Below are positions 1-64,000 of a stretch of 64,000 bases of DNA, piece after piece (position 1 is the first letter of the stretch; every line of letters starts with the position of its first letter). Position numbers and translations under genes: made by a program. Source of the DNA: Sphingomonas anseongensis (lineage in GTDB: Bacteria; Pseudomonadota; Alphaproteobacteria; Sphingomonadales; Sphingomonadaceae); assembly GCF_023516495.1 (NCBI RefSeq), contig NZ_JAMGBC010000001.1, positions 186,001 to 250,000 on the forward strand. The letters are read 5' to 3'. The notes under the pieces are model-generated. The model saw only the letters and a list, made by a program, of their open reading frames with translations. It was not told where the DNA came from and did no database searches.

Positions 1-144
1 GGTGACCGGTTTCGGACCGTTGCCGCCGAAGCAATGCGCGTTCGGGAAGGAGCCCTTGGTGCGGATAATGTCGATGAAGACACGGTAGCGGCCTTCCTGG
101 TGGAGCCGCCCGATCGCAGATTTGAAGATGCTTTCGTAATCCAA
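1..144 (-). CDS. hemA: 5-aminolevulinate synthase, N-terminal fragment
   Basis: Only the first 48 codons are present; the gene continues beyond base 1. The reading begins MDYESIFKSAIGRLHQEGRY and continues to FIDIIRTKGSFPNA. This is the typical N-terminus of class I ALA synthase (the C4 or Shemin route: glycine plus succinyl-CoA gives 5-aminolevulinate), the enzyme alphaproteobacteria use to begin heme synthesis. The start is a TTG at 144-142, with a purine-rich GGCGGGA a few bases upstream; a GTA precedes it and no ATG or GTG lies in frame nearby. It follows murI on the same strand after about 70 bases. The PLP-binding core lies outside the window, so the call rests on the N-terminal pattern alone. 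Confidence 0.8.
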   Translation of the reverse strand, partial: MDYESIFKSAIGRLHQEGRYRVFIDIIRTKGSFPNAHCFGGNGPKPVT

Positions 145-214
145 CGCTACATTCCCGCCGGTGTTGGGGGGGCTTTAGCTCCGAGCTTCGATCATTTCCA
201 CCCTTGCAACCGCG

Positions 215-1006
215 CTAAAGCGTGCGGACCTCGTCCAAGCCATATCCGGCGAGCGTTCCGAGCAAGGCCTGGCGAGGCTCAACGCCGGTAAAGACCGCGA
301 TCCCGCCCGGATATTGGGCCGGCCAGGGCTGCTCCCTGGTGAGATAGCGCACCCGGCGGGCGATCCCCGGACCGCCGTCGACCCATTGCCGGCCCGGAAA
401 CGCCTCGGCGAGCTCATCCTGGAGCAGCGGAAAATGCGTGCAGGCAAGGACGACGACGTCCATCCGGTCTGCGCCGCCCTGCTCGAACAGCGGCAGCGCC
501 GCACTCCTGACCTCGTCCACGGAAACGCGTTCGCCGGCCAGCTTCGACTCTGCGAGCGAGACGAGCTGGGGCGATCCGTAGCGAAGCACGGTGCACCGGC
601 TCGCGAACTGGCTGGCGAGATCGTCGACATAGGCCTGGCGGACGGTCGCCTCGGTCCCAAGCACTCCGATCACTCCGCTCTTCGTCATTTCGGCTGCAGG
701 CTTGATCGCCGGGACGGTGCCGACCACGGGCACGTCGAGCGCCGAGCGCACATGGTCGAGCGCGATCGTGCACGCGGTGTTGCACGCGATCACCACGAGT
801 CGCGGTTGGAAGCGCTCGACCAGCCGGCCGAGAAGCGCCGGAACGCGCGACGCGATCTCGGCCTCCGACTTGGTCCCATAGGGATAGGCTGCGCTGTCGG
901 CGGCATAAATGATGGGGGCGGTTGGAAGCAGCTCGCGCGTTGGACCGAGAACCGACAGTCCGCCGACACCGGAGTCGAAGAAAAGGAGGGGCGCGTCGGG
1001 GTTCAT
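215..1006 (-). CDS. murI: Glutamate racemase
   Basis: A 263-residue cytosolic enzyme that converts L-glutamate to D-glutamate for peptidoglycan. The two catalytic cysteines are visible: Cys75 in VVIACNTAC and a second, near residue 187, in VLACTHFPLL. The N-terminal FFDSGVGGLSVL loop and the YPYGTKS segment are also family hallmarks. The ATG at 1006 directly abuts a GAAGGAG stretch. The frame is open for about 230 more codons upstream, but that part is composition-driven and antisense to plsY, and the product from 1006 has the usual family length. It is divergent from plsY and followed by hemA. Confidence 0.95.
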   Translation of the reverse strand: MNPDAPLLFFDSGVGGLSVLGPTRELLPTAPIIYAADSAAYPYGTKSEAEIASRVPALLGRLVERFQPRLVVIACNTACTIALDHVRSALDVPVVGTVPAIKPAAEMTKSGVIGVLGTEATVRQAYVDDLASQFASRCTVLRYGSPQLVSLAESKLAGERVSVDEVRSAALPLFEQGGADRMDVVVLACTHFPLLQDELAEAFPGRQWVDGGPGIARRVRYLTREQPWPAQYPGGIAVFTGVEPRQALLGTLAGYGLDEVRTL

Positions 1007-1078
1007 CTCCTTCGCATTTGACTGACGCCGAACTCGCCTGCAACTGTCTGCGGCATGGCGGGGGATCCACGAACGCAA

Positions 1079-1657
1079 ATGATGCTGGCGCTTCTGCTCG
1101 GCTATCTGCTCGGGTCGATCCCGTTCGGACTTCTTCTCACGCGCTTCGCCGGGAAGGGTGACATCCGCGAAATCGGCTCCGGCAACATCGGCGCCACCAA
1201 CGTCCTCCGTTCCGGAAGCAAAGGCCTGGCCGGGGCGACGCTGGTGCTCGACGCGCTGAAGGCGACGGCGGCGGTACTGATCGCTCGGGCGCTGTGGCCC
1301 GGAAGCGAAGCCTTCGCGGCCGCCGGAGCGCTGCTCGGCCATCTCTATCCGGTCTGGCTGAAGTTCCGCGGCGGGAAGGGCGTCGCCACCTTCCTCGGCC
1401 TTCTGATCCCGTTGCTGTGGCCGGCAGCGCTCGTCTACGCGCTCGTTTGGCTTGCCGCACTGCTGATCTTCCGAATCTCCTCGGTCGGCGGAATGACGGC
1501 AGCCATCAGCGCTCCGGTCTCGGCTGCGGTGTTTGGCCGCCAGGACCTGTTTCCAATGATGCTCGGTTTCACGCTCCTGGTCCTGTGGCGCCACCACGGG
1601 AACATTGCCCGGCTTCGCGCCGGGAAGGAGCCGAGGATCGGGAGACGAAGTGGCTGA
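1079..1657 (+). CDS. plsY: Glycerol-3-phosphate acyltransferase PlsY
   Basis: An integral membrane acyltransferase that moves the acyl group from acyl-phosphate to glycerol-3-phosphate, the first step of phospholipid synthesis. The conserved PlsY loops are all present: GSIPFGLLL, then GSGNIGATNVLR, then KFRGGKGVAT, and WRHHGNIARL near the C-terminus. About five membrane segments are predicted. Start choice is uncertain. ATGs lie at 1055, 1079 and 1082; 1079/1082 gives the usual family N-terminus (192 or 191 residues), while 1055 would add MAGDPRTQ without a clear ribosome site. The stop overlaps the GTG of dprA by 8 nt. Confidence 0.92.
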   Translation: MMLALLLGYLLGSIPFGLLLTRFAGKGDIREIGSGNIGATNVLRSGSKGLAGATLVLDALKATAAVLIARALWPGSEAFAAAGALLGHLYPVWLKFRGGKGVATFLGLLIPLLWPAALVYALVWLAALLIFRISSVGGMTAAISAPVSAAVFGRQDLFPMMLGFTLLVLWRHHGNIARLRAGKEPRIGRRSG

Positions 1658-2732
1658 CGATCTTATCGCCCGGATCCGGCTCATCCGTTCACCGTCCATC
1701 GGGCCAGTAACATACCGCCAGCTGATCGCCCGTTACGGGTCGGCGCAAGCCGCTCTAGAGGCGATTCCGGATCTCGCCAGGCGCGGCGGAGGCAAGCCGC
1801 CCAGGCTGGTTACCGTTGACGACGCGGAGCGGGAACGGGCGCGGGCAGACAAGCTGGGTGCCCGTTACCTGGTGCTCGGCCAGGGTCTTTATCCGGCACT
1901 CCTGGCTCAGCTCGACGACGCTCCGCCCCTGCTGATCGCGAAGGGCGACATCGGCCTTCTCGACAAGCCGGCAGTTGCGATCGTCGGCGCACGCAACGCC
2001 TCCGCGGCCGCGTGCCGCTTCGCGCGCAGCCTGGCGCACGACGTGGGGCAGGAGGGGCTGGTCGTGGTCTCGGGCCTCGCCCGCGGGATCGATTCCGCCG
2101 CTCATGACGGCGCCCTCGAGTCCGGAACCATCGCCGTCATCGCGGGCGGCATCGACGTATTCTATCCGCCGGAGAACGAAGCGCGGCAGAGGACTTTGTT
2201 TGAGCGTGGCCTGGTGGTGGCGGAAATGCCGCCGGGAACCGAGCCGCGCGCCCGCCACTTCCCCTACCGGAACCGGATCATCGCCGGACTCGCGCTCGGG
2301 ACGATAGTCGTCGAGGCCGCGCCGCGATCGGGTTCGCTGATCACCGCCCGCCTTGCCGCCGAGGCCGGACGCGACGTGATGGCCGTTCCAGGTTCGCCGC
2401 TCGATCCGCGCGCCCAAGGCTGCAACCAGCTGATCCGTGACGGCGCCACCTTGATCCAGAACGCTGCCGATGTGGTCGAGGCAATCCAGCCCGCACGGCC
2501 GAGGTTCGCTTCGCCCAGGTTCGACTATGAGGCCGCCCCTGCCGAGCAATTCGACGGTGAAGCTGTCGCGACCGTGGAATCGCTGCTCGGTCCCTCGCCG
2601 GTGCCGGTAGACGAGATCATCCGCCTGTCCGGCGGAGCTAGCGGAGCGGTGCAGATGGCGCTGCTCGAGCTCGACCTCGCTGGCCGGATCGACCGGCATG
2701 CAGGCGGAAAAGTGAGTTTACGAGCCGCTTGA
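1650..2732 (+). CDS. dprA: DNA-processing protein DprA (DNA recombination mediator)
   Basis: A 360-residue protein that binds incoming single-stranded DNA during transformation and loads RecA. An N-terminal SAM-like segment (VTYRQLIARYGS) precedes the Rossmann-like core with VAIVGARNAS, SGLARGIDSAAH, HFPYRNRIIAGL, the phosphate-binding APRSGSLITARLA and VPGSPLDPRAQGCNQLI. A winged-helix DML1-like tail ends the protein. The GTG at 1650 overlaps the end of plsY by 8 nt and has GGAG at 1641-1644; an upstream in-frame ATG at 1605 lies inside plsY and adds only an Arg/Gly-rich leader. Together with comM at 26.3 kb it suggests at least part of a competence system. Confidence 0.93.
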   Translation: MADDLIARIRLIRSPSIGPVTYRQLIARYGSAQAALEAIPDLARRGGGKPPRLVTVDDAERERARADKLGARYLVLGQGLYPALLAQLDDAPPLLIAKGDIGLLDKPAVAIVGARNASAAACRFARSLAHDVGQEGLVVVSGLARGIDSAAHDGALESGTIAVIAGGIDVFYPPENEARQRTLFERGLVVAEMPPGTEPRARHFPYRNRIIAGLALGTIVVEAAPRSGSLITARLAAEAGRDVMAVPGSPLDPRAQGCNQLIRDGATLIQNAADVVEAIQPARPRFASPRFDYEAAPAEQFDGEAVATVESLLGPSPVPVDEIIRLSGGASGAVQMALLELDLAGRIDRHAGGKVSLRAA

Positions 2733-2781
2733 CGGCGGGAATCGGGCGACCCCACCTTACGCACATGCGTGAGGAACTGCT

Positions 2782-5256
2782 TTGAAGCTCGTAGTCGTTG
2801 AATCGCCCGCCAAGGCGAAAACCATCGAAAAGTATCTAGGGCCGGGCCACCGCGTGCTCGCGTCCTACGGTCACGTTCGCGACCTTCCGGCGAAGGATGG
2901 CTCGGTCGACACCGACAATGGCTTTGCGATGGAATGGCAGGTCTCGGCCGACCGGTCGAAGCAACTGCGCGAGATCACCGATGAGGCGAAGAAGGCCGAC
3001 ACGCTGATCCTCGCGACCGACCCGGACCGCGAAGGCGAGGCGATCAGCTGGCATCTGGCCGAGGTGCTCCGGAACAAGAAGGCGCTTCCGGCGACCGTCC
3101 AGCGAGTTGCGTTCAACGCGATCACCAAGTCCGCGGTGACCGAGGCGATGGCGCATCCGCGCGAGCTCGATGTCGACCTGATCGACGCTTACAAGGCGCG
3201 ACGGGCGCTCGACTATCTGGTCGGGTTTACCCTGTCGCCGATCCTGTGGCGGAAGCTTCCTGGCGCGAAGTCGGCCGGTCGAGTGCAGTCGGTTGCGCTT
3301 CGGCTGATCGTCGACCGCGAGCGCGAGATCGAGCTGTTCCGGCCGCAGGAATATTGGTCGGTCACCGCCAGCTTCGAAGCCGACGGGCAGGGCTTCACTG
3401 CCCGCCTGGTCGAGTTCGACGGCCAGAAGATCGACCGGCTGACAATCGGCAACCAAGGCGATGCCGAGCGCGCCAAGGCTGCTGTCGAGGCGGGCCGGTT
3501 CACCGTCGTGTCGGTCGAGACCAAGCCTTTCTCGCGCAACCCGCCGCCGCCCTTCACTACCTCGACCCTGCAGCAGGAGGCGGCGCGAAAGCTAGGCTTC
3601 GCCGCGAGCCACACGATGCGCGTGGCGCAGGGACTCTATGAGCAGGGGCTGATCACCTACATGCGAACCGACGGCGTCGACATGGCGCCCGAAGCGATCA
3701 GCGCTGCACGGCGGGCGATCGCCGACCGCTACGACGCCGGTTACGTTCCGGACAAGCCGCGGATTTACACCACCAAAGCCAAAAACGCTCAGGAAGCGCA
3801 CGAAGCGATCCGGCCGACGGACTTCTCGCAGCGGCACGCGGCTTCCGGCGACCACGCGCGGCTGTACGAGCTGGTCTACAACCGCGCGCTTGCGAGCCAG
3901 ATGGCCTCGGCTCGGCTGGAGCGGACGACGGTGGAATTGTGCGACGGAGCGGGCAGGGCGGCGCTTCGGGCGACTGGTCAGGCCGTCCTCTTCCCCGGCT
4001 ATCTCGCGCTTTACGAAGAGGGACGCGACGAGAAGGCCGAAGACGATGAATCGGCGCGTATGCCCGTGCTTCGCGAAGGCGATTCCCCGGCCAAGACGGG
4101 AGTGGAGGCGACCCAGCATTTCACCCAGCCGCCGCCGCGCTATTCGGAAGCGAGCCTGGTCAAGCGCCTCGAGGAACTTGGGATCGGCCGTCCATCGACC
4201 TACGCATCGATCCTCCAGACGCTTAAAGACCGCGAATATGTCCGGGTCGAAAAGGCGCGGTTCGTCCCCGAGGAGAGCGGGCGGCTGGTGACGGCCTTCC
4301 TGGAGCGGTTCTTCGAGAAATATGTCAGCTACGATTACACGGCCGAGCTCGAGGAGGAGCTGGACGACGTTTCCGGCGGCCGCCTCAACTGGCAGAAATT
4401 GCTCGACGAATTCTGGCGCGACTTTCGGCCCAAGGCGGGCGAGGTCATGGAACAAAAGCCGTCGGAGATCACCGCCGCGCTCGACGAGTTCCTTGCTCCT
4501 TGGCTTTATCCGCCGCGCGAGGATGGATCCGATCCGCGGCTCTGCCCGCAATGCGGCAACGGCCGCCTGTCGCTTCGCGGCGGCAAGTTCGGAGCGTTCA
4601 TCGCCTGCTCCAACTACCCCGAGTGCAAATATACGCAGAAGTTCGGCCAGGCCGGAGGCGAGGGTCAGGCCGGTGATGGTCCGCAGGACCTCGGCAACGG
4701 GATCGAGCTCAAAAGCGGGCGCTTCGGGCCCTATCTCGAGCGCGACGGCAAAAGGGCCTCGGTCCCCAAGGATGTGCCGCTTGACACCGTGACGACCGAC
4801 ATCGCCGAGCAATTGCTCTCGCTGCCGCGCGAGATCGGGATGCATCCGGAGAGCGGAAAGCCGATCGTCGCGTCGATCGGGCGGTACGGGCCGTACCTTG
4901 CCCATGACGGCAAATATGCGCGGCTCGGATCAACCGCCGAAGTGTTCGAAACGGGCATGAACGCCGCGGTCGTCAAGCTGGCCGAAGCGGCGGCCGCTGC
5001 CGGCGCGCGCTCTGGTGGCGCCCGCGAACCGATTGCCGTGCTTGGCGCTCATCCGCAGAGCGGCAAGGAGATCAAGGTGATGGCCGGACGCTACGGCCCC
5101 TACGCCAGCGACGGTACGACCCACGCCACCTTGCCGAAGGGCACCGAGCCGACGTCGGTGGCTCTCGACCAGGCGGTCGAGCTGATCGACGCTCGTGCTG
5201 CCAAGGGTCCGGCGAAGAAGAGCCGCGGCGGCGGCCGACGGAAGAAGAAAGCCTAG
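2782..5256 (+). CDS. topA: DNA topoisomerase I
   Basis: A type IA topoisomerase of 824 residues that relaxes negative supercoils. The TOPRIM domain opens with VVVESPAKAKTIEKYLG and carries ATDPDREGEAISWH. The active-site tyrosine lies in GLITYMRTDGVDMAP at about residue 292. A C-terminal zinc motif, CPQCGNG with CSNYPEC, at about 590-620, is followed by repeated topo C domains (GRFGPYL, GRYGPYL, GRYGPYA) and a basic Lys/Arg tail. The start is TTG at 2782 with GAGGAA at 2771-2776. The stop shares the palindrome CTAG (5253-5256) with the stop of the convergent moeB-like gene. Confidence 0.96.
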   Translation: MKLVVVESPAKAKTIEKYLGPGHRVLASYGHVRDLPAKDGSVDTDNGFAMEWQVSADRSKQLREITDEAKKADTLILATDPDREGEAISWHLAEVLRNKKALPATVQRVAFNAITKSAVTEAMAHPRELDVDLIDAYKARRALDYLVGFTLSPILWRKLPGAKSAGRVQSVALRLIVDREREIELFRPQEYWSVTASFEADGQGFTARLVEFDGQKIDRLTIGNQGDAERAKAAVEAGRFTVVSVETKPFSRNPPPPFTTSTLQQEAARKLGFAASHTMRVAQGLYEQGLITYMRTDGVDMAPEAISAARRAIADRYDAGYVPDKPRIYTTKAKNAQEAHEAIRPTDFSQRHAASGDHARLYELVYNRALASQMASARLERTTVELCDGAGRAALRATGQAVLFPGYLALYEEGRDEKAEDDESARMPVLREGDSPAKTGVEATQHFTQPPPRYSEASLVKRLEELGIGRPSTYASILQTLKDREYVRVEKARFVPEESGRLVTAFLERFFEKYVSYDYTAELEEELDDVSGGRLNWQKLLDEFWRDFRPKAGEVMEQKPSEITAALDEFLAPWLYPPREDGSDPRLCPQCGNGRLSLRGGKFGAFIACSNYPECKYTQKFGQAGGEGQAGDGPQDLGNGIELKSGRFGPYLERDGKRASVPKDVPLDTVTTDIAEQLLSLPREIGMHPESGKPIVASIGRYGPYLAHDGKYARLGSTAEVFETGMNAAVVKLAEAAAAAGARSGGAREPIAVLGAHPQSGKEIKVMAGRYGPYASDGTTHATLPKGTEPTSVALDQAVELIDARAAKGPAKKSRGGGRRKKKA

Positions 5257-6008
5257 CCGCAGGCCTTGCAGCCGGGATTTTTCGGAAGCCGGATCTTCCG
5301 CCAATCGAGAGTCAGCCCGTCGAACAGGAACAGGCTTCCGGCAACATCCGGGCCGATCCGTGCGATGGAGCCGACCGCCATCAGGGCGGCGAAGCTGCCG
5401 ACCGTCGCCGAAAGCGCCCCGAGCACGCCTTGCTCGGCGCATGTGTCGCAATCGTCGCTGTCGAACGCATCGCCGACGAAGCAGCGGTAGCAGGGCTTGT
5501 CTGGCTCCCATCCGCGGTAAAGCCCCACCTGCCCCTGGAACTGGACCGCGGCTGCCGAGACGAGCGGGACGCGCAGTCGTGTCGCCGCATCGCTGACCGT
5601 CAGCCGGGTCGCGAAATTGTCGCTGCCGTCCAGCACTAGGTCGTGTCCGCCGATCAGGCTTTCCACATTGCCGCCTTCGAGGTGCTGCCTGGCGCCGACG
5701 ACTTCGATGTTGGGGTTGAGGGCACTGGCGAAGGCGCTGGCAAGCTCGGCCTTGGGTTGGCCGATCTGGTCGTCGCGGAAGATCGTCTGGCGCTGGAGGT
5801 TGGACCGTTCGACCTCGCCGTCGTCGACGATCGTCAGCTTGCCGATTCCAGCGCCGGCGAGCGCCGGGATGGCCGCGCTTCCAATGCCTCCGGCGCCGAT
5901 GACGACGACCTTGGACGCCTTGAGCTTACGCTGGCCGATTCCGCCAAGCTGCGGCAGGACGATGTGCCGCGCGTAGCGGTCGAGCTCAGAGTCGCTGAGG
6001 TCGCTCAC
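5253..6008 (-). CDS. moeB: ThiF/MoeB family adenylyltransferase
   Basis: A 251-residue E1-like enzyme that adenylates the C-terminal glycine of a sulfur-carrier protein (MoaD for molybdopterin or ThiS for thiamine). Visible features are the nucleotide site [13 protein letters not shown], the arginine-rich NLQRQTIF segment, [10 protein letters not shown], the catalytic-cysteine region [13 protein letters not shown] and paired zinc cysteines (CYRC and a C-terminal CKAC). There is no rhodanese domain. The GTG at 6008 overlaps the dut stop as GTGA. Sequence cannot separate MoeB from ThiF; the gene is last in the ubiE operon. Confidence 0.88.
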
Positions 6009-6442
6009 CGCCCGGTCGAGCCGAACCCGCCCGTTCCCCGCGCAGTTTCCCCGAGCTCGCCGGCCTCGACGAAATCTGCACGAAGTACCGGCGCCGGCAC
6101 CAACTGGGCGATGCGCTCGCCGCGACGGACCTCGAACGGTTCCTGGCCCAGGTTGATCAGGATCACCTTGATCTCGCCGCGATAGTCGCTGTCGATGGTG
6201 CCGGGAGTGTTGAGGCACGTGATGCCGTTCTTGATCGCAAGGCCGGAGCGAGGCCGCACCTGTACCTCGTAACCGCGCGGGATTTCGATCGCGAAACCGG
6301 TCGCCACTGCGTGCCGCTCGCCGGGCCGGAGAACCAACTCCTCGGCGGAAGTGACGTCGAGCCCGACCGCGTCCTCGCTCGCATAGCGCGGAAGCGGGAG
6401 GCCTTCGCCGTGCGGCAGCCGGGACAGCTTTATCTCGATCAT
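6005..6442 (-). CDS. dut: dUTP diphosphatase
   Basis: A homotrimeric dUTPase of 145 residues that hydrolyses dUTP to dUMP and keeps uracil out of DNA. The five family motifs are recognisable: [23 protein letters not shown], the RGERIAQLV strand, and the glycine-rich C-terminal GTGGFGSTG that closes over the active site. The ATG at 6442 overlaps the coaB stop as ATGA. Finding dut next to coaB is a widespread bacterial arrangement. Confidence 0.96.
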
Positions 6443-7074
6443 TGAAGCTCCTTCGAAACCCGCTCGATGAGGCGGCGGGCAAGCTCGTCCTTGCTCATTT
6501 CCGGCCAGTGCTCGACACCATCGCCGGTGACCAGGTGAACCCGGTTGCGGGTCCCGCCCATCACATCGCCCGAAACATCGTTGGCGACGATCCAGTCGAC
6601 GCCCTTGCCCACCTGCTTGGCAATCGCATTCTCCACGACATCGGTCGTCTCTGCCGCGAAGCCCACCAGCAGCCGCGGCCGGCGAGCGTCCGTGGCAAGC
6701 TCCGCAAGGATGTCTGGGTTGGCTATGAACTTCAGCCTCGGTGGACCGTCGGACTTCTTGAGTTTGGTCGGCGACTGCTCGACCCGCCAGTCGGCGACCG
6801 CCGCAACGAGGATGGCAGCATCGGCCGGAAGAGCGCCCGTGACGGCTTGCGACATCTGCTGTGCCGTTTCGACGTCGATCCGTTCGACGCTGGCAGGGGT
6901 GTCCAGGACCACCGGTCCCGCGACTAGGGTCACCCGGGCGCCGGCTTCGGCAGCCGCGCCGGCGATCGCGAATCCTTGCCGCCCCGAGGATCGGTTGGCG
7001 ATCACCCTGACCGGGTCGATCGGCTCATGGGTCGGCCCGGCGGTGACGATTATGTGCTTGCCCTCCAGGCTCAC
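6439..7074 (-). CDS. coaB: Phosphopantothenate--cysteine ligase (CoaB as a separate protein)
   Basis: This 211-residue protein corresponds to the C-terminal half of the usual CoaBC fusion. It joins cysteine to 4'-phosphopantothenate using CTP. Seen: [16 protein letters not shown], then [10 protein letters not shown], the nucleotide segment VAAVADWR followed by the KLKK lysines, and FIANPDIL. The start is a GTG at 7074 that overlaps the coaC stop (GTGA), so the two halves are separate, translationally coupled frames. The split point lies exactly at the normal domain linker. A sequencing frameshift is possible but less likely given the canonical overlap. Confidence 0.9.
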
Positions 7075-7604
7075 TTCAGAAGGTCACCGATCGCATCGAC
7101 GATCTGCTGCGGCTCCGGAAGGCGCCCCGGCCCAAACTCGCCGCAGGCCATCTCACCCTCGGCGGGGTCGATCACCCGCACTCCGTCCGCCTTCAGCTGG
7201 GCGACGTTGCGTTGAGTCGCGACGTGGTTCCACATCCGGACGTTCATCGCCGGAGCGACCACCACTGGCTTGTCGGTGGCAAGCAGAAGCGTGGTGGCGA
7301 GATCGTCGGCAAGCCCCGCCGCCATTTTCGCCAGCAGGTCGGCGGTAGCGGGGCACACCAATACGAAATCCGCGGCGCGCGACAGCTGGATATGGCCGAT
7401 CTCCACCTCGTCCTTGAGCTCCCATAGCGAGGTGTGGACGGCACTCTCTGCGAGCGTTCCGAGGCTCATCTCGGTGACGAAATGTTCGCCGCCCTTGGTC
7501 AGCACCGGCGTGACTTCATGTCCCGCCTTCTTGAGCAGGCGGACAAGCTCGAGCGACTTGTAGGCGGCGATGCCGCCGCCGACGATCAGGAGGACGCGTG
7601 CCAT
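7071..7604 (-). CDS. coaC: Phosphopantothenoylcysteine decarboxylase (CoaC as a separate protein)
   Basis: A 177-residue flavoprotein corresponding to the N-terminal half of CoaBC. It uses FMN to decarboxylate phosphopantothenoylcysteine to 4'-phosphopantetheine. Seen: IVGGGIAAYKSLELVR, the catalytic histidine in IGHIQLSRAADF, the PAMNVRMW motif and the catalytic cysteine in GEMACGEFGPGRL. It ends with [10 protein letters not shown], which in fused homologues leads into the CoaB linker. The ATG at 7604 lies 7 nt after the ubiB stop, and the gene overlaps coaB by 4 nt. Confidence 0.92.
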   Translation of the reverse strand: MARVLLIVGGGIAAYKSLELVRLLKKAGHEVTPVLTKGGEHFVTEMSLGTLAESAVHTSLWELKDEVEIGHIQLSRAADFVLVCPATADLLAKMAAGLADDLATTLLLATDKPVVVAPAMNVRMWNHVATQRNVAQLKADGVRVIDPAEGEMACGEFGPGRLPEPQQIVDAIGDLLK

Positions 7605-7611
7605 TGCGTGA

Positions 7612-9144
7612 TCAGCCTAGCAGAAACAGCGCAAATGCCGCCACCGCTGCGCCGAGGACGGCCGCGACGCCATAGCCCCACCAGCGGTCGGTCTCGATGA
7701 TGGCGATCTCCGGCAGCGGGGGAGGGGGCGGTGCTCCGCCCGCCGGCGGATAATATTGGTCGAGACGATTGATGAGGTCGGGGATCCGCTTCACCGCGCG
7801 CACGGTTTCGATGATCCGGTCTGCGTAATAAGCCTCGGGCCCGAGCTCGGAGCGCATCCATTCGCGAAGGAAGGGCTCGGAGGTTTCCCACATGTTGATG
7901 TCGGGATCGAGCTTGCTCGCGATCCCCTCGTTCATCACGATCGACTTCTGCAGAAGCAGCAGGTGAGGTTGGGTCGGCATGTCGAAATCGCGGGTGATCG
8001 AGAACAGGCTTTCCAGCATCCGTCCGACCGAAATCTCTTTCACGGGCAAGCCGCGGATCGGCTCGCCAGCCGCTCGAAGGGCAGTTGCGAATTCGTCGAC
8101 GCTATGGTGCACGGGAACATATTGCGCCTCGAAATGGATTTCGGCGACGCGGCGGTAATCGCCCGTGATGAGGCCGTAGAGAATCTCGGCGAGCCAGACC
8201 CGCGCCTGGCGGTCGATCCGGCCCATGATGCCGAAGTCGATCGCCGCAATCCGGCCGTCGGGAAGCGCGAACAGATTGCCGTGGTGGAGATCGGCGTGGA
8301 AGAATCCGTCGACGATCGCCTGGCGAAGGAAGGACCGGACGATCGTCGCCGCCAGCGCCTTGCAGTCCTGACCCTCGGCGACGAGCGCGTCGCGGTCGTT
8401 GAGCTTGGTGCCTTCGAGCCATTCGAGCGTCAGCACTCGTCGCGCCGTCCGACGCCAGTCGATTTCCGGCACGTAATAGTTCGGCTCGGCGACCATGTTC
8501 TCCTTCAGCTCGGACGCGGAAGCGCCCTCGCGCTGAAGGTCGAGCTCGCGGGCGGTCCACTGCTTGAACTGGGCGACGACCAGCCTCGGGCGGAGCCGGG
8601 CGGCTTCGTCGCCGAAGGATTCCACCTGGGCGGCCGTCCATTCGTAGGTATCGATCGCGCGGGCGAATTCCTCCTCGATGCCCGGGCGAAGAACCTTCAC
8701 GGCGACGTCGCGTCCTTCGGTCGTGACGGCGCGGTGGACCTGGGCGATGGAGGCTGCGCCGACCGGCTTCGGGTCGAACGAGCTGAACAGCTGCTCTAGC
8801 GGAGCTTCGAACGAACGTTCGATTTCGGCCTTGATCTTGGCGAAGGGCGCAGGGGGAAGGTTGTCCTGGAGCAGCGATAGATTGTCGGCCGCCGCGACCC
8901 CGATCAGGTCGGGCCTGGTCGAAAGCGTCTGCCCGAGCTTGATCGCCGCCGGCCCGATATCCTGCATCGCTGCCGCATAGTCGGGCGTGCCCCGAACGCC
9001 TGCCCCGAAGCGGGCAATCCGGGCGAGGCGCCGCGCCTGCCGGGGAGTCCTCGGATCGTTCTCGATACCGGTCAGCGCGCCGTGCCGGGCGAGGGTGCGC
9101 CCCCACTTCAGCAGCCGCCAGACGTGGGTGACCGACGTGGTCAA
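7612..9144 (-). CDS. ubiB: Ubiquinone biosynthesis kinase-like protein UbiB
   Basis: A 510-residue ABC1/ADCK atypical kinase-like ATPase needed for ubiquinone synthesis. The family motif KLGQTLSTRPDLIG lies near residue 90, followed by the ATP-site lysine region DVAVKVLRPG, then FFHADLHHGNLF and AIDFGIMG. One hydrophobic C-terminal segment (GYGVAAVLGAAVAAFALFLL) anchors it to the membrane. The start is inferred as TTG at 9144, which overlaps the ubiE stop as TTGA and gives the family N-terminus TTSVTHVWRLLKWGR. The frame stays open far upstream through ubiE, but that extension is unrelated to UbiB. Confidence 0.93.
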   Translation of the reverse strand: MTTSVTHVWRLLKWGRTLARHGALTGIENDPRTPRQARRLARIARFGAGVRGTPDYAAAMQDIGPAAIKLGQTLSTRPDLIGVAAADNLSLLQDNLPPAPFAKIKAEIERSFEAPLEQLFSSFDPKPVGAASIAQVHRAVTTEGRDVAVKVLRPGIEEEFARAIDTYEWTAAQVESFGDEAARLRPRLVVAQFKQWTARELDLQREGASASELKENMVAEPNYYVPEIDWRRTARRVLTLEWLEGTKLNDRDALVAEGQDCKALAATIVRSFLRQAIVDGFFHADLHHGNLFALPDGRIAAIDFGIMGRIDRQARVWLAEILYGLITGDYRRVAEIHFEAQYVPVHHSVDEFATALRAAGEPIRGLPVKEISVGRMLESLFSITRDFDMPTQPHLLLLQKSIVMNEGIASKLDPDINMWETSEPFLREWMRSELGPEAYYADRIIETVRAVKRIPDLINRLDQYYPPAGGAPPPPPLPEIAIIETDRWWGYGVAAVLGAAVAAFALFLLG

Positions 9145-9872
9145 ATTCGCCAGCCGGAGTGGATGCACACGAGGCCGCCGAGGATCGGCTCGGCGCTGGT
9201 ACGCTCGAAACCCGAATCCGCGATCATCCGCCGGAATTTCTCCGATTTCGGGAAGCGGCGGATGGATTCGACGAGGTAGCGATAGCTCTCCTCGTCGCGG
9301 GTGACGACCTTGCCGATCCGCGGAATCAGCTTGCTCGAATATCTGTCGTAGATATCGGCGAATCCGGGCCAGTCGCTGGTGGAAAATTCCAGGCAGAAGA
9401 AGCGCCCGCCGCGCCTGAGCACGCGATGAGCTTCCTTCAGCGCGGCGGGAATGTCGGTGACGTTCCTGATGCCGAACGCGATCGTATAGGCATCGAAGCT
9501 CGAATCCTCGAAGGTGAGGCCTTCGGCATTCTCCTGCTTCCACGCGAGGCCTTTCAGGCCCCGTTGCTCGGCCCGTTCCATCCCGACCGCGAGCATGTCC
9601 GAGTTTATGTCGGCAACGGTTACGTGCGCTCCCCGCTCGGCCATGCGGAAGGCGACGTCGCCGGTGCCGCCGGCCATGTCGAGGATATGCTCCCCCGCAC
9701 GCGGCTTCACCCGGGCGACGAACCGGTCCTTCCAGCGCCGGTGAAGCCCGCCCGACATCAGGTCGTTCATGAGGTCGTAGCGCCTCGCCACCGAGCTGAA
9801 GACATGGCCCACCCGGCGAGTCTTCTCGTCGGGGCTGACCAATTGGTCTCCGAAGTTCACCTTATCTGTCAT
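9141..9872 (-). CDS. ubiE: Demethylmenaquinone/ubiquinone methyltransferase UbiE
   Basis: A 243-residue SAM-dependent class I methyltransferase acting in ubiquinone synthesis (C-methylation of the benzoquinol ring). SAM-binding motif I is LDMAGGTGDVAFRM; the UbiE signatures YDLMNDLMSGGLHRRWK and AFGIRNVTD are present, and RVLRRGGRFFCLEFS is typical. The ATG at 9872 gives the usual MTDKVNFGDQ start; an ATG nine codons upstream is less likely. It heads the operon ubiE-ubiB-coaC-coaB-dut-moeB and is divergent from mutM, with 46 nt between them. Confidence 0.95.
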   Translation of the reverse strand: MTDKVNFGDQLVSPDEKTRRVGHVFSSVARRYDLMNDLMSGGLHRRWKDRFVARVKPRAGEHILDMAGGTGDVAFRMAERGAHVTVADINSDMLAVGMERAEQRGLKGLAWKQENAEGLTFEDSSFDAYTIAFGIRNVTDIPAALKEAHRVLRRGGRFFCLEFSTSDWPGFADIYDRYSSKLIPRIGKVVTRDEESYRYLVESIRRFPKSEKFRRMIADSGFERTSAEPILGGLVCIHSGWRI

Positions 9873-9918
9873 CGCCGTGCCTCTAGCTGGCTGCGCCAAC
9901 GTTCGCCATATCGCGCTG

Positions 9919-10725
9919 GTGCCCGAGCTTCCCGAAGTCGAAACGACCGTCCGAGGTCTGGAGAAGGTGCTGCTTGGGCGCAGGATCGCTCGAGTCGAGC
10001 TTCGCCGCGCCGACCTTCGGCGAGCCTTCCCGCCCGATCTCGGTCAGCGGCTGACCGGCTCGACGGTCACCTCTCTCGGCCGGCGCGGAAAGTTCGGCCT
10101 CATCTCAACCGACCGCGGCGACACTTTGGTCTTTCACTTGGGAATGTCGGGCAAGTGGCGAGTCGATCCCGCCGAGATCCACCCGCACGACCACCTCCTG
10201 ATCGAGACGGATGAAGGGCGTCGGCTGGCTCTGAACGACCCGCGGCGGTTCGGCTCCGTCGACCTGGTGAGCAGCGACAAAGTCGAGGCTTGGCGACCGA
10301 TCGGCGAGCTTGGAGCGGAGCCCACGGACCTCGACTCGCGCGAGCTGCTCGCCAGGCTTCGCGGCCGAAGCGCCCCGATCAAGTCGTTGCTGCTCGACCA
10401 GAGGCTGATCGCGGGGCTCGGCAATATCTATGCCTGCGAGGCGCTTCACCGAGCGCACATCAACCCTCGCAGCGCCGCGGGGCGCCTGTCGCTGCAGCGG
10501 GTCGAGCGGCTCGTAACCGCAATCGGCGAGGTCATCGACGAGGCAATCGAAGCCGGCGGCTCGACGCTTCGCGATTATGCGAGGCCGGACGGCGAGCTCG
10601 GCTATTTCTCCAAGCGATTCGCGGTGTACGACCGCGAAGGGAAGGCCTGTGCGTGCGGCGGGACGGTCCGGCGGATCGTTCAGGGCGGTCGGTCGACCTT
10701 TTACTGTGGCCGGTGCCAGCGCTAG
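9919..10725 (+). CDS. mutM: Formamidopyrimidine-DNA glycosylase
   Basis: A 268-residue bifunctional glycosylase/AP lyase that removes 8-oxoguanine. After removal of the initiator, the protein begins [14 protein letters not shown], with the catalytic Pro and Glu, so the GTG at 9919 is the functional start. The conserved lysine is in LGRRGKFGL, the helix-two-turn-helix includes [15 protein letters not shown], and the zinc finger ends FYCGRCQR. The first zinc pair is written CAC (one residue between the cysteines) instead of the usual CX2C. Only a weak ribosome site is visible. Confidence 0.95.
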
Positions 10726-10771
10726 CGATGCCGCCGACGAGCTGTGCCCCGCACAGCCCTGGTTCGCGACA

Positions 10772-10800
10772 TTGACCCGAATCGCCTCCGCCTGTAGGGG
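10772..10800 (+). promoter_or_regulatory. Candidate rpsT promoter
   Basis: TTGACC (10772-10777) is followed after 17 nt by TAGGGG (10795-10800). The -35 is good and the -10 is poor. It is the only reasonable sigma-70-like pair I see in the mutM-rpsT gap and lies upstream of the leader hairpin. Confidence 0.3.
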
Positions 10801-10811
10801 ATCGCCCATAT

Positions 10812-10846
10812 CGGCGCGGGGGTTCCGTCCTCCGGCGCCGCTTTTT
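10812..10846 (+). terminator. Terminator-like hairpin in the rpsT leader (attenuator or mutM terminator)
   Basis: CGGCGC (10812-10817) pairs with GCGCCG (10835-10840), and the GGGGG that follows pairs with CCTCC inside, with one bulged G at 10834 and a 6-nt loop. The tract CTTTTTC comes next. The U-run ends 24 nt before the rpsT ATG. It either ends mutM transcription or acts as an attenuator in the rpsT leader. Confidence 0.65.
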
Positions 10847-10870
10847 CATGGATCAAGGGACTTTATTCGA

Positions 10871-11134
10871 ATGGCGAACACGCGGCAGGCCAAGAAGCGA
10901 ATCGGCCGGAATGCGAATCGCGCTGCGATCAATCACGCGCGAATCAGCCGAATCCGCACTTTCATCAAGGAAGTCGAAGCGGCTCTGACCGCCGGCAAGA
11001 AGAAGGAAGCGGCGGAGGCTCTCAAAAAGGCACAGCCGGAGCTCGCACGCGGCGTTTCGCGCGGAGTCATCCACAAGAATACGGCGTCGCGGAAATTGTC
11101 GCGCCTCTCCAAGAGGGTTGCCTCGCTCGGCTGA
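10871..11134 (+). CDS. rpsT: 30S ribosomal protein S20
   Basis: An 87-residue, very basic helical protein of the small subunit that binds 16S rRNA. The N-terminus [18 protein letters not shown] and the tail [15 protein letters not shown] are characteristic. The ATG at 10871 is preceded by a leader carrying a terminator-like hairpin; a strong intrinsic terminator follows at 11162. The order rpsT-dnaA is common in alphaproteobacteria. Confidence 0.97.
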
Positions 11135-11161
11135 CACGGCCTCGCAAAGACCCCTTCTAAT

Positions 11162-11193
11162 CGGGCCGCCGGCGATCCGGCGGCCCGTTTCGA
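11162..11193 (+). terminator. Intrinsic terminator of rpsT
   Basis: A perfect 11-bp stem, 11162-11172 with 11177-11187, closes a CGAT tetraloop and is followed by TTTCGATT. It lies 27 nt after the rpsT stop. Confidence 0.85.
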
Positions 11194-11507
11194 TTCAGCA
11201 CTCAAAAAAATCTAGGATTCCCCGCGATTCGCGGAATGAGTAAAAATTTAACCACCCAAGAATTGGCAGTTTTGCGTCGTTTCAGCGCGTTTCCGTCAGT
11301 TTTCACTGTCAAGCCACTTTATTTCACTTTCGAAAAAAATGGGGTCTTGAAAGCTGCCGCTTAGGGTCTCAAAAACAGCGTTCCGAGGCGCGAATCCGCG
11401 CCAGGGGCAAGAGAGAATAAGGGCAGGGTGCGTGCGACTCGCGTCGCAGGCAACGGGTTCTTTTTGTCTCGGGGGCCAGGGGCACAAGCTGAGGGAGGCG
11501 CGAGTCA
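11194..11507 (+). promoter_or_regulatory. AT-rich dnaA leader with GANTC cluster
   Basis: This 314-nt gap between the rpsT terminator and dnaA contains no gene that I can see. Its first 150 nt are clearly richer in A/T than the rest of the window, with runs such as CAAAAAAAT and GAAAAAAAT. Four GANTC sites occur at or just before it (11192, 11216, 11226, 11392). Two hairpins are visible: CCGCG/CGCGG around 11221-11234, and a perfect 6-bp GGCGCG/CGCGCC at 11387-11402. No match to the DnaA box TTATCCACA was found, so I do not call an origin. The dnaA ribosome site GGGAGG is at 11493-11498. Confidence 0.5.
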
Positions 11508-12902
11508 GTGCAGGGCGGACGGACGGACTCATGCCAGCTGGACGACTCAAAGGTCGCGGCACCGCTTGAAGCAGCGTGGGACTCGATCCGGACGGGGCTT
11601 CGACGGGATCTCGGCGCTCGCACTTTCGACGGCTGGCTGAAGCCCGCATCGCTTGGCTCCCTCGACCCTGACACGGGCACGCTCGACATCGTCATGCCGA
11701 GCCAGTTCATGGCCGATTGGGTAACGTCCCATTTCGGGGAGCGGCTCACGCTCGCGTGGAAGACCACACTTCCGATCGTTCGCGATATCCGGGTCGTCGC
11801 CGCAGCCGACGCGCCGAGGCCGGCGCCTTTGCTCGTTCTCGAGGAAGCCCCTGTCCGCGCGGTCGAACGCGATCCTTCGGCGCCCAATTTCGACCCGCGC
11901 TACCGCTTCGAATCCTTCGTGGTCGGAAAGGCCAATGAAGTCGCAGCGACTGCCGCCCGCACCTTGGCGACGGCGGAGCAGGTCAGCTTCAACCCGCTGT
12001 TCATCCACGGCGGCACCGGCCGCGGAAAGACGCACCTGCTGCACGCCATCGGCCATACGTTCGCCGAGCGATTCCCGGGCCGGCGGATCGTGTCGATGTC
12101 GGCCGAGAAGTTCATGGTCGAGTTCATCCGGGCGCTGAAGGAAAACGACACGATCGGCTTCAAGAGCAGGCTTCGTGGTGCGGACCTGTTGCTGATCGAC
12201 GATGTCCAATTCATCGCCGGCAAGGATTCGACCCAGGAAGAATTCTTCCACACGATGAACGAGATCATCGGTGCCGGAAAAAGGCTGGTGATCACGTCCG
12301 ACCGCGCTCCCCAGGACCTTGACGGAATCGCACCGCGGATCCTGTCGCGCCTGTCGTGGGGGCTAGTCGCCGATATCAACTCGGCCGATTTCGAGCTTCG
12401 TTACAACATCATCGTCGCCAAGCTTGCGCTTCTGCCGGCTGTCGAGATGCCGGCCAACGTGATCGATTTTCTCGCTCGCCGCGTGACGTCGAGCGTCCGC
12501 GAACTCGAAGGCGCGCTTAACCGGATCGCCGCTTATGCGATGATGACCGGTCGCGACATCGACATCGCCTTCGTCGAGGAAGTGCTCGCGAACGTCCTTC
12601 GCGCCAACCAGCGCCGGATCTCGATCGATGAGATCCAGACCCAGGTCGCTGAGCATTACCGGATCCGCAAGGCGGAGATGACCTCGGCCCGCCGCGCCCG
12701 CGAGGTAGCCCGCCCGCGCCAGGTGGCGATGTATCTCTCGAAGCAGCTTACGCCGAAATCGCTCCCGGACATCGGTCGGCGGTTCGGCGGCCGCGATCAC
12801 ACGACGGTGATCCATGCTGTGCGCCAGATCGAACGCCTTCGCGCCGCCGACTCCGAGTTGGACGCCGACATCCGGCTTCTGACCCGCCAGCTCGAAGGCT
12901 AA
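11508..12902 (+). CDS. dnaA: Chromosomal replication initiator protein DnaA
   Basis: A 464-residue AAA+ initiator that binds DnaA boxes and melts the origin. N-terminal domain I ([20 protein letters not shown]) is followed by a linker, then the AAA+ domain with Walker [15 protein letters not shown] near residue 168 and Walker [17 protein letters not shown]-binding domain IV ends with the DnaA signature in [18 protein letters not shown]. The start is GTG at 11508 with GGGAGG 9 nt upstream. It is convergent with trpS, with 21 nt between the stops. Confidence 0.97.
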
Positions 12903-12923
12903 GCGGCCGGGGCCGGGCGCCCG

Positions 12924-13940
12924 TTAGGCTTTCAACCCGACCGCAGACTTGGCCTTGGCGAGCGTCGGCGCGCCGAGCTCGGCTGCTCGCTTCGCACCCG
13001 CTGCGAGGATTCGATCGAGCTCGTCGGGGTCGCCGCGAAGCTCCTCGAGCCGCTGGCGGATCGGCGCGATCAAGGCGATCACCGAGTCAGCAAGAGCGGG
13101 CTTGAACTGGCCGAATCCCTGGCCGGCGTAACGGCCGAGCACCTGCTCGACGCTATCGCCGGTCACGGCCGCGTAGATGCCGACGAGGTTCCTCGCCTCC
13201 GGCCGGCCGTCCAGCGCCTTGGCATTGTCGGGCAGCGGCTCGGGGTCAGTCTTGGCCTTGCGGATTTTCTGCCCGATCGATTCGTCGCTGTCGGTCAGCT
13301 GGATCCGGCTCATCTCCGACGGGTCCGTCTTGGACATCTTCGATGTTCCGTCGCGAAGGCTCATCACCCGTGCGGCGGTCCCGCCGCCGATAAACGGCTC
13401 GGGAGGGACGAACAGGTCGACGTCGAAATCGGTGTTGAACTTGAGCGCGATGTCGCGAGTGAGCTCGATATGCTGCTTCTGGTCCTCGCCGACTGGCACG
13501 TGAGTCGCGCGATAGAGAAGGATGTCGGCCGCCTGGAGGACCGGATAGGTGAACAGGCCGACCGACGCGCCCTCGCGGTTCTTGCCGGCCTTGTCCTTCC
13601 ACTGGGTCATTCGATTGAGCCAGCCCATCCGAGCAGTGCCCTGCAGGATCCAGGTGAGCTCGGCGTGCGCCGGGATGTCGCTCTGGCGGAACAGGGTGGA
13701 CTTGGCCGGATCGATCCCGCTGGCAATCAGAGCGGCCGCCATTTCGCGGATGCTGGATCGGAGCTGCGCAGGATCGATGTCGACCGTCAGAGCATGCAGG
13801 TCAGCAAGGAAGAACAAGCATTCGGCTTCGTCCTGCATCCGCACCCAGCGAAGGATCGCGCCGAGCAGATTGCCGAGGTGAAGGTCGCCGGTCGGCTGGA
13901 TGCCGGAAACGACACGCATGGCGGGCTTGTCAGCCGGCAT
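12924..13940 (-). CDS. trpS: Tryptophanyl-tRNA synthetase
   Basis: A class I aminoacyl-tRNA synthetase (338 residues) that charges tRNA-Trp. Seen: the HIGH-type motif GDLHLGNLLGA near the N-terminus, the tryptophan pocket around VGEDQKQHIELTRDIA, and the KMSKS-type loop SKMSKTDPSE. I place the start at the ATG at 13940 because AAGGAGG lies 10 nt upstream. A second in-frame ATG at 13919 gives the family-typical MRVVSGIQPTGD and cannot be ruled out. The first codons overlap the end of murJ by 11 nt. Confidence 0.95.
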   Translation of the reverse strand: MPADKPAMRVVSGIQPTGDLHLGNLLGAILRWVRMQDEAECLFFLADLHALTVDIDPAQLRSSIREMAAALIASGIDPAKSTLFRQSDIPAHAELTWILQGTARMGWLNRMTQWKDKAGKNREGASVGLFTYPVLQAADILLYRATHVPVGEDQKQHIELTRDIALKFNTDFDVDLFVPPEPFIGGGTAARVMSLRDGTSKMSKTDPSEMSRIQLTDSDESIGQKIRKAKTDPEPLPDNAKALDGRPEARNLVGIYAAVTGDSVEQVLGRYAGQGFGQFKPALADSVIALIAPIRQRLEELRGDPDELDRILAAGAKRAAELGAPTLAKAKSAVGLKA

Positions 13941-15486
13941 CTTTCTGGGGCCTCCTTCGCCGGAGCAGCGTCCGCAGCTCTTCCTTGTCGGTCCCGCCAA
14001 GGACCCACACGAGCGGGAAATAAACTGCCATCCCGCCGCCGACCAGCGCCACCGTGCCGACCAGCCGCTCCCCCACGGAGCCCTTGAACCAGCCGGTTAG
14101 GCCTTGGCGGATGAGCACGAGCACTAGAACCATGGCAAGGCCTGCAGCGAGCTGACGAATCAGCCTGGACATCAGCCATTTCTCGACTCGGAAATGGCCG
14201 CGGCGGTGGAGGATCACGTAGAGGATCGCACAGTTGAGCCACGAGCTCAGCGCGACCGCGGCGGCAAGCCCGCCGATCCCGAATGGCGGGATCAGCGCGA
14301 AATTGAGGGCGATATTGACCGCGAGGACCGCAAGCGCGGTCTTTACCGGAGTCGCCGTGTCGCGGCGTGCGTAGAAGCCTGGGGTGAGCACTTTTACCAG
14401 CACGTAGGCAGGAAGGCCCAGAGCGACGATGGAGAGGGTAAGGCCGGTGAAATAGGCGTCGCGTTCGGTGAAGCGCCCCCCCTGGAAGATCGCCGAAACG
14501 AGCGGATGGGCGCTTGCCGCCAGAGCAAGCGCGGCCGGAAGGCACAGAAGCATCGCAAGGTCGGCCGCCTGGCCCTGGACCCGGGCGGCCTCCGCGTGTT
14601 CCCCGATATCGACGTGGCGGCTAACCTGCGGGAGGATCGCCGTCCCGATTGCCGCGCCGATCACCCCCAGCGGCAGCTGGTTGAGGCGGTCGGCATAGTT
14701 GAACCAGCTGACCGCGCCGGTGCCGATCCGAGTCAGGAAGAAGGTGTCGATGAAGACGCTCACCTGGTAGACGCCCGCGCCCAGCGTTGCGGGCACGACC
14801 ACTCGGATGAACTGGCGGACGCCGGGCGTGAGCTTCGGCTTGCGGATCTTGAGGACGATTCCGGCCCGCTTGCAGGCCGCCATCAATAGCCCGAGCTGGA
14901 GCACTCCACCGATCGTGACCGCCGCGGCGACCGCAGTCGCACTGATCTCGCCTCCCTCGCGCACGAGCACCAGAGCCACCAACATCGCCAGGTTGAGAAG
15001 CGCCGGCGCGAAGGCGGCCGCGGTGAACCGCGAGATGCTGTTGAGAATCCCCGAGAACAGCGACACGAGGCTGATCAGCAGCAGGTAGGGGAATGTGATC
15101 CTGGTAAGGAAGGTGCCGAACGCGAGCTGCTCGCCGTGCCATCCGGTGATCGCCCAGATGAACAGGGGCATGATGATTTCGAAGCCGAGCGTGAAAAGGA
15201 TCAAAGTCGGAAGGAAGACGGCGAGGACTTCCTCCGAGAAACGCTTGGCGTCCGCTTCGCCGCCGGACTGCAGCCGCTGGCTGTAGAGCGGGACGAATCC
15301 GGCAGAAAAAGCCCCCTCGCCGAACAACCGCCGGAACGTGTTTGGAAGCCGGAAGGCGACGTAGAATGCGTCGGTGTAAATGCCCGCCCCGAGGATCCGG
15401 GACATCAGCATCTCGCGAGCGAAGCCGGCGATCCGGCTCACCATCGTCAGCCCGCCGATCGTTCCGGTCGATTTGACCAGGTTCAT
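13930..15486 (-). CDS. murJ: Lipid II flippase MurJ
   Basis: A 518-residue MOP-superfamily transporter that moves lipid II across the inner membrane for peptidoglycan synthesis. The N-terminus TIGGLTMVSRIAGFAREM with LPNTFRRLFGEGAFSAGFVP is diagnostic. About 14 membrane helices are suggested by the hydrophobic blocks. The ATG at 15486 lies 31 nt after the secB stop, and the 3' end overlaps trpS, so secB-murJ-trpS looks like one transcript. Confidence 0.96.
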   Translation of the reverse strand: MNLVKSTGTIGGLTMVSRIAGFAREMLMSRILGAGIYTDAFYVAFRLPNTFRRLFGEGAFSAGFVPLYSQRLQSGGEADAKRFSEEVLAVFLPTLILFTLGFEIIMPLFIWAITGWHGEQLAFGTFLTRITFPYLLLISLVSLFSGILNSISRFTAAAFAPALLNLAMLVALVLVREGGEISATAVAAAVTIGGVLQLGLLMAACKRAGIVLKIRKPKLTPGVRQFIRVVVPATLGAGVYQVSVFIDTFFLTRIGTGAVSWFNYADRLNQLPLGVIGAAIGTAILPQVSRHVDIGEHAEAARVQGQAADLAMLLCLPAALALAASAHPLVSAIFQGGRFTERDAYFTGLTLSIVALGLPAYVLVKVLTPGFYARRDTATPVKTALAVLAVNIALNFALIPPFGIGGLAAAVALSSWLNCAILYVILHRRGHFRVEKWLMSRLIRQLAAGLAMVLVLVLIRQGLTGWFKGSVGERLVGTVALVGGGMAVYFPLVWVLGGTDKEELRTLLRRRRPQKDAG

Positions 15487-15517
15487 TGGCTTGGCTTCGG
15501 TCGCTCGCGCTTGCCGA

Positions 15518-16063
15518 TCAGGCTTCGCCGGAGCCTTCGCCGGCCTCGTCCGCCGCCGGCAAGGCGTCGCCCGCGCCGTCCTGCGGCTGCTCGCCCGGCT
15601 GGGCCTGTGCCTGCGCCATATAGGCGGCGGCGAAGTCGATCGGCTCCAGGAGCAGGGGCGGGAAGCCCATGTTCTGGATCGACTCGCAGACGATCTGGCG
15701 GGCGAACGGGAACAGGAGGCGCGGCGCCTCGATCAGGAGGAACGGACCGATCGCCTCTTCGGGGAAGTTGCGAAGCCCGAACAGGCCGGCGAAGGTCAGG
15801 TCGACGAGGAAATGGACGCCGCTTTGGGAATGCGCCTTCACCTCGATCTTGAGCATGACCTCGCTAACCTCGTCGGAAACCTTGTCGACGTTGAGGTTGA
15901 AGCCGACGTCCAGGCTCGGCTGGTCCTGCCACTGGAAGACCTGGGGAGCGCTTGGGCTCTCGACCGACAGGTCCTTGATATATTGGGCAAGCGTCGCCGC
16001 CTGCGGGCCGTTGGCATTTCCGTCGGCTCCATTGCCGGCGGGGGTGGAATCCTCTTGAGCCAT
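15518..16063 (-). CDS. secB: Protein-export chaperone SecB
   Basis: A 181-residue cytosolic tetrameric chaperone that keeps precursors unfolded and hands them to SecA. The conserved core runs YIKDLSVESPSAPQVF, then FLVDLTFAGLFGLRNFPEE, then EAPRLLFPFARQIV, and GFPPLLLEPIDFAAAY. A non-conserved Ala/Gly/Glu-rich tail follows. The ATG at 16063 has a GAGGCGAGA stretch upstream; the further open frame upstream lacks SecB homology. It is divergent from the Tim44-like gene. Confidence 0.96.
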   Translation of the reverse strand: MAQEDSTPAGNGADGNANGPQAATLAQYIKDLSVESPSAPQVFQWQDQPSLDVGFNLNVDKVSDEVSEVMLKIEVKAHSQSGVHFLVDLTFAGLFGLRNFPEEAIGPFLLIEAPRLLFPFARQIVCESIQNMGFPPLLLEPIDFAAAYMAQAQAQPGEQPQDGAGDALPAADEAGEGSGEA

Positions 16064-16184
16064 CTTTGAGTTCTCGCCTCGAACTGGGTGGATACGGAGC
16101 CGGAATGCCCCGGGTGCGTTTCGGATGTGGCGCCTAGCAGTCGCCCAAATGGCGTGCAATGGCGTGGACGGGACCAAGCAGGCT

Positions 16185-16213
16185 TTGAATATGGTCCCGA
16201 CGCGCATTATGTT
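16185..16213 (+). promoter_or_regulatory. Candidate promoter of the Tim44-like/mltA/smr operon
   Basis: TTGAAT (16185-16190) and TATGTT (16208-16213) are separated by 17 nt, a fair sigma-70-type pair, about 31 nt before the proposed TTG start. Confidence 0.45.
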
Positions 16214-16243
16214 CGATGGAAGATTGGCTTTGGATCACAGCAT

Positions 16244-16897
16244 TTGACCGTCATCATCATCCTCGCGCTCGTGGCGCTCTTCATCGGCCTTCGGCTGTAC
16301 AGCGTCCTCGGCGAGCGCACTGGCCACGAGCAGCAGCCGATCCTGAAGCCCGCCGACCCGGATGCGCGGGTGGAGCGCCCAGCGGCGCCCGTTTCGCCGG
16401 TTGCCCAGCCGGCGGCCGATCCCGCCGACCTTGCCTATTTGCCGACCGCCGGGCCCGGCGTCCGGGCGCTCCTCGCCGCCGACCCGACGTTCGACGTCGC
16501 CCGCTTCCTCGAAGGCGCTAAGGCCGCTTACCAGATGATCCTGGAGTCATTCTGGAGCGGCGACCTCAGCAAGCTTCGGTCCCATGTCGATGACCATGTC
16601 TATGACGCGTTCGCCTCGTCGGTCGAGCAGCGGAACAAGGAGGGGCTGATCCTGGAGAACCGGCTGGTCCATATCGACCAGGCGGTGATTTCGGCGACCA
16701 CGCTCGAACATACGATCGCATTCGTCACCGTCCGCTTCGAAGCGGATATCGCCGCGGTCACCCGCAACAAGGACGGCGAAGTCGTCGCGGGAGCGATGAC
16801 CGACGCGGTCCAGACGCGCGACCTGTGGACCTTCCGGCGCGATCTCGCGACCAAGGATCCCAACTGGCTCCTGGTTGAAACCGACGAGGAAGAGTGA
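16244..16897 (+). CDS. Tim44-like domain inner-membrane protein (TimA-type adaptor)
   Basis: A 217-residue protein with one N-terminal membrane helix (VIIILALVALFIGLRLYSVL), a Pro/Ala-rich linker and a C-terminal Tim44-like fold. The core has VARFLEGAKAAYQMILESFW, AFASSVEQRN, and the terminal TRDLWTFRRDLATKDPNWLLV, which is the Tim44 pattern. It is probably a cytosol-facing adaptor at the inner membrane. I infer a TTG start at 16244, directly before the helix; no other standard start lies closer in frame. It is divergent from secB and translationally coupled to mltA, an envelope context. Confidence 0.8.
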   Translation: MTVIIILALVALFIGLRLYSVLGERTGHEQQPILKPADPDARVERPAAPVSPVAQPAADPADLAYLPTAGPGVRALLAADPTFDVARFLEGAKAAYQMILESFWSGDLSKLRSHVDDHVYDAFASSVEQRNKEGLILENRLVHIDQAVISATTLEHTIAFVTVRFEADIAAVTRNKDGEVVAGAMTDAVQTRDLWTFRRDLATKDPNWLLVETDEEE

Positions 16898-18075
16898 GGT
16901 CCTGGCTTAGAGGGCTCGCCCTCGCTTCCTTCGCACTTCTGGCAGCCTGCGCAACCAGGCAAGTCGTTCCCCCGCCGGCAACGCGGCCGCCTCCGGTCCA
17001 GCCGCAGCCAATTCCGCAGCCGGTGCCGCCGCCGCCGGCCAATGCGGTGCAGGCCGGAATAGCGCTTGCAGCGCCGGCGATCCTTTCCGAAGCCGATGCG
17101 GCCGAAGCGCTCCGCGCGTTTCGGTTGAGTTGCAGCTCGCTCGTTCGGCGTACCGACAAATCGGGGCTGACCAATCCCGCCGACTGGCAGGGAGTCTGCG
17201 CACAGGCCGCGGCCGTCCAGCCCGGCGGCGCGTCGGCATTCTTCCAATATTCGTTCGACTGGCTCCGAGTCGGCGATGGCAAGGCGTTTGCCACCGGCTA
17301 TTTCGAGCCCGAGATCGCTGCTTCGCCGGTGCAGGCGCCCGGCTATACGACGCCGATCTACGTCTCGCCCCCTGACCTCGTCCGCTGCACCTTGCCCGAC
17401 GGGAAGACCGGGCGCGGCCGGATCGACGAAAACGGCCAGTGCACCCTCTATTTCACCCGCGCCGACATCAACCGTGGTGTGCTTGCCGGCAAAGGCCTGG
17501 AGCTCGCCTGGGCCGCCGATCCCGTCGAATTGTTCTTCCTTGAGATCCAGGGGTCCGGGCGGCTTCGCTTCCCCGACGGAACGGTGATGCGCATCGGCTA
17601 CGCCAACCAGAACGGCCGCGATTATGTCGCGATCGGGCGGCTGTTGAAGGAGAGGGGAATCTTGCCGCCCGGCGGCACCAACATGGATTCGATCGTCGCC
17701 TGGATGCGCTCGAACCCCGACGCCGCCCAGGCGCTGATGGAGGAAAATCTCTCCTACATCTTCTTCAAGGTTCTGACCGGTCCGGGACCGCTGGGAGCAC
17801 TGGGGATTCCGGTCACTCCGCGGGCCACGGTCGCCGCCGATCCGAATTTCATTCCCCTGGGGGCGCCGGTCTTCCTCTCGGTGGACCGTCCGGAAGCGTC
17901 CGGCATCTGGGTCGCTCAGGACACTGGGGGAGCGATCAAGGGCAGCAACCGCGTGGACACCTTCTGGGGCGCGGGCGAGGACGCTCGAAGGATCGCCGGA
18001 GGAATGTCCGCCAAGGGCCAGGCCTTCGTGCTGATCCCCAAGGGCGCAGCAGCGCGTGCGCTCGCTCAGCGCTGA
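16894..18075 (+). CDS. mltA: Membrane-bound lytic murein transglycosylase A
   Basis: A 393-residue lipoprotein enzyme that cleaves peptidoglycan glycan strands to 1,6-anhydro products. A signal peptide ends in the lipobox LAAC (Cys at about 19), followed by a Pro-rich stretch. The MltA barrel region includes FATGYFEPEIAASP and PVELFFLEIQGSGRLRFPDG. The C-terminal 3D domain shows ATVAADPNFIPLGAPVF, WVAQDTGGAIKGSNRVDTFW and an aspartate-rich GAGEDARRIAG. The GTG at 16894 overlaps the previous stop as GTGA. It overlaps smr by 20 nt. Confidence 0.95.
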   Translation: MRSWLRGLALASFALLAACATRQVVPPPATRPPPVQPQPIPQPVPPPPANAVQAGIALAAPAILSEADAAEALRAFRLSCSSLVRRTDKSGLTNPADWQGVCAQAAAVQPGGASAFFQYSFDWLRVGDGKAFATGYFEPEIAASPVQAPGYTTPIYVSPPDLVRCTLPDGKTGRGRIDENGQCTLYFTRADINRGVLAGKGLELAWAADPVELFFLEIQGSGRLRFPDGTVMRIGYANQNGRDYVAIGRLLKERGILPPGGTNMDSIVAWMRSNPDAAQALMEENLSYIFFKVLTGPGPLGALGIPVTPRATVAADPNFIPLGAPVFLSVDRPEASGIWVAQDTGGAIKGSNRVDTFWGAGEDARRIAGGMSAKGQAFVLIPKGAAARALAQR

Positions 18076-18601
18076 CGAAAAGGCGCTTTGGGACCAGGTT
18101 GCAGCGACGATCCGGCCGCTGTCGCGCGAGCCGGTGAAGCCTGCCGCCGCAAATAAGGTCGAACAGCCGAAAACAGTGCAAGCTGCGCCCGCTGCCAGGC
18201 CGCCGCTTCGTCCGAAGGTCGAGCCGCTTCGCAAGCCGGCCGCAGGCCAGACGCTCGATTCCAGCTGGGACAGGCGGCTCCGCTCCGGGTCCGTCGAGCC
18301 GGATCGAATTCTCGACCTTCACGGGCTGACGCTCGACCGGGCGTGGAGCGCGATCGACCGCGGGCTGGAGACCGCGATCGCCCAGGGCGACCGGGTCGTG
18401 CTCCTCATCACGGGCCATGCGCGATCCAGCGATCCGCCGGTCCAGCGCGGAAAGATCCGCGCGGCCGTCCATGACTGGCTGGCCGCCTCGCGACATGCGC
18501 CGAAAATCGCTGCTGTCCGGAATGCGCACGGCAGGCACGGAGGTGGCGGAAGCCTCTATATTATTTTGAGGCGAAACCGCCCCGGCTCCACCTTTTCTTA
18601 A
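18056..18601 (+). CDS. Smr/MutS2 domain protein
   Basis: A 181-residue protein with a disordered Ala/Pro/Lys-rich first half and a C-terminal Smr domain (ILDLHGLTLDRAWSAIDRGL, then VVLLITGHAR and NAHGRHGGGGSLYIIL). Smr domains are nucleases or nucleic-acid binders; the exact role of stand-alone versions is not settled. The start is GTG at 18056 inside the end of mltA, giving RSLSADEKALWDQVAATIRPL, a segment typical for stand-alone Smr proteins. It is the last gene of the Tim44-like/mltA operon. Confidence 0.88.
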   Translation: MRSLSADEKALWDQVAATIRPLSREPVKPAAANKVEQPKTVQAAPAARPPLRPKVEPLRKPAAGQTLDSSWDRRLRSGSVEPDRILDLHGLTLDRAWSAIDRGLETAIAQGDRVVLLITGHARSSDPPVQRGKIRAAVHDWLAASRHAPKIAAVRNAHGRHGGGGSLYIILRRNRPGSTFS

Positions 18602-18663
18602 CCCTGTCAATTTAACGCCGGACCCATCGACGGATCAGGCCGTCAAATGGGGCGCAACCGGGG

Positions 18664-20346
18664 ATGCAAGCAGGCACGGCCCAGAAGATCAGCAACGCCA
18701 TTCTATCTGGCGCGGCCGGCTTCGCATCATTCTTTTTCTCTCTGTGTGCGCTCCTGTACATCACGGAGCTGAACACGAAGATCGTCGCCGCCATCGTGGC
18801 TGGCGCTTTTTGTTTGCTTATCAGCTACATAGCGTCCGAACGGCCCAACAGCGAGAGCGCCCGCGCGCTGACCGCCCTCGGCGAACGCCTGCTCGCGGTC
18901 GAGGACGGCGACCTTGTTTCGCCGGCGCCTCCGATCGTCCGCAGAATGATGCCCAAGCTTGCCGCCGCGGTGGACACCTTGTTCGCCGAGGTCCGGGCCT
19001 CGATCGAAAATGCCCACGCGCTGGGAATGTACGATCCGGTGACGTCGCTTCCCAACCGGCTTCATTTCCGCTCGGAGGCCGACAAGCTGCTGGGCGAGAC
19101 CGGGAACGGCAAGTCGGCGATGCTGTTCGTCGACCTCGACCGGTTCAAGAACGTCAACGACAGCCTGGGCCACGCCCGCGGCGACCAGCTCTTGATCATG
19201 GTCGCCAACCGGCTTCGGGTGGTCGTCACCGCAGAGCTCAGCGAGAATGTCGCTCGGCGGCCGCTTCTTGCGCGCCTGGCCGGCGACGAATTCACGATCT
19301 TTTTCCCGCACATCGATTCCGTGGAGGACGTCGAGCGGGTCGCACGGCGAGTCGCGCTCGCGATCGCCGAGCCGTTCGAGCTCTACGGCCATAGCGTCGA
19401 CATCGGTGCGTCGATCGGCGTTTCGGTCAGCCCTGACCATGGCACGAGCATCGAATCCCTGATGCGCGCCGCGGACATCGCCATGTACCGCGCAAAGTCG
19501 CGCGGCGGCGGTCAGCACTGCCTGTTCAACGAAGAGCTCGCGGCCGAGCACCAGAGCAAGGTCGAGACCGAGAAGGCGCTGACCGAGGCGGTCAACGACG
19601 GGGAATTCCAGCTCGCCCTCCAGCCGCAGCTGAGCCTTGTTACCGGCGAGATCGTCGGCGCGGAGGCCCTGCTTCGCTGGAACCATCCGAACGACGGCTT
19701 GCGGATGCCGGCGACCTTCATCCCGGTCGCCGAGCGCACAGGCCTTGTCGCCGAAATCGGCGAATGGGTGATTTCGGAAGTCGCGATGATGCTCGGCAAC
19801 TGGCACCGCGACGGCTTCAACCACCGGGTGTCGTTCAACGTAAGCCCGCGCCAGCTAGACCGGATCGACTTCTTCCAGCGCCTCCGAACGGCCTTCGCCG
19901 AGCAGGGCGTGCCGCTGTCGATGATCGAGCTGGAGTTCACCGAAAGCGCGGCGATGGAGGCGAGCGAGGCGGTCATCGCCGAGATTGGCTCGCTTCGCGA
20001 GGCCGGAGTGCACATCGCGATCGACGATTTCGGCACCGGCTATTCCAACCTTGCGCGGCTTCGCTCGATGCCGCTCGACAGGGTGAAGCTCGATCCGTCG
20101 CTTATCGCCGACATCGAGGTATCGGAGAAGGCGCGGGTTATCGTCCAGGCGGTGGTGCAGCTAATCAAGGGCGTGGGTGCCGAGATCGTCGCCGAGGCGG
20201 TCGAGAATGCTGCCCAGGCCGACATCCTGCGCGCAATGGGCTGCGACACGGTCCAGGGCTTCGTCTTCGGCGCCCCGATGTTCGAGCCGGAATATCGCGC
20301 CTGGGTGAACCACGTGCGCGGAACCTCGGCGCAGTCGGTCGCCTAA
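18664..20346 (+). CDS. GGDEF-EAL domain cyclic-di-GMP protein
   Basis: A 560-residue inner-membrane protein. Two N-terminal hydrophobic segments (about 11-35 and 40-57) are followed by a short linker, a GGDEF domain beginning YDPVTSLPNRLHF, and an EAL domain. The synthase motif reads LAGDEF near residue 206, a one-residue variant of GGDEF that can still be active. The EAL site looks intact: GAEALLRW near 333, NVSPRQL, ELEFTES, IDDFGTGYSNLARL, DRVKLD and AEAVEN. It could make or degrade c-di-GMP, or use the GGDEF half as a GTP sensor. The stop overlaps the convergent dapE stop by 4 nt. Confidence 0.92.
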   Translation: MQAGTAQKISNAILSGAAGFASFFFSLCALLYITELNTKIVAAIVAGAFCLLISYIASERPNSESARALTALGERLLAVEDGDLVSPAPPIVRRMMPKLAAAVDTLFAEVRASIENAHALGMYDPVTSLPNRLHFRSEADKLLGETGNGKSAMLFVDLDRFKNVNDSLGHARGDQLLIMVANRLRVVVTAELSENVARRPLLARLAGDEFTIFFPHIDSVEDVERVARRVALAIAEPFELYGHSVDIGASIGVSVSPDHGTSIESLMRAADIAMYRAKSRGGGQHCLFNEELAAEHQSKVETEKALTEAVNDGEFQLALQPQLSLVTGEIVGAEALLRWNHPNDGLRMPATFIPVAERTGLVAEIGEWVISEVAMMLGNWHRDGFNHRVSFNVSPRQLDRIDFFQRLRTAFAEQGVPLSMIELEFTESAAMEASEAVIAEIGSLREAGVHIAIDDFGTGYSNLARLRSMPLDRVKLDPSLIADIEVSEKARVIVQAVVQLIKGVGAEIVAEAVENAAQADILRAMGCDTVQGFVFGAPMFEPEYRAWVNHVRGTSAQSVA

Positions 20347-21473
20347 CCGACCATCCGTTCGATTATCCGGCGGTATATCCGGGACAGCGCCTGGATGTCC
20401 TCGACCGCCGCGCATTCGCCGACCTTGTGCATCGTCGCGTTCGGAAGCCCGAAATCGACCACAGGACAGAGCTGGATGAGGAAGCGGCCGTCCGACGTGC
20501 CTCCGCTTGTCGAAAGCTCGGGCGCCTCGCCGGTCTCCTCGCGGATCGCGTCGACGATGAGGTCGTAGAGCGGGCCGGGTGGCGTCAGGAACGCCTCGCC
20601 GGAAATGCGTGCGCGGACCTTGGCGTCGGGAGCGATGCGCGTGGCGACTTCCTCCACCATCCGAACCAGGTCCGCGCCCTTCTGGAGGTTGTTGAAGCGG
20701 ATATTGAGCTGCGCGGTGGCGGCGCCCGGGATGACGTTGCTTGCGTGGGTCGGCGTGTCGACCCCGGTGAACTCGAGGTTCGAAGGCGGGAAGACGTCGG
20801 TTCCGTCGTCGAGATGAAGAGCGCTGAGCTCTGCGACGATCCGAGCGAGCGGCGGGATCGGGTTTGTCGTCCGGTGCGGGTAGGCGACATGCCCCTGGAC
20901 GCCCGGAACCTCGATCCACATGTTGACCGAGCCGCGGCGGCCGATCTTCACAGTGTCGCCGAGACGGTCGACCGACGTCGGCTCGCCGATCAGGATCATG
21001 TCGGGGCGGATCTTGCGCTCGTTTAGCCAGTCGATGATCCGCGGGGTGCCGTAGGTCGAATAGCCTTCCTCGTCGCCGGTGATGAGGAGCGACACCGTGC
21101 CGCGCTTCTGCTCGACCTCGCCGAGAGCCGCGACGAAGGCGGCCACGCCGCTCTTCATGTCATTGGCTCCGCGGCCGACCAGCACTCCGTCCTCGATCCG
21201 CGCTTCGAACGGGTCGCAGCTCCAGTTGTCGCCGGCCGGGACGACGTCGAGATGCCCTGCAAAGCCGAAGTGCGGAGAGCCTTCGCCGCGGATCGCCACC
21301 ATATTCTCGGTCGGGCCGTCGGGCGGGTCGCCCATCACCCAGCGGTGGACGGTGAAGCCGAGCGACTGGAGCGCGCGGTCGAGGACGTCGAACACCTCGC
21401 CGCTTGCCGGAGTGACGCTAGGGCATCGGATCAGCTCTCGGGCGAGCTCCACCGGGTCGATTGAAGCGGCCAT
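20343..21473 (-). CDS. dapE: Succinyl-diaminopimelate desuccinylase
   Basis: A 376-residue M20-family di-zinc hydrolase in lysine/diaminopimelate synthesis, converting N-succinyl-LL-DAP to LL-DAP and succinate. Metal ligands are visible in FGFAGHLDVVPAGD, GANDMKSGVAAF, ITGDEEGYSTYGT, GEPTSVDRLGDTVKIGRRG and the C-terminal ATMHKVGECA. The ELSTSGGTSDGRF segment is specific to DapE. The ATG is at 21473. It is convergent with the GGDEF-EAL gene and divergent from the cupin gene. Confidence 0.95.
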   Translation of the reverse strand: MAASIDPVELARELIRCPSVTPASGEVFDVLDRALQSLGFTVHRWVMGDPPDGPTENMVAIRGEGSPHFGFAGHLDVVPAGDNWSCDPFEARIEDGVLVGRGANDMKSGVAAFVAALGEVEQKRGTVSLLITGDEEGYSTYGTPRIIDWLNERKIRPDMILIGEPTSVDRLGDTVKIGRRGSVNMWIEVPGVQGHVAYPHRTTNPIPPLARIVAELSALHLDDGTDVFPPSNLEFTGVDTPTHASNVIPGAATAQLNIRFNNLQKGADLVRMVEEVATRIAPDAKVRARISGEAFLTPPGPLYDLIVDAIREETGEAPELSTSGGTSDGRFLIQLCPVVDFGLPNATMHKVGECAAVEDIQALSRIYRRIIERMVG

Positions 21474-21521
21474 TGCAAGCGCCTAGCAAGCAGCCGCGAA
21501 ATTGCACAGGGGACCGTAGCC

Positions 21522-21968
21522 ATGCCGAAGCTGGACCTGGACTCGATCGAGCAGACCAACCGGACCGGCTATCCCGCGCCCTATGACCAGGAGGTCAGCG
21601 GCCGCTGGTACCGACGGCTCGCTCCGGCCGGCGGACTGACCCAGTTCGGCGTGAGCCAGGTGACGCTCAAGCCCGGCGCCTGGTCGAGCCAGCGCCACTG
21701 GCACGACGAGGAGGACGAGTTCCTGGTGATGATTTCCGGCGAAGCCGTGCTGGTCGAGGATGAGGGGCCGACCGTGCTTCGAGCCGGCGACTGCGCGGCA
21801 TTTCCGGCAGGAGTGAAGGATGGCCACCACCTTCGCAACGAAAGCGATTCGGACTGCGTGTTCGTAGTGGTCGGAAGCGGTGCGGGCGGGACCGGCGGCT
21901 ACTCAGACATCGATATGATGTGGACTGCCGACGACCGTTACGTCCACAAGGACGGCACGCCTTATTAA
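21522..21968 (+). CDS. Cupin domain protein
   Basis: A 148-residue single-domain cupin with metal-ligand motif 1, SSQRHWHDEEDEFLVMISG, and a motif 2 region LRAGDCAAFPAGVKDGHHL. The metal-binding His and Glu residues are retained. No substrate can be assigned; homologues are annotated only as cupins. Its stop shares TTAA (21965-21968) with the stop of the convergent GST gene. Confidence 0.85.
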   Translation: MPKLDLDSIEQTNRTGYPAPYDQEVSGRWYRRLAPAGGLTQFGVSQVTLKPGAWSSQRHWHDEEDEFLVMISGEAVLVEDEGPTVLRAGDCAAFPAGVKDGHHLRNESDSDCVFVVVGSGAGGTGGYSDIDMMWTADDRYVHKDGTPY

Positions 21969-22630
21969 GCGGCCTCGTTTTCGTACTGGTCGATGACCCA
22001 GGGCTCGTCCTGCGCCTTGTCGATCCAGTCGTTGACGTCCGGCTGCGACAGCACCGACTTCATGTACATCGCGGCGAAGGACGGCACCTTCACTCCATAA
22101 GTGATGAAGCGAGTCACGACCGGAGCGAACATGATGTCGGCGGCGCACCAGTCGCCGAACAGGAACTCGCCGGTCCCGCCGAACCTTGCGCGGGCCTGCG
22201 CCCACAGCTGCATGATCCGATCGATCTCGCCGCGCACCTCATCCGACAGGTCGACGGGCGAGTAGGTGCGCCGGACGTTCATCGGCAGGTCGCGGCGGAG
22301 GTTGGAAAAGCTGGAGTGCATCTCGGCTGCCATCGACCGGGCCATCCCGCGCGCCGAATCATCCTCCGGCCAGAATTTGTTGCGTCCGGCGCGGTCGGCC
22401 AGGAATTCGACGATGGCGAGGCTGTCCCATACGACGCATTCGCCGTCCCACAGGATGGGCACCTTGCCCATGGAGGGGCCGAACTCGTCGCCCTCGCGCC
22501 GCCGGTCCCAGTCCTCGTCGAACATCGGCACGACGAATTCCTCGAACTCTTCGCCCGATTGCCTGCATGCCAGCCAGCCGCGCATCGACCAGCTTGAATA
22601 GGCACGATTGCCGATGATCAGCTTGAGCAA
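21965..22630 (-). CDS. Glutathione S-transferase family protein
   Basis: A 221-residue protein with an N-terminal thioredoxin-like GST domain (LIIGNRAYSSWSMRGWLAC, then GKVPILWDGECVVWDSLAI) and a helical C-terminal domain (FLFGDWCAADIMFAPVVTRF). The SSWSMR segment is where a catalytic Ser would sit. The substrate is unknown; it is likely a glutathione-dependent detoxification or isomerisation enzyme. It lies 9 nt after engB on the same strand and may be read from the rpmH-engB transcript. Confidence 0.88.
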   Translation of the reverse strand: MLKLIIGNRAYSSWSMRGWLACRQSGEEFEEFVVPMFDEDWDRRREGDEFGPSMGKVPILWDGECVVWDSLAIVEFLADRAGRNKFWPEDDSARGMARSMAAEMHSSFSNLRRDLPMNVRRTYSPVDLSDEVRGEIDRIMQLWAQARARFGGTGEFLFGDWCAADIMFAPVVTRFITYGVKVPSFAAMYMKSVLSQPDVNDWIDKAQDEPWVIDQYENEAA

Positions 22631-22639
22631 GGCCCGCTC

Positions 22640-23278
22640 CTAAGAAATTGCCGCTTCGAGTATTGCCGTTCTCAACTCGGCGATCCCGCTACCCGTTTCA
22701 CTCGACGTCGCGAAGATCGCCGGATGGGCGGCCGGATGGCTTCGAGCCTCGGCCACCGTCGCCTCATAAAGCGATCCGAGCGCCGATGGTTTCACCTTAT
22801 CGGCCTTTGTCAGCACGAGGTGATAGCTGACCGCCGCATCGTCGAGCATCTTCATGACCTCGCGGTCCACCGGCTTGAGCCCGTGACGCGAGTCGACGAG
22901 CACAAGCGTCCGTTTGAGCACCTGACGCCCCCGGAGGAAGTCGTTCACCAGGTAGCGCCAGCGCTTGACCATGTCCTTTGGCGCATCGGCGAATCCGTAG
23001 CCGGGCATGTCGACGAGCCGCATCTGGAGCGGGTCGCCGATATTGAAGAAGTTGAGCTCCTGCGTGCGGCCCGGCGTGTTCGAGGTTCGTGCAAGCTTGT
23101 TGCGGTTGGTGAGCGCGTTGAGGAGCGAGCTCTTCCCGACGTTGGAGCGGCCGGCAAAGGCGACCTCCGGGACGTCGGGATCGGGCAGAAACTGGAGCTC
23201 CGGCGCCGACTTCAGGAACTCTATCGGCCCCGCGAATAGCTTGCGGGCACGTTCGGCGAGGTCATGGTCCTCTTCCAC
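22640..23278 (-). CDS. engB: Ribosome biogenesis GTPase EngB (YihA/YsxC)
   Basis: A 212-residue essential GTPase for large-subunit assembly. All G motifs are visible: G1 GRSNVGKSSLLNAL, G2 TSNTPGRTQ, G3 VDMPGYGFA, G4 LTKADK and G5 SSETGSG. The start is a GTG at 23278 that shares its first base with the yidC stop (TAGTG). This gene follows yidC in many proteobacteria. Confidence 0.95.
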   Translation of the reverse strand: MEEDHDLAERARKLFAGPIEFLKSAPELQFLPDPDVPEVAFAGRSNVGKSSLLNALTNRNKLARTSNTPGRTQELNFFNIGDPLQMRLVDMPGYGFADAPKDMVKRWRYLVNDFLRGRQVLKRTLVLVDSRHGLKPVDREVMKMLDDAAVSYHLVLTKADKVKPSALGSLYEATVAEARSHPAAHPAIFATSSETGSGIAELRTAILEAAIS

Positions 23279-25038
23279 TAGGTATGGGCCGGGTGGGTGT
23301 CGCTAAGGTGGAGGCCAAAGCGGCGGTACAACCACCATTGTTGGGCGATCGTCAGGATATTCGACGTCACCCAGTAGAGGACCAGCCCTGCCGCGAACGG
23401 CGCCAGCACGAACATCATTACCCACGGCATCAGCGAGAAGATCTGCTGCTGCGTCGGGTCCATCTGCTGCGGGTTCAGCTTGAACTGGAGCCACATCGTG
23501 ACTCCCAAGAGGATCGCCAGCACGCCGAGGTGGAGGAACCCGGGAGGATCGAAGTTCAGAAGGCCGAAAAGGTTGACCGGTGTCAGCGGATCGGGCGCGG
23601 AAAGGTCCTTGATCCACAGGACGAACGGCTGGTGCCGCATTTCGACCGACACCATCAGCACCTTGTAGAGCGCGTAAAAGACAGGGATTTGAAGAAGGAT
23701 CGGAAGGCAGCCCGCGGCAGGATTGATCTTCTCCTGCTGGTAAAGCTTCAGCATCTCCTGCTGCTGGCGCGCCTTGTCGTTCTTGTAGCGCTCCTGAAGC
23801 GCTTTCAACTTCGGTTGCACCTTGCGCATCGCAGCCATCGACTTGAACTGCTTCTGCGCCACCGGGAACATCAGCATCCGGACGATGACCGTCAGGCAGA
23901 TGATCGCCACGCCGAAATTGCCCGTCACGTGGAACAGCCAGTTCAAGAGGTCGAAGATCGGCCGCATGAACCATTCGAACCAGCCCCAGTCGATGGACTT
24001 GGACAGCCTGGTGATCCCGGCGTCCTCGTAGCGGTCGAGCAGCGCCTTTTCCTTGGCTCCGGCGAAGAGGCGCGTGTCCGTCTGCACTGCGCCGCCCGGC
24101 GGCACGATCTGCTGCGGCTCGGCATAGTCCGCCTGGAATCCACCGCCGGCAGTGCCGGTGAAACTGGCGGCCATTTGCGGGCTTCCGACGGGAGCGAGCG
24201 CTGTCAGCCAATATTTGTCGGTGAAGCCGAGCCAGCCGCCGTCGGAGCTAAAGCTGTTGCGCCCGGCCTTGGCCGAGGTGCCGAAGAGCTTGGAGAAGAA
24301 GCCCGGCTCTTCGCCGCGGAGGTTCTCGTAGCTGACATCATATTGCGCAGCGCCGTTGAAGACTCCGACTGGCCCGACGTGCATCGTCCAGCTGCTCCGG
24401 TCCTCGGACATGCTCGAGCGGCTGACGAGCCCGTACGGACGAACCGCAATCGCTCCGCCGCCGGAGTTCAACACCTTCTGGCGGACGGTGAAGAGATAGT
24501 CCTCGTCGACCGATACGATGAGCTGGAAGGTCTGCCCGGTTCCGTTGGACCAGCTGAGCGTCACCGGGTGATTCGGCTGAAGCACAGGAGCGCTGGCCGT
24601 CCACTGGCTGTCGGCGGCGGGAGTCTGGATGCCTTGCGCGGTCCAGCCGAACGTCGCGAAATAGGCGGCCGGAGCGCCAGCCGGCGAAAGCAGGCGCACG
24701 GGCGGCGAATCCTTGGCAATCGTCTGCCGCTGCTTGAGCAGGACCAGGTCGTCGAAGCGGGCGCCCTTGAGGTTGATCGATCCCTGGATGCTGTGCGTGC
24801 GAATCGGCAGTCGCGGGCTTTCCGCGAGCACCTGGCTTCGCGCACGCACTTTGGCTGGCGCCTGCGCGGTGGGCGTCGTTGCCTGTGGCTGCGGCTCCGC
24901 CGGCTTCGTCTGTGGGCTCTCGACCTTGTTGGCTGGAGGAGGAGGCGCCGGAAGGAAGCGGTCGGACAGCATCGTCCAGCCGAGCAGCACCAGCGCGCTC
25001 AGCACGACTGCGAGGATCATGTTACGGGTGTCGTTCAC
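23278..25038 (-). CDS. yidC: Membrane protein insertase YidC
   Basis: A 586-residue Oxa1-family insertase that places proteins in the inner membrane alone or with Sec. The N-terminal helix (MILAVVLSALVLLGW) is followed by a Pro/Gln/Ala-rich linker, a large periplasmic beta domain and the five-helix core. The core shows VIVRMLMFPVAQKQFKSM with the groove arginine, the coiled-coil region with QQQEMLKLYQQEKINPAAG, CLPILLQIPVFYALYKVL and TSNILTIAQQWWLYRRFG. The start is GTG at 25038, giving MNDTRNMILA. It lies 27 nt after yidD. Confidence 0.97.
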   Translation of the reverse strand: MNDTRNMILAVVLSALVLLGWTMLSDRFLPAPPPPANKVESPQTKPAEPQPQATTPTAQAPAKVRARSQVLAESPRLPIRTHSIQGSINLKGARFDDLVLLKQRQTIAKDSPPVRLLSPAGAPAAYFATFGWTAQGIQTPAADSQWTASAPVLQPNHPVTLSWSNGTGQTFQLIVSVDEDYLFTVRQKVLNSGGGAIAVRPYGLVSRSSMSEDRSSWTMHVGPVGVFNGAAQYDVSYENLRGEEPGFFSKLFGTSAKAGRNSFSSDGGWLGFTDKYWLTALAPVGSPQMAASFTGTAGGGFQADYAEPQQIVPPGGAVQTDTRLFAGAKEKALLDRYEDAGITRLSKSIDWGWFEWFMRPIFDLLNWLFHVTGNFGVAIICLTVIVRMLMFPVAQKQFKSMAAMRKVQPKLKALQERYKNDKARQQQEMLKLYQQEKINPAAGCLPILLQIPVFYALYKVLMVSVEMRHQPFVLWIKDLSAPDPLTPVNLFGLLNFDPPGFLHLGVLAILLGVTMWLQFKLNPQQMDPTQQQIFSLMPWVMMFVLAPFAAGLVLYWVTSNILTIAQQWWLYRRFGLHLSDTHPAHT

Positions 25039-25065
25039 TGGGGCGTCGATCCTCGCTTTGGCGTC

Positions 25066-25278
25066 TTAGGGTACAGGGTCCGGCCCCTGACCACCCCAGG
25101 GGTGGCAACGCCCGATCCGTTTGAGGGCAAGCCAGCTCCCGCGGAGCGCGCCATAGCGCGACAATGCGGTGATCGCATAGGCGGAGCAGGAAGGTTGATA
25201 GCGGCAGCTGGGCGGAAGCACCTTCGAAGGGCCGAGCTGCCATGCCCGGCAAATCCAGATCAGCAGCCGCGTGATCAT
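25066..25278 (-). CDS. yidD: Membrane protein insertion efficiency factor YidD
   Basis: A 70-residue small, basic, membrane-associated protein that assists YidC. The family pattern is complete: CRYQPSCSAYAITALSRYG, then RIGRCHPWGGQGPDPVP, including conserved cysteines. The ATG at 25278 overlaps the rnpA stop as ATGA. Confidence 0.95.
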   Translation of the reverse strand: MITRLLIWICRAWQLGPSKVLPPSCRYQPSCSAYAITALSRYGALRGSWLALKRIGRCHPWGGQGPDPVP

Positions 25279-25739
25279 TGCCCGACCCGCTTCAGCGCCG
25301 ACGACAGGTCGTTGCGAAGCGCGGCGAAATCGCGCTCGATTCCGCCGGCGCGGCCGATCATCACATGGTCGGATCCGGCGAAGCCCTGGGCAGGGATGAT
25401 TTCCCTGGCGAGGGCGCGGAAGCGTCGCTTCATGCGGTTGCGGACGACGGCGTTGCCGATCTTCTTGGTTACGGTGAAACCGACGCGCCTCTGCGGATCG
25501 TCGTCGCGCCGATCGCGGACGAGGAGCACAAAGCCGGGTGTCGCGGCACGCCTTCCGGCGTTCGCGGCGAGAAAATCCGACCTTTTCTTGATGATTTCTA
25601 GGCGCTGAGCTTCTTGCGGCCGCGACCGCGGCGCGCGTTTAGCACCTTGCGTCCGCCGACCGTCGCCATGCGGGCCCGGAACCCGTGCCGCCGTGCGCGG
25701 ACCAGATTGCTCGGTTGAAAGGTGCGCTTCATCGCTCAT
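25275..25739 (-). CDS. rnpA: Ribonuclease P protein component, frame overlapping rpmH
   Basis: The protein subunit of RNase P, which matures tRNA 5' ends. The conserved core starts at [16 protein letters not shown] and includes [31 protein letters not shown] and ALAREIIP. Between the rpmH stop (25598) and this core there is no ATG, GTG or TTG in frame. The only usual start is the ATG at 25739, 7 nt upstream of the rpmH ATG, which gives 154 residues with a 47-residue N-terminal extension encoded out of frame over the whole of rpmH. A non-standard start (for example ATC at about 25596) would give about 106 residues. The 3' end overlaps yidD as ATGA. The gene identity is firm; the start is the open question. 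Confidence 0.88.
25598..25732 (-). CDS. rpmH: 50S ribosomal protein L34
   Basis: A 44-residue basic protein of the large subunit. It begins [20 protein letters not shown] and ends [11 protein letters not shown], a full-length L34. The ATG at 25732 has GAGG 8 nt upstream, a good spacing; the same GAGG is only 1 nt from the rnpA-frame ATG at 25739. The whole gene lies inside the rnpA open frame in a different phase. It is first in the order rpmH-rnpA-yidD-yidC-engB. Confidence 0.96.
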
Positions 25740-25756
25740 GCCTCAAGATTCAAAAG

Positions 25757-25781
25757 AAAAAGGGCCGCCGTTCGGGCAGCC
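25757..25781 (-). terminator. Terminator-like hairpin in the rpmH leader
   Basis: On the minus strand GGCTGCC (25781-25775) pairs with GGCGGCC (25769-25763), with one G-U pair and a 5-nt loop. CTTTTTC comes next, then TTTT. The 5-T run ends 24 nt before the rpmH ATG. It could end transcription of the upstream membrane-protein gene or act as an attenuator for rpmH-rnpA. Confidence 0.6.
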
Positions 25782-25821
25782 TCCCTATGGGCCGCGCCGA
25801 TAGAAGAGAGGTGCGGCAAAG

Positions 25822-26145
25822 TCAATCGCCGGAAGGTCCCGCCTGGCCCTTTTGCTCCTTCATGCGCTCGTATCGATGGCGCGCGTTTTTCCTCCTCAGG
25901 GCTCGGTCGGTCCAGTAACCCGCCTTCGGCTGCCAGCGCTTTAGCCTCACGTAGTGGCGCTTGGCCCACCAGCTCGTCTTCAGGATCAGCGCCACTCCGG
26001 GCGCGATCAGGAAGACGCCGCCCGGCCCCGGAATCGGCGCGATGATCAGCCCACCGATGATGAGGAGGACGCCCAGGGCGAACATTCCCCACTCCACCCA
26101 GGCTTTGTCGAGGAATCGCTGAACTTGCCGCCACCTAACCATCAT
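25822..26145 (-). CDS. PGPGW-type small transmembrane protein
   Basis: A 107-residue membrane protein with one or two hydrophobic segments (WGMFALGVLLIIGGLIIAP, then GVFLIAPGVALIL) around the motif PIPGPGG, resembling the PGPGW putative transmembrane family. A strongly basic cytosolic tail follows (WAKRHYVRLKRW, then RALRRKNARHRYERMK). The function is unknown. ATGs at 26145 and 26142 are both possible. It is divergent from comM and upstream of rpmH on the same strand. Confidence 0.75.
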   Translation of the reverse strand: MMVRWRQVQRFLDKAWVEWGMFALGVLLIIGGLIIAPIPGPGGVFLIAPGVALILKTSWWAKRHYVRLKRWQPKAGYWTDRALRRKNARHRYERMKEQKGQAGPSGD

Positions 26146-26279
26146 CGCGATGTGGTTGCAGAATGGCGTTCGCGCAAGCGGCTTGCGAATTCGGCGGGTG
26201 GCGGGCTAGCAGGGCCAATGCCGAGCTAGGGGGCCTGTTGTTTGCCTGTGAACGTCTAACCAGCCGGGGGCGGCGATAG

Positions 26280-27788
26280 ATGGCCGCCACCGTCGCCACT
26301 GTCGCCTATCTCGGGCTCGAGGCCCGGGCGGTCGAGGTCCAGGTCCAGCTTTCCTCCGGAATTCCCAAGTTCACGATCGTCGGGCTTGCCGACAAGGCAG
26401 TCGCCGAAAGCCGCGAGCGCGTGCGTGCAGCGCTGGCGTCGATCGGCCTCGCGCTTCCGCCAAAGGTCATCACCGTCAACCTGTCGCCCGCCGACCTTCC
26501 AAAGGAGGGCTCGCACTACGACCTTCCGATCGCCTTGTGCCTGCTGGCGGCAATCGGTGCCGCCGACGCTGAAGCGTTGTCGCACTATGTGGCTGTGGGT
26601 GAACTGTCGCTCGACGGGCGGATCGCGCCCTCGCCGGGCGTACTTCTTGCCGCGATTCACGCGTCGGGCGAGGACAAGGGCCTGATCTGCCCGGCAGCGC
26701 AGGGCAGTGAGGCCGCCTGGGCCGGCGAGCTTGACGTGATCGCGGCGCCCGACCTGCTTGCGCTGCTCGCCCACCTGAAGGGCACGACTTTGCTCCAGCC
26801 GCCCGCCCCGGTGGAAGCGGAGGCGCTGGAGCCCGGGCCCGACCTTTCGCAGGTGAAGGGGCAGGAGGTCGCCAAGCGGGCGCTGGAGATCGCCGCCGCG
26901 GGGGGCCACAATCTGTTGATGAGCGGGCCTCCGGGAGCGGGCAAGTCGCTGCTCGCGGCTTGCCTTCCGGGCATATTGCCGCCGCTAGAGCCCTCAGAGG
27001 CGCTGGAAGTGTCGATGGTCGCCTCCGTCGCGGGCGAGCTCAACGGCGGGCGAATCAGGCGGCGCCGGCCCTATCGGTCGCCTCACCATTCGGCATCGAT
27101 GCCTGCGCTCGTCGGTGGCGGGCTTCGGGTTCGGCCGGGTGAGATAAGCCTGGCGCACCTTGGCGTCCTGTTCCTCGACGAATTGCCCGAATTCCAGAGG
27201 CAGGTCCTCGATTCGCTTCGCCAGCCGCTGGAAACGGGCAATGTCAGCGTTGCCCGTGCGAACACGCACGTGACCTTTCCTGCCCGAGTGCAGCTGGTTG
27301 CGGCGATGAACCCGTGCCGCTGCGGGCATCTGGGCGATCCGGCGCTGGCCTGCAGCAGGGCGCCACGCTGCGCTGCCGATTACCAGGCGCGAGTGTCCGG
27401 GCCCTTGCTGGATCGAATCGATCTCCACGTCGACGTCCAGGCAGTTTCCGCCGCCGATCTCACCTTGCCTTCGCCCGCTGAGGGTAGCCGCGAGGTTGCC
27501 GAGCGGGTGGCGAGGGCGCGCAGCGTCCAATCCGGGCGTTACAACGGCTCGGGAGTGCGCACGAACGCCGAAGCGGACGGCGACCTCCTGGAACAGGCCG
27601 CCACGCCGGACGAGGCGGGCCGAAAGCTGCTTGCCGATGCCGCCGCGGCGATGCGGCTGTCGGCGCGGGGCTTCCATCGCGTGCTTCGGGTGGTAAGGAC
27701 GATCGCGGATCTTTCCGGAGCCGAGCAAGTGGGCCGAATCCACGTCGCCGAGGCGCTGAGCTATCGGAGGCAAGCGCCGCGTAACTAA
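26280..27788 (+). CDS. comM: YifB/ComM family Mg-chelatase-like AAA+ ATPase
   Basis: A 502-residue hexameric helicase that promotes branch migration when transformed DNA is integrated. The N-terminal ChlI-like domain (SSGIPKFTIVGLADKAVAES, then LSPADLPKEGSHYDLPIAL) is followed by the AAA+ module with Walker A GPPGAGKSLLAA near 221, RPYRSPHHSASMPALVGGG, Walker B LFLDELPEF and AAMNPCRCGHLGD. A C-terminal helical domain (GFHRVLRVVRTIADLSG) ends it. The ATG is at 26280. It is a functional partner of dprA (1.65 kb) in competence. Confidence 0.94.
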   Translation: MAATVATVAYLGLEARAVEVQVQLSSGIPKFTIVGLADKAVAESRERVRAALASIGLALPPKVITVNLSPADLPKEGSHYDLPIALCLLAAIGAADAEALSHYVAVGELSLDGRIAPSPGVLLAAIHASGEDKGLICPAAQGSEAAWAGELDVIAAPDLLALLAHLKGTTLLQPPAPVEAEALEPGPDLSQVKGQEVAKRALEIAAAGGHNLLMSGPPGAGKSLLAACLPGILPPLEPSEALEVSMVASVAGELNGGRIRRRRPYRSPHHSASMPALVGGGLRVRPGEISLAHLGVLFLDELPEFQRQVLDSLRQPLETGNVSVARANTHVTFPARVQLVAAMNPCRCGHLGDPALACSRAPRCAADYQARVSGPLLDRIDLHVDVQAVSAADLTLPSPAEGSREVAERVARARSVQSGRYNGSGVRTNAEADGDLLEQAATPDEAGRKLLADAAAAMRLSARGFHRVLRVVRTIADLSGAEQVGRIHVAEALSYRRQAPRN

Positions 27789-27825
27789 GCTTGCAGACGT
27801 CCGCCGGCCGGCGCATCCGGAGGGG

Positions 27826-28992
27826 ATGAACGAGCTTTCCCCCGTAGCGACGCGCCCGAAGACCATCGCCGACGTCGCAACGCCGGCGCTGATCCTCGAT
27901 CGGCGCAAGCTTCAGTCGAATGCAGACCGAATGCGGGCCAGGGTCGCGGAGCTTGGCGTGCAGCTTCGCCCGCACGTGAAGACCTGCAAATCGATCGACG
28001 TCCTTCGCGTGCTGTCGGGCGGCGCGGACCTTGCGATCACCGTTTCGACGCTGGCCGAGGCGCGCTATTTCTTCGAAAACGGCGTCCGGGACATTCTCTA
28101 CGCGGTCGGAATCGCTCCATCCAAGCTCCCACAGATCGCCGACCTCATTCGACGCGGCTGCACCTTGCGCGTCATCCTGGACACCGTCGAAGCGGCGGAA
28201 ATGGTCCAGGCGTTCGGGCTTGCCGAAGGCATCACGATCGAAGCGCTGATCGAGCTGGACACCGACGGATGCCGCGCCGGAGTTGCGCCGAATGACGAGC
28301 TCTTGCTTGAGATTGCGCGACGGTTGTCGTCGGATCGCGGAGCCAGGCTCGCGGGCGTCATGACCCATGCCGGCGGCTCTTATTCCGCGAGGACGCTCGG
28401 CGAGTTCGAAGACATCGCCGAGCGCGAGCGAGCAGGGGCCGTCAGCGCTGCCGAGCGGCTCCGCGCGGCAAGCTTTCAGGTCGAAATCGTCAGCGTCGGC
28501 TCCACGCCAACCGTCTATTACGCCCGCGGCCTTGAAGGAGTCACCGAAGCCCGCGTCGGCGTCTATGCCTTCGGAGACCTCGTCCAGGCGGAACTGGGCA
28601 CCTGCGGCGTTGACGACATCGCCATCTCGGTTCTCGCCAGCGTCATCGGCCATAACCGGTCCCACGGCCGTGTCCTGGTCGACGCCGGATTCCTCGCACT
28701 CAGCCGGGACCGGGGTACAGCCGATTTCCCGGTCGACTGGGGCTATGGAGCAGTCTGCGACGCCGCAACGGGGGCGCTGATCGACGGAGTTCGTGTCGAA
28801 TCGACCAACCAGGAACACGGAATCATCACCGCGACCTCGGGCGAGCTGGACTGGTCGCGATTCCCGATCGGTGGACAGGTGCGAGTCCTTCCGAACCACG
28901 CCTGCGCGACCGCCGCGGCTCACGACCGCTATTTCGTCGTCGACGGCGGGAATGACATCGTCGGTGTGTGGGAGCGCGTGAACGGCTGGTGA
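27826..28992 (+). CDS. DSD1-family PLP-dependent enzyme (D-serine dehydratase/D-threonine aldolase-like)
   Basis: A 388-residue fold-type III PLP enzyme with an alanine-racemase-like N-terminal barrel and a metal-dependent C-terminal domain. The PLP lysine is in LRPHVKTCK near residue 52; PLP-phosphate contacts include GSTPTVYYA. The metal site near the C-terminus reads PNHACATAA, a His-X-Cys pair as in D-serine dehydratase DSD1, whereas characterised D-threonine aldolases carry His-X-Asp. The product therefore probably eliminates or cleaves a D-hydroxy amino acid; the substrate is not certain. The ATG is at 27826, 37 nt after comM. Confidence 0.85.
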   Translation: MNELSPVATRPKTIADVATPALILDRRKLQSNADRMRARVAELGVQLRPHVKTCKSIDVLRVLSGGADLAITVSTLAEARYFFENGVRDILYAVGIAPSKLPQIADLIRRGCTLRVILDTVEAAEMVQAFGLAEGITIEALIELDTDGCRAGVAPNDELLLEIARRLSSDRGARLAGVMTHAGGSYSARTLGEFEDIAERERAGAVSAAERLRAASFQVEIVSVGSTPTVYYARGLEGVTEARVGVYAFGDLVQAELGTCGVDDIAISVLASVIGHNRSHGRVLVDAGFLALSRDRGTADFPVDWGYGAVCDAATGALIDGVRVESTNQEHGIITATSGELDWSRFPIGGQVRVLPNHACATAAAHDRYFVVDGGNDIVGVWERVNGW

Positions 28993-29037
28993 GCCCATTG
29001 CGGCCCGCTGAAGGCGTCGCTAGCTAAGCGCTGCCGT

Positions 29038-29123
29038 GCCCCTGTGGCGGAATGGTAGACGCGCTCGACTCAAAATCGAGTTCCTTAACCGGAGTGTCCG
29101 TTCAAGTCGGACCAGGGGCACCA
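29038..29123 (+). tRNA. tRNA-Leu (CAA)
   Basis: The acceptor GCCCCTG pairs with CAGGGGC, the discriminator is A at 29120, and CCA is encoded. The anticodon stem CTCGA/TCGAG encloses CTCAAAA, giving anticodon CAA. The long variable arm is typical of leucine tRNA. A weak TTGCGG (28998) - 17 nt - TAGCTA pair lies just upstream. Confidence 0.96.
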
Positions 29124-29189
29124 ACACCACGCGCGTTACATGTTCGCAATCCGCTAGCCGCTGCCCCAAGGCGCGGATATGCTGCGGCG

Positions 29190-30392
29190 ATGGATGCTCG
29201 CACGACCAAGCGGAAAATGGCCGAAACGGTGAACCACGCTCATGAACTGGCGGAAGCATTCACCGCCAAACGCGACCGGCTGCTTGCGGCACTGACCCTA
29301 ATCGCCGGCGTCGGCCTCATTGTGGCTCTTCCATTCGCGCTTCGAGCGGGCGCCGAATTCTTCCTTCCGGTGACCGCGGCGCTGGTGGTTGCGATCGCGC
29401 TCGTCCCGCTACTTGAATGGTTCGAGCGTCGGGGGATCCCGTCGCGCCTCGCCTCCGCTCTCTGCCTCCTCATCTTCCTGACCGTGACCGTTTTCGCCAT
29501 CGGCTCGATCGTCCTTCCGGCAATCGACTGGATCACGCTGATTCCCGAACGCATCGGCAAGGTGCAGGCCGCGCTCAGCCCGTTGCTCGACCTCTACAAG
29601 AGCTTCGACCGCTTCGTTGAACGGATACTCTCGCAAATCGCGATCAGTCCCGACCGAACCCGGATGGTCACTATCGAGACTCCCAACTCGCTATCGGGGC
29701 TGTTGACGACCTCGGCGCCGCACATCCTGATCCAGCTCTTCTTCGCGCTGCTGGTGATCTTCTTCTTCCTCGCCGGATGGACGACGATGCGCAAGCGCAC
29801 GATCGTCAGCCGCGGCAGCTTCGAAGGCGCTCTCACGACGGCTCGCGTGATCGAGCGAGTCGTCGATTCGACCTCGACCTATCTGGGCACGATTACCGTC
29901 ATCAACGTCGCGCTGGGCGCTCTGACGGCAGTGATCATCTGGCAGCTGGGAATGACCTCGCCGGTGATGTGGGGCGGTATCGTCGCCGTGCTCAACTACA
30001 TCCCGTACCTTGGCCCGATCGCTTCGGCGCTCTTGCTGTTCTTCGGCGGGCTTATGGTTTTCCCCGACGCATGGGGGGCGATGCTCCCGCCTCTCGTCTT
30101 CATCGGCCTTCATCTCGTCGAAGCGAACCTCGTGACCCCGATGATCGTCGGCGAGCGGCTGGAGATCAATCCGCTGGCGATTCTCATTTCGCTCAGTTTC
30201 TGGGCTTGGGTGTGGGGAACCACAGGTGCTTTGTTGGCCGTGCCTCTGCTGATCATCATCAAGCAGGTATTTTCCGCCGCCGGCACCCCCGACATTGCCG
30301 GATTCCTGTTCGAGCACGGCACCTTGACGCACGTCGGCGAGGACGAGGAAAATGAGGAAGGTCTTGTTGACAGTGCAGGGGGCGTCACCTAG
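29190..30392 (+). CDS. AI-2E family transporter (YdiK/PerM type)
   Basis: A 400-residue inner-membrane protein with about eight helices. Family features are seen in the C-terminal half: IVAVLNYIPYLGPIASALLL, then FIGLHLVEANLVTPMIVGER and EINPLAILISLSFWAWVWG. The founding member exports the signal AI-2, but many members are transporters of unknown substrate, so I assign only the family. The start is placed at the ATG 29190; ATG 29217 is an alternative. The frame extends upstream through the tRNA-Leu, which is not coding. The end of the gene holds a TTGACA (30367) that may serve tRNA-Asp. Confidence 0.88.
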   Translation: MDARTTKRKMAETVNHAHELAEAFTAKRDRLLAALTLIAGVGLIVALPFALRAGAEFFLPVTAALVVAIALVPLLEWFERRGIPSRLASALCLLIFLTVTVFAIGSIVLPAIDWITLIPERIGKVQAALSPLLDLYKSFDRFVERILSQIAISPDRTRMVTIETPNSLSGLLTTSAPHILIQLFFALLVIFFFLAGWTTMRKRTIVSRGSFEGALTTARVIERVVDSTSTYLGTITVINVALGALTAVIIWQLGMTSPVMWGGIVAVLNYIPYLGPIASALLLFFGGLMVFPDAWGAMLPPLVFIGLHLVEANLVTPMIVGERLEINPLAILISLSFWAWVWGTTGALLAVPLLIIIKQVFSAAGTPDIAGFLFEHGTLTHVGEDEENEEGLVDSAGGVT

Positions 30393-30395
30393 GTC
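30367..30395 (+). promoter_or_regulatory. Candidate tRNA-Asp promoter
   Basis: A perfect TTGACA (30367-30372) is followed after 17 nt by TAGGTC (30390-30395), a poor -10. It lies at the end of the transporter gene, about 50 nt before the tRNA. Confidence 0.3.
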
Positions 30396-30445
30396 GCGCG
30401 CCTCACCGGGTCCCTACAAGACCCGGCTGGGAACCCAAGAAACGC

Positions 30446-30522
<77 letters not shown>

Positions 30523-30585
30523 TTCCCTACATAGATAGGTGCGCAGCTTTGAGCCTGCCGCAGCTTGCATTACTGTCCCGCCCCC

Positions 30586-31368
30586 ATGAGCGCGCGAGAC
30601 TCTGCCTATGCGGCCCTCGGCCTGAGGTCGGGCGCCGCTCGCTCGCAGGTTGACGAGGCGTATCGGCGCCTGATCAAGCTTCATCATCCCGACGTCGCCG
30701 GCGGGGATTCTACGCGCGCTGCCGAGATCAACCGCGCATACAGCCTACTCCGGCGCGAGGGGCTTGCGGCGGGACCCCAGCACCGGCCGGTTCCGATCGT
30801 CGCGCACGCAACGCGGCGGCGCGCCTCGCGCCCCGGAAGCTGGGCATTCGGCCTGGCGATCCTGGTTGTCATCGGCGCCGTTGCCGCCGTCCAGCTGCGG
30901 GAAGGCGCCGGAGTCTTTGCCCGACCAGTAAACGTCCGCTTGCCCGTGATCGTCGCGGCGTCGCCGGGTGGCAAGGCGTTGCCGGCTCTCGACTTCGACG
31001 AGCCTCTTCATTCGCCGGTCATATCGAGCGCGATCGCCGACGCGGTGAAGTTCCACCAGGCGAAAGATTCGTCAGCCGCCGAATTGTACAGCCGCGATTG
31101 CCAGGACAAGCTCAGGAAAGACCGCAACATGGCCTGGTTCGACGCCTGCTCCGCGTTCGACGAGGCAATCGTGACTCTGAGTAGCGATACGGAGCTTGCG
31201 GACTCGCGGGCCTTCAATTCGACTGCCGTCGTGGCACGTGAGTTGGCGTCCGCGCGCGCTCTGTCCGACGATATATTGGGAGCGGATTCGCGGCTCCGGC
31301 AGATCCGAATGCAAGTTGAGATGGAGCTTTTGCCCAAGCTCGATTCGGCGGCGGGCCAGCCGCTTTAG
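30586..31368 (+). CDS. J-domain protein with transmembrane segment
   Basis: A 260-residue protein. Residues 1-65 form a DnaJ-type J domain with the HPD motif in RRLIKLHHPDVAGG, the part that stimulates Hsp70 ATPase. A basic linker leads to one membrane helix (WAFGLAILVVIGAVAAVQL, about 91-110). The C-terminal 140 residues, with two cysteines, belong to no family I recognise. Topology suggests a cytosolic J domain and a periplasmic tail. The start is the ATG 30586; an ATG seven codons upstream (30565) lacks support. The stop overlaps the convergent sleB-like gene by 4 nt. Confidence 0.8.
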   Translation: MSARDSAYAALGLRSGAARSQVDEAYRRLIKLHHPDVAGGDSTRAAEINRAYSLLRREGLAAGPQHRPVPIVAHATRRRASRPGSWAFGLAILVVIGAVAAVQLREGAGVFARPVNVRLPVIVAASPGGKALPALDFDEPLHSPVISSAIADAVKFHQAKDSSAAELYSRDCQDKLRKDRNMAWFDACSAFDEAIVTLSSDTELADSRAFNSTAVVARELASARALSDDILGADSRLRQIRMQVEMELLPKLDSAAGQPL

Positions 31369-32432
31369 TCGGAGTCCTGCGAAGGCCCGGTCGCGCGCGT
31401 GCCGAGCGGCTTTTCGTCGGACTTGGCGGTCGAGCCGGTGAGCGTCCAGCGAAGATTGTCGGACGCCGCGACCTTCTCGACATAATCCTCGTGAGGAGCG
31501 GACTCGACGGCCTTGCGAGCTGCAATGACGTTGGCCAGGTTGAACCGGATGGCGACGCGCCCAGCCGGCGCCTTCCCGATCTCGGCGCCTGGAATGTCCG
31601 CCGCTTCCTCGATCGCTGCCTGGGTCGGCCGGTTGGCCAGAGCAGCCAGAGCGGCGCTCTTCAGCGCGGACGCGCTCGGTTCGTGGCTGGCATAGCGCTG
31701 TATGTAGGCCGAGGGCCTGCCCCAGCCTCCTGCCCAGCGATAAAAGAGATGCGCCCCGATGACGGCGTTCTTCGCCATGCTCGAGGCCCAGTAAGGAACG
31801 ACATAATCGGCGTGGTAGTGGGTCGCGAGGCCGACGGGGCCGTAGACGGCGCCGTTCAGCGCTGCTTCGGCGATCGCCCGGGCGCGCGCCCATCCGTCGA
31901 CGCTGGGCCGCCGTTCGAGCGAGCCGTCGCAAGTGAAGGTGAATTGGCAACCCGTAACCCGGGTCGAGCCCTGGAAGACCACACCGCACACGCTCGACGG
32001 GAAGGCTGGATGCCGGACCCGGTTGAGAATGACCTGCGCGACCGCCCGCTCGCCGTCGGCGCTCTGGTTGCCGGCTTCATAATAAACGGCGCTGGTCAGG
32101 CAATCGAGCGCCTGCGCGCGGGTCGCAGTGTCGGCCTTGGCCATCGAGAAGGGGCGAGCTGCGGGATTCGGTCCGCTTGCCACCGGGATGTTGCTGTTGA
32201 GCGCGACTGCGTCGGCTGGAGCCAAGTCACGGACGAGAAGCGGCGGTGGTGCTGGAGCGGTCTGCTCGGCCCTCGCCGCGGCAATTTCTTCGGTGTTCGG
32301 GATCGACCAGGCAGCTCCGCCGACGGCCAATGCCGCAAAGGCCATGGCCCCCAACGCGAGGAGTTCGCGGGGGTGCTTCCGCCAAAGCGTCAAGGCCCTG
32401 TCACGGGCTGGAAGAAGGCTCGATGCAATCAT
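31365..32432 (-). CDS. SleB-type cell wall hydrolase
   Basis: A 355-residue envelope protein with an N-terminal membrane helix (LLALGAMAFAALAVGGAAW) and a Hydrolase_2 (SleB/CwlJ) domain. The domain shows LDCLTSAVYYEAGNQSADGE with the catalytic Glu, VILNRVRHPAFPSSVCGVVF, GCQFTFTCDG and ATHYHADYVVPYWASSM. It probably cleaves peptidoglycan in the periplasm. The frame is open 37 codons further to an ATG at 32543, but that overlaps fthC by 71 nt, so I prefer the ATG at 32432. Confidence 0.88.
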   Translation of the reverse strand: MIASSLLPARDRALTLWRKHPRELLALGAMAFAALAVGGAAWSIPNTEEIAAARAEQTAPAPPPLLVRDLAPADAVALNSNIPVASGPNPAARPFSMAKADTATRAQALDCLTSAVYYEAGNQSADGERAVAQVILNRVRHPAFPSSVCGVVFQGSTRVTGCQFTFTCDGSLERRPSVDGWARARAIAEAALNGAVYGPVGLATHYHADYVVPYWASSMAKNAVIGAHLFYRWAGGWGRPSAYIQRYASHEPSASALKSAALAALANRPTQAAIEEAADIPGAEIGKAPAGRVAIRFNLANVIAARKAVESAPHEDYVEKVAASDNLRWTLTGSTAKSDEKPLGTRATGPSQDSD

Positions 32433-32472
32433 TGGGAAACTGGCGGTGATATAGTCGAATAATACGCGCCGT

Positions 32473-33123
32473 TCAATGAGCGCGGCCTGAACGGCCGAAC
32501 CATTCGAGCCCCTCTGGGCTTGCAAAGGCGTCGAGGTGGACATCCCAAGGATCGGCGGGGACCGTAGCTTCGAGCCTCTGCATCGGCCATCCCACGCCGA
32601 TCAGTTTGGCTCCGGAACGTTTCAGCCTGCCGATAACCCGGTCGTAATGGCCCTTGCCCCGGCCGATCCTGGCGCCGCGCGAATCGATGGCGATCAGGGG
32701 CACAAGGATGAGGTCGGGCTCGACTGGCGGGGCGGTCGGCCTGGGCTGCATGATTCCGAAGGGTCCGGGGACGAGAGGGTCGCCGGCGAGGAATCGAAAC
32801 GGCTTGGCCGGATTGGCGAAGGCAGGAAAGGCGACCACCGCCCCGACGGCCCGGGCTTCTTCGATCGCGACCTGCGGGCTGATTTCGCTTCCCATCGCCG
32901 AATAGCCGGCCACGACCCGGGCAGAAGCGCAAAGGGCCGTCAAATGCTCGGCGAGCTGCTGTTCGAGAAGCGCCCTGCTTGCATCGTCGAGCGTGGCGAC
33001 GAACGCCTTTCGCGCTTCAAGCGCGGCCGACCGGAGCGACTCCTTCGATCCGGGCTGGATCGGCGGAGGAAGAGGAGGTGACGGGACCACCGTGGCCGTT
33101 TGCCGGAAATCCTCTGACGCCAC
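32473..33123 (-). CDS. fthC: 5-formyltetrahydrofolate cyclo-ligase
   Basis: A 216-residue enzyme (YgfA/MTHFS) that converts 5-formyl-THF to 5,10-methenyl-THF with ATP. Seen: the substrate-side KESLRSAALEARKAF, the VAGYSAMGSEISP strand, PDLILVPLIAIDSRGARIG, and the phosphate-binding RGKGHYDRVIGRL. The start is GTG at 33123. It sits directly downstream of the probable 6S RNA, the arrangement known from proteobacteria. Confidence 0.93.
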   Translation of the reverse strand: MASEDFRQTATVVPSPPLPPPIQPGSKESLRSAALEARKAFVATLDDASRALLEQQLAEHLTALCASARVVAGYSAMGSEISPQVAIEEARAVGAVVAFPAFANPAKPFRFLAGDPLVPGPFGIMQPRPTAPPVEPDLILVPLIAIDSRGARIGRGKGHYDRVIGRLKRSGAKLIGVGWPMQRLEATVPADPWDVHLDAFASPEGLEWFGRSGRAH

Positions 33124-33127
33124 AAAC

Positions 33128-33244
33128 GTCAGGTGGGCGCCGTATAGGCCTGACCAAGATCAGACCAGGGACAGCTCCCTAGGATATTTAATCGCCTCAG
33201 GGATGTTCATGGCCTCGTACCGGGCAGTACCCGTCTACACCTAT
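33128..33244 (-). ncRNA. ssrS: 6S RNA (probable)
   Basis: The 121-nt gap between zapA and fthC is the classic ssrS position. On the minus strand the RNA can fold with an outer AGGTG/CACCT helix, a second helix pairing GTACGAGGCC with GGCCTATAC, and an open central region around CCCTGAGGCGATTAAATATC, reminiscent of the promoter-mimic bubble of 6S RNA, which binds the sigma-70 RNA polymerase. It is short for 6S (usually about 150-190 nt), so the true ends may run into the flanking genes. Confidence 0.55.
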
Positions 33245-33562
33245 CTAGGTGGTCGAGTCCTCGGCCTCAAGGGCGTCGGCGAGCGATTCGAGGCGCTGCG
33301 CAATCCGTTCGGCGCGGCTCGCGAGCTCGGGGTCCGGAGCAGCGGCGGCGGCCGCTTCCGGGCGCTGGTCGACCAGCTGGTCGGCGAGGAGAAGGCCCGC
33401 GAACAGGAGCTGGCGAGCTTCGGACAAAGTCCCGAGGCCGGCGATCGCCTCCCGGCTCTTGGCGTCAACCAGGCGGGCGGCGGCGCGAAGGGTTTCTTCC
33501 TCTCCGTCGCGGCAACCGACCTTGTACGGCCGACCGGCAATGATGATGTCGATCTCGGCCAT
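33245..33562 (-). CDS. zapA: Cell division protein ZapA
   Basis: A 105-residue FtsZ-associated protein that bundles FtsZ at the Z ring. The N-terminal IDIIIAGRPYKVGCRDGEEE and the following helix AARLVDAKSREAIAGLG are the ZapA domain; a coiled-coil tail follows. The ATG at 33562 shares a base with the upstream stop (TGATG). Confidence 0.92.
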   Translation of the reverse strand: MAEIDIIIAGRPYKVGCRDGEEETLRAAARLVDAKSREAIAGLGTLSEARQLLFAGLLLADQLVDQRPEAAAAAAPDPELASRAERIAQRLESLADALEAEDSTT

Positions 33563-33735
33563 CAGCGGCTCGCCTCGCGGATCAGCTGGTCTAGCTCGGA
33601 CACGGCTTCGCGGACCTTGGCTCGAAGCTCGTCATCGCGGCCGCTGACCGGTTTTCGCTGTGCGAGTGCTTGCTCGACTCGCGCAATCGCACGCTCGGCG
33701 CGGTCCAGTGCCGCCGACAGGCCCCCGTCATCCAT
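33562..33735 (-). CDS. Small coiled-coil protein upstream of zapA
   Basis: A 57-residue, mostly helical protein with regular heptad-like spacing (LDRAERAIARVEQAL, then LRAKVREAVSELDQLIREA). The function is unknown. The ATG at 33735 has GGCGGAGA upstream, and the gene is translationally coupled to zapA by a 1-nt overlap. It may be a DUF4164-like or ZapB-like division accessory; that is inference from size, coiled coil and position. Confidence 0.7.
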   Translation of the reverse strand: MDDGGLSAALDRAERAIARVEQALAQRKPVSGRDDELRAKVREAVSELDQLIREASR

Positions 33736-33860
33736 GACTCTCCGCCTACGAAAGAAGCGCCTGACGGGCAAGCATTGACGCCCAACGAGTCACCCCTCAA
33801 AGGAGCCGCCATCGGCCCGCCGAATCCGGCTGACGGCCGTATCTGCTGAGGAGCCGAAAC

Positions 33861-35849
33861 TTGCAGCCGACCCAACGCCGACTTGCCAACGCCATACGGG
33901 CGCTGGCGATGGACGCGGTGGAGGCCGCCAACAGCGGCCATCCCGGGATGCCGATGGGCATGGCCGATGCGGCGACAGCGCTGTTCACGCGCTACCTCAA
34001 GTTCGACCCGAAGGACCCGCACTGGCCCGACCGCGACAGGTTCGTGCTGTCGGCGGGGCACGGCTCGATGCTGATCTACTCCCTGCTCTACCTGACCGGC
34101 TACGCGCGGCCGACGATCGATGACATCCGCAACTTCCGCCAGCTCGGAAGTCCTTGCGCGGGTCACCCGGAGAATTTCGAGCTTCCCGGAGTGGAGGTGA
34201 CGACCGGGCCGCTTGGGCAGGGCCTCGCGATGTCGGTCGGAATGGCAATCGCCGAACGGCACCTCAACGCAATCTACGGCGACGAGCTGGTGGACCACCG
34301 CACCTATGTGATCGCCGGCGACGGCGACCTGATGGAGGGGGTCAACCACGAAGCGGTCGGGCTTGCCGGCAACCTCAAGCTCGGCCGGCTGGTTGTGCTC
34401 TGGGACGACAATCGAATCACCATCGACGGGTCGACCGACCTGTCGCGCAACGAGGACGTGATCGCCCGCTTTGCTGCCTCGGCCTGGCACACGGTCGAGT
34501 GCGACGGCCTGGACAGCGGCAAGGTATCGAAGGCCATCGACGAGGCGATCGCCGACGAGCGGCCGTCGCTGATCCGCTGCAAGACCATCATCGGCTACGG
34601 AGCGCCCAACAAGCAGGGCACCGAAGCCACTCACGGCGCGGCTCTTGGCGCCGACGAGATCGCGGCCGCCCGCAAGGAGCTCGGCTGGGATTCGCCGCCC
34701 TTCGAGATCCCCGACGACGTGCTTTCCGCCTGGCGCGAGTTCGGCAAGCGCGGGGAGGCGGAGCATCGCGAGTGGAACCGGCGGCTGTCGGCAAGCGGCA
34801 AGAACGACGAGCTGATGGCCCGAATGTCCGGCTACGCCAGTGACAGCTGGCTCAAGCCGCACCTGGACTCGCTGCTCGCCAATCCGCCCAAGGTCGCGAC
34901 CCGCAAAGCGTCTGAGATGGCGCTTGAGGCCATCAACCCGGTGGTAACCTCGACAATCGGGGGATCGGCCGACCTCACCGGATCGAACAACACCAAGACC
35001 AAGGCACTGCAGCCGCTCACCGCGGACAATTACGCCGGTCGCTACGTCTATTACGGAATTCGCGAGTTCGGCATGGCCGCGGCGATGAACGGCATGGCGC
35101 TGCACGGCGGTGTGATCCCGTACGGCGGCACGTTCCTCGTGTTCACCGACTATGCGCGTCCGGCGATCCGGCTGTCTGCGCTTCAGCGGGCGAAGGTCAT
35201 CTATGTGATGACCCACGATTCGATCGGCCTGGGCGAGGACGGACCGACCCACCAGCCGATCGAGCATCTCCAGAGCCTGCGCGCGATTCCGGGGCTTGAG
35301 GTCTACCGGCCGGCGGATGCGGTCGAGACGGCCGAATGCTGGGCGCTCGCGCTCGCCAGCGACGGCCCTTCGGTGCTGGCTCTGACCCGCCAGAACCTGC
35401 CGCCGGTGCGGACGGAGGCGATGACAGAAAACCTGTGCTCCCGCGGCGCTTATCGGCTGAAGTCAGCGAAAAACGCCCGCAAGGTGATCTTCCTTGCCAC
35501 GGGTTCCGAGGTCGAGATAGCGCTCGGCGCCGCCGAGAGGCTTGAAGCGCAGGGGGTGGGTGCCGATGTCGTGTCCATGCCCTGCACCGAGAAGTTCGAC
35601 GCGCAGGATGACGCTTACCGCGAGGACATCCTCCCGGACGTCTCCAACCGGGAGATCCTGCGGGTCTCGGTCGAGGCGGGATCGACGTTCGGCTGGGAAC
35701 GCTACACGGGCCTCCACGGGCTGAGGCTTGGTATCGACCGCTACGGCGTCTCGGCCCCGGCGCCGGACGCCTATAAATTCTTCGGGCTGACTCCGGACGC
35801 GGTCGCCGCCCGGGTCGCCGACCACATGAAGCAAAGGGAAATTCGATGA
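33861..35849 (+). CDS. tkt: Transketolase
   Basis: A 662-residue thiamine-diphosphate enzyme that transfers two-carbon ketol units in the pentose phosphate pathway. Seen: [16 protein letters not shown], the ThDP-binding [13 protein letters not shown] with [27 protein letters not shown] and [19 protein letters not shown]. The start is TTG at 33861 with GAGGAG 7 nt upstream. The stop overlaps gap (ATGA). It is first gene of the tkt-gap-MOSC-pgk-fba-thiE run, which lies divergent from the zapA region after 125 nt. Confidence 0.96.
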
Positions 35850-36853
35850 CGAAAGTTGCAATCAACGGATTTGGCCGGATCGGCCGCCTGGTCGCCCGCG
35901 CGATCCTCGAGCGGCCCGATTGCGGGCTCGAGCTGGTTGCGATCAACGACCTCGCCGACGCCAAGTCCAACGCCTGGCTGTTCAAGCGCGACAGCGTTCA
36001 CGGCGCCTTCCCGGGCGAGGTGACAACCAGCGGCAACGACATCGTCGTGAACGGCAAGACCATCCACGTCACCGCCGAGCGCGACCCGGCCAAGCTTCCG
36101 CACAAGGCGAACGGCGTCGACATCGCCCTGGAGTGCACCGGCTTCTTCACCGACCGAGCCGGCGGCGAGAAGCATCTGGAGGCGGGCGCGAAGCGAGTCC
36201 TGATTTCCGCACCGGCCAAGGGCGTCGACCTGACCGTTGTCTATGGCGTCAACGACGACAAGTTGACCGCTGAGCACAGGATCGTCTCCAACGCGTCCTG
36301 CACCACGAACTGCCTCGCGCCTGTCGCCAAGGTGCTGAACGACACGATCGGCATCGAGCGCGGGTTGATGACGACGATCCACGCCTACACCAACGACCAG
36401 AAGATCCTCGACCAGATCCACCCGGACCTGCGCCGCGCCCGTGCGGCGGCGATGTCGATGATCCCGACGACTACGGGCGCCGCACGCGCCGTCGGCGAAG
36501 TGCTGCCCGAACTCAAGGGCAAGCTCGACGGGTCGGCCGTCCGGGTGCCGGTTCCGGACGGAAGCCTGATCGACCTGACATTCACGCCGAAGCGCGACAC
36601 CAATGTCGAGGAAGTGAACGGCGTACTGAAGGCCGCGAGCGAGAGCGGCCGCCTGAAAGGCATATTGGTCTATTCGGACGAACCGCTGGTCTCGATCGAC
36701 ATCGTCCATACGCCGCAGAGCTCGATCGTCGACAGCCTCGAAACAGCAGTTCTAGAAGGCAAGCTCGTCCGCGTAGTCAGCTGGTATGACAATGAATGGG
36801 GCTTCTCGAACCGGATGGTCGACACCGCGGCGGCTATGGCCAAGCTCGGCTAA
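35846..36853 (+). CDS. gap: Glyceraldehyde-3-phosphate dehydrogenase, type I
   Basis: A 335-residue enzyme converting G3P, NAD+ and phosphate to 1,3-bisphosphoglycerate. The N-terminal [17 protein letters not shown] nucleotide site is followed by AINDLAD, where the Asp favours NAD+, and the catalytic [12 protein letters not shown] near residue 150. The C-terminal [15 protein letters not shown] is typical. The ATG overlaps the tkt stop, and the stop overlaps the next start (TAATG). Confidence 0.97.
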
Positions 36854-37311
36854 TGGCTCGGATTGCCGGCATCGCTCGTCACGATCGTCCGTTCGGGCCG
36901 GTCGAAGTGCTCGATAGCGCGCAGCTGATCGAGGGGCAGGGCGTTGCCGGCGATTTCCGTGGAACGCTGAAGGCCGGATCGGACGGACGCCGCGGCGTCG
37001 TCCTTCTGGAAGCTGCGGATTGGACTGAAGCCACGGCCGAGTGCGGCGCGGAGCTTCCGTGGTGGGAGCGTCGGGCGAACCTGCTCGTCGAAGGGCTCGA
37101 CCTTCCCCAGCAGCCCGGCGCTAAGCTTGGCATCGGCACTGGAGTGCTCGTGGAGATCACCCAGGAATGCGCGCCATGCGAGCGGATGGAGGCTCTTCAC
37201 CCGGGCCTTCGGCAGGCGCTCACACCCGACTGGCGAGCCGGTGCCCGAGCGCGTGTTTTGCGGGGCGGAAGCGTTGCCGTCGGTGACGAAATCAGGATCG
37301 AGCTTCAGTGA
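36853..37311 (+). CDS. MOSC domain protein
   Basis: A 152-residue protein resembling stand-alone MOSC domains, which are thought to carry sulfur or bind a molybdenum cofactor. Seen: the glycine/aspartate segment QGVAGDFRG, the [15 protein letters not shown] region, and the cysteine motif [13 protein letters not shown] with the presumed sulfur-carrier Cys. The role is unknown. It is tightly coupled on both sides (1-nt overlap with gap, 4-nt with pgk). Confidence 0.85.
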
Positions 37312-38510
37312 GGTTCAAGACCCTCGACGACCTTCCGGAGGAGCTGACCGGAAAGCGCGTGCTCGTGCGGGTGGACCTTAACGTGCCCATGGAGGGCGCG
37401 TCTGTCACCGACGACACACGGCTGAGGGCTATGCTTCCCACCGTCCTCGAGCTCAGCGACCGGGGTGCGATCGTGCTCCTGCTGTCGCACTTCGGGCGGC
37501 CGAAGGGCGAGAGCCGCCCGGACATGTCGACCGCGCAGTTGGTGATGCCGCTGCACAGGCTGGCGGGCCGGTCGGTGCGCTTCATCGAGGATTGCCAGGG
37601 TCCGGAGGCGGAACGCGCGATCCAGACCATGCTTCCCGGCAATATCGCGGTCCTGGAGAACACGCGCTTCCATTCCGGCGAGGAAAAGAACGATCCAGAG
37701 CTCGCCAAAGGCATGGCGGCGCTCGCGGACTATTACGTCAATGACGCCTTTTCCGCCGCGCACCGGGCCCATGCCTCGACCGAGGGCGTCGCTCACCTGC
37801 TTCCGGCGTTCGCCGGGCGGGCGATGGAGGCCGAGCTCAAGGCTCTCGAAAGGGCGCTCGGCAATCCGGAGCGCCCGGTCGCGGCGGTGGTCGGCGGAGC
37901 GAAGGTCTCGACGAAGCTCGCCGTGCTCGGCCACCTCGTCAGCAAGGTCGATCACCTGATCATCGGTGGCGGGATGGCGAACACCTTCCTCGCCGCGCGC
38001 GGCGTGGATATCGGCAAGTCGCTCGCCGAGCGTGATCTCGCCGGCGAGGCCGAAGACATCATGACCCGCGCGGAGGGTGCCGGCTGCACCGTCCACTTGC
38101 CGTACGACGTCGTGGTGGCGAAGGAGTTCGCTCCAAACCCGCCGAGCGTCCGCACCTGCAACGTTCACGAGGTCCAGAGCGACGAGATGATCCTCGACGT
38201 CGGGCCGGCCGCCGTCGAAGCCCTTTCGGACGTCCTCAAGACCTGCCGCACCCTGGTGTGGAATGGACCGCTCGGAGCGTTCGAGACTCCGCCGTTCGAC
38301 GAAGCGACGGTCGCCCTGGCGAAAACGGCCGCAGCGCTGACGAAGGAAGGCTCCCTCGTCTCCGTTGCCGGCGGCGGCGATACCGTCGCGGCGCTGAACC
38401 AGGCGGGAGTCGCACAGGATTTTAGTTTCGTCTCCACGGCAGGTGGAGCGTTTTTGGAGTGGATGGAAGGGCGAACGCTGCCTGGCGTCGCCGCTCTGCA
38501 GAAGGACTGA
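37308..38510 (+). CDS. pgk: Phosphoglycerate kinase
   Basis: A 400-residue monomeric kinase interconverting 1,3-bisphosphoglycerate and 3-phosphoglycerate with ATP. Seen: [63 protein letters not shown] and the terminal GGGDTVAAL. The start GTG at 37308 overlaps the MOSC stop as GTGA. Confidence 0.97.
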
Positions 38511-38517
38511 GGAAGAG

Positions 38518-39417
38518 ATGAACCACGCGGAAATGATGACGAAGATCGAGCGAGGGAATGGCTTCATCGCCGCGCTCGACCAGTCGGGCGGATCGACGCC
38601 CAAGGCGCTCAAGGGCTACGGAATCGAGGAGGGCGCCTGGTCGAACGACGAGGAGATGTTCGGCCTTATCCACCAAATGCGCTCACGGATCATCAGCTCC
38701 CCCTCGTTCGGAAGCGGCAAGGTGCTCGGCGCCATCCTGTTCGAGCGGACGATGGACGGCACGATCGACGGCAAGCCCGTTCCGCAGGTGCTTATCGAAA
38801 AGGGTGTGGTTCCCTTCATCAAGATAGACAAGGGCCTGGAGGACGAAGCGAACGGCGTCCAGATGATGAAGCCGATGCCGACGCTGATCGACCTTCTGAC
38901 TCGCGCCAAGGCCCTTGGCGTGTTTGGGACCAAGGAGCGGTCGGTGATCAACCTCGCCAATCCGGAGGGGGTCACCGCGGTCGTCGAGCAGCAGTTCGAC
39001 GTCGCGCGGCAGGTGCTTTCCCAGGGGCTAGTGCCGATCATCGAGCCCGAAGTGAACATCAAGAGCGCTGAGCGCGGAGCGGCCGACCGCCTGCTCCTCG
39101 ACGCGATCCTCCACGAGCTGGAGAGCATTCCAGCCGGTCAGCGCGTGATGCTGAAGCTGTCGATTCCGGCCGAAGCCAACCTGTTCCGGCCGCTCGTCGA
39201 ACATCCCAAGGTGCTTCGCGTCGTCGCGCTGTCGGGCGGGTTCAGTCGCGCCGAAGCGTGCCGCGAGCTGGCGAAAAATCCGGGAATGATAGCGAGCTTC
39301 TCGCGGGCGCTTCTGTCCGACCTGCGTCACTCGATGAGCGACGATGAGTTCGACCGCTCGCTCGGCACCGCGATCGACGAGATTTACGAAGCCTCGACCC
39401 AGAAGGTGCCGGCCTGA
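38518..39417 (+). CDS. fda: Class I fructose-bisphosphate aldolase
   Basis: A 299-residue Schiff-base aldolase of the bacterial class I type. It begins IERGNGFIAALDQSGGSTPK and has FIKIDKGLED, VPIIEPEVNI, the Schiff-base lysine region MLKLSIPAEANLF, and ALSGGFSRAEAC. It cleaves or forms fructose 1,6-bisphosphate. The ATG at 38518 follows GAGGAAGAG, 7 nt after pgk. No metal-dependent class II aldolase is present nearby. Confidence 0.93.
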   Translation: MNHAEMMTKIERGNGFIAALDQSGGSTPKALKGYGIEEGAWSNDEEMFGLIHQMRSRIISSPSFGSGKVLGAILFERTMDGTIDGKPVPQVLIEKGVVPFIKIDKGLEDEANGVQMMKPMPTLIDLLTRAKALGVFGTKERSVINLANPEGVTAVVEQQFDVARQVLSQGLVPIIEPEVNIKSAERGAADRLLLDAILHELESIPAGQRVMLKLSIPAEANLFRPLVEHPKVLRVVALSGGFSRAEACRELAKNPGMIASFSRALLSDLRHSMSDDEFDRSLGTAIDEIYEASTQKVPA

Positions 39418-39419
39418 CG

Positions 39420-40082
39420 TTGGACGAAGTAACTCACGAATTCGCCGAGGCCTTCGTCCCGAGGGATCGGGCGCCGTGCAGGCTCTACCTTATCAGCCCG
39501 CAGGAGGTCGGCGGCCCATTTCCCGACCGGCTGAAAGCCGCGCTGGAACCGGGGCTGGCAACGGCGTTCCAGCTTCGGGTGAAGGACGTCGAGGAACACG
39601 AGCTCGCTCGCCTGGCGGAGCCGCTGCAGCGCATCTGCGCCGACGCGGAAGTTGCGTTCATCGTCAACGACAGCGCGTCCCTTGCGAAGCGGCTCGGCGC
39701 TGACGGGGTGCACCTGGGCCAGAGCGACGGCGACATCCGCGATGCGCGAGCGTTGCTCGGTCCGGCAGCGCAGATCGGCAAGACCTGTCATGACAGCCGT
39801 CACCTGGCGATGGACGCAGGTGAGGCCGGCGCCGATTATGTCGCCTTCGGCGCTTTCTACCCGACGACGACCAAGCCGTCCGACTACCGGCCTGATCCGA
39901 CGATCCTCACCTGGTGGTCGACGCTGTTCGAAATTCCGTGCGTCGCGATCGGCGGCGTCACGCCTGAAAATGGGGAGCCGCTGGTGAAGGCCGGCGCCGA
40001 CTTCCTGGCCGTTTGCCAGGCGGTGTGGTCGAAGGACGACCCGGCGGCGGCCGTCAGCGCCTTTTCGGACCTGCTCGTATAG
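39420..40082 (+). CDS. thiE: Thiamine phosphate synthase
   Basis: A 220-residue TIM-barrel enzyme joining the pyrimidine and thiazole halves of thiamine phosphate. Seen: RLYLISPQE, FQLRVKDV, FIVNDSASLAKRLGADGVHL with GQSD, IGKTCHDS, YVAFGAFYPTTTKP and AIGGVTPENGEPL, a complete ThiE set. TTG at 39420 is used as the start, 2 nt after the aldolase stop. Thiamine supply would serve the transketolase at the head of the cluster. Its stop directly abuts the convergent DUF72 stop. Confidence 0.88.
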   Translation: MDEVTHEFAEAFVPRDRAPCRLYLISPQEVGGPFPDRLKAALEPGLATAFQLRVKDVEEHELARLAEPLQRICADAEVAFIVNDSASLAKRLGADGVHLGQSDGDIRDARALLGPAAQIGKTCHDSRHLAMDAGEAGADYVAFGAFYPTTTKPSDYRPDPTILTWWSTLFEIPCVAIGGVTPENGEPLVKAGADFLAVCQAVWSKDDPAAAVSAFSDLLV

Positions 40083-40841
40083 TCAGCGATTGAGCTGCCC
40101 AACCATCGACTTGAGGGTCTGCGCATCGTCGATCGCGTGGCCCATGATGTCGTTGTTGAAATAGCACCAGCAGGAGCGGCCAGACCGCGCCTGTTCCACC
40201 AGCCATTCCGCCCAGGTCATCAGCCGTTCGTCCGAATAGCGACCCCAATATTTGCCGGCGCCGCCGTGGAAGCGGACATAGACAGCCGGCCCCACCTCCA
40301 GCCTTTCCGTCACCGATCCGCGCATGTCATGCAGGCAAAGGCTGACGCGATGGCGCTCGAGCAGCGCGAAAGTCTCGTCGACGTACCAGCTCTTGTGCCT
40401 GAACTCGAAGACGTTGGTGACGTCGGACGGCAGCAGCCGAAGGAAGGACTCGAGCCGCTCGAGGTCGATCTTGAGGCTCGGTGGCAGCTGGTAGAGCATT
40501 GGCCCAAGCCGGTCGCCGAGATGCCGGGTCGCGGTCATCATGCGCTCCATCGGCTCCTCGCAATCAAGAAGCTTCTTGGCCTGGGTGATGAAGCGGTTCG
40601 CCTTGATCGCGTAACAGAAGCCCGGCGGCGCCTGGTTGCGCCATTTCTCGAACGTGGTCGCCTTGGGCAGGTGATAGAAGCTGCTGTTGATTTCGACCGT
40701 GTCGAAATGCTCGGCGTAGAAGGCGAACCAGCGTGTCTGCGCCAGGCCCTTGGGATAGAAGAGCTCGCGCCAGTGCTTGTACTGCCAGCCCGAGCAGCCG
40801 ATTCGGATTTGCGCGGGTACGGAAACTACATTGGCCTCCAT
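40083..40841 (-). CDS. DUF72 family protein
   Basis: A 252-residue TIM-barrel-like protein of the YecE/DUF72 family. Seen: IRIGCSGWQYKHWRELFYP, VEINSSFYHLPKATTFEKW, FCYAIKANRFITQAKKL, LYQLPPSL, FEFRHKSWYVDE and YVRFHGGAGKYWGRY. No enzymatic function is established for the family. It is divergent from the M23 peptidase gene. Confidence 0.92.
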   Translation of the reverse strand: MEANVVSVPAQIRIGCSGWQYKHWRELFYPKGLAQTRWFAFYAEHFDTVEINSSFYHLPKATTFEKWRNQAPPGFCYAIKANRFITQAKKLLDCEEPMERMMTATRHLGDRLGPMLYQLPPSLKIDLERLESFLRLLPSDVTNVFEFRHKSWYVDETFALLERHRVSLCLHDMRGSVTERLEVGPAVYVRFHGGAGKYWGRYSDERLMTWAEWLVEQARSGRSCWCYFNNDIMGHAIDDAQTLKSMVGQLNR

Positions 40842-40883
40842 CGTTCCACAGCGACAACGGTGTGAACGAGGAAGGAGTTGCGC

Positions 40884-41555
40884 GTGCCTCTAAGCGATGC
40901 CCGAGCGCATGATCGCCCGCCTCGCGGGGCGCGGGCTCTCACCATTCTGTCGACGGCGGTGATCACCGCGATCCTGACGAGTGCCTTTTGGATCTTCACC
41001 TTCAAGATCTTCAACGCTCCCAACGAGCTCCAGCCGGCAGGGAAGATGGCCGAGGTGTCGGCTCCCGGTCAGCCGCCGGTGGCGATCGCCGAAGGGTTGG
41101 TCGTCGGGCCTGCGGGGCTGGCCATTCCGGTCCAGGGCGTGAAGCAGGGCGATCTCATCGACACCTTCACCCAGGCCCGCGCCGGCGGCCGGGTCCATGA
41201 CGCGATCGACATCATGGCCGCGGAAGGGACTCCGGTCATCGCGGCCGCCGACGGGACGATAGAGAAACTCTTCTTCAGCGACGGCGGCGGCGGAATCACC
41301 ATCTACGAGCGCTCGAACGACGGAAAGTGGACTTATTATTACGCGCACCTGCAGGGCTACGCGCCGGGCCTCGCCGAAGGGCAGCGAGTCCGGCAGGGCC
41401 AGGTGATCGGGCGCGTCGGCCACACGGGCAACGCCAATGCCGCCGGCCCGCACCTCCACTTCGCAATCAACCGGATGGAGGCGGGGCAGAAGTGGTACAA
41501 TGGCGAGCCGATCAACCCCTACCCGCTGCTTGCCGGGAAATCGGTCAGCGGCTAG
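40884..41555 (+). CDS. M23 family metallopeptidase
   Basis: A 223-residue envelope endopeptidase. An N-terminal membrane helix ([20 protein letters not shown]) precedes an LytM domain with zinc ligands in [17 protein letters not shown] and [18 protein letters not shown] and [10 protein letters not shown] are also typical. It probably cuts peptide cross-links or regulates amidases. GTG at 40884 is preferred, with AAGGAG 6 nt upstream; a TTG at 40878 abuts the ribosome site. Confidence 0.9.
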
Positions 41556-41595
41556 AGGCCGCGCCAATCCCAATTCCAGCACGAGCAGGCGATCC

Positions 41596-42165
41596 ATGAA
41601 GATCAGCGGCGTGGACATCCGTCCCGGCAACATCATCGAATATGAAGGCGGCATCTGGCGCGCTGTGAAAATCCAGCACACGCAGCCGGGCAAGGGCGGC
41701 GCCTATATGCAGGTCGAGATGAAGAACCTCATCGACGGCCGGAAGACCAACGTCCGCTTCCGCAGCGCGGAGACGGTCGAGCGGGTCCGGCTCGACACCA
41801 AGGACTTCCAATATCTCTACCACGACGGCGACATGCTCGTTTTCATGGACAAGGATACGTACGAGCAGGTGTCGTTGCCCGAGGATTTGATCGGCGAGCC
41901 GGCGGCCTTCCTCCAGGACGGGATGGACGTGGTGATGGAGCTCTACAACGAGCGGCCGATCAGCGTTCAGCTTCCCGACCAGATCGAAGCGACGATCGTA
42001 GAGGCCGACGCCGTGGTGAAGGGCCAGACGGCGAGCTCCAGCTACAAGCCAGCGGTGCTCGACAACGGCGTCCGGGTAATGGTGCCGCCCCACATTTCGA
42101 GCGGAACGCGCATCGTCGTCGACACCTACAGCCGCGAATATGTGAAACGCGCGGACCAAGCCTGA
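41596..42165 (+). CDS. efp: Elongation factor P
   Basis: A 189-residue factor that rescues ribosomes stalled at proline runs. It begins [18 protein letters not shown], with the modifiable loop [17 protein letters not shown] carrying the conserved lysine, and ends with [20 protein letters not shown]. The lysine implies the usual lysine-type modification; no epmA/B gene lies nearby. The ATG is at 41596. Confidence 0.97.
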
Positions 42166-42169
42166 TCGG

Positions 42170-42985
42170 ATGGTTTCCCACTCCGGCCTCATCACCGTCA
42201 TGCAGCGCGCCGTCCGCAAGGCGGCGCCGAGGCTGAGGCGCGATTTCGGCGAGGTCGAGCAGCTCCAGGTCAGCCGAAAGGGCCCGGCCGACTTCGTGTC
42301 GATGGCCGACAAGCGCGCCGAGCAGACGATCGTCGACGAGCTCCGGAACGCCCGCCCCGACTGGGGCATGCTTCTGGAGGAAGGCGGAGAGGTCGCCGGC
42401 AATCCCAACAAGCCGCGCTGGATCGTCGATCCGCTCGATGGGACCACCAACTTCCTTCACGGAATCCCGCATTTCGCGATTTCGATCGCGGTCGAGGAGA
42501 AACGGCCCGACGGTCGCGGGGAGATCACCCATGCGATGGTCTACCAGCCGCTGAACGACGAGGAGTTCTGGGCGGAAAAGGGCAGGGGCGCCTGGCTCCA
42601 GGACCGGAGGCTCCGAGTCTCGGCTCGCCGTGACATGTCGGAATCGGTGATGGCGACCGGAATCCCCCACTGTGGACGCGGCGAATCGGAAAGCTGGGCA
42701 AAGATCTACGCAGCGATCGGACCGCAGGTCTCGGGAGTCCGCCGCTTTGGCTCGGCGGCCCTCGACCTGGCCTGGGTCGCGGCCGGCCGTTTCGACGGCT
42801 TCTGGGAGGACGATCTCGACATTTGGGACACCGCGGCGGGCATTCTGCTGGTCAAGGAAGCGGGCGGGTTCGTCACCGATTATCGGGGCTCCGACCGGTC
42901 GTTCGAGCGGCGCGAATATGTCGCCGCGGCGAGCTCCATCCACAGCAAGCTTCAGAAGCTCGTCGCCGGAGCGGTGAGAAGCTGA
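42170..42985 (+). CDS. suhB: Inositol-1-monophosphatase family protein
   Basis: A 271-residue Mg-dependent phosphatase (SuhB type). Metal-binding motifs are WIVDPLDGTTNFLHGIPHFA and DIWDTAAGILLVKEAGG, with LLEEGGE for the first metal ligand. LRRDFGEVEQLQVSRKGPADFV matches the SuhB N-terminus. It may dephosphorylate inositol phosphate or act in rRNA antitermination as SuhB does in E. coli; substrate use is not proven. It is 4 nt downstream of efp. Confidence 0.9.
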   Translation: MVSHSGLITVMQRAVRKAAPRLRRDFGEVEQLQVSRKGPADFVSMADKRAEQTIVDELRNARPDWGMLLEEGGEVAGNPNKPRWIVDPLDGTTNFLHGIPHFAISIAVEEKRPDGRGEITHAMVYQPLNDEEFWAEKGRGAWLQDRRLRVSARRDMSESVMATGIPHCGRGESESWAKIYAAIGPQVSGVRRFGSAALDLAWVAAGRFDGFWEDDLDIWDTAAGILLVKEAGGFVTDYRGSDRSFERREYVAAASSIHSKLQKLVAGAVRS

Positions 42986-43054
42986 CCCAAACGGTTGCGG
43001 GCGGCAACTCGCTGCCCTAAAGCGCCGCCAAGTTTTCGACCCCTGGAGTTCCCC

Positions 43055-43432
43055 TTGGCAAGCGTTGCCTTCGGCTACCTGCCCATTCTGCTGTTCCTGA
43101 TCGTAGCGCTCGGGCTCTCCGCGGCGTTCGTCGTGCTGCCCATGATCGTGGCGCGGTTCACCGGGGCTCACCAGCCGGATCCGCAGAAGCTTTCGGAATA
43201 TGAGTGCGGCTTTCCCGCGTTCGAGGACAGCCGGGCGCAGTTCGACGTCCGCTTCTACCTGATCGCGATCCTGTTCATCGTCTTCGACCTCGAAGCCGCG
43301 TTCCTGTTCCCCTGGGCGGTGTCGCTCGGCGTGACCAAGCTAGTCGGCTGGATCGCGATGATGATTTTTCTCGCCGAGCTCGGCCTTGGCCTTGCCTACG
43401 CGTGGAAGAAGGGTGCGCTCGAATGGGAGTGA
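43055..43432 (+). CDS. nuoA: NADH-quinone oxidoreductase subunit A
   Basis: A 125-residue membrane subunit with three helices. The conserved cytosolic loop [20 protein letters not shown] carries the Cys of the quinone-channel region; [13 protein letters not shown] follows. TTG at 43055 is the start, with GGAG 6 nt upstream and the family N-terminus [12 protein letters not shown]. It is the first gene of nuoA-N and overlaps nuoB by 10 nt. Confidence 0.95.
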
Positions 43433-44004
43433 TGCTCAGCCCGGGCGAAGACCCGAACCCGACCGAGGAAGAGCTTGCCCGGGCGGCCGGTCTCGTCCCC
43501 GGCGACGTCGACATGAAGCAGTTCGAGGAGATGAGGAGCGAGCTCGACAGCAAGGGCTTCCTCGTCGCCAGCACCGAAGACCTGTTCACCTGGGCGCGCA
43601 CCGGGTCCTTGTGGTGGATGACCTTCGGCCTGGCGTGTTGCGCAGTGGAGATGATCCACGTGAACATGCCGCGCTACGACCTTGAAAGGTTCGGCGTCGC
43701 CCCTCGCGCTTCGCCTCGCCAGTCGGATGTGATGATCGTGGCTGGGACCCTCTGCAACAAGATGGCTCCCGCCCTTCGCCGGGTCTACGACCAGATGAGC
43801 GAGCCGCGCTACGTGATCTCGATGGGCAGCTGCGCCAACGGCGGCGGCTATTATCACTACAGCTATTCGGTGGTTCGCGGCTGCGACCGGATCGTGCCGG
43901 TGGACATCTACGTCCCGGGCTGTCCGCCGACAGCCGAGGCGCTTCTCTACGGAATCCTCCAGCTCCAGCGGAAGATCCGCCGCGAAGGGACGATCGAGCG
44001 CTGA
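43423..44004 (+). CDS. nuoB: NADH-quinone oxidoreductase subunit B
   Basis: A 193-residue peripheral subunit carrying the terminal 4Fe-4S cluster N2, next to the quinone site. The cluster ligands are the tandem cysteines in [26 protein letters not shown] and [11 protein letters not shown]. ATGs at 43423 and 43432 are both possible; 43432 overlaps the nuoA stop as TGATG. Confidence 0.96.
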
Positions 44005-44894
44005 TGGCCGTTCAATTCGCTTCGCATGTGCCCAAGATGGCGTCCGACGAGGGCGTGATGGAGGGTGCCAAGTCCGCGATCGGCGACGCCCTGATCGACG
44101 CGAAGAATGCTGTCGACGAAATCACACTGACGGTTCGCCGCGACAACATCGCCGAAGTGCTCCAGACGCTGCGCGAGACGCCGGGCCTCGAATATCAGCA
44201 GTTGATGGAGATCGCCGGGGTGGATTATCCCGAGCGGCCGGAGCGGTTCGAGGTCGTCTATCATTTGCTGTCGCTGACGAAGAACCGGCGAATCCGGGTC
44301 AAGGTCACGGCCGACGAGACGACCCCCGTGCCGAGCGTGACCGGCGTCTGGCCGGTCGCCGGATGGCTCGAGCGCGAAGTCTACGACATGTACGGCGTGG
44401 TCTTCGCCGGCAATCCGGACTTGAGACGAATCCTGACCGATTACGGCTTCGAAGGCTTCCCGCAGCGCAAGGATTTCCCGCTGACCGGCCATATCGAGCT
44501 TCGCTACTCCGAGGCCGAGAAGCGCGTGGTCTATGAGCCGGTCGACTTGCCGCAGGACTTCCGGGCATTCGACTTCCTGATGCCCTGGCAAGGGCCGGAA
44601 TATCATCTGCCCGGCGACGAGAAGGCGACGCCCGAGGAACCCGGCGCGCCGTCTCCTGCGCCCTCTCCGACCGGCGGGGCGAAGGTGAACCCTGCAACTC
44701 CCGCGAAGACTCCGAAGACGACGGACAAGCCGTCGGATACGGGCGCGGGCAAGCCCGCCGACAGGAAGGCCACGGCAGAGGCCCGCAAGTCCAGCGCCGC
44801 GAAGGCCGAGAACCAGATCGACAAGGACGACAGCAAGCTTCCCGAGCCCAAGCCGAAGGGCCGCAACCGCCGCCGGCCGACGGGAGCCGCATGA
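44004..44894 (+). CDS. nuoC: NADH-quinone oxidoreductase subunit C with long tail
   Basis: A 296-residue peripheral-arm subunit. The NuoC core ([57 protein letters not shown]) ends at about residue 205. It is followed by an acidic-to-basic, Pro/Ala/Lys-rich tail of about 85 residues that is likely disordered and ends in [14 protein letters not shown]. Overlap is 1 nt with nuoB and 4 nt with nuoD. Confidence 0.95.
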
Positions 44895-46153
44895 TGTCCA
44901 CGCGAACGGTAGAGATGACCCTTGGGGCGGCCGGCGCCGACCAGGTGGCCGCGGGCACCGAGAGCGCCGACGCGGCGATCAAGGAATCGATCAGCAACTA
45001 CACGATCAACTTCGGGCCCCAGCATCCGGCGGCGCACGGGGTGCTCCGGCTGATCATGGAGCTCGACGGCGAGATCGTCGAACGGGTCGATCCGCACATC
45101 GGGCTGCTCCACCGCGGCACCGAGAAGCTGATCGAGTACAAGACGTACCAGCAAGCGCTGCCCTATTTCGACCGGCTCGATTACTGCTCGCCGATGTGCA
45201 TGGAGCACAGCTTCGTGCTCGCGATCGAGAAGCTGATGGGCCTCGAGATCCCGCTCCGCGCCCAGTACATCCGGGTGCTGATGGCGGAATTGACCCGCAT
45301 CTCCAACCACATGCTGAATCTCGGAAGCCACATCATGGACGTCGGTGCCATGACTCCGAACCTGTGGCTGTTCGAGGTTCGCGAGGACACCCTGCAATTC
45401 TATGAGCGCGCGTCGGGCGCCCGGATGCACGCCAATTATTTCCGCGCCGGCGGCGTGCGTTACGACCTTCCGGAAAAGATGCTCGTCGACCTCGGCGACT
45501 GGTTGGATACCCGGCTCAAGCTGTTCGAGGACGCGATCAGCCTGGTTGCCGACAACCGCATCTTCAAGCAGCGCAACGTCGATATCGGTGTGGTGAGCAA
45601 GGAAGATGCGATCGCGTGGGGCTTCTCCGGGCCGATGATCCGCGCCGCGGGCGTTCCGTGGGATATCCGCCGCTCGCAGCCTTACGAAGTCTATGACCGG
45701 ATGGAGTTCGACGTTCCGGTCGGCACCAACAGCGACTGCTACGACCGCTTCATGGTCCGATGCGAAGAAGTCCGCCAGTCGGCAAGGATCATGCGCCAGT
45801 GCCTGAAGGAGATGCCGTCGGGCCCGGTGGCGACCGAGGACCGCAAGGTGTTTCCGCCGCCGCGCGCCGAGATGAAGACCTCGATGGAAGCGCTGATCCA
45901 CCACTTCAAGCTCTACAGCGAAGGCTATCACGTGCCCGCCGGCGAAGTGTACGTGGCCACGGAGAGCCCGAAGGGCGAGTTCGGCGTCTATTTGGTCGCC
46001 GACGGCACCAACCGGCCCTATCGCTGCAAGATCAGGCCGACCGCCTTCTCTCACCTGCAGGCGATGGATTTCATGATGAAGGGCCACATGCTCGCGGACA
46101 CGACCGCGGTGCTGAGCGCCATCGACGTCGTGTTCGGGGAGTGCGACCGGTGA
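44891..46153 (+). CDS. nuoD: NADH-quinone oxidoreductase subunit D
   Basis: A 420-residue 49-kDa-type subunit lining the quinone site. Seen: [59 protein letters not shown] and [20 protein letters not shown]. It is separate from NuoC, as is usual in alphaproteobacteria. The ATG at 44891 overlaps the nuoC stop. Confidence 0.97.
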
Positions 46154-46425
46154 TGTTGCAGCATTGGTGGCTCAGCTCATTCGATCGACTATGGGAAAAG
46201 GCGCCTGCATTGCTTCAGATCGTCGTCGTTCTGTGGGTGCTACTTGGTCTTCTCGTAGCAATCATTCCCGACCTCCAGCACATGCCGGACGCAATCCGGT
46301 TCGCCATCGGCTTCCCTGCTGCGATTGGCATTCTCTGGATGGGTACGGGCGCCTTGCTCACTGTGGTCGACAAAGTAATGGCGATTGTCACCTACGCGAA
46401 GCGTCGCATCGCGGGGACACGCTGA
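46153..46425 (+). CDS. Small membrane protein between nuoD and nuoE
   Basis: A 90-residue protein I do not recognise. Two hydrophobic segments (LLQIVVVLWVLLGLLVAII, about 21-39, and FAIGFPAAIGILWMGTGALL, about 52-71) are followed by a basic tail TYAKRRIAGTR. It overlaps the nuoD stop and the nuoE start by 1 nt each (TGATG), so it is translated within the operon. Its third-position usage looks less GC-biased than that of its neighbours. It may be an accessory or assembly factor of complex I, or a cargo gene; neither is shown. Confidence 0.75.
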   Translation: MLQHWWLSSFDRLWEKAPALLQIVVVLWVLLGLLVAIIPDLQHMPDAIRFAIGFPAAIGILWMGTGALLTVVDKVMAIVTYAKRRIAGTR

Positions 46426-47111
46426 TGGCCGTCATCACACCCCTTGAGGATCCGGAAGTGCTGGCCAAGTGGCAGCACTTCGACTGGACGCCGGAGAACC
46501 GGAAGAAGGCCGACGCGGCCATCGCCAAATATCCGGCCGGCCGGCAGCATTCGGCGGTGCTCCCGCTTCTCGACCTGGCCCAGCGCCAAGTCGGCGCGAA
46601 GGAAGGCACGCAGGGCTGGCTGCCGATCCCCGTGCTCGAGTTCGTCGGGCGCGAGATCGACATGCCCTATGTCCGGGTGCTCGAAGTCGCGACCTTCTAC
46701 ACGATGTTCAACCTGCAGCCGGTCGGTCGCTTCCACGTGCAGGTCTGCGGGACGACGCCGTGCATGCTTCGCGGCTCGGACGAGCTGTTCGCAGCCTGCA
46801 AGAAACGCGGCCTGACGAAGGGCCACACCACCGAGGACGGGCTGTTCACTCTTTCGGAAGTCGAGTGCCTGGGCGCCTGCGCCAACGCTCCGATGGTTCA
46901 GATCAACGATGACAATTACGAGGACCTGACAGCCAAGACCATGGGCGCCATCCTCGACGCTCTGGCCAAGGGGGAGACTCCCAAGCCCGGCCCGCAGGTC
47001 GAGCGGCAGACGAGTTGCCCGGAGGGCGGCGCGACGACGCTCAAGAAGATGGCCGAGCGCAATTACGACTATCGCCCGCAATGGACCGACACGGCCGGAG
47101 AGGGCGCATGA
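46425..47111 (+). CDS. nuoE: NADH-quinone oxidoreductase subunit E
   Basis: A 228-residue thioredoxin-like subunit with the 2Fe-2S cluster N1a, ligated by cysteines in [17 protein letters not shown] and [31 protein letters not shown] and [19 protein letters not shown] are typical. A C-terminal extension of about 45 residues ends [16 protein letters not shown], as in other alphaproteobacteria. Confidence 0.96.
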
Positions 47112-47244
47112 GCATCGTCGCAATCGTCATCGCCGTCATCCTCGGCTTCCTGGTGCTCAAGCTCGTCGCCGGGATCGTCAAGTTCGTGATCCTTGCGGTC
47201 ATCGTCTTCGCGGTGATCGCCTTCCTGTCGGGAAAGTTCGGCTG

Positions 47245-47245
<1 letters not shown>
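47108..47245 (+). CDS. 45-residue hydrophobic protein between nuoE and nuoF
   Basis: A single almost continuous hydrophobic protein ([19 protein letters not shown], then a second segment [17 protein letters not shown]) with a basic end. Start and stop overlap nuoE (ATGA) and nuoF (TGATG), so it is in the translation chain. The function is unknown. Confidence 0.7.
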
Positions 47246-48551
<1,306 letters not shown>

Positions 48552-48555
<4 letters not shown>

Positions 48556-48698
48556 AGCTGTTCCTCGCAATCGCAGTCATCGCCGTCCTCGCGATCATCG
48601 TCCTCGCCATGCAGCGCGGCGGGACCAGTGTGACGACCATCACGCGCACTCGCGACGAGAGCGAAGATCGCGACGAAGAGGATCGCGACGATGCCTAA
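48552..48698 (+). CDS. 48-residue membrane-anchored acidic protein between nuoF and nuoG
   Basis: A hydrophobic N-terminal helix ([19 protein letters not shown]) is followed by a Thr/Arg-rich turn and a highly charged tail ([15 protein letters not shown]). The ATG overlaps the nuoF stop (ATGA) and the end overlaps nuoG by 8 nt. The function is unknown. The tail is built from GCGAC/GAAGA repeats and might be low-complexity, but its placement supports translation. Confidence 0.6.
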
Positions 48699-50703
48699 GG
48701 TCACTGTCGACGGAGTCGAGATCGAGGTGCCGCAGGGCGCGACGGTGCTTCAGGCGTGCGAGCTTGCCGGCAAGGAGATCCCGCGCTTCTGCTATCACGA
48801 GCGGCTGTCGATCGCCGGCAATTGCCGCATGTGCCTGGTCGAGGTCGCTCCCGGCCCGCCCAAGCCGCAGGCCAGCTGCGCTCTTCCCGCCGCTGACGGC
48901 CAGGCGATCCGAACCGACACGCCGATGGTGAAGAAGGCGCGCGAGGGGGTGATGGAGTTCCTGCTCATCAACCACCCGCTCGACTGCCCGATCTGCGACC
49001 AGGGCGGCGAGTGCGACCTTCAGGACCAGGCGATGGCTTATGGTCGAAGCTTCACTCGCTTTTCCGAGAACAAGCGCGCGGTCGACGACAAATATATGGG
49101 ACCGGTCATCAAGACGTCGATGACCCGCTGCATCCAGTGCACGCGCTGCGTCCGTTTCGCCGAGGAAGTCGCCGGAGTGCCCGAGATCGGGATGCTCTAC
49201 CGCGGCGAGGACGCGCAGATCACCACCTACCTGGAACAGGCGGTAACGAGCGAGCTTGCAGGCAACCTCGCCGACGTTTGCCCCGTGGGCGCTTTGCTCC
49301 AGAAGCCGCAATTGTTCGAATACCGGCCGTGGGAGCTTCGCCGGGTTCCGGCGATCGACGTGATGGACGCGGTCGGCTCCAACATCCGGCTGGACGTGCG
49401 CCAGCGGCAGGTGATGCGGATCCTTCCGCGAGTGAACGACGACGTCAACGAGGAGTGGATTTCCGACCGCACCCGGCACCATGCCGATGCCCTGGTCCGC
49501 AATCGGCTCGACCGGCCGTGGGTGCGCGAGAACGGCAAGCTCCGCGAGGCCGGCTGGGACGAGGCACTCGGCATCTTCGCGGAGAAGGTCAGAGCGGCGG
49601 GACCGAAGGTTGCGGCGATCGCCGGGGACCTGCTCGACGCCGAGACGATGTACGCCGCCAAGGCGCTTCTGAAAGCGCAGGGGTCGAAGCTCCTCGAGGG
49701 GCGGCAGACCGGGCTCGACTATGACGTCTCGAGCCTGAGCGCGGTCGCATTCAATTCGACGATTGCTGGTATCGAGCAAGCCGACGCGGTGCTTCTGATC
49801 GGAAGCAACCCGCGCCTTGAGGCGTCTTTGGTCGCCACCCGCCTTCGCAAGGTCGACAAAAAGGGCGGCAAGATCTTCGCCATCGGCCCCGAGGCGGACC
49901 TCGCGATGCGGGTGGAATGGCTCGGCGACGACCTGAAGCTGATCGGCAAGCTGCCCAAAACGGTGAAGGACGCCTTCGCCAATGCCGAGCGGCCGGCGGT
50001 AATCGTCGGCCCCGGAGCGCTCGCCGCCGGAGCCTTCGGAGCGGCGCTGGCGCTGGTCGAGACGCTCGGGCTGATCAAGGGCGACTGGAACGGTTTCAAC
50101 GTGCTCCACACGTCCGCATCGCGGATGGCGGGGCTGATCCTCGGCTATGCGCAGCCGCGCGGGCTCGCGGACGTAGAAGCGGCCAGACCCCAGGTCGCTC
50201 TTCTTCTCGGAGCCGACGAAATGCCGTCCGACCGGCTCTCAGGCGCGTTCAAGATCTACATCGGTCACCACGGCGATGCCGGCGCTCGGCAGGCGGACCT
50301 GGTGCTTCCGGGCGCTGCCTACACCGAAAAGCACGGCACTTACGTCAACATGGAAGGCCGGGTTCAGCGCGGGGAGAAGGCCGTCTTCCCGCCCGGCGAG
50401 GCTCGCGAGGACTGGACGATCTTCCGCGCGGTGTCGGAGCTTCTCGGCAAGCCGCTCCCGTTCGACACGTTCGGCCAGCTCCATGCAGCGATGGCGGCTG
50501 AACATCCGAAGCTCGCAAGTCCCGGCCTGCTGAAGCTCAAATGGGCGCCGCCGAAGCTGGATGCGAAGGCGTCGGGCCCGGTGAATTACCCAATCCGCGA
50601 TTTTTACCTGACCAACGCGATCGCCCGGTCGAGCCCGACCATGCACATCTGCTCGCAAGAGCTGGTGCACGGGCAGGTGCAGACTCTGGAGGCCGCGGAA
50701 TGA
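48691..50703 (+). CDS. nuoG: NADH-quinone oxidoreductase subunit G
   Basis: A 670-residue iron-sulfur subunit. The N-terminal 2Fe-2S domain carries ligands in [19 protein letters not shown] and [10 protein letters not shown], followed by [18 protein letters not shown], then the 4Fe-4S ligands in [17 protein letters not shown] and [11 protein letters not shown]. The remainder is the molybdopterin-oxidoreductase-like domain, without cofactor-binding features in complex I. The ATG is at 48691. Confidence 0.96.
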
Positions 50704-51752
50704 CCGCGACGTTCCAGAACTGGGGCGCGAGCTACGAATGGTCGTGGTTCATCGCCACGATAATCGGAATCCTGGTCATCGCGCTGCCGCTGATGCTGGC
50801 GGTGGCGATGATCATCTATGCCGAACGCAAGATCTGGGCGGCGATGGCGCTCCGGCGCGGGCCGAACGTGGTGGGCCCCTGGGGGTTGCTGCAAAGTTTC
50901 GCGGACGGGCTGAAGGTTTTCCTCAAGGAAACCATCGTCCCGAGCGCCGCGAACAAGGGCCTGTTCCTGATCGCGCCGATCATCAGCTTCACAGTCGCCC
51001 TGATCGTCTGGGCGGTGATCCCGTTCCAAGCCGGCGTCGTGCTCGCCGACATCAATGTCGGGCTGCTCTACGTGCTCGCGGCGAGTTCCCTGGGGGTCTA
51101 CGGCGTCATCGTCGCGGGCTGGGCGTCCAACTCGAAATATCCCTTCTTCTCGGCGCTTCGAGCCGCGGCGCAGATGGTGAGCTACGAAGTCTCGATCGGC
51201 TTCGTCCTGATCACCGTCGTGCTCTACGCGAACACGTTCAATCTCACCGACATCGTATTGATGCAGAAGGGTTTCGGGCTCGGCATCGTCAACGCATTCG
51301 CCTTCAACCTGTTGATGTTCCCGATGTGGGTAGTGTTCCTGATCAGCTCGATGGCTGAGACTTTCCGGACACCGTTCGACCTGACCGAGGCGGAGAGCGA
51401 GCTCGTTGCCGGATTCCAGACCGAATACAGCTCGATGAGCTTCGCGCTCTTCTGGCTCGGCGAGTACGGCAACGTGATCCTGATGTGCGCGCTCAACGCC
51501 ATCCTGTTTTGGGGCGGATGGCTCCCGCCGATCGACTGGGCGCCGCTCTATTATGTTCCGGGCATCATCTGGCTGTTCGGCAAGATGCTGATTTTCTTCT
51601 TCATCTTCGGCTGGGTGCGCGCGACTGTGCCGCGCTACCGCTACGACCAGCTGATGCGGCTCGGCTGGAAGATATTCCTTCCGCTCAGCATCATCTTCGT
51701 CGTGCTGGTCTCCGGCTGGCTGATGCTTACCCGTTATGGAGTCGCGGCATGA
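50700..51752 (+). CDS. nuoH: NADH-quinone oxidoreductase subunit H
   Basis: A 350-residue membrane subunit with about eight helices forming the quinone channel entrance. Seen: [54 protein letters not shown] and [19 protein letters not shown] with the conserved glutamates. The ATG overlaps the nuoG stop. Confidence 0.97.
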
Positions 51753-52231
51753 TCGCTCACTGGATCAAGTCGTTCACCCTCTGGGAGGTGCTCCAGGCGC
51801 ACTGGCTGACGCTGAAATATTTCTTCAAGCCCAAGGCGACGATCAACTATCCGTACGAGAAGACGCCGCAGAGCCCGCGCTTCCGCGGCGAGCATGCGTT
51901 GCGCCGCTACCCCAACGGCGAAGAGCGCTGCATCGCCTGCAAATTGTGCGAGGCGATCTGCCCGGCGCTGGCGATCACGATCGAAGCCGAGCCCCGCGAG
52001 GACGGCAGCCGCCGAACCACGAGATACGACATCGACATGGTCAAATGCATCTATTGCGGCCTCTGTCAGGAGGCCTGCCCGGTGGATGCGATCGTCGAAG
52101 GGCCCAACCTCGAATTCGCGACCGAGACGCGCGAGGAACTGCTCTACGACAAGGCCAAATTGCTAGCCAATGGCGACAGGTGGGAACAGGCTATTGCCGC
52201 CAACCTTGCCGCCGATGCCCCCTACCGATAA
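51749..52231 (+). CDS. nuoI: NADH-quinone oxidoreductase subunit I
   Basis: A 160-residue peripheral subunit with two 4Fe-4S clusters (N6a/b). Both ferredoxin motifs are intact: [12 protein letters not shown] and [12 protein letters not shown]. The N-terminus [14 protein letters not shown] is typical of the family. Overlap with nuoH is ATGA. Confidence 0.97.
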
Positions 52232-52255
52232 GCGCGCCGCAACCAGGGTTTCCAC

Positions 52256-52861
52256 TTGATCGCACTCATCGCCTTTTACCTGTTCGCGACGCTCACCATC
52301 GCCCCCGCGGTGGCGGTGATCTTTGCGCGCAACCCGGTTCATTCGGTGCTGTGGCTGATCGTTGCCTTCTTCAACGCTGCCGGGCTCATGCTCCTGGCGG
52401 GCGCGGAGTTCATCGCGCTTCTTCTGGTCATCGTTTACGTCGGCGCGGTCGCGGTGCTGTTCCTGTTCGTCGTGATGATGCTCAACATCGATTTCAGCAC
52501 TCTACGCTCGGGCTTTACGAAGAACCTGCCGTTCGGGCTGATCGTGGCACTGGTGCTTCTCGGCGAGATGATCGTGGGGTTGAGCGCGTGGAAAGCGGGC
52601 CCTGGCCTGAGCGGCACTGCTCCGCCGCCGACGACCGCCCCCAACATCGTCGCCTTGGGTGAGCTTCTCTACACCCGCTACCTGTTTCCGTTCGAAATCG
52701 CGGGCCTGGTGCTGCTGGTGGCGATGATCGGGGCGATTGTCCTCACGCACCGGAGCCGCGGCGACGTTCGCAAGCAGAACGCTTCCAAGCAGATCCGCCG
52801 CCGGCCTGAAGATGCGGTGCAGCTCAAGCAGCCGACGGTCGGCGAGGGGATGAAGCTGTGA
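52256..52861 (+). CDS. nuoJ: NADH-quinone oxidoreductase subunit J
   Basis: A 201-residue membrane subunit with five helices: [40 protein letters not shown] and the pi-bulge helix [20 protein letters not shown]. It ends with [23 protein letters not shown] at 52256 is the likely start, the family N-terminus beginning directly there. It follows nuoI after 24 nt, one of the few gaps in the operon. Confidence 0.94.
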
Positions 52862-53163
52862 TCCCGCTCTCCTATTACCTGACCGTTGCCGCGGTCCTGT
52901 TCGTGCTCGGCGTGCTGGGCATCTTCCTCAACCGCCGCAACGTCATCCTGATGCTGATGGCGATCGAGCTCATCCTGCTGGCCGTGAACATCAACCTCGT
53001 CGCGTTCAGCGCCTTCCTCGGCGACCTCACCGGCCAGGTGATGGCGATGTTCGTCCTCACCGTCGCCGCCGCGGAGGCCGCGATCGGCCTGGCGATCCTC
53101 GTCATCTTCTTCCGCCGCAAGGGCTCTATCGCGGTCGACGCGGCCGACAGGATGCGCGGCTGA
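52858..53163 (+). CDS. nuoK: NADH-quinone oxidoreductase subunit K
   Basis: A 101-residue, three-helix membrane subunit in the proton pathway. Helices two and three contain conserved glutamates: [15 protein letters not shown] and [21 protein letters not shown] at 52858 overlaps the nuoJ stop. Confidence 0.96.
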
Positions 53164-55214
53164 TGGGCATGGCATTGTCCCTTGAGCTGATCGTCTTCCT
53201 GCCGCTGATTGCCGCGATCGTCGCCGGCCTTGGTGGCCGGTGGATCGGCAAGACGGCGGCCAAGGTGCTCACCACCGGCGCGCTGTTCGTGGGCGCGGCG
53301 CTCAGCTGGCCCATCTTCTTTTCGTACATCGCCGGGGATGCACAGGCCCAGGTGGTGCCGGTGCTCGACTGGATCCGCTCTGGCGACTTGCAGGTCGAAT
53401 GGGCCCTTCGGGTCGACAGCCTGACTGCGGTGATGCTGGTCGTGGTCACGACAGTGTCGTCGCTCGTCCACCTCTACAGCTGGGGCTATATGGAGGAGGA
53501 CCCGGGCCAGCCGCGCTTCTTCGCTTACCTGTCGCTGTTCACCTTCGCGATGCTGATGCTGGTGACCGCCGACAGCCTGGTGCAGATGTTCTTCGGCTGG
53601 GAAGGGGTGGGCCTCGCCTCCTATCTCCTCATCGGCTTCTGGTACCACAAGCCATCGGCCAACGCGGCCGCGCTCAAGGCGTTCGTGGTCAACCGCGTCG
53701 GCGACTTCGGCTTCAGCTTGGGCATCTTCGGCACCTTCCTGGTGTTCGGCACGGTCTCGATCCCGGCGATCCTCGCGGCCGCTCCGGGAATGGCCGGATC
53801 GACCATCGGCTTTGCCGGAATGCGCGTGGACACGATGACCCTGTTGTGCCTTCTGCTGTTCGTCGGGGCGATGGGCAAGTCGGCTCAGCTGGGGCTCCAC
53901 ACCTGGCTTCCGGACGCGATGGAGGGTCCGACGCCGGTCAGCGCGCTGATCCACGCGGCGACGATGGTCACCGCGGGCGTGTTCATGGTGTGCCGCCTGT
54001 CGCCGATGTTCGAGGTGAGCCCGGTCGCGCTCCACGTCGTCACCTATGTCGGCGCGGCAACCTGCTTCGTCGCCGCGACGATCGGAACCGCGCAGAACGA
54101 CATCAAGCGGGTCATCGCTTATTCGACCATGTCGCAGCTGGGCTACATGTTCTTCGCTGCGGGCGTCGGCGCTTACGGCGCGGCGATGTTCCATCTGTTC
54201 ACCCACGCCTTCTTCAAGGCGCTCCTGTTCCTCGGCGCCGGCTCGGTCATCCACGCGATGCACCACGAGCAGGACATGCGGTTCTACGGGGGCCTCCGGA
54301 AGGAAATCCCCTTCACGTTCTGGGTCATGGTCGTCGGAACCCTCGCCATCACCGGCGTCGGCGTCTTCGGCGTCGGCTTCGCCGGCTACCATTCGAAGGA
54401 CGCGATCCTGGAAAGCGCCTGGGCGAGCGGAAGCGTGCCGGGAGAGATCGCCTTCTTCCTCGGCTCGGTCGCTGCGCTTCTCACCGCTTTCTATTCGTGG
54501 CGGCTGATCTTCCTGACCTTCTTCGGCGAGCCCCGCTGGGCCGCTTCGGAGCATATCCAGCACGCCCTTCACGGCGAGCATGAGGATCCCGCGGAGGAGC
54601 ATGGCGACAGCCCGAGCGATACGCATGCCGTCCCGACTGGGACCGGCGGCTATCATCCGCACGAAAGCCCGCTGACGATCCTGGTACCGATCGGACTCCT
54701 CGCGCTGGGCGCCGCCTTCTCCGGCCTCCTCTTCAGCGGCGTGTTCGTCAGCCCCGAAACGGCGCCCGAATATTGGCGCGGCGCGGTCGCTTTCAGCGAG
54801 CATCTCGCCCATGCCGCCCACGAGGCTCCGCAGTGGGTTAAGCTGACTCCGACGATCGTGATGCTGATCGGACTGTGGATCGCTTGGCGCAATTACATCC
54901 AGCGGCCGGGTGCGGCCTCGGCGTTCGTCGCCCAGTTCCCCGGACTCCACAGTTTCGTCGCCAACAAATGGTATTTCGACGAGCTGTTCGACCGCATCTT
55001 CGTCCGACCGGCTTTGTGGTTCGGCCGCCTGTTCTGGCATGGTGGCGACGAAGGGACGATCGACCGTTTCGGGCCGCACGGCGCGGCTTATGCGGTCGGG
55101 GTCGGCAACCGGTTCACGACGCGCCTTCAGTCGGGATATCTCTACAGCTACGCGCTGGTCATGCTTCTCGGCCTGATCGGAGCCGCCACCTGGGCAATCT
55201 GGTGGGCGCGATGA
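53163..55214 (+). CDS. nuoL: NADH-quinone oxidoreductase subunit L
   Basis: A 683-residue antiporter-like proton-pumping subunit, with the long lateral helix at the C-terminus. Seen: [70 protein letters not shown] and [14 protein letters not shown] histidine/glutamate-rich segment near 460-500 ([14 protein letters not shown]) is an insertion before the last helices. The ATG at 53163 overlaps the nuoK stop. Confidence 0.97.
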
Positions 55215-56740
55215 GCGGACTGCCAGTGCTGACCATCCTGATCGCACTGCCGCTGATCGCGGGCGTCCTGTGCCTTTTCGCAAGCGCCCAGGCGGCCCGC
55301 TGGATCGCCCTGCTCTCGACGCTCGCGGGCTTCGCAATCGGCATCTGGATGTGGATCGCTTTCGTCCCCGGCGGTCCGCAGTGGCAGTTCACAGAGCACG
55401 TCGCCCTCGCGAGCGATTTTTCCTGGGCGCTCGGGATCGACGGCATCGCGCTTCTCCTGACCGAGCTAACCCTGTTCCTGATGCCGATCTGCATCCTCGC
55501 GAGCTGGCGCTCGATCGAGCGGCGGGTGCCGGAATATATGGCCGCGTTCCTGCTGATGGACGCGCTGATGGTCGGCGTCTTCGCGGCGCAGGACCTGTTC
55601 CTCTTCTACGTCTTCTTCGAAGGCGGGTTGATCCCGATGTACCTGATCATCGGCGTGTGGGGCGGTGCCGAGCGCATCAAGGCCAGCTACAAGTTCTTCC
55701 TCTACACCTTCCTCGGCTCGGTGCTGATGCTGGTGGCGATGATCTACATGGTCGCAACCAGCGGCACGACGTCGATCCCGCAGCTGATGGCGTACGACTT
55801 CCCGCCGCAGGTGCAGACCTGGCTATGGCTCGCCTTCCTGGCCAGCTTCGCGGTCAAGCTTCCGATGTGGCCGGTCCACACCTGGTTGCCCGACGCTCAC
55901 GTCCAGGCGCCGACGGCAGGATCGGTGATCCTTGCAGGCGTGCTCCTGAAGATGGGCGGGTACGGCTTCGTCCGCTTCTCGTTGCCCATGTTCCCCGACG
56001 CCTCGGCGCAGTTCATCCCGCTGATGTTCGCGCTGTCGGCGGTCGCGGTGATCTATACCTCGCTGGTTGCGCTGGTTCAGCGCGACATGAAGAAGCTGAT
56101 CGCTTATTCCTCGGTCGCTCACATGGCGTTCGTCACCTTCGGCCTGTTCGCGATGAACCGGCAGGGGATCGAAGGCGCGCTGATCGTCATGCTTAGCCAC
56201 GGCCTCGTCTCGAGCGCGCTCTTCCTCGTCGTCGGAGTGATCTACGACCGGATGCACACCCGTGAGATCGCCCAATATGGCGGGCTTTCGAACAACATGC
56301 CGGGCTATGCCTTGCTGTTCATGCTGTTCACCATGGCGAGCGTCGGCTTGCCGGGCACCAGCGGATTCGTCGGTGAGTTCCTGAGCCTCATGGGAACGTA
56401 CAAGGCGTCGACCTGGGGAGCGATCGCCGGGACCACCGGAATCATCCTTGGCGCCTGCTACATGCTTTACCTCTACTGGCGAGTGGCGTTCGGAACGGCG
56501 CGGACGGCCGAAGCCGCGGCGATGCCCGATCTGTCGGCGCGCGAATGGTGGCTTCTCGGTCCCATCGCTGCGGGTGTGCTGTGGATGGGCGTCTATCCTG
56601 AAAGCTTCCTTGCGCCGATGCGGCAGGACGTGGGCTATCTGCTCCAGCGGCTCGAGCGTGTCGCGCCGCCTGGGGATTCGCAGCCGACCGCCGGAAAGCC
56701 CCCGCTGAAGGTCATTGACGCGGAAGGCGCGCACGAATGA
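55211..56740 (+). CDS. nuoM: NADH-quinone oxidoreductase subunit M
   Basis: A 509-residue antiporter-like proton-pumping subunit with about 14 helices. Seen: [57 protein letters not shown] and [17 protein letters not shown], including the key Glu and Lys residues. The ATG overlaps the nuoL stop. Confidence 0.97.
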
Positions 56741-58173
56741 GTTATTTCGCCGCGATCCTCCCGGAATTGATCCTGACCGTCGGCTCGGTCCTGCTGATGA
56801 TGGTCGCCGCCTTCGCCAGCCGCCGCTCTGCCGGAGTGATCAGCTGGCTCGGCGTTGCGCTCCTCGCCGGCGCCACCGTCGCGCTGGTTGGAGCTCCGAC
56901 GCATGCGGGCCCAGTGTTCGGCGGGCTGATCGCCGCGGACGGCTTCGCCTCGTTCGCCAAGTGCATAATCTTCCCCGCGGCAGCGGTCGCGATCCTGATG
57001 GGCAACGGCTGGTTCGAGCGCGGCACCGAGCACGCGAACGAATATCCGGTGCTGATCCTGTTCAGCGCGGTCGGAATGAGCGTGATGGTGTCCGCGACGA
57101 ATCTGATGACGCTCTACGTTGGGCTGGAGCTTCTCAGCCTGGCTTCCTACGTGCTCGCTTCCTACCGGCGGATGGACGACCGCTCGGCGGAAGCCGGCCT
57201 CAAATATTTCGTGCTCGGGGCGCTTGCCAGCGGCATCCTCCTGTACGGAATCTCCCTGCTGTACGGCTTCACCGGGACGATGAGCTTCACCGGCCTGGCA
57301 GCGGCTTTCGCTCGCGGAGGCGGCAATTCACTGGGGCTGCTGTTCGGCCTCGTGTTCCTGCTTTCGGGCATCGCCTTCAAGATCAGCGCCGTCCCGTTCC
57401 ACATGTGGACTCCGGACGTTTACGAAGGCGCACCGACGCCAGTGACGGCATTCTTCGCTACCGCCCCCAAAGCGGCGGCCGTCCTGATGGGCGTTCGAGT
57501 CTGCGTCGAGGCGCTCGGCCCAGCCACCGATGCGTGGCGGCAGATCATCATCTTCGCAGCACTCGCATCGATCTTCCTTGGATCAATCGGCGCCTGGGGC
57601 CAGACCAACATCAAGCGGCTGCTCGCTTATTCGTCGATCAACAACGTTGGCTTCGCACTGATCGGACTGGCGGCGGGCGGGAAAACCGGAGCGTCGGCCG
57701 TGCTGTTCTACATGGCCGTCTACGTCGTGATGACTCTAGGCGCTTTCCTGTGCGTGCTGTGGATGCGCGACGAGAAGGGTGAGCCGATCGAGACCCTCGC
57801 AAGCCTTTCCGGCCTGTCGCAGCGGCGACCCGCATTCGCCTTTGCGATGTTCATCTTCATGTTCAGCCTCGCCGGAGTTCCGCCAATGTTCGGATTCTGG
57901 CCGAAGCTGGTGGTGTTCCAGGCGGCGATCCATGCCGGCCTCGTTCCGCTGGCCGTTGCCGGCATCCTTGGGGCGGTGATCGGGGCCTATTATTATTTGA
58001 AGATCGTGAAGATCATGTACCTCGACGAGCCGGCGGCGCCCTATGCGCGTGTACGGGCGCCGGTCGAAGGGCTGCTGATGCTCGCTGCCGCGCTGATCGT
58101 TTCGCCTATCGGATATCTGCTGATCGGCCCGCTCGGCAGTCTCACCGATCGCGCCGCGGGGTCGTTGCTCTGA
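56737..58173 (+). CDS. nuoN: NADH-quinone oxidoreductase subunit N
   Basis: A 478-residue antiporter-like subunit, last of the complex I genes. Seen: YVGLELLSLASYVLASYR, EAGLKYFVLGALASGILLYG, AFKISAVPFHMWTPDVYEGA, NIKRLLAYSSINNVGFALIG and AGVPPMFGFWPKLVVFQAA. The end (GSLL, then TGA) overlaps the probable CTG start of birA. Confidence 0.97.
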   Translation: MSYFAAILPELILTVGSVLLMMVAAFASRRSAGVISWLGVALLAGATVALVGAPTHAGPVFGGLIAADGFASFAKCIIFPAAAVAILMGNGWFERGTEHANEYPVLILFSAVGMSVMVSATNLMTLYVGLELLSLASYVLASYRRMDDRSAEAGLKYFVLGALASGILLYGISLLYGFTGTMSFTGLAAAFARGGGNSLGLLFGLVFLLSGIAFKISAVPFHMWTPDVYEGAPTPVTAFFATAPKAAAVLMGVRVCVEALGPATDAWRQIIIFAALASIFLGSIGAWGQTNIKRLLAYSSINNVGFALIGLAAGGKTGASAVLFYMAVYVVMTLGAFLCVLWMRDEKGEPIETLASLSGLSQRRPAFAFAMFIFMFSLAGVPPMFGFWPKLVVFQAAIHAGLVPLAVAGILGAVIGAYYYLKIVKIMYLDEPAAPYARVRAPVEGLLMLAAALIVSPIGYLLIGPLGSLTDRAAGSLL

Positions 58174-58862
58174 GCCGAATCCGGATCGTCGAGGCTACCG
58201 GCTCGACCAATGCCGATTTGCTTGCCGACAGCAGCGCGGTTGAAGGCGACTGGCTCGTCGCCCTCGAACAGACCGCGGGCAAGGGCCGGCAGGGCCGCGA
58301 ATGGAGGACCGAACCGGGCAATTTCTTCGGAAGCACGCTGATCGAGCTTTCGGCCGGTGATCCCCCGGCCCAATCGCTGTCGCTTGCAGCCGGACTGGCG
58401 CTCGTGGAAGCCTTGGACCGTGCTGCGCCCGGCCGTCCGTTCCTGCTCAAATGGCCAAACGACCTCTTGCTGGACGGCGGCAAGCTCGCCGGGATCCTTC
58501 TTGAGCGCCAAGCAGATCGGGTCGTCATCGGCTTCGGGGTCAACCTTGCCGCGGCGCCGGACGTTCATGGCCGCAAGGCCGCCCATCTCGGTAGTCGAAT
58601 CTCGCCTGAGAGCTTCGCTCCGCTCCTCGCAGCCGCGATGACGCGGCTCGTCATGCTTTGGCGAACGGCCGAGCCTGGCGAGTTTGCGCGGGCGTGGCTT
58701 GCCCGTGCGCACCCCGTCGGAACCGAGCTCAGCGTCCACGCCGACGAGAAGACCGTCATCCGCGGCACGTTCGACGGAATCGAACCGGACGGGACGCTTC
58801 GGCTTCGCCTTTGGGACGGCACGGTCGAGCTGATCAGAGCGGGCGACATCAGCCTTGGCTGA
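58170..58862 (+). CDS. birA: Biotin--[acetyl-CoA-carboxylase] ligase
   Basis: A 230-residue ligase that activates biotin to biotinyl-AMP and attaches it to the carboxylase carrier protein. No helix-turn-helix is present, so it is the non-repressor type. Seen: RIVEATGSTNADLLA, the biotinyl-AMP loop GKGRQGREW, LKWPNDLLLDGGKLAGILLE and VIGFGVNL. The N-terminal ATGSTN is required for the fold but lies upstream of the first usual start (TTG 58218). In frame, the CTG at 58170 overlaps the nuoN stop as CTGA and restores the whole domain. Confidence 0.88.
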   Translation: MSRIRIVEATGSTNADLLADSSAVEGDWLVALEQTAGKGRQGREWRTEPGNFFGSTLIELSAGDPPAQSLSLAAGLALVEALDRAAPGRPFLLKWPNDLLLDGGKLAGILLERQADRVVIGFGVNLAAAPDVHGRKAAHLGSRISPESFAPLLAAAMTRLVMLWRTAEPGEFARAWLARAHPVGTELSVHADEKTVIRGTFDGIEPDGTLRLRLWDGTVELIRAGDISLG

Positions 58863-58905
58863 CGGGCACTTTGCCGCCGCGCTTCGCTTGGCCTAAGGCG
58901 CGGGA

Positions 58906-59688
58906 ATGCTTCTCGCCATCGACGCCGGAAACACCAATATCGTGTTCGCGCTGGTGGATTCCGGCGCCATTCGCGCGCGGTGGCGGATTGCAACCGACGT
59001 GAGGCGGACGGCGGACGAATATTCGGTCTGGCTTCATCAATTGCTCCAGCTCGAAGGCCTGTCGAAGGACGCCGTGGACGCGGTCATCATCGGAACCGTC
59101 GTCCCGCGCGCCACGCACAACCTCGAAGTCCTCGCCGGCAAATATTTCGGCGTGAAGGCCCTGATCGCGGGGCAGGGCGAAGCAGCCTGGCCGATCCCGC
59201 TGGAAGTGGACGAGCCACAAAGCGTCGGCGCGGACCGGGCGCTCAATGCGATGGCCGGTCATGCGAAATATCCCGGCGATCTGATCGTCGTCGATTTCGG
59301 GACCGCGACGACGTTCGACCTCGTCGGCTCGAGCGGAGCCTATAAAGGCGGGATCATCGCCCCCGGAATCAACCTGTCGATCGATGCCTTGGTCAACGCC
59401 GCCGCAAAGCTTCCGCGGATCGCTATCGAAACGCCGGAGGATGACAGCGTCATCGGCCGCACGACCGAGCGCCAGATGCTTATCGGCATCTACTGGGGCT
59501 ATGTGGCGATGATGGAGGGACTGATCGCGCGGCTCAGGAAAGAAGTGGGCGGCAAGGTCACGGTTATTGGCACCGGGGGTCTCGCCGACCTCTTTGACAA
59601 GCGCACCGAGGTGTTTGACGCGGTTGAACCGGACTTAACGATCCAGGGGTTGAATCTCCTCTACGAGCAGATCGCAGCAGGCGAATGA
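58906..59688 (+). CDS. coaX: Type III pantothenate kinase
   Basis: A 260-residue ASKHA-fold kinase that phosphorylates pantothenate, the first step of CoA synthesis. Seen: [15 protein letters not shown] with phosphate 1, the substrate site [13 protein letters not shown] and [11 protein letters not shown], then [15 protein letters not shown] and [11 protein letters not shown]. The ATG at 58906 follows GGCGCGGGA. It complements coaC/coaB at 6.4-7.6 kb. Confidence 0.96.
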
Positions 59689-61328
59689 TTCCAGGAGAAG
59701 AACTGCTGTTTTGCGCGCTCGGCGGGTCGGGCGAGATCGGCATGAACGTCAATCTCTACGGCTGCCGCGGCGAGTGGCTGATGGTCGACCTCGGCCTGAC
59801 CTTTGCCGACACCCAATATCCAGGAATCGACCTGATCCTTCCCGAGCTGGAGTTCATCGAGCAGCAGCAGGACCGGCTCGCTGGGATCATCCTCACCCAC
59901 GGTCACGAAGACCATATCGGCGCGCTGCCCTATCTCGCCGAGGACCTGAAGGTCCCGCTTTACGCGACCCCGTTCACCGCGGGCCTGATCGCCTCGAAGC
60001 TCGAGGAAGAGGGGCTTACCGGCCACGTACCGCTCCACATCATCGACCGTGAAGGCGAGGTCGAGCTCGGCCCGTTCAAGGTGCGCTACGTCGCTCTCGC
60101 CCACTCGATTCCCGAGGGCAACGGCGTGTGCATCGACACGCCTTACGGGCGGATCTTCCACACCGGCGACTGGAAGATCGACGAGACCCCTGTGCTGGGC
60201 GAACCGTCGAGCGCCGAGACTCTGCAGCGGATCGGCGATGAAGGCGTGCTGGCGCTGGTGTGCGATTCCACCAACGTGTTTCAGGACCAGTCTTCAGGGT
60301 CGGAGGCGGGAGTTCACGTCGGGCTCCGAAGCGAAGTCGAGAAGGCGAAAGGCCGGGTCCTCGTCACCACCTTCGCCTCCAACGCCGCGCGGCTGAAGAC
60401 GATTGGCGAAGTGGCCCTGGATACCGGCCGCCAGGTCTGCGTGGCCGGCCGCTCGCTCGACAGGATCCTCAATGTCGCGCAGGCGACCGGCTATCTTCTC
60501 GACTTCCCGCCCAGGCTATCGTTCGAAGAGGCGATGCGGCTTCCCCGCAGCGAGGTGCTGATTATCGCCACCGGCGGGCAGGGCGAGCCGCGGGCGGCGC
60601 TTGGGCGGATCGCGACCGGCAATCACGAGCTGAAGCTGGCCGAGGGCGACACGGTGATCTTCTCGTCGAAGATCATCCCCGGAAACGAGATCGCGATCGG
60701 CCGGATCATGAACGCTTTGTCCGACCTTGCGGTGAACATCGTGACCGAGAAGCAGGCGCACGTTCACGTCTCCGGTCACCCGGGACGGCCGGAGCTTGCT
60801 GCCATGTACGACTGGATCCGTCCGGAGATCATCGTTCCCGTTCACGGCGAAGCCCGGCACCTTGCGGAACAGGCTCGTTTCGCCCGGGCACACGGGGTTC
60901 CGAAGGCGGTCGTCCAGAAGAATGGCGACGTCATCCGGCTGGCGCCGGGCGATCCTAAGAAGATCGACGAGATCCGGGTCGGCCGCCTCGTCCTTGATGG
61001 CGACGTGATCCTTCCCGCCGATGGCGCCACGGTCACCGAGCGTCGGCGAATCAGCGTCGGCGGCCTGATCACCGTCGCTCTTCCGCTCGACTCCAAGGGA
61101 CGCCTCGCCGGAACTCCGCACATCCGGCCGTTCGGGGTGCCGGTGGAGGAGGATCGCGATGACTTCGTCGCCGACGCCACCGACTCCGCCAAGCGCGCGT
61201 TCGACCCGTCCGCCGACGAGGAGAAGATGCGCGAGGCGGTACGCCTTGCCGTGCGTCGCTGCGCGACTGCCTGGACCGGCAAGAAGCCGATCGTCGAAGT
61301 CATGGTCCTGAGGGTCGAGATGGCATGA
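59685..61328 (+). CDS. rnj: Ribonuclease J
   Basis: A 547-residue metallo-beta-lactamase/beta-CASP nuclease with 5'-3' exo- and endonuclease activity, the main 5' mRNA decay enzyme in many alphaproteobacteria. The di-zinc motif is [17 protein letters not shown] near residue 70; [10 protein letters not shown] and CDSTN follow. Beta-CASP motifs include [11 protein letters not shown] and [10 protein letters not shown]. The ATG overlaps the coaX stop. Confidence 0.96.
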
Positions 61329-61597
61329 GGTGGACGTCGCTCGTTGCCATCTACTTCCTGTTCGTCGTCGCCAGCGCCTTCATCATGCTCCCGTTCGGGG
61401 TGAAGACGGACGAAGAAGTGGGCAATGAGCTTGTCCCGGGGCAGGCGAGAAGCGCCCCGCACCGCTTCAGGCTCGGGCGACACCTGCTGCGCGCTGCCGT
61501 TCTCGCGGCGGTCCTGACGGCGCTCTACGACCTTAATTACATCTACGGTTGGATAACTCCGGACGATCTCGACCTGTACCGGCGGATCGTCGGTTAG
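61325..61597 (+). CDS. DUF1467 family membrane protein
   Basis: A 90-residue protein with two helices (SLVAIYFLFVVASAFIMLPF and LLRAAVLAAVLTALYDLNYI) around a loop GVKTDEEVGNELVPGQARSA, the DUF1467 pattern that commonly follows rnj in alphaproteobacteria. The function is unknown. The start overlaps rnj (ATGA) and the stop overlaps the convergent coiled-coil gene (TTAG). Confidence 0.9.
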   Translation: MRWTSLVAIYFLFVVASAFIMLPFGVKTDEEVGNELVPGQARSAPHRFRLGRHLLRAAVLAAVLTALYDLNYIYGWITPDDLDLYRRIVG

Positions 61598-63897
61598 CGG
61601 CGGCGATCCAACGCGTCCGACAGCGCGGCATAAAGTTTCCCCGTATCCGACGACATCAGCGTAACGGCCATTACTCCGCCTTCACGCTCCGCCATCACGC
61701 GGCGAAGCATCGCCTCGAAATCGTGGATGTAGCGGTTCACCGACTGCTGGAACTCGCCGTCGGATTCGTAATGGGCACGGATCGCCCGGGCTTCGCTCGA
61801 GCCGATCAGCCGCGCCGCGCGCCTGGTGAACACTCCGCGGTCGCCCTTCAGATAGGCTTCCCACGCTTTCTCATCGACCTCATCGGACAGGATCTTGCCG
61901 ACGTCGATGGACGCCGAGTGCATCGAATCGATTAGCAGCGAAACGCGCCTGGCGAAGGCCTCGCTGTCCGCCTCCCGCCGCTCGTCGTTCTGCTTCTCGA
62001 TATGCTGCTCGAGTGCGGTCGCGCTCTGCCCGAGCACAAGCATCTGGTGGGTCAGCCGGTCGGTCGCTCCGCGCGCGGATTCGACGGCCCTGGCTGCGAC
62101 GACTTCGACGTCGCGAAGCCGCCCCTCGACGCTTTCGCGAATGACCCGCTCCAGCGCTTCGCGAGTGGCCTCGCTGAAGCCCTCGGCGCTTTCGGGAATG
62201 ACGGCAGCGATCGCTTCGCGCGCGCGCTCGGCTGCCTGCGCTGCGGCCTCGCGGACCTGCACCATGGCCTGGACCAGGCCGGGGCCGGTTTCGTTAGTCA
62301 GCTGCGCGGCTTCCACCTGTGCAGCCGACAAAGCGGTCGCAAGGTTCGCAAGGCTTTCCTGCGCGCCGCCGACGCCCTCATCGAGCGTTCCCAATAGCGC
62401 TGACAGCCTGTCCTGCTGTTCCGCGATTGCCGAGCGGCTCGATTCGATTCGCTCGCTCGCATCGCGAGCGGCATCGCGGATCCATTCGATCTCCGGCCGA
62501 ACCGAGCGAGTGGAATTGAGAAGATAGTCGGTCTGTCCGCCCGCTTCCTCCAGCGCGCCGGTCAGCTGCGCTCGAACCGTCGCCGAAAGCCGCTCGACCG
62601 CCGCCTGTAGCGCCTGGCTGCGCTGCGCCAGCCCTTCGAGCGACTGGTGCTGCGCACCGGTCTGCTCGTCCAGCGCGTCGAGTTCGGCCCGCGAACGGCC
62701 GATGGCTTGCAAGAACCGTCCGGAACGTTCGTCGCCGGCGTCCGCAAGCGCGGCAAACCTCTGGTCAAGCTCGCCGAGCGCTCGGTCGATCTCCGCGACC
62801 ATCCGCTGCGATGTCCGCTCCTGTTCGGCAACCCGGCTAGTCAGGCTGTCGAGCGCGGTGTTCGCGGCATCCACATTGCCGCCGAGCGCCTGGGCAGCGT
62901 CGACTCCGGCGCGCCCGATTCCGGCCGAAGCCTGCTCGACCAGCGCGGTAACCGCCTGGGCCTGGATGTCGATGCCGGTCCTGATCTCCTCAAGGGTCGC
63001 TCCGGTCCGGTCGAGGAGCGCGTCCACGATCGACGAGAAACCCGTTTCCGCTTCGCCCACTCGCACTGCCGCCGCTGCTCCGGCGCTTTCGATATGGGTG
63101 AGGTGCGCGACCAGCCGCTGCGAGGCGGCGGAGACGATCTCGTCGGCTTCGCGGCTACGGTCGGCAAGCGCCGCAAGCTGCTGGTCGAATTCAGCTGTCC
63201 GGGCGGCCGTTTCCGCCGCCGCGCCGCGAAGCTGTTCGGAGATGGATTTCGCGTGCACTTCCGCTTTCGGAAGGTCTTCGAGAAGCACAGCAATGTCCGT
63301 CCGCGCCGCCTCGGCCGCGCGGTCCAGAGCTTCGCCGTGCCGCGACAGCCGGTCGGTACTCGAATCGAATTCGCGGGTGATTCCGCCAAGCTTGTCGGTC
63401 GCCTTGTCGCCGAGCTGCATCAGATGCTCGCTAATCATCGTCAGCTCGGAGTTGCTGTCGTTGATGCGCCGCGACAGGACGTGAAGAAGGCTCTCGAGCG
63501 AGCGCGCCTCGGTTCGCATGGTCACGACCGAGCGGGTGAAGCGCTCGGCCTCCTTGCGGCGGGTGCGGCCGAACATCAGCCAGACGAGGCCGAGAAGCGC
63601 CAGCGGGCCGGTCGCGACCGCCACCCATTGGGCCACCGCCGGCGAGGCAAGCGACCCGTTGCCAAGCACTCGGCCCGCCGACCATGCGGTGAACGCCGTC
63701 CAGCCGATCGCGAGCAGGATGAGTACGGTGGCGAGTACCGTTCGACCCCCGGCGGTTGCCGGCGAGTCGTCCGACCGGCTTTCCTCCCATTGCATCTGGT
63801 CGAAGCCTGCGGCCGGAGCGCTCTGGTCGCTCTCGTCCAGCGGGACCTCCGTCTCCGGATGGTCCGGAGAGGCGGCGTTCGGGCGGGTTGCGGTCAT
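61594..63897 (-). CDS. Large coiled-coil membrane protein (TipN-like architecture)
   Basis: A 767-residue protein. An acidic N-terminus is followed by two closely spaced membrane helices (VLATVLILLAIGWTAFTAW, about 54-72, and WVAVATGPLALLGLVWLMFG, about 90-109). An Ala/Glu/Arg-rich coiled coil then runs from about 115 to 640. The final 120 residues look globular and conserved (SLLIDSMHSASIDVGKILSD, AWEAYLKGDRGVFTRRAARL, YESDGEFQQSVNRYIHDFEA). No enzymatic motif is seen. The layout recalls TipN, the Caulobacter pole/birth-scar marker, but this is architectural inference only. The ATG is at 63897; the gene is divergent from the one starting at 63992. Confidence 0.75.
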   Translation of the reverse strand: MTATRPNAASPDHPETEVPLDESDQSAPAAGFDQMQWEESRSDDSPATAGGRTVLATVLILLAIGWTAFTAWSAGRVLGNGSLASPAVAQWVAVATGPLALLGLVWLMFGRTRRKEAERFTRSVVTMRTEARSLESLLHVLSRRINDSNSELTMISEHLMQLGDKATDKLGGITREFDSSTDRLSRHGEALDRAAEAARTDIAVLLEDLPKAEVHAKSISEQLRGAAAETAARTAEFDQQLAALADRSREADEIVSAASQRLVAHLTHIESAGAAAAVRVGEAETGFSSIVDALLDRTGATLEEIRTGIDIQAQAVTALVEQASAGIGRAGVDAAQALGGNVDAANTALDSLTSRVAEQERTSQRMVAEIDRALGELDQRFAALADAGDERSGRFLQAIGRSRAELDALDEQTGAQHQSLEGLAQRSQALQAAVERLSATVRAQLTGALEEAGGQTDYLLNSTRSVRPEIEWIRDAARDASERIESSRSAIAEQQDRLSALLGTLDEGVGGAQESLANLATALSAAQVEAAQLTNETGPGLVQAMVQVREAAAQAAERAREAIAAVIPESAEGFSEATREALERVIRESVEGRLRDVEVVAARAVESARGATDRLTHQMLVLGQSATALEQHIEKQNDERREADSEAFARRVSLLIDSMHSASIDVGKILSDEVDEKAWEAYLKGDRGVFTRRAARLIGSSEARAIRAHYESDGEFQQSVNRYIHDFEAMLRRVMAEREGGVMAVTLMSSDTGKLYAALSDALDRRR

Positions 63898-63991
63898 GTG
63901 TGGCAGTTTACCATCTTTGTTCGCTCAAGAAAGCGATTAGAACCGGGTGGAGCAGGACGGCACAGTAGGCCGCCGCAGTGTGGGGGATTGA

Positions 63992-64000
63992 ATGGCTCTG
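63992..64000 (+). CDS. Start of an unidentified gene (three codons)
   Basis: ATG GCT CTG at the window edge follows TGTGGGGGATTGA, a plausible ribosome site, in the divergent position to the coiled-coil gene. Too short to identify. Confidence 0.35.

Follow-up and report, generated by a model that had tools for sequence, protein, structure and literature searches.

Nesting of rpmH within the rnpA frame, and a proposed start of both genes from one ribosome-binding site, in Sphingomonas anseongensis and related Sphingomonadaceae

In the 64,000-nucleotide stretch of DNA from Sphingomonas anseongensis that was analyzed here (the window), the rpmH gene for ribosomal protein L34 lies entirely within the open frame of rnpA, the gene for the RNase P protein, and a single Shine-Dalgarno-like GAGG is seen near the two start codons. 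The two genes are probably both started from this one ribosome-binding site, at two ATG codons offset by 7 nt, with L34 favored and RnpA as the minority product. In the mechanism proposed, 30S subunits positioned by the lone GAGG would mostly choose the rpmH ATG, at a spacing of 8 nt, and would sometimes choose the rnpA ATG, at a spacing of 1 nt, such that one site could yield much L34 and little RnpA, the latter bearing a 47-residue extension as a by-product. The 1-nt spacing predicts weak initiation at rnpA; the cell requires far more L34 than RnpA. The original prediction, of an arrangement like that of Thermus with a putative coupling of L34 and RNase P protein translation, is supported as to the arrangement, with the amendments given below.

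Organization of the nested genes

The locus has the minus-strand sequence TTGAGGC ATG AGCG ATG AAG CGC ACC, with the rnpA ATG first, the rpmH ATG second and 4 nt between them (ATGAGCGATG). Between the rpmH stop and the RnpA core the rnpA frame holds no ATG, GTG, or TTG, and, because a TGA shuts the frame just upstream, rnpA has no usual start before the conserved core other than the ATG at 25739. The containment of all of rpmH within rnpA, the 154-aa frame, and the out-of-phase extension of 47 residues were thus correctly predicted from the letters of the window (Table 1). PF00825 matches residues 47–152 of RnpA at 75.6 bits (cut-off 22.3; profile positions 4–108 of 109), and PF00468 matches L34 at 78.7 bits (cut-off 25) over its full length (1–44 of 44). 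The genome search found one rnpA, and the RNase P RNA was also found (285 bits). An AlphaFold model of RnpA built with 10 sequences has a mean pLDDT of 52.3; values are low over the extension and over much of the core, and the model is uninformative.

Table 1. Features of the rnpA/rpmH locus, in positions of the window
Feature	Coordinates	Strand	Basis
rnpA frame, RNase P protein with N-terminal extension, 154 aa	25275..25739	-	open frame and PF00825
rpmH (L34, 44 aa), entirely within rnpA	25598..25732	-	PF00468
Proposed rnpA start ATG, 7 nt upstream of the rpmH start	25737..25739	-	conservation in the genus; low change count on the tree
rpmH start ATG	25730..25732	-	sequence
GAGG, Shine-Dalgarno-like; spacing 8 nt to the rpmH ATG, 1 nt to that of rnpA	25741..25744	-	sequence
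In-frame TGA closing the rnpA frame upstream	25743..25745	-	sequence; frame open to -13
Stretch coding the 47-residue RnpA extension, out of phase over rpmH	25599..25739	-	open frame
Two ATC codons, at 25595 and 25592; rival non-AUG starts	25590..25595	-	sequence

The cluster runs rpmH-rnpA-yidD-yidC, in the same order and orientation as ordinary clusters. A second tight overlap occurs within it, the ATG of yidD overlapping the rnpA stop (ATGA, 25275–25278, minus strand), and the gene preceding rpmH (25822–26145, minus strand) has a weak match to a PGPGW transmembrane family, at 19.9 bits, which is below the cut-off of 23.3. The phase of the overlap is itself constrained. As the ATGA at the rpmH start contains a TGA, the other phase over rpmH is closed, in all 238 usable loci of the sample described below, and any such rnpA/rpmH overlap must therefore use the phase seen here and in Thermus.

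Occurrence of the overlap among relatives

For the window's own genus, 71 genomes were searched and 68 matched; two loci (L118 and L126) are cut by contig ends, leaving 66 usable genomes. A start codon stands exactly at -7 from the rpmH start in every one of these (65 ATG and one TTG), the site being ATGAGCG in 61 and an ATG with some other spacer in four. The original prediction had asked whether relatives possess a normal start right after rpmH: in 64 of the 66 there is none and the frame is open, and because these 64 relatives agree, a sequencing indel in the window is unlikely. One of the two exceptions, L025, comes from a draft genome and appears to be frameshifted. In the other, L125 (genome G056), 283 nt separate rpmH from rnpA, which has a GTG of its own, yet the -7 ATG is retained.

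The wider family search covered 397 genomes, of which 381 matched, and loci were taken from part of them, among the matches listed and with high scores favored; as the sampled loci are non-random, the proportions that follow are not prevalences. Five of the 243 loci collected are without one of the two genes (L118, L126, L140, L152, and L160), and the 238 usable ones comprise 233 from 91 genera of the family and five from other families of the order. They were divided into class A, with no ATG, GTG, or TTG after rpmH before the core R, a frame open through rpmH, and an upstream start; class B, with a start after rpmH and a gap below 60 nt; class C, with a gap of 60 nt or more; and class D, with neither arrangement.

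Among the matches listed, class A accounts for 127 of the 233 family loci and 30 of the 91 sampled genera, and 123 of the 127 loci, in 30 genera, have a start codon at -7 (119 ATG, 4 TTG). In 53 of the 127, from 20 genera, the -7 codon is the only ATG, GTG, or TTG of the whole open frame before the core; in 115 of the 127, the distance from rpmH to a Shine-Dalgarno-like core was 8 or 9 nt by a simple motif search. The -7 start codon is present in 15 of the 51 class B, 7 of the 41 class C, and 1 of the 14 class D loci among the same matches, and hence in 22 of the 92 that have a later start. Of 80 named loci, the best among the matches listed for a query that included the RnpA extension, 79 are usable, 64 belonging to class A and the other 15 having a later start. 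The overlap recurs in records titled Sphingomonas, Sphingobium, Sphingomicrobium lutaoense, Allosphingosinicella, Chakrabartia, and others.

Beyond the family, all five loci from other families of the same order have a later rnpA start. From other alphaproteobacterial families 30 loci were taken (L327–L356); among the 27 analyzed, none belongs to class A and 26 have a start after rpmH, while L353 has a weak core match and no rnpA start called. A survey of the class, in which only offset 7 was considered and the denominators hold only rpmH genes that start with ATG and fit the pattern, covered 385 genomes, five of them from the window's family; 129 showed the rpmH-start pattern and three had an ATG at -7. 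Two of these three belong to the window's family, leaving 1 of 124 elsewhere, and in that sole genome from another family rnpA was not found downstream of rpmH. The arrangement had been predicted to have either arisen or been kept in this lineage; it is indeed found across the family, but its having been kept is the less likely course given its absence from the 27 analyzed loci of other alphaproteobacterial families.

Change at the -7 codon and alternative accounts of rnpA initiation

Where no later start exists the -7 ATG barely changes, and where one exists it changes freely. Changes were counted by parsimony on a tree of L34, the RnpA core, and YidC, to which YidC contributes most. In class A (n = 57) the three columns of the codon, -7/-6/-5, changed 4/1/1 times, as compared with 13 changes at -8 and 13–27 at positions -11 to -24; within rpmH itself, third positions averaged 12.0 changes and first and second positions 2.6. 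Where a later start exists (n = 57), the same three columns changed 17/17/18 times, like their neighbors. The definition of class A demands an upstream start, making this comparison partly circular, and the loci were hence regrouped using only phase and whether a later start is missing, which gave 6/4/4 (n = 60) versus 14/15/14 (n = 48). The spacer bases -4, -3, -2, and -1 changed 4, 11, 6, and 5 times in class A, and the slowness of -4, -2, and -1 means that part of the block could be conserved for some other reason.

The link between a -7 start and a missing later start is strong, but few independent events stand behind it. The independent-pairs test was not significant on the 125-row tree with YidC, where 2.4 of 18 supported pairs agree, 0.5 disagree, and 15.2 show no difference, nor on the 183-row tree of L34 and RnpA core, where the corresponding figures for six pairs are 2.7, 0.1, and 3.2. 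A table of genera (22/12/7/50) gives a Fisher p of 3.5e-7 and ignores relatedness; for these reasons the column-wise change counts are preferred to it.

That the independent contrasts are not significant favors an account in which the gene order is ordinary and the open frame a matter of chance, with the -7 ATG inherited without function and the overlap meaningless. By default, most loci of the family have the -7 phase open over rpmH, as do 40 of 51 in class B and 34 of 41 in class C, so that frame openness alone is weak evidence, and the later-start loci that still carry a -7 start codon point in the same direction. Such an account is nevertheless very improbable, as it gives class A loci no ordinary start for rnpA and does not accommodate a -7 codon that changes like its neighbors in later-start loci and unlike them in class A. 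Frames are, moreover, open more often where a later start is missing (130 of 132 in-phase loci versus 48 of 61 with one, relatedness ignored). It is the fixed -7 ATG together with the absent later start that chance fails to explain. A start codon kept at exactly -7 is equally unexplained if RnpA is produced by ribosomes that begin at the rpmH ATG and shift frame, or if its transcript is leaderless or internal, with the -7 ATG not serving as its start. The complete overlap of the two frames, one phase apart, favors such a route. Against it, a consensus scan gave no promoter-like site at 25500–26200, and we give it very little credence.

Initiation of RnpA after rpmH at a non-AUG codon, perhaps by reinitiation past the L34 stop, would give a protein of about 106 aa and reduce the 25739 ATG to a relic or to some other role. 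The original prediction had named an ATC as the main alternative start, and two ATCs (25595 and 25592) do sit where RnpA would acquire its usual length. Codons of the kind ATT, ATC, ATA, or CTG occur in the post-rpmH stretch of 91 of the 127 class A loci, and class D relatives such as three g101 loci are without a later ATG, GTG, or TTG or an overlapping start. The same four codons are, however, absent from that stretch in the other 36 class A loci, from 12 genera, three of which are also without ACG, AAG, or AGG. The codon three before the core R, where the class A definition excludes TTG but not CTG, encodes Leu or Ile in 124 of the 127 and Val in three, and start-like codons are not enriched there. 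In the window's genus, Leu codons of the form NTG make up 3 of 43 at that column, whereas the core has 325 of 637. Among 13 Leu columns this is the lowest in the genus, yet in class A loci elsewhere it ranks third from the bottom of 14, and a selective loss of NTG Leu codons behind rpmH is at most suggested. Nor does a non-AUG start explain why the -7 ATG changes so slowly; we regard such a start as unlikely, if still credible for the window taken alone, and initiation of rnpA at the -7 ATG is the preferred reading.

Eight loci, L087, L088, and L130 (g101) together with L077, L131, L133, L150, and L074, have neither a later nor an overlapping ATG, GTG, or TTG start for rnpA, and a non-AUG codon, for instance ATT, ATC, or CTG, seems to be required.

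If RnpA does start at the -7 ATG, its 47-residue extension seems to be tolerated, not selected, since no added constraint is found on the third positions of rpmH, which differ at like rates whether the overlap is present or not (0.411, 0.415, and 0.419). Selection on the extension sequence is not supported, on the same ground. Extension similarity exceeds that of codons resampled from class B/C usage, at 0.664 versus 0.505 in the genus and 0.491 versus 0.439 across genera, under a null that ignores relatedness and whose openness figure of 0.41, far under the 34 of 41 of class C, was not used.

Comparison with known systems and the leader upstream of rpmH

The rnpA/rpmH overlap of Thermus thermophilus is reportedly the subject of a paper by Feltens et al. 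in PNAS in 2003. Ordinary clusters with the order rpmH-rnpA-yidD-yidC differ from the one described here in that their rnpA has its own start after rpmH. In the accessible parts of PMC9841429, the Thermus site is given as AUGGAUG, with 1 nt between the starts and an offset of 4, expression from the T. thermophilus overlap is stated to have been shown, and the site is called the only case described before those of that paper; in the accessible parts of PMC4892627, two nested pairs are listed as known, that of Thermus among them. As far as these parts describe it, the Thermus locus is like that of the window in having rpmH wholly nested in rnpA, a lengthened RnpA (PMC9841429, PMC4892627), and an rnpA ATG a few nucleotides upstream of the rpmH ATG and in the same phase. 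One Shine-Dalgarno sequence serves both starts in Thermus, and for this role the window offers a single candidate, the GAGG. On the same partial sources, the window differs in its offset of 7 nt (ATGAGCGATG) versus 4 nt, in belonging to another phylum, and in that its overlap is known from sequence alone, whereas expression has been shown in Thermus (PMC9841429). The predicted description of the starts as 4 nt apart, as in Thermus, needs correction against that text, as it mixed two measures: 4 nt lie between the codons here, and 4 nt is the start-to-start offset there.

A further likeness is to the AUGUG/GUGUG sites of Escherichia coli pqiA and tamA, at which, according to the accessible parts of PMC9841429, two competing starts with close Shine-Dalgarno signals open two frames. 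The start codons overlap in those E. coli cases and are 4 nt apart here, and in the window, unlike there, both frames encode conserved proteins (PMC9841429, as far as accessible). In the accessible text of openly licensed papers, no report of an rnpA/rpmH overlap outside Thermus was found. The absence of the overlap from the analyzed loci of other alphaproteobacterial families makes a separate origin likelier, and the overlap is probably convergent with that of Thermus.

We can advance a broader proposal only tentatively, and consider it rather less probable than the shared start site itself: an alphaproteobacterial family may have convergently evolved the Thermus arrangement, with selection keeping the upstream AUG, weak as it is, and also removing start-like codons just after L34 within the window's genus, such that RnpA would be a small fixed share of L34 initiation at one ambiguous start site. 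If this is true, the restriction to one phase, the other being stopped by ATGA, would account for its use in both lineages. Both the choice between competing AUGs and the setting of RNase P dose relative to ribosomes become testable by means of related species with and without the overlap, and the annotation of rnpA starts in the family may deserve a check.

About 30 nt upstream of rpmH (25781–25753, minus strand) the leader holds a hairpin with a T-run that resembles a terminator, formed by GGCTGCC/GGCGGCC and followed by CTTTTTCTTT. The folding z-score of the leader is 0.03, and the sole Rfam match, ctRNA_p42d over the hairpin, is under its cut-off and was taken as chance. The hairpin could serve rpmH-rnpA as an attenuator or could terminate the gene that precedes them. 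Similar hairpins occur in 60 of 65 loci of the genus and in 121 of 166 other loci of the family, where shuffled sequences give 1.7 and 5.0, respectively.
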